Of a stretch of 14,987 nt of DNA, positions 1 through 14,987 are shown one piece after another. Below the pieces are notes generated by a model. It worked only from the letters and a program-made list of their open reading frames with translations, searched no databases and was not told the origin of the DNA. The translations under genes were made by a program, and so were the position numbers. This DNA is from a bacterium (GTDB taxonomy: Bacteria > UBA9089 > CG2-30-40-21 > SBAY01): positions 1-14,987 of the forward strand of contig JBFLYA010000089.1 of NCBI GenBank assembly GCA_040757115.1. Direction: 5' to 3'. Numbering within the stretch: the stretch's first letter is position 1; the number at the start of each line of letters is the position of its first letter.

Positions 1-208
1 CCTTATCAACCAGGGAAAACAGTCAAATCATTTTGTGGGGATTCATACTGTAGTGCCAAAACTCAACCTCTCTACTCTGTAAGTTGTTGATAATACAAGA
101 CTTATTTTTTTAAGCGGCGAAGTTGGGTTGTGGGTAACGATAAGCTTTAAAAAAGGGGATAATCCTTTAATCTTTGTGTCTTAGTGTCTTTGTGGCTGAA
201 CAGTTTAG
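1..208. other. Intergenic left edge, no gene seen
   Basis: No convincing coding region or RNA gene is visible. The segment lies downstream of the lysR-type gene. It holds an imperfect pair of inverted sequences, near 59-70 (AACTCAACCT) and 119-130 (AAGTTGGGTT), separated by an AT-rich loop with a T-run. This could be a weak terminator, but the pairing is imperfect. The last 38 bases are a repeat fragment described separately. The left end of the window may cut a longer feature. Confidence 0.5.
171..206. repeat. Half of a tandem/palindromic repeat next to the lysR stop codon
   Basis: Read on the minus strand, this is CTGTTCAGCCAC followed by three degenerate 8-bp units (CACAAAGA, CACTAAGA, CACAAAGA). 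The GTTCAGCCAC end resembles the ends of the complete elements at 10719 and 11721. Only one arm is recognisable, so this is probably a relic or a one-sided copy. It begins within a few bases of the stop codon of the LysR gene, the same placement seen at the 3' ends of panC and yaaR in this window. Confidence 0.6.
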
Positions 209-1102
209 CTACAAACAGGAGTTAAAAATTCCCATTTCCCTAAATTGATTAGACAATCTTTCCTTTAAACAGTCGATAAATTCGGTGGTTAAAGATGTAA
301 GTTCTTTTTCTCGACTATAAATAAGATTGAAATCAAATCGAGAGTCTATGTTGGCTATAGGGATAATATCTATATTCTCCGGCTTTTTAATAAATGAGGA
401 TTTTGCGACAAAAGAGATACCAAGATTCTCTGCAACCGCACTTTTAACGGCCTCTGTTGAATCCAGTTCCATTTTGATATTTAAATCAGAAAGTTTGATG
501 CCATATTTAGTCAATATTTCTTCCATTATCTTCCTTGTTCCTGAACCTTCTTCTCGAATAATTATTGGCTCGGACAATAACTCGCTAATTTCTATCTGCT
601 TTTTAGATGTCCATAGATGTGAAGTTGAAGTAATAAGGATTAATTCGTCCTCATATACCTTTTCGACACTGAAAGAATGATTATCGATTTTGTCCTCAAC
701 CAGGGCTAAATTAAAGGCATTCGCCGATAGCTGTTTTAAAATCTGGTTTGTGTTGGCTACTTTTAAATAAATATCTACCCCGCCATCTTCTTTTCTAAAG
801 GTGCTAATTATTCTTGGCAGAACATACTCACCTAATGTTGTGCTGGCACCAATGATTAACTTACCATTGCTTGAATTTCTGAAATGGCTTATCTCCAGAA
901 TCGCCTTTTCATAAAGAGCCAGTATTTGCTCTGTAAAGCCGCGTAATATTCTACCTTCTTGCGTGAGTAAAACACCTTCTTTTTCTCGTAAAAACAGTTT
1001 TACGGCTAACTTATCTTCCAGTCTCTTAATCTGGTGGCTGACTGCAGACTGGGTAATGTATAATTCATCACCTGTCTTTGAGAAGCTTTTTAATTGAGCC
1101 AC
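209..1102 (-). CDS. LysR-family transcriptional regulator
   Basis: This is a DNA-binding regulator of about 300 residues with the usual LysR plan. The N-terminal winged helix-turn-helix includes ITQSAVSHQIKRLEDKL, and the C-terminal effector-binding domain starts near GASTTLGEYVLPRI, a pattern common in CbbR/CysL-like members. The only conventional start in frame is the GTG at 1102, but homology clearly continues upstream: the codons before it read DDFTLRVFQK, which is the missing first helix. No ATG, GTG or TTG exists between the upstream in-frame stop and that GTG. An ACG at 1133-1135 sits about 6 nt after a good Shine-Dalgarno (GAGG), so the true start may be ACG or a mutated ATG; this would give about 308 aa. 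It is the last gene of the apparent sulfur operon, 49-82 bp after the Rrf2 gene. A role in controlling sulfur genes is inferred from context, and the ligand is unknown. Confidence 0.88.
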   Translation of the reverse strand: MAQLKSFSKTGDELYITQSAVSHQIKRLEDKLAVKLFLREKEGVLLTQEGRILRGFTEQILALYEKAILEISHFRNSSNGKLIIGASTTLGEYVLPRIISTFRKEDGGVDIYLKVANTNQILKQLSANAFNLALVEDKIDNHSFSVEKVYEDELILITSTSHLWTSKKQIEISELLSEPIIIREEGSGTRKIMEEILTKYGIKLSDLNIKMELDSTEAVKSAVAENLGISFVAKSSFIKKPENIDIIPIANIDSRFDFNLIYSREKELTSLTTEFIDCLKERLSNQFREMGIFNSCL

Positions 1103-1184
1103 CTTTTGAAATACCCTTAGAGTAAAATCATCCGTTTGACACCTCTTACTTCTTACTTTTTATCCGAGAGTCTTCATTTAATAC

Positions 1185-1628
1185 TCAATTACCAATTCCC
1201 AGTTTTAAGTCATTATCCATCTTGACCAAATCCTCAAGAGTAGTTGAATCTAAAATCTCGCTTACCTTTTCTCCAACCTTTTTCCAGAGTAATCTTGCGG
1301 CACATTCTGGCGACCGATGGCATTCCTTATGACTTACCTCTGGATTAACACAAAATACCGGCTCAATATAGCCTTCAAGAGTTCTGATTATCTCCCCCGT
1401 AGTAATTTCAGCTGGTTTTTTAGTCAAGCGATAGCCACCAGCAGGTCCTCTTGTGCTTTCTACCAAGCCGGCTCTTTTTAATTTAACCATCAGTTGTTCT
1501 ATATATTGTGAAGTAATCTCCTGGTTTTTTGAAATTTCAGTTGCCGGGACAAATTTTCCGGTCGTCCCGTGTAATGCTAACTCAAGCATTGACCTGAGTG
1601 CATATCTGCCTTTTGTGGAAAGCCACAT
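1185..1628 (-). CDS. Rrf2-family transcriptional regulator with candidate Fe-S ligand cysteines
   Basis: This 147-aa protein has the typical Rrf2 length and N-terminus (MWLSTKGRYALRSMLELALH). It also has the Rrf2 wing signature RGPAGGYRLTK at about residues 60-70. Cys93, Cys103 and Cys109, followed by ARLLW, occupy the region where IscR/NsrR/RsrR-type members bind an Fe-S cluster, although the spacing (9 and 5 residues) differs from the 5/5 of IscR. Rrf2 proteins sense Fe-S status, NO, redox state or cysteine supply (IscR, NsrR, CymR). The start is the ATG at 1628, chosen because GGAGG lies 10 bp upstream and because family homology begins there; the open frame running further upstream overlaps the ferredoxin gene and is not likely translated. 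It lies 53 bp after the NIL-ferredoxin gene in the same operon, so a sensor of sulfur or Fe-S status for this locus is a reasonable inference. Confidence 0.93.
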   Translation of the reverse strand: MWLSTKGRYALRSMLELALHGTTGKFVPATEISKNQEITSQYIEQLMVKLKRAGLVESTRGPAGGYRLTKKPAEITTGEIIRTLEGYIEPVFCVNPEVSHKECHRSPECAARLLWKKVGEKVSEILDSTTLEDLVKMDNDLKLGIGN

Positions 1629-1681
1629 CGGACTTTTACCTCCTTTCCAATTAGAATAGACCATAATGACTATTTCTTTCT

Positions 1682-2089
1682 CTAAAATAGTATCTCCACG
1701 GCTTGATACGGGCATGCCTTGAGGCAAAGACCGCAAACAATACAGCGTTCAGAATCAAAGGAGACCCTCATTTGCTCCCGGTTAACACTTAAGGTATCAG
1801 AGGGACAGATAGGAATGCACGCTGTACAATGAACACATTTTGCCTCATTCCACCGGACATCCTGAGCTAACGGTTGAATACTTACTCCCAATCCCTTCAG
1901 GTAATCCATTCCGCCGGCCAGTTTCTCCCTTTGCCCGCCTATCTCTACCACCAATCTACCTTCTTCATTCGGATTAACTTTGGCACTTAAGATATTAACT
2001 ATCAAATCGTAGTCTTTAATTAGATGACAGGTAATTGGTTGTTCGACAATCTCTTTGGGAAATGTTAAAACCACTCGTTTCTTAATCAT
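1682..2089 (-). CDS. NIL-domain protein with 2x[4Fe-4S] ferredoxin domain (homocysteine biosynthesis partner)
   Basis: This is a 135-aa protein. Residues 1-75 are a NIL domain (a ferredoxin-like fold also found at the C-terminus of methionine ABC transporter ATPases). Residues 80-130 are a bacterial-type ferredoxin with two CxxCxxCxxxCP motifs (Cys85/88/91/95 and Cys116/119/122/126), enough for two [4Fe-4S] clusters. The same architecture is encoded beside HcyBio/DUF39 genes in methanogens, where genetics showed that the pair makes homocysteine from aspartate semialdehyde and sulfide. The ferredoxin probably supplies electrons for that reaction. The start at 2089 is supported by CAGGAG placed 5 nt upstream. 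The open frame extending upstream to 2182 translates a GTAGAAA tandem repeat and is not genuine protein. The gene lies 163-172 bp after the HcyBio gene; the gap is filled by a palindromic repeat. Confidence 0.93.
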   Translation of the reverse strand: MIKKRVVLTFPKEIVEQPITCHLIKDYDLIVNILSAKVNPNEEGRLVVEIGGQREKLAGGMDYLKGLGVSIQPLAQDVRWNEAKCVHCTACIPICPSDTLSVNREQMRVSFDSERCIVCGLCLKACPYQAVEILF

Positions 2090-2099
2090 ACTTTCTCCT

Positions 2100-2207
2100 G
2101 AAAATAGGAAGTAGAAAGTAGAGAGTAGAAAGTAGAAAGTAAAGAAAACATCACTCCTCACGCCTATCTCCTTACCTCCCACCTTCTACCTCCTACCTAC
2201 TATTTTC
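2100..2207. repeat. Palindromic repeat with 7-bp tandem arms
   Basis: The ends are a perfect 8-bp inverted pair, GAAAATAG (2100-2107) and CTATTTTC (2200-2207). The left arm is a run of degenerate heptamers of the type GTAGAAA. The right arm is an imperfect complement (CTACCTC-like units). The element occupies most of the gap between hcyBio and the NIL-ferredoxin gene, and its right-hand end as transcribed abuts the Shine-Dalgarno of the ferredoxin gene. A hairpin here in the mRNA could stabilise or separate the two cistrons, but that is inference. Confidence 0.7.
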
Positions 2208-2261
2208 ATCCTCATTTGTGAACACACGGTTCATGAGCGTTTCTCCTAACTATCTAAACGA

Positions 2262-3452
2262 TTATCTTTCTTTTAATGCCTTGAGTCTAATCTTCGAATC
2301 AACTGATGGAAGTTTTTGCACAGGTTCAGTTAACAGAAATTCACCTTTGCGTATCCATTCCTTGAGTATGTCCGCTATTTCTCTTGCTTTGGCATAGCTT
2401 GATAATCCACCAGTAGGAACCTCTTTGTTTCGAACGATTATTTTACCAGATTTTAGCTGAGCATAATTCACTTCAGCAAGACTCCCTGGTTTACCTTGTG
2501 GGTATGCCTCGCTGTAATCTATTACCTGGGTGTAAATTTCTTCATCCTTAACTGCGGTATATTGGCAGATTTCCTCGTTGAGGATAGGAATAGGCACACC
2601 AATTCCTACAGCTAATGTTACTCCATAGCCGGTCATACTCACTCCCCGTAACCATTCAGGATTTATCTGTTTTAAATCACCAAGAACCGCCAATGTCCCG
2701 GCTGGACTCTTTGGAATTCCCTTATCCGTCCGAGCTACATTGGGATTATGTTGAGTCCCCTGCCAAACAATGTAGCCTACTCCACCACCCAGGAATATTC
2801 TCGTTCCCATGCCAATAGTAAGATAGAGTGGGTCGTTGAGCAATGGAGACAGTTGTCCCGCACTACAATAGTTAGCATTCCCCAATCCTGGCTGTAAAAC
2901 CCCCATATAGGTATAGATAACTGTATTTGAAAGATTTACTGCAACATTATAGTTCTGGTAGCAATTTCTTGGATTAAATAACACTGCCTCATTTAAGTCT
3001 TCAATATTAATCCAGGTATCAAGTTCTTTGCGAGGATAGCAATCTGTCCCGTAAGAGATTGCCTTCAGACGAATGTCCTTTCCGGCAACCAACTCTTCGA
3101 TTATGTGTCCGCCACCATATTTGAATGCCCCTAGATAAATGCTGTTCGCCGGGTCATTTTCAGGAATTTCGGTTGCACCCAGAAAAACATCTACCGCCGC
3201 TAAACCTGCATGAGCTGGAACATTATTTAACCAGACCTTTTGAGCCTTGATTTTTGGTTTAGAATGACCAAAATTGAAGTAAACCTCTGAAGAGCACATC
3301 GGGCCAAAAGTAGCTGTGGTAACCACATCCACCTCTTTGGCTGCTTGCTTTACACCCTTCTTATCCACCAACCCGATAATCTCTTCCGCGGTTACCACCA
3401 CAACTTCACCCTTTTTAATCCGCTCGTTAATCTGGGCAATGGTCTTAACCAT
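2262..3452 (-). CDS. HcyBio (DUF39) homocysteine biosynthesis protein
   Basis: This protein of about 396 aa matches the DUF39/HcyBio family along its whole length (MVKTIAQINERIKKG, VVTTATFGPMCSSEVYFNFGH, AISYGTDCYPRKELDTWIN, GGGVGYIVWQGTQHNP). In methanogens and several anaerobic bacteria this protein, with the NIL-ferredoxin, converts aspartate semialdehyde plus sulfide to homocysteine. That route bypasses the acylhomoserine pathway, and two conserved cysteines are thought to carry a persulfide. Candidate equivalents are the Cys of GPMCSS (residue 53) and the Cys of GTDCYPRKE (residue 138). No CBS domains are seen, unlike some archaeal homologues. The ATG at 3452 fits the family N-terminus. 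An in-frame TTG at 3458 has better spacing (6 nt) from the upstream AAGGA, so two extra residues are possible. It is the first gene of the minus-strand operon, read from the consensus promoter at 3515-3543. Confidence 0.93.
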   Translation of the reverse strand: MVKTIAQINERIKKGEVVVVTAEEIIGLVDKKGVKQAAKEVDVVTTATFGPMCSSEVYFNFGHSKPKIKAQKVWLNNVPAHAGLAAVDVFLGATEIPENDPANSIYLGAFKYGGGHIIEELVAGKDIRLKAISYGTDCYPRKELDTWINIEDLNEAVLFNPRNCYQNYNVAVNLSNTVIYTYMGVLQPGLGNANYCSAGQLSPLLNDPLYLTIGMGTRIFLGGGVGYIVWQGTQHNPNVARTDKGIPKSPAGTLAVLGDLKQINPEWLRGVSMTGYGVTLAVGIGVPIPILNEEICQYTAVKDEEIYTQVIDYSEAYPQGKPGSLAEVNYAQLKSGKIIVRNKEVPTGGLSSYAKAREIADILKEWIRKGEFLLTEPVQKLPSVDSKIRLKALKER

Positions 3453-3486
3453 TTCCAACCATCTTCCTTTCTTGAAACTTGTGAAT

Positions 3487-3498
3487 ATACTTGAGTAT
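3487..3498. promoter_or_regulatory. Candidate operator palindrome ATACT-N2-AGTAT
   Basis: This is a 12-bp inverted repeat (ATACTTGAGTAT) just downstream of the predicted hcyBio transcription start, between the -10 box and the ribosome binding site. Its position suits a repressor site. Its TACTCA half-site core recurs in both flanking promoters (AATTACTCA). The factor is unknown; the Rrf2 or LysR protein of the operon are natural candidates. Confidence 0.35.
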
Positions 3499-3514
3499 TT
3501 CTATCAACAATTAT

Positions 3515-3543
3515 ATTATACCATATCTGAGTAATTTTGTCAA
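3515..3543 (-). promoter_or_regulatory. Consensus sigma70 promoter for the hcyBio operon
   Basis: Read on the minus strand, TTGACA (3538-3543) is followed by a spacer of exactly 17 nt and TATAAT (3515-3520), a perfect match to both hexamers with ideal spacing. The predicted start is near 3508, about 56 nt before the hcyBio ATG. The spacer contains the 9-mer AATTACTCA, which is repeated in the divergent promoter. Such a strong promoter would be expected to need a repressor. Confidence 0.8.
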
Positions 3544-3561
3544 CAATCATTTTTTAACTGA

Positions 3562-3580
3562 CTATGACTTTTTCTCATAG
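3562..3580. promoter_or_regulatory. Inverted repeat CTATGA-N7-TCATAG in the divergent promoter region
   Basis: A perfect 6-bp inverted repeat (3562-3567 and 3575-3580) with a 7-bp centre lies about 20 bp upstream of the -35 box of the plus-strand promoter. Its placement and size fit a dimeric activator or LysR-type site between the two divergent genes. No specific regulator can be assigned from the sequence. Confidence 0.35.
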
Positions 3581-3599
3581 AGTTATAAGAATTACTCAT

Positions 3600-3628
3600 T
3601 TGACAAATAGTTAATCAAGGGTTATATT
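3600..3628 (+). promoter_or_regulatory. Sigma70-type promoter for the SQR-like/DUF1641 operon
   Basis: TTGACA (3600-3605), a 17-nt spacer and TATATT (3623-3628) form a near-consensus promoter. It directs transcription toward the flavoprotein gene at 3683, with an expected start near 3635. The 9-mer AATTACTCA lies immediately upstream of the -35 box (3590-3598), in opposite orientation to the copy in the divergent promoter. Confidence 0.72.
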
Positions 3629-3682
3629 ATAAGTAGAATATATATAAATAATTTGCTTAACAATACAAGGAGGTAAAAACAA

Positions 3683-4846
3683 ATGAAAAAGGTAGTAATT
3701 TTAGGTGGAGGAAGTGCAGGGGTGATGTTTGCCAACAGAATGAGGAAGGAGTTTAGTGAAGATGCAGTCCAGATGACGGTGATTGAAAAAAGTGAGACGC
3801 ATATTTATCAGCCGGCATTTACCTTAGTAGTGTTTGAGTTAGACCAGCCGGAAAATCTTACAAAACCAATGAAAAACCTGTTTTTTGAGGGAATTAACTT
3901 AATCACTGATGAGGCAACGAAGATAGAACCGAAAGAAAACAGAGTAATGACTTCAAAATCTGGTGAAATTTCTTATGACTATCTCGTTATTGCCACAGGT
4001 GCAAGATTAATCTATGATGAGCCTGAGGGAATGTTAAAAGGGCTTGAGAAGGGTGAAAATGTATTTATGTTTTATTGCCTTGATGGAGCAATACGACTCA
4101 GAGAGGCAGTAAAGAGATTTGAAGGTGGCACAATAGTTTCATCTATTTGCCAGATGCCGATAAAATGCCCTGCCGCTCCTGTAAAATTCATTATGCTGGC
4201 AGAAAATACTATGAGACGCAGGGGGATAAGAGATAAATGTAGATTTGTATTCACCACGCCAATGTCGGATGTCTTCTCCAGGCAGCCTTATGCGGCTAAA
4301 CTAAATAGCATCTTTAAGGAAAGAGGCATAGAGGCAATTGCAAATTTTACCCCATCAGAGGTTGATTATGAAAAAGGTGTGATAAAATCCTTTACAAAAG
4401 GACAAGAACCTGTCCAGTTTGATTTGCTTTGTATTACTCCACCACACGAAGGCCAACCCCTTATCGAAAATTCAGAAGGTGTAGGAAATGCCGCAGGTTG
4501 GGTTACCTGTGATAAGAATCTGATGGTCCATACTACTTTTCCCAATATCTATGGGATTGGAGATGCAACCGATTTCCCAACATCAAAAACTGCCTCTGGA
4601 GTAAGAAAGCAAGCTAAGGTTCTAACCGAGCGAATGAAATCACTCATAAAAGGTGAAAAGCCAACCGCGACCTACGATGGAGAGGTAATATGCCCGATGC
4701 CAACCAGATATGGCAAGGCGTTGTTTGCAGAATTTAACTATACGGAAAGCATCTCGCCAGCTATTGAGAGTTATTTTAACTGGATGGTTAAGGTTCATAT
4801 GCTCAGACCACTTTACTGGAATCTTATGCTTAATGGCTTGATGTAA
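3683..4846 (+). CDS. Sulfide:quinone oxidoreductase-like FAD-dependent oxidoreductase
   Basis: This is a 387-aa flavoprotein of the two-dinucleotide-binding-domain class. It has an N-terminal GGGSAG Rossmann motif (8-13), an ATGARL segment (104-109) and a second FAD motif GIGDATDFP (291-299). Features of the SQR/FCSD branch are Cys162 in PIKCPAAP, Cys337 in CPMPTRYGKALFAEFNY, and an amphipathic C-terminus (YFNWMVKVHMLRPLYWNLML) of the sort that docks SQR on the membrane. Cys132 is in roughly the position of the third SQR cysteine. SQR oxidises sulfide to sulfane sulfur and passes electrons via FAD to quinone. The substrate here could instead be another sulfur species or a different acceptor. 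A strong ribosome binding site (AGGAGG, 8 nt before the ATG) sets the start. It is transcribed divergently from the homocysteine operon and followed 53 bp later by the DUF1641 gene. Confidence 0.88.
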   Translation: MKKVVILGGGSAGVMFANRMRKEFSEDAVQMTVIEKSETHIYQPAFTLVVFELDQPENLTKPMKNLFFEGINLITDEATKIEPKENRVMTSKSGEISYDYLVIATGARLIYDEPEGMLKGLEKGENVFMFYCLDGAIRLREAVKRFEGGTIVSSICQMPIKCPAAPVKFIMLAENTMRRRGIRDKCRFVFTTPMSDVFSRQPYAAKLNSIFKERGIEAIANFTPSEVDYEKGVIKSFTKGQEPVQFDLLCITPPHEGQPLIENSEGVGNAAGWVTCDKNLMVHTTFPNIYGIGDATDFPTSKTASGVRKQAKVLTERMKSLIKGEKPTATYDGEVICPMPTRYGKALFAEFNYTESISPAIESYFNWMVKVHMLRPLYWNLMLNGLM

Positions 4847-4899
4847 TTAAGGTAAGTAGTCAAGCCACCCATACTAAAAATAATAAGAGGTAAAAGAAG

Positions 4900-5763
4900 A
4901 TGGTAAATGATATATTAAAAACAATTAAAGATAGTACTAACCAGATAAATGAATTACACCGCAGGTTTAAGATAATCGAAAACCTTATCACGGATATAAC
5001 GCCTGGTTTTGAAAGGGTTTGTAAGGAAACTAACCCGATTGTTCGAGAATTAAGAGAGAAGTTTGAGCGAGACGAAACTTTAACATTTGTCATGAGAATT
5101 GGAGATAGTATCCCATCTTTTGTAAGGCTTTTGGAGGTGATGAATGCTGTAAAAGGCTTGCTTGAGGACTTATCTTCAGTGCCTGATAAAATCTCTAAGG
5201 AAACACTTCCTATTGTCCGAGAGTTAAGAGAACGCTTTGAAAGGGATGAAACATTGAAACTCATCAAGCAGGTGGGAGACAATATACCGACCATGGTAAG
5301 GTTTCTGGAGATAATGCCGGCGGTAAAAGGGTTGATTGATGACCTATCGCCAGCTATCGACAAAATCCTGCATGAGACAGCACCTACAATAAAAATACTC
5401 CGCGAATCCTTTGAAAAAGATGAAACCATAGAGATTCTTAAAAAGACTGGAGAAAACATTAACACCTTTAATAAACTTCTGGATACCCTGTCTACTCTGG
5501 ATAAAAGTGGGGACCTCGAGATTATCCTGGAAAACGCCGTGGCTAAAGAAACAAGGTGTTTGATTAAAGTAATGGAAAACTGCGTAGTTAAAACTATGCA
5601 GGAGGTTAAGGAGAAACCTATTAAACCCGGGCTGGGAAAGATTATCTTTGCCATAAGAGAGCCTGAGGTTCAAAAGGGATTATTATTCCTGATGACCCTT
5701 GCCAGAAATATACCGCAGTGTATATTAGAAACTATGAAAGATAGCCCGCAAGGGGAAAGGTGA
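4900..5763 (+). CDS. DUF1641 protein with three 58-residue tandem repeats
   Basis: This 287-aa, strongly helical and charged protein has no signal peptide or membrane segment. DUF1641 proteins are often encoded beside SQR-like flavoproteins and similar oxidoreductases; their biochemical role is not established. The core-like region is near residues 235-275 (GLGKIIFAIREPEVQKG, FLMTLARNIP). N-terminal to it are three tandem copies of a 58-residue unit, starting at about residues 43, 101 and 159 and best seen as ETNPIVRELREKFERDET, ETLPIVRELRERFERDET and ETAPTIKILRESFEKDET. AAGAGG lies 8-10 nt before the ATG. The neighbourhood suggests a partner or scaffold for the flavoprotein, perhaps a membrane-peripheral coupling subunit. 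It ends 9 bp from the stop codon of the opposing barrel gene. Confidence 0.82.
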   Translation: MVNDILKTIKDSTNQINELHRRFKIIENLITDITPGFERVCKETNPIVRELREKFERDETLTFVMRIGDSIPSFVRLLEVMNAVKGLLEDLSSVPDKISKETLPIVRELRERFERDETLKLIKQVGDNIPTMVRFLEIMPAVKGLIDDLSPAIDKILHETAPTIKILRESFEKDETIEILKKTGENINTFNKLLDTLSTLDKSGDLEIILENAVAKETRCLIKVMENCVVKTMQEVKEKPIKPGLGKIIFAIREPEVQKGLLFLMTLARNIPQCILETMKDSPQGER

Positions 5764-5772
5764 TAGCAACTA

Positions 5773-7416
5773 TTAAAATCTTAACCTGATTCCAAGGGCA
5801 AATCTGCGTTTTTGACCAGGATAACCTAAAAGATACTCATAGTCTTCACCGAGTAAATTCTCACAGGAAAATGAATAATACAGCGAATCATTAATTTTCT
5901 TTTCAGCAGTGATATTCACCAGGAAATAACTTTTTAACTTGGGAATATTGGGGGTAACTGTGCCAAAACTACTATCTGCATATTCCGTGTTCAAATTAAT
6001 GGTTAGTTTTTCCCCATCTTTATATCTCAGCCCCATCTTCAATCTATTCTCAGGCACATTTGGAATCTCACCACCTGATTTATTCTTAGCATTAATACAG
6101 GAATAACTTATATTCTGGCTTAACTTAGGACTAAAGTAATATCTAACTCCCAATTCTAATCCTGAAAATTTTGCTTTACCTATATTCTCAGGGCAATAGA
6201 TATAAGTAGGTGAGCCTCCTGTCCAGATGATATATTTATCTACTCGTTGTGTCCAAATAGCCCCTTCTAAAAATAGCTCATCTGAGAATTGATAGTTAGC
6301 ATCCATTTTATATTTCCAGCTTTTTTCTGGTTCTATCTTTGAGTTTATCCCACTATAGTCCCGATTGACATAAAGTTCATCAAAGGTAGGCAATGATAAT
6401 TTTCGCTCTATACTCCCTGACATATTTATTTTTTCTTTCAGGGTATAATGAAGATTAAACAAAAAATCTAACTGTGATGAAGAAAAACTATTCTCATATT
6501 TGTCTAAAGATACCTTTGCATCGAGAAGCATCTTAGGTGTAATTTTGAAGCGTTTACCTTCTGCATATAAAGAATAGAATTTCAATGTTCTACCCGCTAT
6601 ACTTTTTAACTTCTCGTGGTAAATATCAGTTCCAATAGACAATGGCGGATTGCCTTTTTTAAACGGTGTCAAAAATCCAAGATGGGCACCGATGGCATTA
6701 TTTTTAGCCAACCATCCATTACTACTGATATTCCCTTTACCGATGTCCAGACCAAGTAACATTTTTGATTCGGGTGGAACTTTGACCTCATAATTGATGG
6801 ATACTGATTTCCTTAACTTATTCTCGACAAAACCGCCTTGATAAGGAAGGGTTAAATCTTTATTTAGATATTCTATCTCCGTTCTCCATGAATATTTAGG
6901 GAAATTAACAATTGTCTCTCCTGACAGGCAATCTTGACTGAATCGGTTAAAATAAGGGCGATTATCATAGGTAAATCCATCTGCTCTACCTCTATCGAGA
7001 TGGAAATAATAACCTACTTCTTTGGTCTCATTGCTATGGGTAAAGTCATAGAGCAGGGTTTCGTCATTCCCGTAAGCTAAGCCAAAGGAATATAAAGTGG
7101 GCTTAGGCATTTTTTGTGGTAGTTGACTTATCGGTTTTTTTATTTCCTCTTTTTTGGGTAAAACAGGTTCTGGTTCAAATTTTGGTGGTTTTACCTCCTC
7201 TATGGTATATGCTGGCGGTTCGATACTCGGAAGAGGTTTCATAATAATATCTTCTTCTTCCGCCTCTATTGCAGACCTATCTTTCCCAATAATAGACATC
7301 TCTTGCGGTTTAATCTTTGACTCCTCGCTTGAAGTTCCTTCAATAGCTAATACTACCCCCCATTTAAACAATACTACCCCAATGGCTATGGCTAAAATCC
7401 AACTATTTTTTTTCAT
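5773..7416 (-). CDS. Plug-less TonB-dependent-receptor-like outer-membrane beta-barrel
   Basis: This 547-aa protein is probably an outer-membrane protein. It has a signal peptide (residues 1 to about 24, MKKNSWILAIAIGVVLFKWG...). An acidic and proline-rich linker spans about residues 30-105 (PSIEPPAYTIEEVKPP and KPPKFEPEPVLPKK). The remaining roughly 440 residues show the alternating aromatic/polar pattern of a TonB-receptor barrel, ending in RLRF with the terminal Phe used by the barrel assembly machinery. NIGKAKFSGLELGVRY and the ENLLGEDYEYLLGYP C-terminal segment are typical of TonB-dependent receptors. No plug domain of about 120 residues is present. QEMSIIGKDR near the mature N-terminus is vaguely like a TonB box. 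GGAGG 9 nt before the ATG at 7416 supports the start. It follows the TPR gene on the same strand; a joint envelope role is inferred. The ligand is unknown. Confidence 0.78.
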   Translation of the reverse strand: MKKNSWILAIAIGVVLFKWGVVLAIEGTSSEESKIKPQEMSIIGKDRSAIEAEEEDIIMKPLPSIEPPAYTIEEVKPPKFEPEPVLPKKEEIKKPISQLPQKMPKPTLYSFGLAYGNDETLLYDFTHSNETKEVGYYFHLDRGRADGFTYDNRPYFNRFSQDCLSGETIVNFPKYSWRTEIEYLNKDLTLPYQGGFVENKLRKSVSINYEVKVPPESKMLLGLDIGKGNISSNGWLAKNNAIGAHLGFLTPFKKGNPPLSIGTDIYHEKLKSIAGRTLKFYSLYAEGKRFKITPKMLLDAKVSLDKYENSFSSSQLDFLFNLHYTLKEKINMSGSIERKLSLPTFDELYVNRDYSGINSKIEPEKSWKYKMDANYQFSDELFLEGAIWTQRVDKYIIWTGGSPTYIYCPENIGKAKFSGLELGVRYYFSPKLSQNISYSCINAKNKSGGEIPNVPENRLKMGLRYKDGEKLTINLNTEYADSSFGTVTPNIPKLKSYFLVNITAEKKINDSLYYSFSCENLLGEDYEYLLGYPGQKRRFALGIRLRF

Positions 7417-7516
7417 TTTTCTTTTCCTCCTTTTTTTTGGTAATTGGATAGCTGCAAAATTAGGAAACTGTAGTTTTTAAGCGGGTATTTAAAACCTCTA
7501 TTTTTATCAATTTCCT

Positions 7517-7774
7517 CCAAAAATCAAAATGCAAAAAGCAAATATAAAAATTACATATCAAAATGTAAAATTATCTCTTTCCTTTCAGCGTTAAAATACT
7601 TGAAGCAAAGATATTACCAAATTCCTCCAACTCTTTGAGAAACACTATCCTTTGGCAACTTATCGATGAATTCTATAAATCGCAGAGTAAAGTTATATCG
7701 TCTTTTCTCGAAATCCTTTTTGAAATTTGATTTGTAATTTTGCATTTTGATATTTGATATTTAATATTTATTTG
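7517..7774 (-). repeat. AT-rich repeat element containing a four-helix-bundle remnant
   Basis: Both flanks are short-period AT-rich tandem sequences. On the right side (minus strand) they read as heptamers of the type AAATATC/AAATATT before an ATGCAAAATTAC. On the left side they read as TTTGC/TTTTGAT-type units. The flanks are approximately inverted with respect to each other and enclose the degenerate gene at 7571-7745. The boundaries are approximate. The arrangement resembles other palindromic elements in this window, which have short-period arms and a variable centre. Confidence 0.55.
7571..7745 (-). pseudogene. Internally deleted, frameshifted four-helix-bundle (S23/23S-IVP-like) protein
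   Basis: An ATG at 7745 opens a 43-codon frame that includes DFEKRRYNFTLRFIEFIDKL and PKDSV, the first helix typical of the TIGR02436/S23 four-helix-bundle family, and then stops at 7614-7616. In the neighbouring frame, the last codons before a stop at 7571 read ELEEFGNIFASSILTLKGKR, the usual C-terminus of the same family. The roughly 60 middle residues (the RSGTSIGANYIEA-type segment) are absent. The sequence therefore looks like an N-terminus joined out of frame to a C-terminus by deletion. Intact members are about 115-130 aa, and some are encoded in 23S rRNA intervening sequences; their function is uncertain. A 43-aa product could still be made, but no clear ribosome binding site is visible. 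Confidence 0.68.
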
Positions 7775-7810
7775 TTGTCTCCCCCAAATCCTATTTTGCA
7801 GAACCCTATG

Positions 7811-7852
7811 TAATTAGCAATTGGTGAATGGTAATTAGTTACCCATTACTCC
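7811..7852. repeat. Heptameric repeat/hairpin at the 3' end of the TPR gene
   Basis: The plus strand reads as six degenerate 7-bp units (TAATTAG, CAATTGG, TGAATGG, TAATTAG, TTACCCA, TTACTCC). ATGGTAA and TTACCCAT can pair across a 4-nt loop. The stop codon of the TPR gene lies inside the last unit, so the repeat contributes the end of the gene. It may act as an mRNA 3' hairpin, but no U-tract follows in the minus orientation, so it is not a standard terminator. Confidence 0.55.
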
Positions 7853-10434
7853 TTTTTTTTGCACTCTTTAATATAATACTGTGCTTCTGTGACTAAGTCC
7901 TGGCGAACGGGAAAAATTTTAATCAGGGTTTCAAATTCTTTTATCGCCTCTTTATATTCACTTTGTTCATATAAACATAGACCTATTTTAAACTGTGATT
8001 CAGCGGCCCAGTCAGATTCTGGATACTGGGTTACCACGGCTCTAAAGGTCATCACTGCCGCAGGCTTATCTTCCTCTTTAAGAAAACACCGGCCAAGCCA
8101 GTAAAGTGCATCATCAATTTGTTCACTTTTTGGATATTCATTAATTAATAAATTATATTCTTCGATAGCTGATTTTATCTCTCCTTGATTATAGTAAATT
8201 TCTGCTATCTGGTAGTGTAATTGGGCACATAATTCTTCCTCTTCTGGATGGAGGCGGATAAAATCTCGATAGGTAGTTATCGCCTCATTATATTTTTTTT
8301 GTTGAAAAAGGCAATTCCCCAGTTGATATAAAGCATCTTTTTTTAACACTGAACTTGCCTCTGGATTTTTAATTATCTTTTGATAAATCTCTTCTGCCTT
8401 ATTAAAATTTTTTTGATTGTAAAAACATATTGCTATTCGAGATTGCGACTCATAAGCTAACGAGTCAGCCGGGAATTTATCAATTACTTCTTGATATATT
8501 TTAATCGCATCTTCATATTTACCCTGATTATAGTATGACCAACCTAACCAGTAAATAGATTTTGAAAGATATTTGGAGAGAGGTAATTCTTTAATTAATT
8601 TTGAGAAATATTGTTGTGCCAGCGTAAAATTTTCCTGTTTGTAGTAACTTTGAGCCAATTGATATAAGCAAAAATCTAATAATCTGCTTTCAGGATATTT
8701 TGTTATCACCTTTTGATAGGTATCTATTGCTTGCTTGTAGTCTTTTAGATTAAAGTAACAATTACCCATTTTAGAGATTATTTCAGGAACTAAGTTCTGG
8801 TCTAAATTTACAATGGTAAGAGTCCTTTGAAATTCAGTTATAGCCTTATCATATTTTCCTTCAAGATAATAAGCCCAGCCAAGTCCGTATTGAATCTTAG
8901 ACAAAAGGGGACTTCCTGGATACTGTCTCTGGAATTGGAAGAACAAGCTTCTTGCCTCTTCATATTTTTGGACATAACAATTAACAATTCCAGCGTGATA
9001 ACAAATCTCTTCTGCCAGAGGATGTGTTGGATAATTTCTTAAAAACTGATTATACATATCCATAGCCGAGAGATAATCTTTTTTACTAAAAAAACTCTCT
9101 GCCAATTCATAAATTGCCAATGGGGTTTGTGGTGAATTTAAGTAACCTGCCATCATTCGATAACAGATGCCTTTAGCCCCGATAAAATCCCCTATTTTAA
9201 TATAGGCGTTGACTAATTCATAAAGGATTTGGGGAATGAAGGAGTTTTGAGGATAGCGTTTGACCATTTTCTCATAAATATCAATAACCTGTTGAAATCT
9301 CTCTTGCTTTTTATATATCTTTCCTATCTGGAAATAGGCTTTAGGGATTAAATCACTATCTTCGAAATTTTTAATTAAATTCTCAAAACTATCTCTTGCC
9401 TCATCAAGATTATTTAATTTTAGGTGACATAGTCCTAAATTATAGTAAGCATACGGGGTAAATTCATTCTGGGGGGATGAAGAGATTAATCGTTGATATG
9501 CCTCTTTTGCCTTTGGGTAATCTTTAAGGTGCTCAAAAAGGATTTGGGCTGAATAATATTGGGCAAAAAATGCCTTTGAAGAAGTTGGGTATTTTTCAAT
9601 TATTAAAGAAAAATCCTCAAGTGCCTTTTCAAACTGATGTTGGGAATATAAACAAAAACCTTTAATAAATAATACCTCTGAAATAAGTGGGTAGTCTGGA
9701 TAGGTATTTATAAATTTTTCCGCCTCAACATAAGCCTTTTCCCAGTTTTTCTCTTTATACCAGCAATCTGTTAAATAGTACTGTGTATTTGCCTGTAATT
9801 TTATATCCGAAGAGTCAATTTTTGAAAAGGGGATGATAGCCTCTTGAAATTTTCCACAATAATAAAGACTTATTGCTTGAAAATAAAGACTTGTGACAAA
9901 ATATGTGCTTCTGGGGTAATTCTCAGATAGTTGGTGGAAATAGTTATATGCACTGGTATAATCCTGTGTTTCAAATGAATACTTACCCAGTTGATATAAG
10001 GCTTCCTGAACACAGGAACTCTCTGGATGATATTTTATTATCTTCTGGTAAGTAGCGATTATTTCTTCTTGTGGGTATTTAAGTATAGTCAAGACCTGAC
10101 TGAGACGATACAGGACATTTGATGCCTGTTCACTACTCAAGTTAGTTTGAGAAAGGTATTTATATTCTTCTAACGCTTGCCCGTATTTTTCTTGATGAAA
10201 CAGGCATTCAGCTAAGTAAAATCTTGCCTCTGTCACAAGATGACTATCGGGATGTCTTTGAATGAACTCTTTGAATTTAATGCTGGATGAAAGATAAAGC
10301 CCATCATTATATAGTTTTTCTGCTTGTTCAAATTCATCTTCTGCAACCGAAAAGGATACGGCAGAATTTACAACAGCGGGTAGATACTGGAGGGCTATTA
10401 TCAAAAAAACTATATAAAAGATATTCTTTCGCAT
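7846..10434 (-). CDS. Large secreted TPR-repeat protein (YbgF/BamD-like repeats)
   Basis: This 862-aa protein starts with a signal peptide (MRKNIFYIVFLIIALQYLPAVVNSA) that has no lipobox Cys. It is then tetratricopeptide repeats almost to the C-terminus: roughly twenty 34-38-residue units with the pattern A-x2-LYxLGxCYFxxxxYxxAIxxYQxxIxxYPxS. The 'xxYP-S' loops are characteristic of the periplasmic YbgF/CpoB and BamD type. TPR superhelices are protein-binding scaffolds, so a periplasmic assembly or envelope role is likely. GGGAGGGG 4 nt before the ATG supports the start. A candidate promoter lies at 10545-10574. The plug-less barrel follows on the same strand, and a TPR/barrel pair could be an export or envelope complex; this is inference. 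The strong lysine/tyrosine/asparagine bias reflects the AT-rich genome. Confidence 0.87.
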   Translation of the reverse strand: MRKNIFYIVFLIIALQYLPAVVNSAVSFSVAEDEFEQAEKLYNDGLYLSSSIKFKEFIQRHPDSHLVTEARFYLAECLFHQEKYGQALEEYKYLSQTNLSSEQASNVLYRLSQVLTILKYPQEEIIATYQKIIKYHPESSCVQEALYQLGKYSFETQDYTSAYNYFHQLSENYPRSTYFVTSLYFQAISLYYCGKFQEAIIPFSKIDSSDIKLQANTQYYLTDCWYKEKNWEKAYVEAEKFINTYPDYPLISEVLFIKGFCLYSQHQFEKALEDFSLIIEKYPTSSKAFFAQYYSAQILFEHLKDYPKAKEAYQRLISSSPQNEFTPYAYYNLGLCHLKLNNLDEARDSFENLIKNFEDSDLIPKAYFQIGKIYKKQERFQQVIDIYEKMVKRYPQNSFIPQILYELVNAYIKIGDFIGAKGICYRMMAGYLNSPQTPLAIYELAESFFSKKDYLSAMDMYNQFLRNYPTHPLAEEICYHAGIVNCYVQKYEEARSLFFQFQRQYPGSPLLSKIQYGLGWAYYLEGKYDKAITEFQRTLTIVNLDQNLVPEIISKMGNCYFNLKDYKQAIDTYQKVITKYPESRLLDFCLYQLAQSYYKQENFTLAQQYFSKLIKELPLSKYLSKSIYWLGWSYYNQGKYEDAIKIYQEVIDKFPADSLAYESQSRIAICFYNQKNFNKAEEIYQKIIKNPEASSVLKKDALYQLGNCLFQQKKYNEAITTYRDFIRLHPEEEELCAQLHYQIAEIYYNQGEIKSAIEEYNLLINEYPKSEQIDDALYWLGRCFLKEEDKPAAVMTFRAVVTQYPESDWAAESQFKIGLCLYEQSEYKEAIKEFETLIKIFPVRQDLVTEAQYYIKECKKKE

Positions 10435-10481
10435 CTATCCCCTCCCAATAATTTTGATAAGCAGTCAGACATCAGAGAAAG

Positions 10482-10539
10482 AAGGTTAAGAAAGAAATAT
10501 AGAAAGAAAAAATTACTTTCCTTTCTTTTACTCAACCTT
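10482..10539. repeat. Imperfect hairpin in the TPR gene leader
   Basis: AAGGTT (10482-10487) pairs with AACCTT (10534-10539). Between them are GAAAGAAA-type and TTTCTTTC-type units that pair imperfectly. On the minus strand the hairpin begins almost exactly at the start site predicted from the -10 box at 10545-10550. On the plus strand it is followed by a T-run, so it resembles a terminator, but no plus-strand gene precedes it. Confidence 0.5.
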
Positions 10540-10544
10540 TTTTT

Positions 10545-10574
10545 ATAATAACATAAATCTGGTCAAAAAGTCAA
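10545..10574 (-). promoter_or_regulatory. Candidate promoter of the TPR gene
   Basis: On the minus strand, TTGACT (10569-10574), an 18-nt spacer and TATTAT (10545-10550) make a reasonable sigma70-type promoter. The transcript would begin near 10538 and have a leader of about 100 nt containing the hairpin described at 10482-10539. Confidence 0.5.
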
Positions 10575-10622
10575 GAAGTTTTTAATAAAAAAATGGGGAT
10601 AGTTTTTCTTTCCTGAAAAAAC

Positions 10623-10650
10623 TTGACAATTATTGAAAAAGTGCTATAAT
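10623..10650 (+). promoter_or_regulatory. Extended -10 consensus promoter for panC
   Basis: TTGACA (10623-10628), a 16-nt spacer and TATAAT (10645-10650) preceded by TGC give two perfect hexamers plus an extended -10 element. The expected start is near 10657, which coincides with the left end of the palindromic repeat at 10656. The panC ATG is about 220 nt downstream. Confidence 0.72.
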
Positions 10651-10655
10651 AAAAA

Positions 10656-10864
10656 GTAACCGTTCAGGTGGTAATTTACCGCAGAGACGCAGAGAAACAG
10701 AGAAGACATAGAAATAAAGTAACTATTCAGCCACTGATTAACACGGATTAGCACGGATAAAAAAATAAAATCAGTGTTTCATCTGTGTCCATCTGTGGCT
10801 GAATAGTTATCAATAAATTTTAATTTTTTCTCTGCGTCTCTGTGTCTCTGCGGTGAACGGTTAC
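10656..10864. repeat. Outer palindromic element with GTAACCGTTCA ends
   Basis: The ends are the exact inverted pair GTAACCGTTCA (10656-10666) and TGAACGGTTAC (10854-10864). Inside them, the left arm (CCGCAGAGACGCAGAG, then AACAGAG) and the right arm (CTCTGCGTCTCTGTGTCTCTGCGG) are degenerate 8-bp tandem repeats in inverted orientation. Between the arms lies another complete palindromic element (10719-10810). The whole forms the panC 5' leader. Confidence 0.8.
10719..10810. repeat. Inner palindromic element with GTAACTATTCAGCCAC ends
   Basis: The left end GTAACTATTCAGCCAC is matched by GTGGCTGAATAGTTA at the right end. The arms contain degenerate units of about 10 bp (CACTGATTAA, CACGGATTAG, CACGGATAAA and, inverted, ATCTGTGTCC, ATCTGTGGCT). 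The left 43 bases are identical to the left 43 bases of the element at 11721. It is located between the arms of the outer element, as expected for an insertion into a pre-existing copy or for template-switching growth. Confidence 0.8.
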
Positions 10865-10878
10865 GAAAGGTTAACAAA

Positions 10879-11721
10879 ATGGAATTAATTAATAAAATTA
10901 AACAGATGAAAGAGAGAAGTGATGAACTTCGGCGTCAGGGTAAAAAAATAGGCTTTGTGCCGACGATGGGAGCATTACACGAAGGACATTTATCCTTAAT
11001 GCGTCAGGCTAAACTAAAGAATGATGTTGTCATCATCAGTATCTTTGTCAATCCTATTCAGTTTGTCGAGGGAGAGGATTATCAGACTTATCCAAAAGAT
11101 TTTATCTGTGATGTAGAACTGGCTAAAAAAACAGGTGTAGATATTATATTTTATCCCAAGGTTGAGGAGATGTATCCTGATAAACCTTTAACTTTTGTCA
11201 ATGTAGAAAAATTAACCAGAGGGCTTTGTGGAAAATTTAGACCCAGCCATTTTCAAGGTGTAACGACTGTCGTAACAAAATTGTTTAATATTGTTAATCC
11301 GCACACCTCATATTTTGGACAAAAGGATTATCAACAGGCTTTAGTTATTAAACAGATGATTAAGGATTTGAATTTTGACATCGAGCTTGTGATAATGCCT
11401 ATTGTTCGGGAGAAAGATGGTCTGGCATTAAGCTCAAGAAATACTTATTTGAACAAAGAAGAACGAAAATCCGCTCTGATTTTATATAAATCATTACATC
11501 TGGCAAAAAAAATATTAGATTCAGGGGAAAGACTTTCAAGAAATATTATCCTGGCGATGCAGGATTTAATTCAAACAGAAAAGTTAGCCTCGATTCAATA
11601 TATTGAAATAGTCGATAGCAAAACATTAGAACCAGTTGAACTAATAGAAAAAAAAGTGCTCATTGCCTTAGCGGTTAAAATTGGCAAGACAAGATTAATT
11701 GATAATATTTTAATATCGTAG
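10879..11721 (+). CDS. panC: Pantothenate synthetase (pantoate--beta-alanine ligase)
   Basis: This 280-aa protein has the normal length for the family. It is the cytoplasmic ATP-dependent enzyme that joins (R)-pantoate and beta-alanine to form pantothenate, the coenzyme A precursor. The nucleotidyl-transferase signature PTMGALHEGHLSL (28-40, HIGH-like), the SIFVNPIQF pantoate-binding segment (54-62), YFGQKDYQQ (145-153) and the KMSKS-like LALSSRNTYL (182-191) are all present. The start is ATG 10879, with AAAGG 9 nt upstream, just beyond the right end of the palindromic leader element. No panB or panD is adjacent. Expression is predicted from the consensus promoter at 10623-10650, through a highly structured leader. 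The stop codon abuts another repeat element of the same family. Confidence 0.97.
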   Translation: MELINKIKQMKERSDELRRQGKKIGFVPTMGALHEGHLSLMRQAKLKNDVVIISIFVNPIQFVEGEDYQTYPKDFICDVELAKKTGVDIIFYPKVEEMYPDKPLTFVNVEKLTRGLCGKFRPSHFQGVTTVVTKLFNIVNPHTSYFGQKDYQQALVIKQMIKDLNFDIELVIMPIVREKDGLALSSRNTYLNKEERKSALILYKSLHLAKKILDSGERLSRNIILAMQDLIQTEKLASIQYIEIVDSKTLEPVELIEKKVLIALAVKIGKTRLIDNILIS

Positions 11722-12048
11722 TAACTATTCAGCCACTGATTAACACGGATTAGCACGGATAAATAGCAGAAGGCAGAGAGCAGAGGACAGAGAGCAGAGG
11801 GCAGAAGGCAGAGGGCAAAGGCGGGTTGTCCCCCGCTGGCGGGGGATTAAGGGGGTGGAAATCTCTTCCACTGGCACAGGTGAAATCAGGCTAAAGCCTG
11901 CGGCTACCAGCCTTCCCGAGTCCCGAACCCCGAGTCCCGAGTCCCGATTTTCAGAAGAACCCTTCAGCCTAATTACGGACAGGGAAAACGGACACGGATT
12001 ACGAATTTTTAGTGTTTCATCCGTGTCCATCTGTGGCTGAATAGTTAC
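11721..12048. repeat. Composite palindromic element between convergent panC and yaaR genes
   Basis: The ends GTAACTATTCAGCCAC (11721-11736) and GTGGCTGAATAGTTAC (12033-12048) are exact inverted copies. Their adjoining arms match the 92-bp element at 10719, but here about 240 bp of unrelated repeat 'cargo' separates them. The cargo contains eight heptamers of the GCAGAGG type (11766-11821), a GC-rich perfect hairpin (11829-11846), CAGGCT-AA-AGCCTG (11887-11900) and five heptamers of the CCCGAGT type (11915-11949). The last G of the panC TAG and the TAA stop of yaaR fall within its termini. It may serve as a bidirectional 3' structure. Open frames across it are not genes. Confidence 0.8.
11829..11846. 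repeat. GC-rich perfect hairpin TCCCCCGC-TG-GCGGGGGA
   Basis: This is an 8-bp perfect stem with a 2-bp centre, strikingly GC-rich compared with the AT-rich surroundings. It lies in the cargo of the composite element and is followed by a second G-run. Its composition suggests a different origin from the flanking arms. Confidence 0.7.
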
Positions 12049-12524
12049 GAATATAAATCCATTAATAATCCTTGAATCATTTCTACCTTAGCCGCAATGT
12101 TAATGGGATTAATTTGTGTCTTGAGGACTCCTTCGGTTAATTCAGACAGATTTTTATTAATCTCTTTAATGATGATATTTACCTGTCGCTGACCAAGTTG
12201 TGCCTGTAAAGGTCGAACTGTAGTTGTTGTTTCTTCCAGCGAATAGAGGTTTTTAACTACTTTTTCCATAAATGTCTGGACAAGATGTCTATATTGGGTA
12301 AGATTTTCATAGATAGGGGATTGAACTAAAATTTTTCCTTGAGCTTCAATTTTATTAAGCAGGTCATCGAGGTATAATTTTAGTTTTTCTTTAGTTGCGG
12401 TTTTCAATTCTTCATCAAATGTTTTTCCATCGATTTTTGGCGGGGCATTTTTTTCTTTAATTGAGTCTGTTTGAAAAAGACTTTTATCCGCCATAGCCTC
12501 AAGTGGGATATTTGTATTTATCAT
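12045..12524 (-). CDS. YaaR/DUF327 family protein
   Basis: This 159-aa soluble helical protein matches the DUF327 (YaaR) family. It has the central LKLYLDDLLNKIEAQGKILVQ and YRHLVQTFMEKVVKNLY segments and the characteristic C-terminus IQGLLMDLY. Family members are about 145-160 aa, and their function is not known. The start was set at ATG 12524 because GGGAG lies 8 nt upstream; the GTG-initiated extension to 12572 has no ribosome binding site and reads into the intergenic region after cimA. It follows the citramalate synthase gene by 68 bp on the same strand, so co-transcription is likely, though no functional link to isoleucine synthesis is evident. The final Ser codon and TAA are contributed by sequence at or inside the terminal GTAAC of the neighbouring repeat element. 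Confidence 0.85.
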   Translation of the reverse strand: MINTNIPLEAMADKSLFQTDSIKEKNAPPKIDGKTFDEELKTATKEKLKLYLDDLLNKIEAQGKILVQSPIYENLTQYRHLVQTFMEKVVKNLYSLEETTTTVRPLQAQLGQRQVNIIIKEINKNLSELTEGVLKTQINPINIAAKVEMIQGLLMDLYS

Positions 12525-12592
12525 TTGATTACTCCCTTTTCGTCCAGCAATTCTAATTATGGCAGAAAACACTTGAGATACATTACGATACC

Positions 12593-14173
12593 TTACACTT
12601 TTTCAAAATTAGAATTGCTGCGTTTCGCCAATATGTATTCAATAGAATCGACGAGGGCTAACCATGATGCATCAATAAGATTTTCTGAGACCCCAACCGT
12701 GCTCCAGATATTCTTTCCATCTGTAGATTCAATCAATACTCTGACCTTTGCGGCGGTGCCCTCTTTGGCATCCAATACCCTGACTTTATAGTCAGTTAAA
12801 CGCACTTCTTTTAGTAAGGGATAAGATTCTTCTAATGCCTTTCTCAGGGCAGTATCTAAGGCATGAACAGGACCATCTCCTTCGGCAACTATATATTTTT
12901 GTTTGCCTTTTACATCTATCTTAATAATTGCATCAGATGAAAGCTCCCTATTTCTATTTTCGACAATAACCTCAAATTTCTTTAGAGTAAATGCAGATTT
13001 ATATTTACCTAACACCTTTTTAATGAGCAATTCAAATGAGGCGTCAGCGGCTTCATATTGGTATCCTTCGTCTTCTTTTTCTTTGATTTTAGCCAGAATT
13101 TTTTGTGTTTGAGGAGTATCTTTTGACAGGTCTATTTTCATCTCCTTTGCTTTTTCCAGAAGGCTGGTTTGTCCGGCTAATTCTGAGATTAATATTTTTC
13201 GTTCATTTCCAACTAATTCTGGCTGGATATGTTCGTAGGTTTTTGGATTTTTTTGCACCCCGCTGGCATGGACACCGGCTTTATGAGCAAAGGCAGAAGT
13301 GCCAACATAAGGTTGATGTGATTGAGGGACAATATTAGCCATTTCTGCAACAAATCTCGAGACCTCAGTCAGGCTTTTGAGTTGGTCATCTGAAATACAA
13401 TTCAGCCCCATTTTAAGTTTCAAGTTTGGGATGATGAGGCATAAATCGGCATTACCACATCTTTCACCGTAACCATTGATAGTCCCCTGGATATGCGTGG
13501 CACCCAATTTTACCGCCATAATAGAATTAGCCACCGCCATTCCTGAATCATTGTGGGCATGAATACCTACAGGGACTTTAATGACTTTCAGGACTTCTTT
13601 GATTGGCTTTTCTATTTCATAAGTCAACATTCCACCATTGGTATCGCAAAGGGCAATAACATCTGCACCCGCTTTCTGTGCCTCTAAAATAGTCGCTAAC
13701 GCATATTCTGGATTTGCCTTATAGCCGTCAAAGAAATGCTCGGCATCATAAATTACCTCTTTACCCTTTGATTTCAAATAACGGACAGTATCTTGAATTA
13801 ACTTTAAATTTTCTTCTAAAGAGATATTGAGTGCCTCGTGAACATGCAAGTCCCAACTTTTCCCAAATATACAGATTGCCGGGGTTTGTGCATCTAATAA
13901 ATTTAATATACTCGGGTCTTCTTCAACCTTACATCTCGCCCTTCGTGTGCTTCCAAAAGCCACTATCTTCGCCTTTTTAAGTTTAATATTCTTTATTTCT
14001 GCAAAGAATTTCGTTTCTTTTGGATTTGAGCCAGGCCAACCACCTTCGATATAATCTACCCCTAAATGGTCTATCATCTGAGCAATCTTAATCTTCTCCT
14101 TAACCGCAAAGGATATTCCTTCTGTTTGAGCTCCATCGCGGAGCGTCGTATCATAAATTATAACCTTTTTCAT
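12593..14173 (-). CDS. cimA: (R)-citramalate synthase (LeuA-like, CimA/TIGR00977 type)
   Basis: This 526-aa enzyme of the DRE-TIM metallolyase family has a length typical for the TIGR00977 citramalate synthase group. It condenses pyruvate and acetyl-CoA to (R)-citramalate, the first step of the threonine-independent route to 2-oxobutyrate and isoleucine. Visible signatures are [16 protein letters not shown] (7-22), [13 protein letters not shown] (41-53, characteristic of this branch rather than LeuA), the metal-binding HAHND (205-209) and [11 protein letters not shown] (234-244). A C-terminal LeuA-type regulatory domain follows (about 390-520: [22 protein letters not shown]...[15 protein letters not shown]), where isoleucine feedback inhibition would act. 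GGAGG 7 nt before ATG 14173 supports the start. A 2-isopropylmalate synthase is the nearest alternative but fits less well. Confidence 0.93.
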
Positions 14174-14202
14174 AATAAACCTCCATTCAACCTTATCTCC
14201 TT

Positions 14203-14223
14203 CAAGTAATGGCTGAACACTTG
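14203..14223. repeat. Short GTTCAGCCA-containing inverted repeat at the cimA transcription start
   Basis: The flanks are CAAGT and ACTTG (perfect 5-bp inverted repeat), and the centre contains GTGTTCAGCCATTAC on the minus strand. It resembles the GTAACTATTCAGCCAC end of the larger repeat elements and lies at the start site predicted from the -10 box at 14225-14230. It may be a relic of the family or a small operator. Confidence 0.4.
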
Positions 14224-14224
14224 T

Positions 14225-14253
14225 ATTATACCTTAATTAACAAAAAAAATCAA
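14225..14253 (-). promoter_or_regulatory. Promoter for cimA-yaaR
   Basis: On the minus strand, TTGATT (14248-14253), a 17-nt spacer and TATAAT (14225-14230) make a good sigma70-type promoter. Transcription would start near 14218, giving a leader of about 45 nt. That is too short for a T-box or leader-peptide attenuator, so none is indicated. Confidence 0.65.
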
Positions 14254-14286
14254 GGAAAATTTTTTACCTGCACAGGTGGAAAACTT

Positions 14287-14363
14287 TCAGATTTCTCGCA
14301 AAGGCGCAAAGGACGCAAAGAAAAAACCTCCTTTACGACCTTTGCGTCCTGGCGAGAGAAAAT
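14287..14363. repeat. Palindrome with CGCAAAGG tandem arms
   Basis: The left arm (TTCTCGCAAAGGCGCAAAGG, then ACGCAAAG) is inverted in the right arm (CTTTACGACCTTTGCGTCC, then TGGCGAGAGAA), with a roughly 10-bp AT-rich centre. The arms have an 8-9-bp period. Flanking ACCTG-CA-CAGGT on the left (14266-14277) and GTTCAGGTGG on the right (14371-14380) relate it to the other elements with GTTCAGG ends. Confidence 0.75.
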
Positions 14364-14601
14364 TGTAAGCGTTCAGGTGGTGTAACAAAAGGAGATGTGG
14401 AGATTAAGGAGATAGGGAGATATTATTAAAAAAATTGAAATTAATAGAAACTAATAGAAATTTATGGAAATTTGTTGTTTTCCACAATCAATTTCTACCT
14501 ATTTCTATAAATTTCAATCTATTTCTATTATCTTATCTCCATATCACTCTTATCTCCTTATCCCCTTTCTTACACTTTTGATATATAGCCTGAACGGTTA
14601 C
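14364..14601. repeat. Palindromic element with GGAGATA and AATAGAAA arms
   Basis: The left end GTAAGCGTTCAGG and the right end CCTGAACGGTTAC are inverted near-copies. Behind each end comes a run of GGAGATA-type units, then AATAGAAATT-type units of about 10 bp, in inverted imperfect orientation around a centre near 14474-14480. Its right half (14478-14601) is repeated exactly, inverted, at the right edge of the window. Confidence 0.7.
14478..14601 (+). repeat. Left arm of a perfect 124-bp inverted repeat
   Basis: Comparing base by base, this segment is the exact reverse complement of 14864-14987, with no mismatch seen. The match stops at 14602/14863 on the inner side. On the outer side it reaches the window edge, so the full length is unknown. 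The arms are separated by 262 bp. Confidence 0.9.
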
Positions 14602-14632
14602 AGAAAATTTCTATAAAAGAATCGACACCTTT

Positions 14633-14662
14633 ATTATACCGCCATAACTTCTTTAATTTCAA
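14633..14662 (-). promoter_or_regulatory. Promoter-like sequence reading into the repeat element
   Basis: On the minus strand, TTGAAA (14657-14662), an 18-nt spacer and TATAAT (14633-14638) resemble a promoter. It lies between the arms of the 124-bp inverted repeat and points into the element ending at 14601, toward cimA. It may be an additional upstream promoter for cimA or a source of a small structured RNA; alternatively it is a chance match in AT-rich DNA. Confidence 0.4.
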
Positions 14663-14670
14663 GAGGTTAA

Positions 14671-14697
14671 ATATTATCCGTGTTCCTCTGTGGCTTT
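14671..14697. repeat. Relic of the CACGGAT/GTGGCTGAATAG repeat arm
   Basis: The segment ATCCGTGTTCCTCTGTGGCT matches the right arm of the elements ending at 10810 and 12048 (ATCCGTGTCCATCTGTGGCT) with two differences, and then diverges. The opposite arm is missing. Confidence 0.6.
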
Positions 14698-14745
14698 ATA
14701 CCTCAAAATTTCGGTGGTGTCTGAAAATAACTCATCTATGCAGAT

Positions 14746-14860
14746 TTGGTGTCCAAAAGGGGATAAGGAGATAAAGGAAGATATGGAGATTATTCATTGT
14801 CCTTTCCAAAATTTTAGAATGAATTTATCTCCATATCTCCATAATCCCCATATCTCCTTT
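14746..14860. repeat. GGGGATAAGGAGATA palindrome between the 124-bp arms
   Basis: AAAAGGGGATAAGGAGATA on the left and TCCCCATATCTCCTTTT on the right are inverted imperfect copies, with GGAGATA/TATCTCC units throughout and an AT-rich centre near 14797-14820. It belongs to the same unit family as the arms at 14364-14601. It accounts for the open frame across this region, which is not a gene. Confidence 0.6.
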
Positions 14861-14863
14861 TCG

Positions 14864-14987
14864 GTAACCGTTCAGGCTATATATCAAAAGTGTAAGAAAG
14901 GGGATAAGGAGATAAGAGTGATATGGAGATAAGATAATAGAAATAGATTGAAATTTATAGAAATAGGTAGAAATTGATTGTGGAAAA
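14864..14987 (-). repeat. Right arm of the perfect 124-bp inverted repeat, cut by the window edge
   Basis: It starts with the family end GTAACCGTTCAGG and runs as the exact reverse complement of 14478-14601 to the last base of the window. Because the window stops inside a repeat, a contig break or an assembly fold-back at this place cannot be excluded. Confidence 0.9.

Follow-up and report, generated by a model that had tools for sequence, protein, structure and literature searches.

How can palindromes that share one end carry unrelated arms? The question is raised by the window, which is the whole stretch of 14,987 nucleotides analysed here and corresponds to contig C89 of a draft genome of 4.3 Mb (462 contigs, 99.9% complete). 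All the palindromes named in an initial annotation of this DNA are present, with ends that are exact or carry one mismatch, and we corrected the start of one element from 14364 to 14365. The features are as follows (no strand is given for palindromes and duplications).

10656-10864: palindromic element with IS66-type ends and CRCAGAG arms, probably a gene-less derivative of a GxxExxY unit, with a second palindrome nested inside
10656-10667, plus strand: IS66-type terminal inverted repeat GTAACCGTTCAG, exact match
10853-10864, minus strand: IS66-type terminal inverted repeat GTAACCGTTCAC, one mismatch
10719-10810: palindrome nested inside 10656-10864, ends of the GTAACTATTCAG type, arms CACTGATT/CACGGAT, DNA fold z -10
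11721-12048: element ending in GTAACTATTCAG, with CACGGAT arms around a composite interior of heptamer arrays and other repeat-like stretches
14290-14362: CGCAAAG palindrome, gene-less and without IS66 ends, also in the sister species (L088)
14357-14364: left copy of the target duplication AGAAAATT, single copy at the empty site of the sister species
14365-14601: IS66-ended element with GGAGATA arms, inserted after the split from the sister species (8-bp duplication, empty site)
14602-14609: right copy of the target duplication AGAAAATT
14749-14862: GGAGATA palindrome without IS66 ends of its own, limits approximate, matching the arms of the units L285/L288
14864-14987, plus strand: second copy of the 14365-14601 element, inverted and truncated where the contig ends, forming a 99% inverted repeat with 14478-14607

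Exact ends lie at 10656, 10719, 11721, 12037-12048 (minus strand), 14590-14601 (minus strand) and 14864. Ends with one mismatch lie at 10799-10810, 10853-10864 and 14365-14376, the last reading GTAAGCG at 14365.

The shared end and its IS66-type elements

We searched the genome for the end GTAACYRTTCAG and found 677 exact matches, where the reversed control gave 2; this assembly is broken at repeats, so its numbers of copies and of transposases are minimum values. The sister species has 706 matches against 2 for the reversed pattern. Genomes of the phylum have between 0 and ~700 matches each, with raised counts in many of them, not all; outside the phylum the counts are at background level. 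Within the window, 15 end matches with ≤2 mismatches compare with 3.1 expected, and none of 200 shuffles reached 15; taken singly, the degenerate matches at 190-208 and 14203-14223 are too weak to judge. An exact match at 2648 lies within coding sequence and is probably due to chance. For the end and duplication analysis we read 726 kb of the genome in stretches. The widened end GTAA[CG][CTG][GA]TTCA[GC] has 202 exact matches there (~278 per Mb), and the flanking DNA is unique as far as the G of GTAAC. The first 40 kb of the largest contig, C1 (L065, L066), have no exact ends and may be foreign or merely element-poor.

Exact 8-bp duplications surround 29 of the 133 candidate facing-end pairs, where 0.4 were expected and 200 shuffles gave at most 3, and 8 bp is the only duplication length that stands out. 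Many pairs are without a duplication, among them 11721-12048 and 10656-10864, around which an 8-bp duplication was looked for. At the position of 14365-14601, the sister species keeps an uninterrupted site with one copy of AGAAAATT. A query with the joined flanks of 29 elements recovered further uninterrupted sister sites (e.g., L047 3060, L079 397, L057 9751 and L061 14892), and for the remaining elements the sister sites were occupied or not found. These precise empty sites bear out the proposal of the initial annotation that the ends mark the limits of variable insertions.

The same ends are carried by IS66 elements. In this genome, L117 (893-2455) is a PF03050 transposase element with GTAACCGTTCAG at both ends and a gene with two in-frame stops. 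Elsewhere in the phylum, L123 encodes an intact IS66 transposase of 468 aa between GTAACCGTTCAC ends, L124 is an IS66 element with GTAACTATTCAG ends, the IS66 element L122 has ends with one change, and L121 matches at one end only. This fragmented draft, which breaks at repeats, has 5 IS66 matches, mostly broken, and no exact duplication was seen around the IS66 copies inspected. Known IS66 elements have GTAAGCG ends and 8-bp repeats (PMC11946415), and the end of ISDge4, of the ISBst12 group, is GTAACTGCTCAGCA (PMC12898284). GTAA ends combined with 8-bp duplications therefore point to IS66 as the transposon type.

We conclude that the shared end, GTAAC[C/T][G/A]TTCA[G/C], is an IS66-type inverted repeat. 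Because the same ends occur on IS66 elements, together with 8-bp duplications and an empty site, the elements are MITE-like and template switching is not needed. By sequence, those of the window classify as IS66-type MITEs (GTAA ends, and duplications for some) and are candidates for mobilisation. They resemble the IS66 family (ISBst12 subgroup) and its MITEs in the inverted repeats starting with GTAA, the 8-bp target duplication, the single-ORF DDE transposase with PF03050 and the non-autonomous copies without transposase. They are unlike them in the hundreds of copies with many unrelated interiors, in the two end classes that pair with themselves, and in having interiors that come from another kind of unit. 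The initial annotation had suggested, as one of two possibilities, a non-autonomous family recognised at its conserved end, a reading upheld by the duplications and by the ends shared with IS66.

Facing neighbouring ends pair by class (CG-CG 34, TA-TA 19 and CG-TA 3, against 26 mixed pairs expected), and each class is carried by an IS66 element in the phylum. The composite element L062 11027-11572 has ends of different subfamilies and an exact duplication. Any two facing ends can thus apparently move together, which is how one end would come to enclose different interiors. Such variety behind a common end has been described for Ac/Ds of maize, where 11-bp ends and 8-bp duplications are common to ~900 elements with mostly unrelated filler (PMC3260210). 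Unlike the present elements, Ac/Ds is a eukaryotic hAT transposon, and its filler is not described as matched inverted arms. Given this precedent and ends that behave as transposon inverted repeats, we find no support for the earlier view that the palindromes are incompatible with MITE amplification. A second composite, L047 5489-5907, also has ends of different subfamilies, and its duplication matches at 7 of 8 positions.

Construction of the palindromes by replication or template switching that starts at the conserved end, as suggested earlier, or by a Y1/REP transposase has in its favour the palindromic tandem arms and six Y1 matches in the genome, but is hardly credible in view of the exact 8-bp duplications, the precise empty sites and the ends common to IS66 elements. 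Y1 elements are not known to make 8-bp duplications. The Y1 transposases that the initial annotation proposed to look for do exist in this genome (L041-L046, with L041 in an open frame of 1120 codons), and the 8-bp duplications speak against them as the driver.

GxxExxY genes between inverted arms

The initial annotation was right that the arms need an explanation separate from the ends: the arms belong to GxxExxY gene units. Translated interiors contained pieces of GxxExxY protein, with the arms as flanks of the GxxExxY gene. PF13366 has 65 matches in this genome (G000) and 55 in the sister genome. L080 4650-5145 is a whole unit, with IS66 ends, the duplication TTATACAC, arms and an open GxxExxY frame. 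Among the units inspected in the same phylum, nine have IS66-like ends on both sides and most others are without any. The arm word lies just inside IS66 ends in 50 of 61 clusters for CRCAGAG and 15 of 17 for CACGGAT, and in only 1 of 19 for CGCAAAG. Genomes of other phyla that lack the end have the CRCAGAG word too, often in palindromic form.

The gene of the units belongs by HMM to the GxxExxY family (TIGR04256/PF13366, PDDEXK_3), with matches above cut-off and conserved GxxExxY, D and ExK residues; this membership concerns the units and not the gene-less palindromes of the window. The proteins conserve D, ExK and QxxxY positions and have weak similarity to Cas4. We take this pattern to fit a PD-(D/E)XK nuclease of the RecB/Cas4 type, and we infer that the GxxExxY protein is PD-(D/E)XK-like and a putative nuclease. 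A structure prediction from one viral copy reached a pLDDT of 40. What sets the units apart from the family as annotated is the inverted flanking arms, of which we found no description in the open-access literature searched (weak evidence of absence). A search for the arm words in open-access literature likewise returned nothing.

Over its outer 63 and 53 bp, 10656-10864 shares 97% and 98% identity with the two ends of L262, a GxxExxY unit of the same genome, and the junction at the nested palindrome 10719-10810 is seen again in other copies. The arms of 14290-14362 are 94-96% identical to the CGCAAAG unit L301. Those of 14365-14601, which has ~40 close copies in the sister genome, are 87-90% identical to the GGAGATA-type units L285/L288, and 14749-14862 also matches the arms of L265, a unit in another phylum. 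No sampled GxxExxY unit matched 11721-12048 at the threshold used; its CACGGAT word is that of another GxxExxY subfamily. Judged by these identities, palindromes of the window match arms of GxxExxY units that belong to three subfamilies or more. As DNA, 10656-10864, 10719-10810 and 14365-14601 have a strong potential to form hairpins (z ~ -10 to -12), and 11721-12048 has a weaker one (z -3.8).

The interior of 11721-12048 (11760-11960) contains heptamer arrays of GGCAGAGG and TCCCGAG, and stretches (CCCCGCTGGCGGGGG, AGGCTAAAGCCTGCGGCTACCA) that resemble further dispersed repeats. The first base of this element completes the stop codon (11719-11721) of a panC-like gene. At the panC-like gene of the sister species, a different element starts earlier by a few bases, and the reading frame apparently continues into it; the site upstream of that gene holds a different element with its own duplication, CGTAATCA.

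We assessed the arms at each GxxExxY locus by reverse-complementing the right flank and scoring the left flank against it. For 35 loci outside the phylum, mean complementarity was 20.5 within a locus; mismatched loci gave 9.6, and pairing with other loci from the same genome gave 10.0. Of the 35, 24 were above the 95th percentile of mismatched pairs. A replication with 22 loci of other genomes gave 20.3 against 9.7 (p 2.5e-10; 13 of 22 above the 95th percentile), with control values of 9.3 at random positions and 8.8 at ~1 kb away. In both sets together, 37 of 57 GxxExxY loci outside the phylum exceed the 95th percentile and about a third do not. A strong PF13366 match was present in 24 of 33 genomes with the CRCAGAG word and in 4 of 47 without it, a comparison in which 11 of the 33 genomes had been chosen for their many words and host biology was not controlled. 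Inverted arms also surround plasmid copies of the gene in Gemmatirosa, Bernardetia, Sphingomonas and Bacteroides, and the Treponema copy has a short inverted arm only. GxxExxY genes are few on viral contigs; both copies detected there are likewise flanked by inverted arms. Outside the phylum, genome G058 repeats the arm of one of its units dozens of times, beside four genes. No clear target duplications surround the units that lack IS66 ends (9, where 4.2 were expected and shuffles gave up to 9).

If the elements were plain IS66 MITEs, the ends would be everything and the interiors arbitrary filler, with arms unrelated to one gene family. The ends, the duplications, the composite elements and the Ac/Ds filler precedent (PMC3260210) are as such a reading predicts. 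We nevertheless consider it very unlikely, as these arm words are found in other phyla where the ends are missing, adjoin GxxExxY genes there and track their subfamily. The CRCAGAG, GGAGATA and CGCAAAG kinds contradict it; 11721-12048 does not.

One site relates unit and palindrome directly. In genome G001, L301 is an arm-GxxExxY-arm unit of the CGCAAAG kind without IS66 ends. The orthologous site of the present genome (contig C5) has the same flanks and arms, with the gene absent and a short palindrome left. Unit and palindrome are thus the same thing in two states, and the direction of change would be from unit to palindrome if the gene was lost. A second orthologous site (L289, and C323 of G001) is strongly rearranged. 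Homing would run in the opposite direction: the gene would invade existing gene-less palindromes that share its arms, and the palindromes would not stem from gene loss. The pair of sites is compatible with either direction, and some homing endonucleases have PD-(D/E)XK folds. Two observations make homing improbable. The limits of the small IS66-ended palindromes resemble those of deletion derivatives of whole units, and the unit of Sphingomonas parapaucimobilis lies between fabD and fabG, where its relative S. paeninsulae has a short gap without arms.

Arm words, protein subfamilies and hosts

Subfamily arm words include CRCAGAG, GGAGATA and CACGAATT. Placed on a tree of the protein domain, nine arm words require 11 changes, against a mean of 34 (minimum 30) in shuffles; the tree, built on 117 columns, is poorly resolved at many forks, and some of the words were labelled by eye. 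Outside the phylum alone, the words require 11 changes against 20.4 (minimum 17). With the host genome as the label on the same tree, 40 changes compare with 46 (minimum 41). Protein identity and arm similarity are correlated outside the phylum (rho 0.33, permutation p 0.001), and the correlation within genomes is not significant (49 pairs, rho 0.18). Among pairs between genomes at 65-70% protein identity, 58% share arm sequence and the DNA 300-430 bp away is at background. The arm word differs between loci and appears to follow the protein subfamily, not the host.

These data bear on whether the protein recognises its arms or whether the arms, e.g., terminators or insulating hairpins, are co-inherited passively with the gene. 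Passive co-inheritance is possible but rather doubtful. The units are compact, so that arm and gene would travel together, and a word that tracks the protein is by itself no proof of binding. On the other side, arm similarity persists at 60-70% protein identity between genomes while other DNA is scrambled, and the two arms of one locus stay matched though arms vary between loci. Recognition by the protein is therefore favoured over passive linkage, given arms that are shared at 65-70% identity beside outside DNA at background.

A probable two-layer explanation and its likeness to REP/RAYT

We regard an explanation in two layers, IS66 ends around interiors from GxxExxY units, as probable. In the first layer, an IS66-family transposase (ISBst12-like, single-ORF) would act in trans and move any facing pair of ends, leaving 8-bp duplications. 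In the second, the DNA between the ends would be mostly derivatives of GxxExxY units, in which the gene is flanked by inverted arms of a degenerate 7-10-bp tandem word and each subfamily has its own word across phyla. The palindromes, which in many phyla are dispersed with no IS66 ends around them, would be gene-less versions of these units. The present phylum has some units and palindromes enclosed by IS66 ends, with the common TTCA(CC) at the arm edge as a possible point of joining. The GxxExxY protein may recognise or cleave its cognate arms and so maintain or spread the unit and its gene-less copies, as is thought for RAYTs with REPs.

The wider claim is of a selfish or mobile unit common to many phyla: a small GxxExxY nuclease that would recognise its own inverted arms, with word-specific subfamilies and gene-less palindromes as dependants, and that may also move outside this phylum. 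We give this claim about even chances. The units share with REP/RAYT systems (PMC2817692) a DNA-processing gene between inverted palindromic repeats, a repeat type congruent with the protein phylogeny, and many gene-less repeats per gene. They differ in that the protein is PD-(D/E)XK-like GxxExxY and not a Y1 (HUH) transposase, and in that the arms are tandem words, not GTAG-headed hairpins of 20-40 bp, and in their spread over many phyla. As the gene of the units is PF13366 and no Y1 transposase, they are not members of REP/RAYT and are similar in architecture only.

If this is true, the units would be a second, independently built REP/RAYT-like system that accounts for periodic palindrome families in unrelated bacteria. 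Abundant and unexplained periodic palindromes of many phyla would be tied to one gene family that was formerly little beyond an annotation label. A protein-to-DNA-word code would become testable, in which each GxxExxY subfamily should prefer its own arm. Within one phylum, IS66 ends could make hundreds of modular elements out of such units, and some of these elements abut or end genes.

Two further repeats of the window are without GTAAC ends. A periodic inverted repeat of the GTAGGTAG type lies at 2093-2247, with ~90% identical repeats in the sister genome. At 7519-7773 there is a palindrome of the short AT-rich word CAAAATG, with a neighbouring repeated stretch at 7810-7850.
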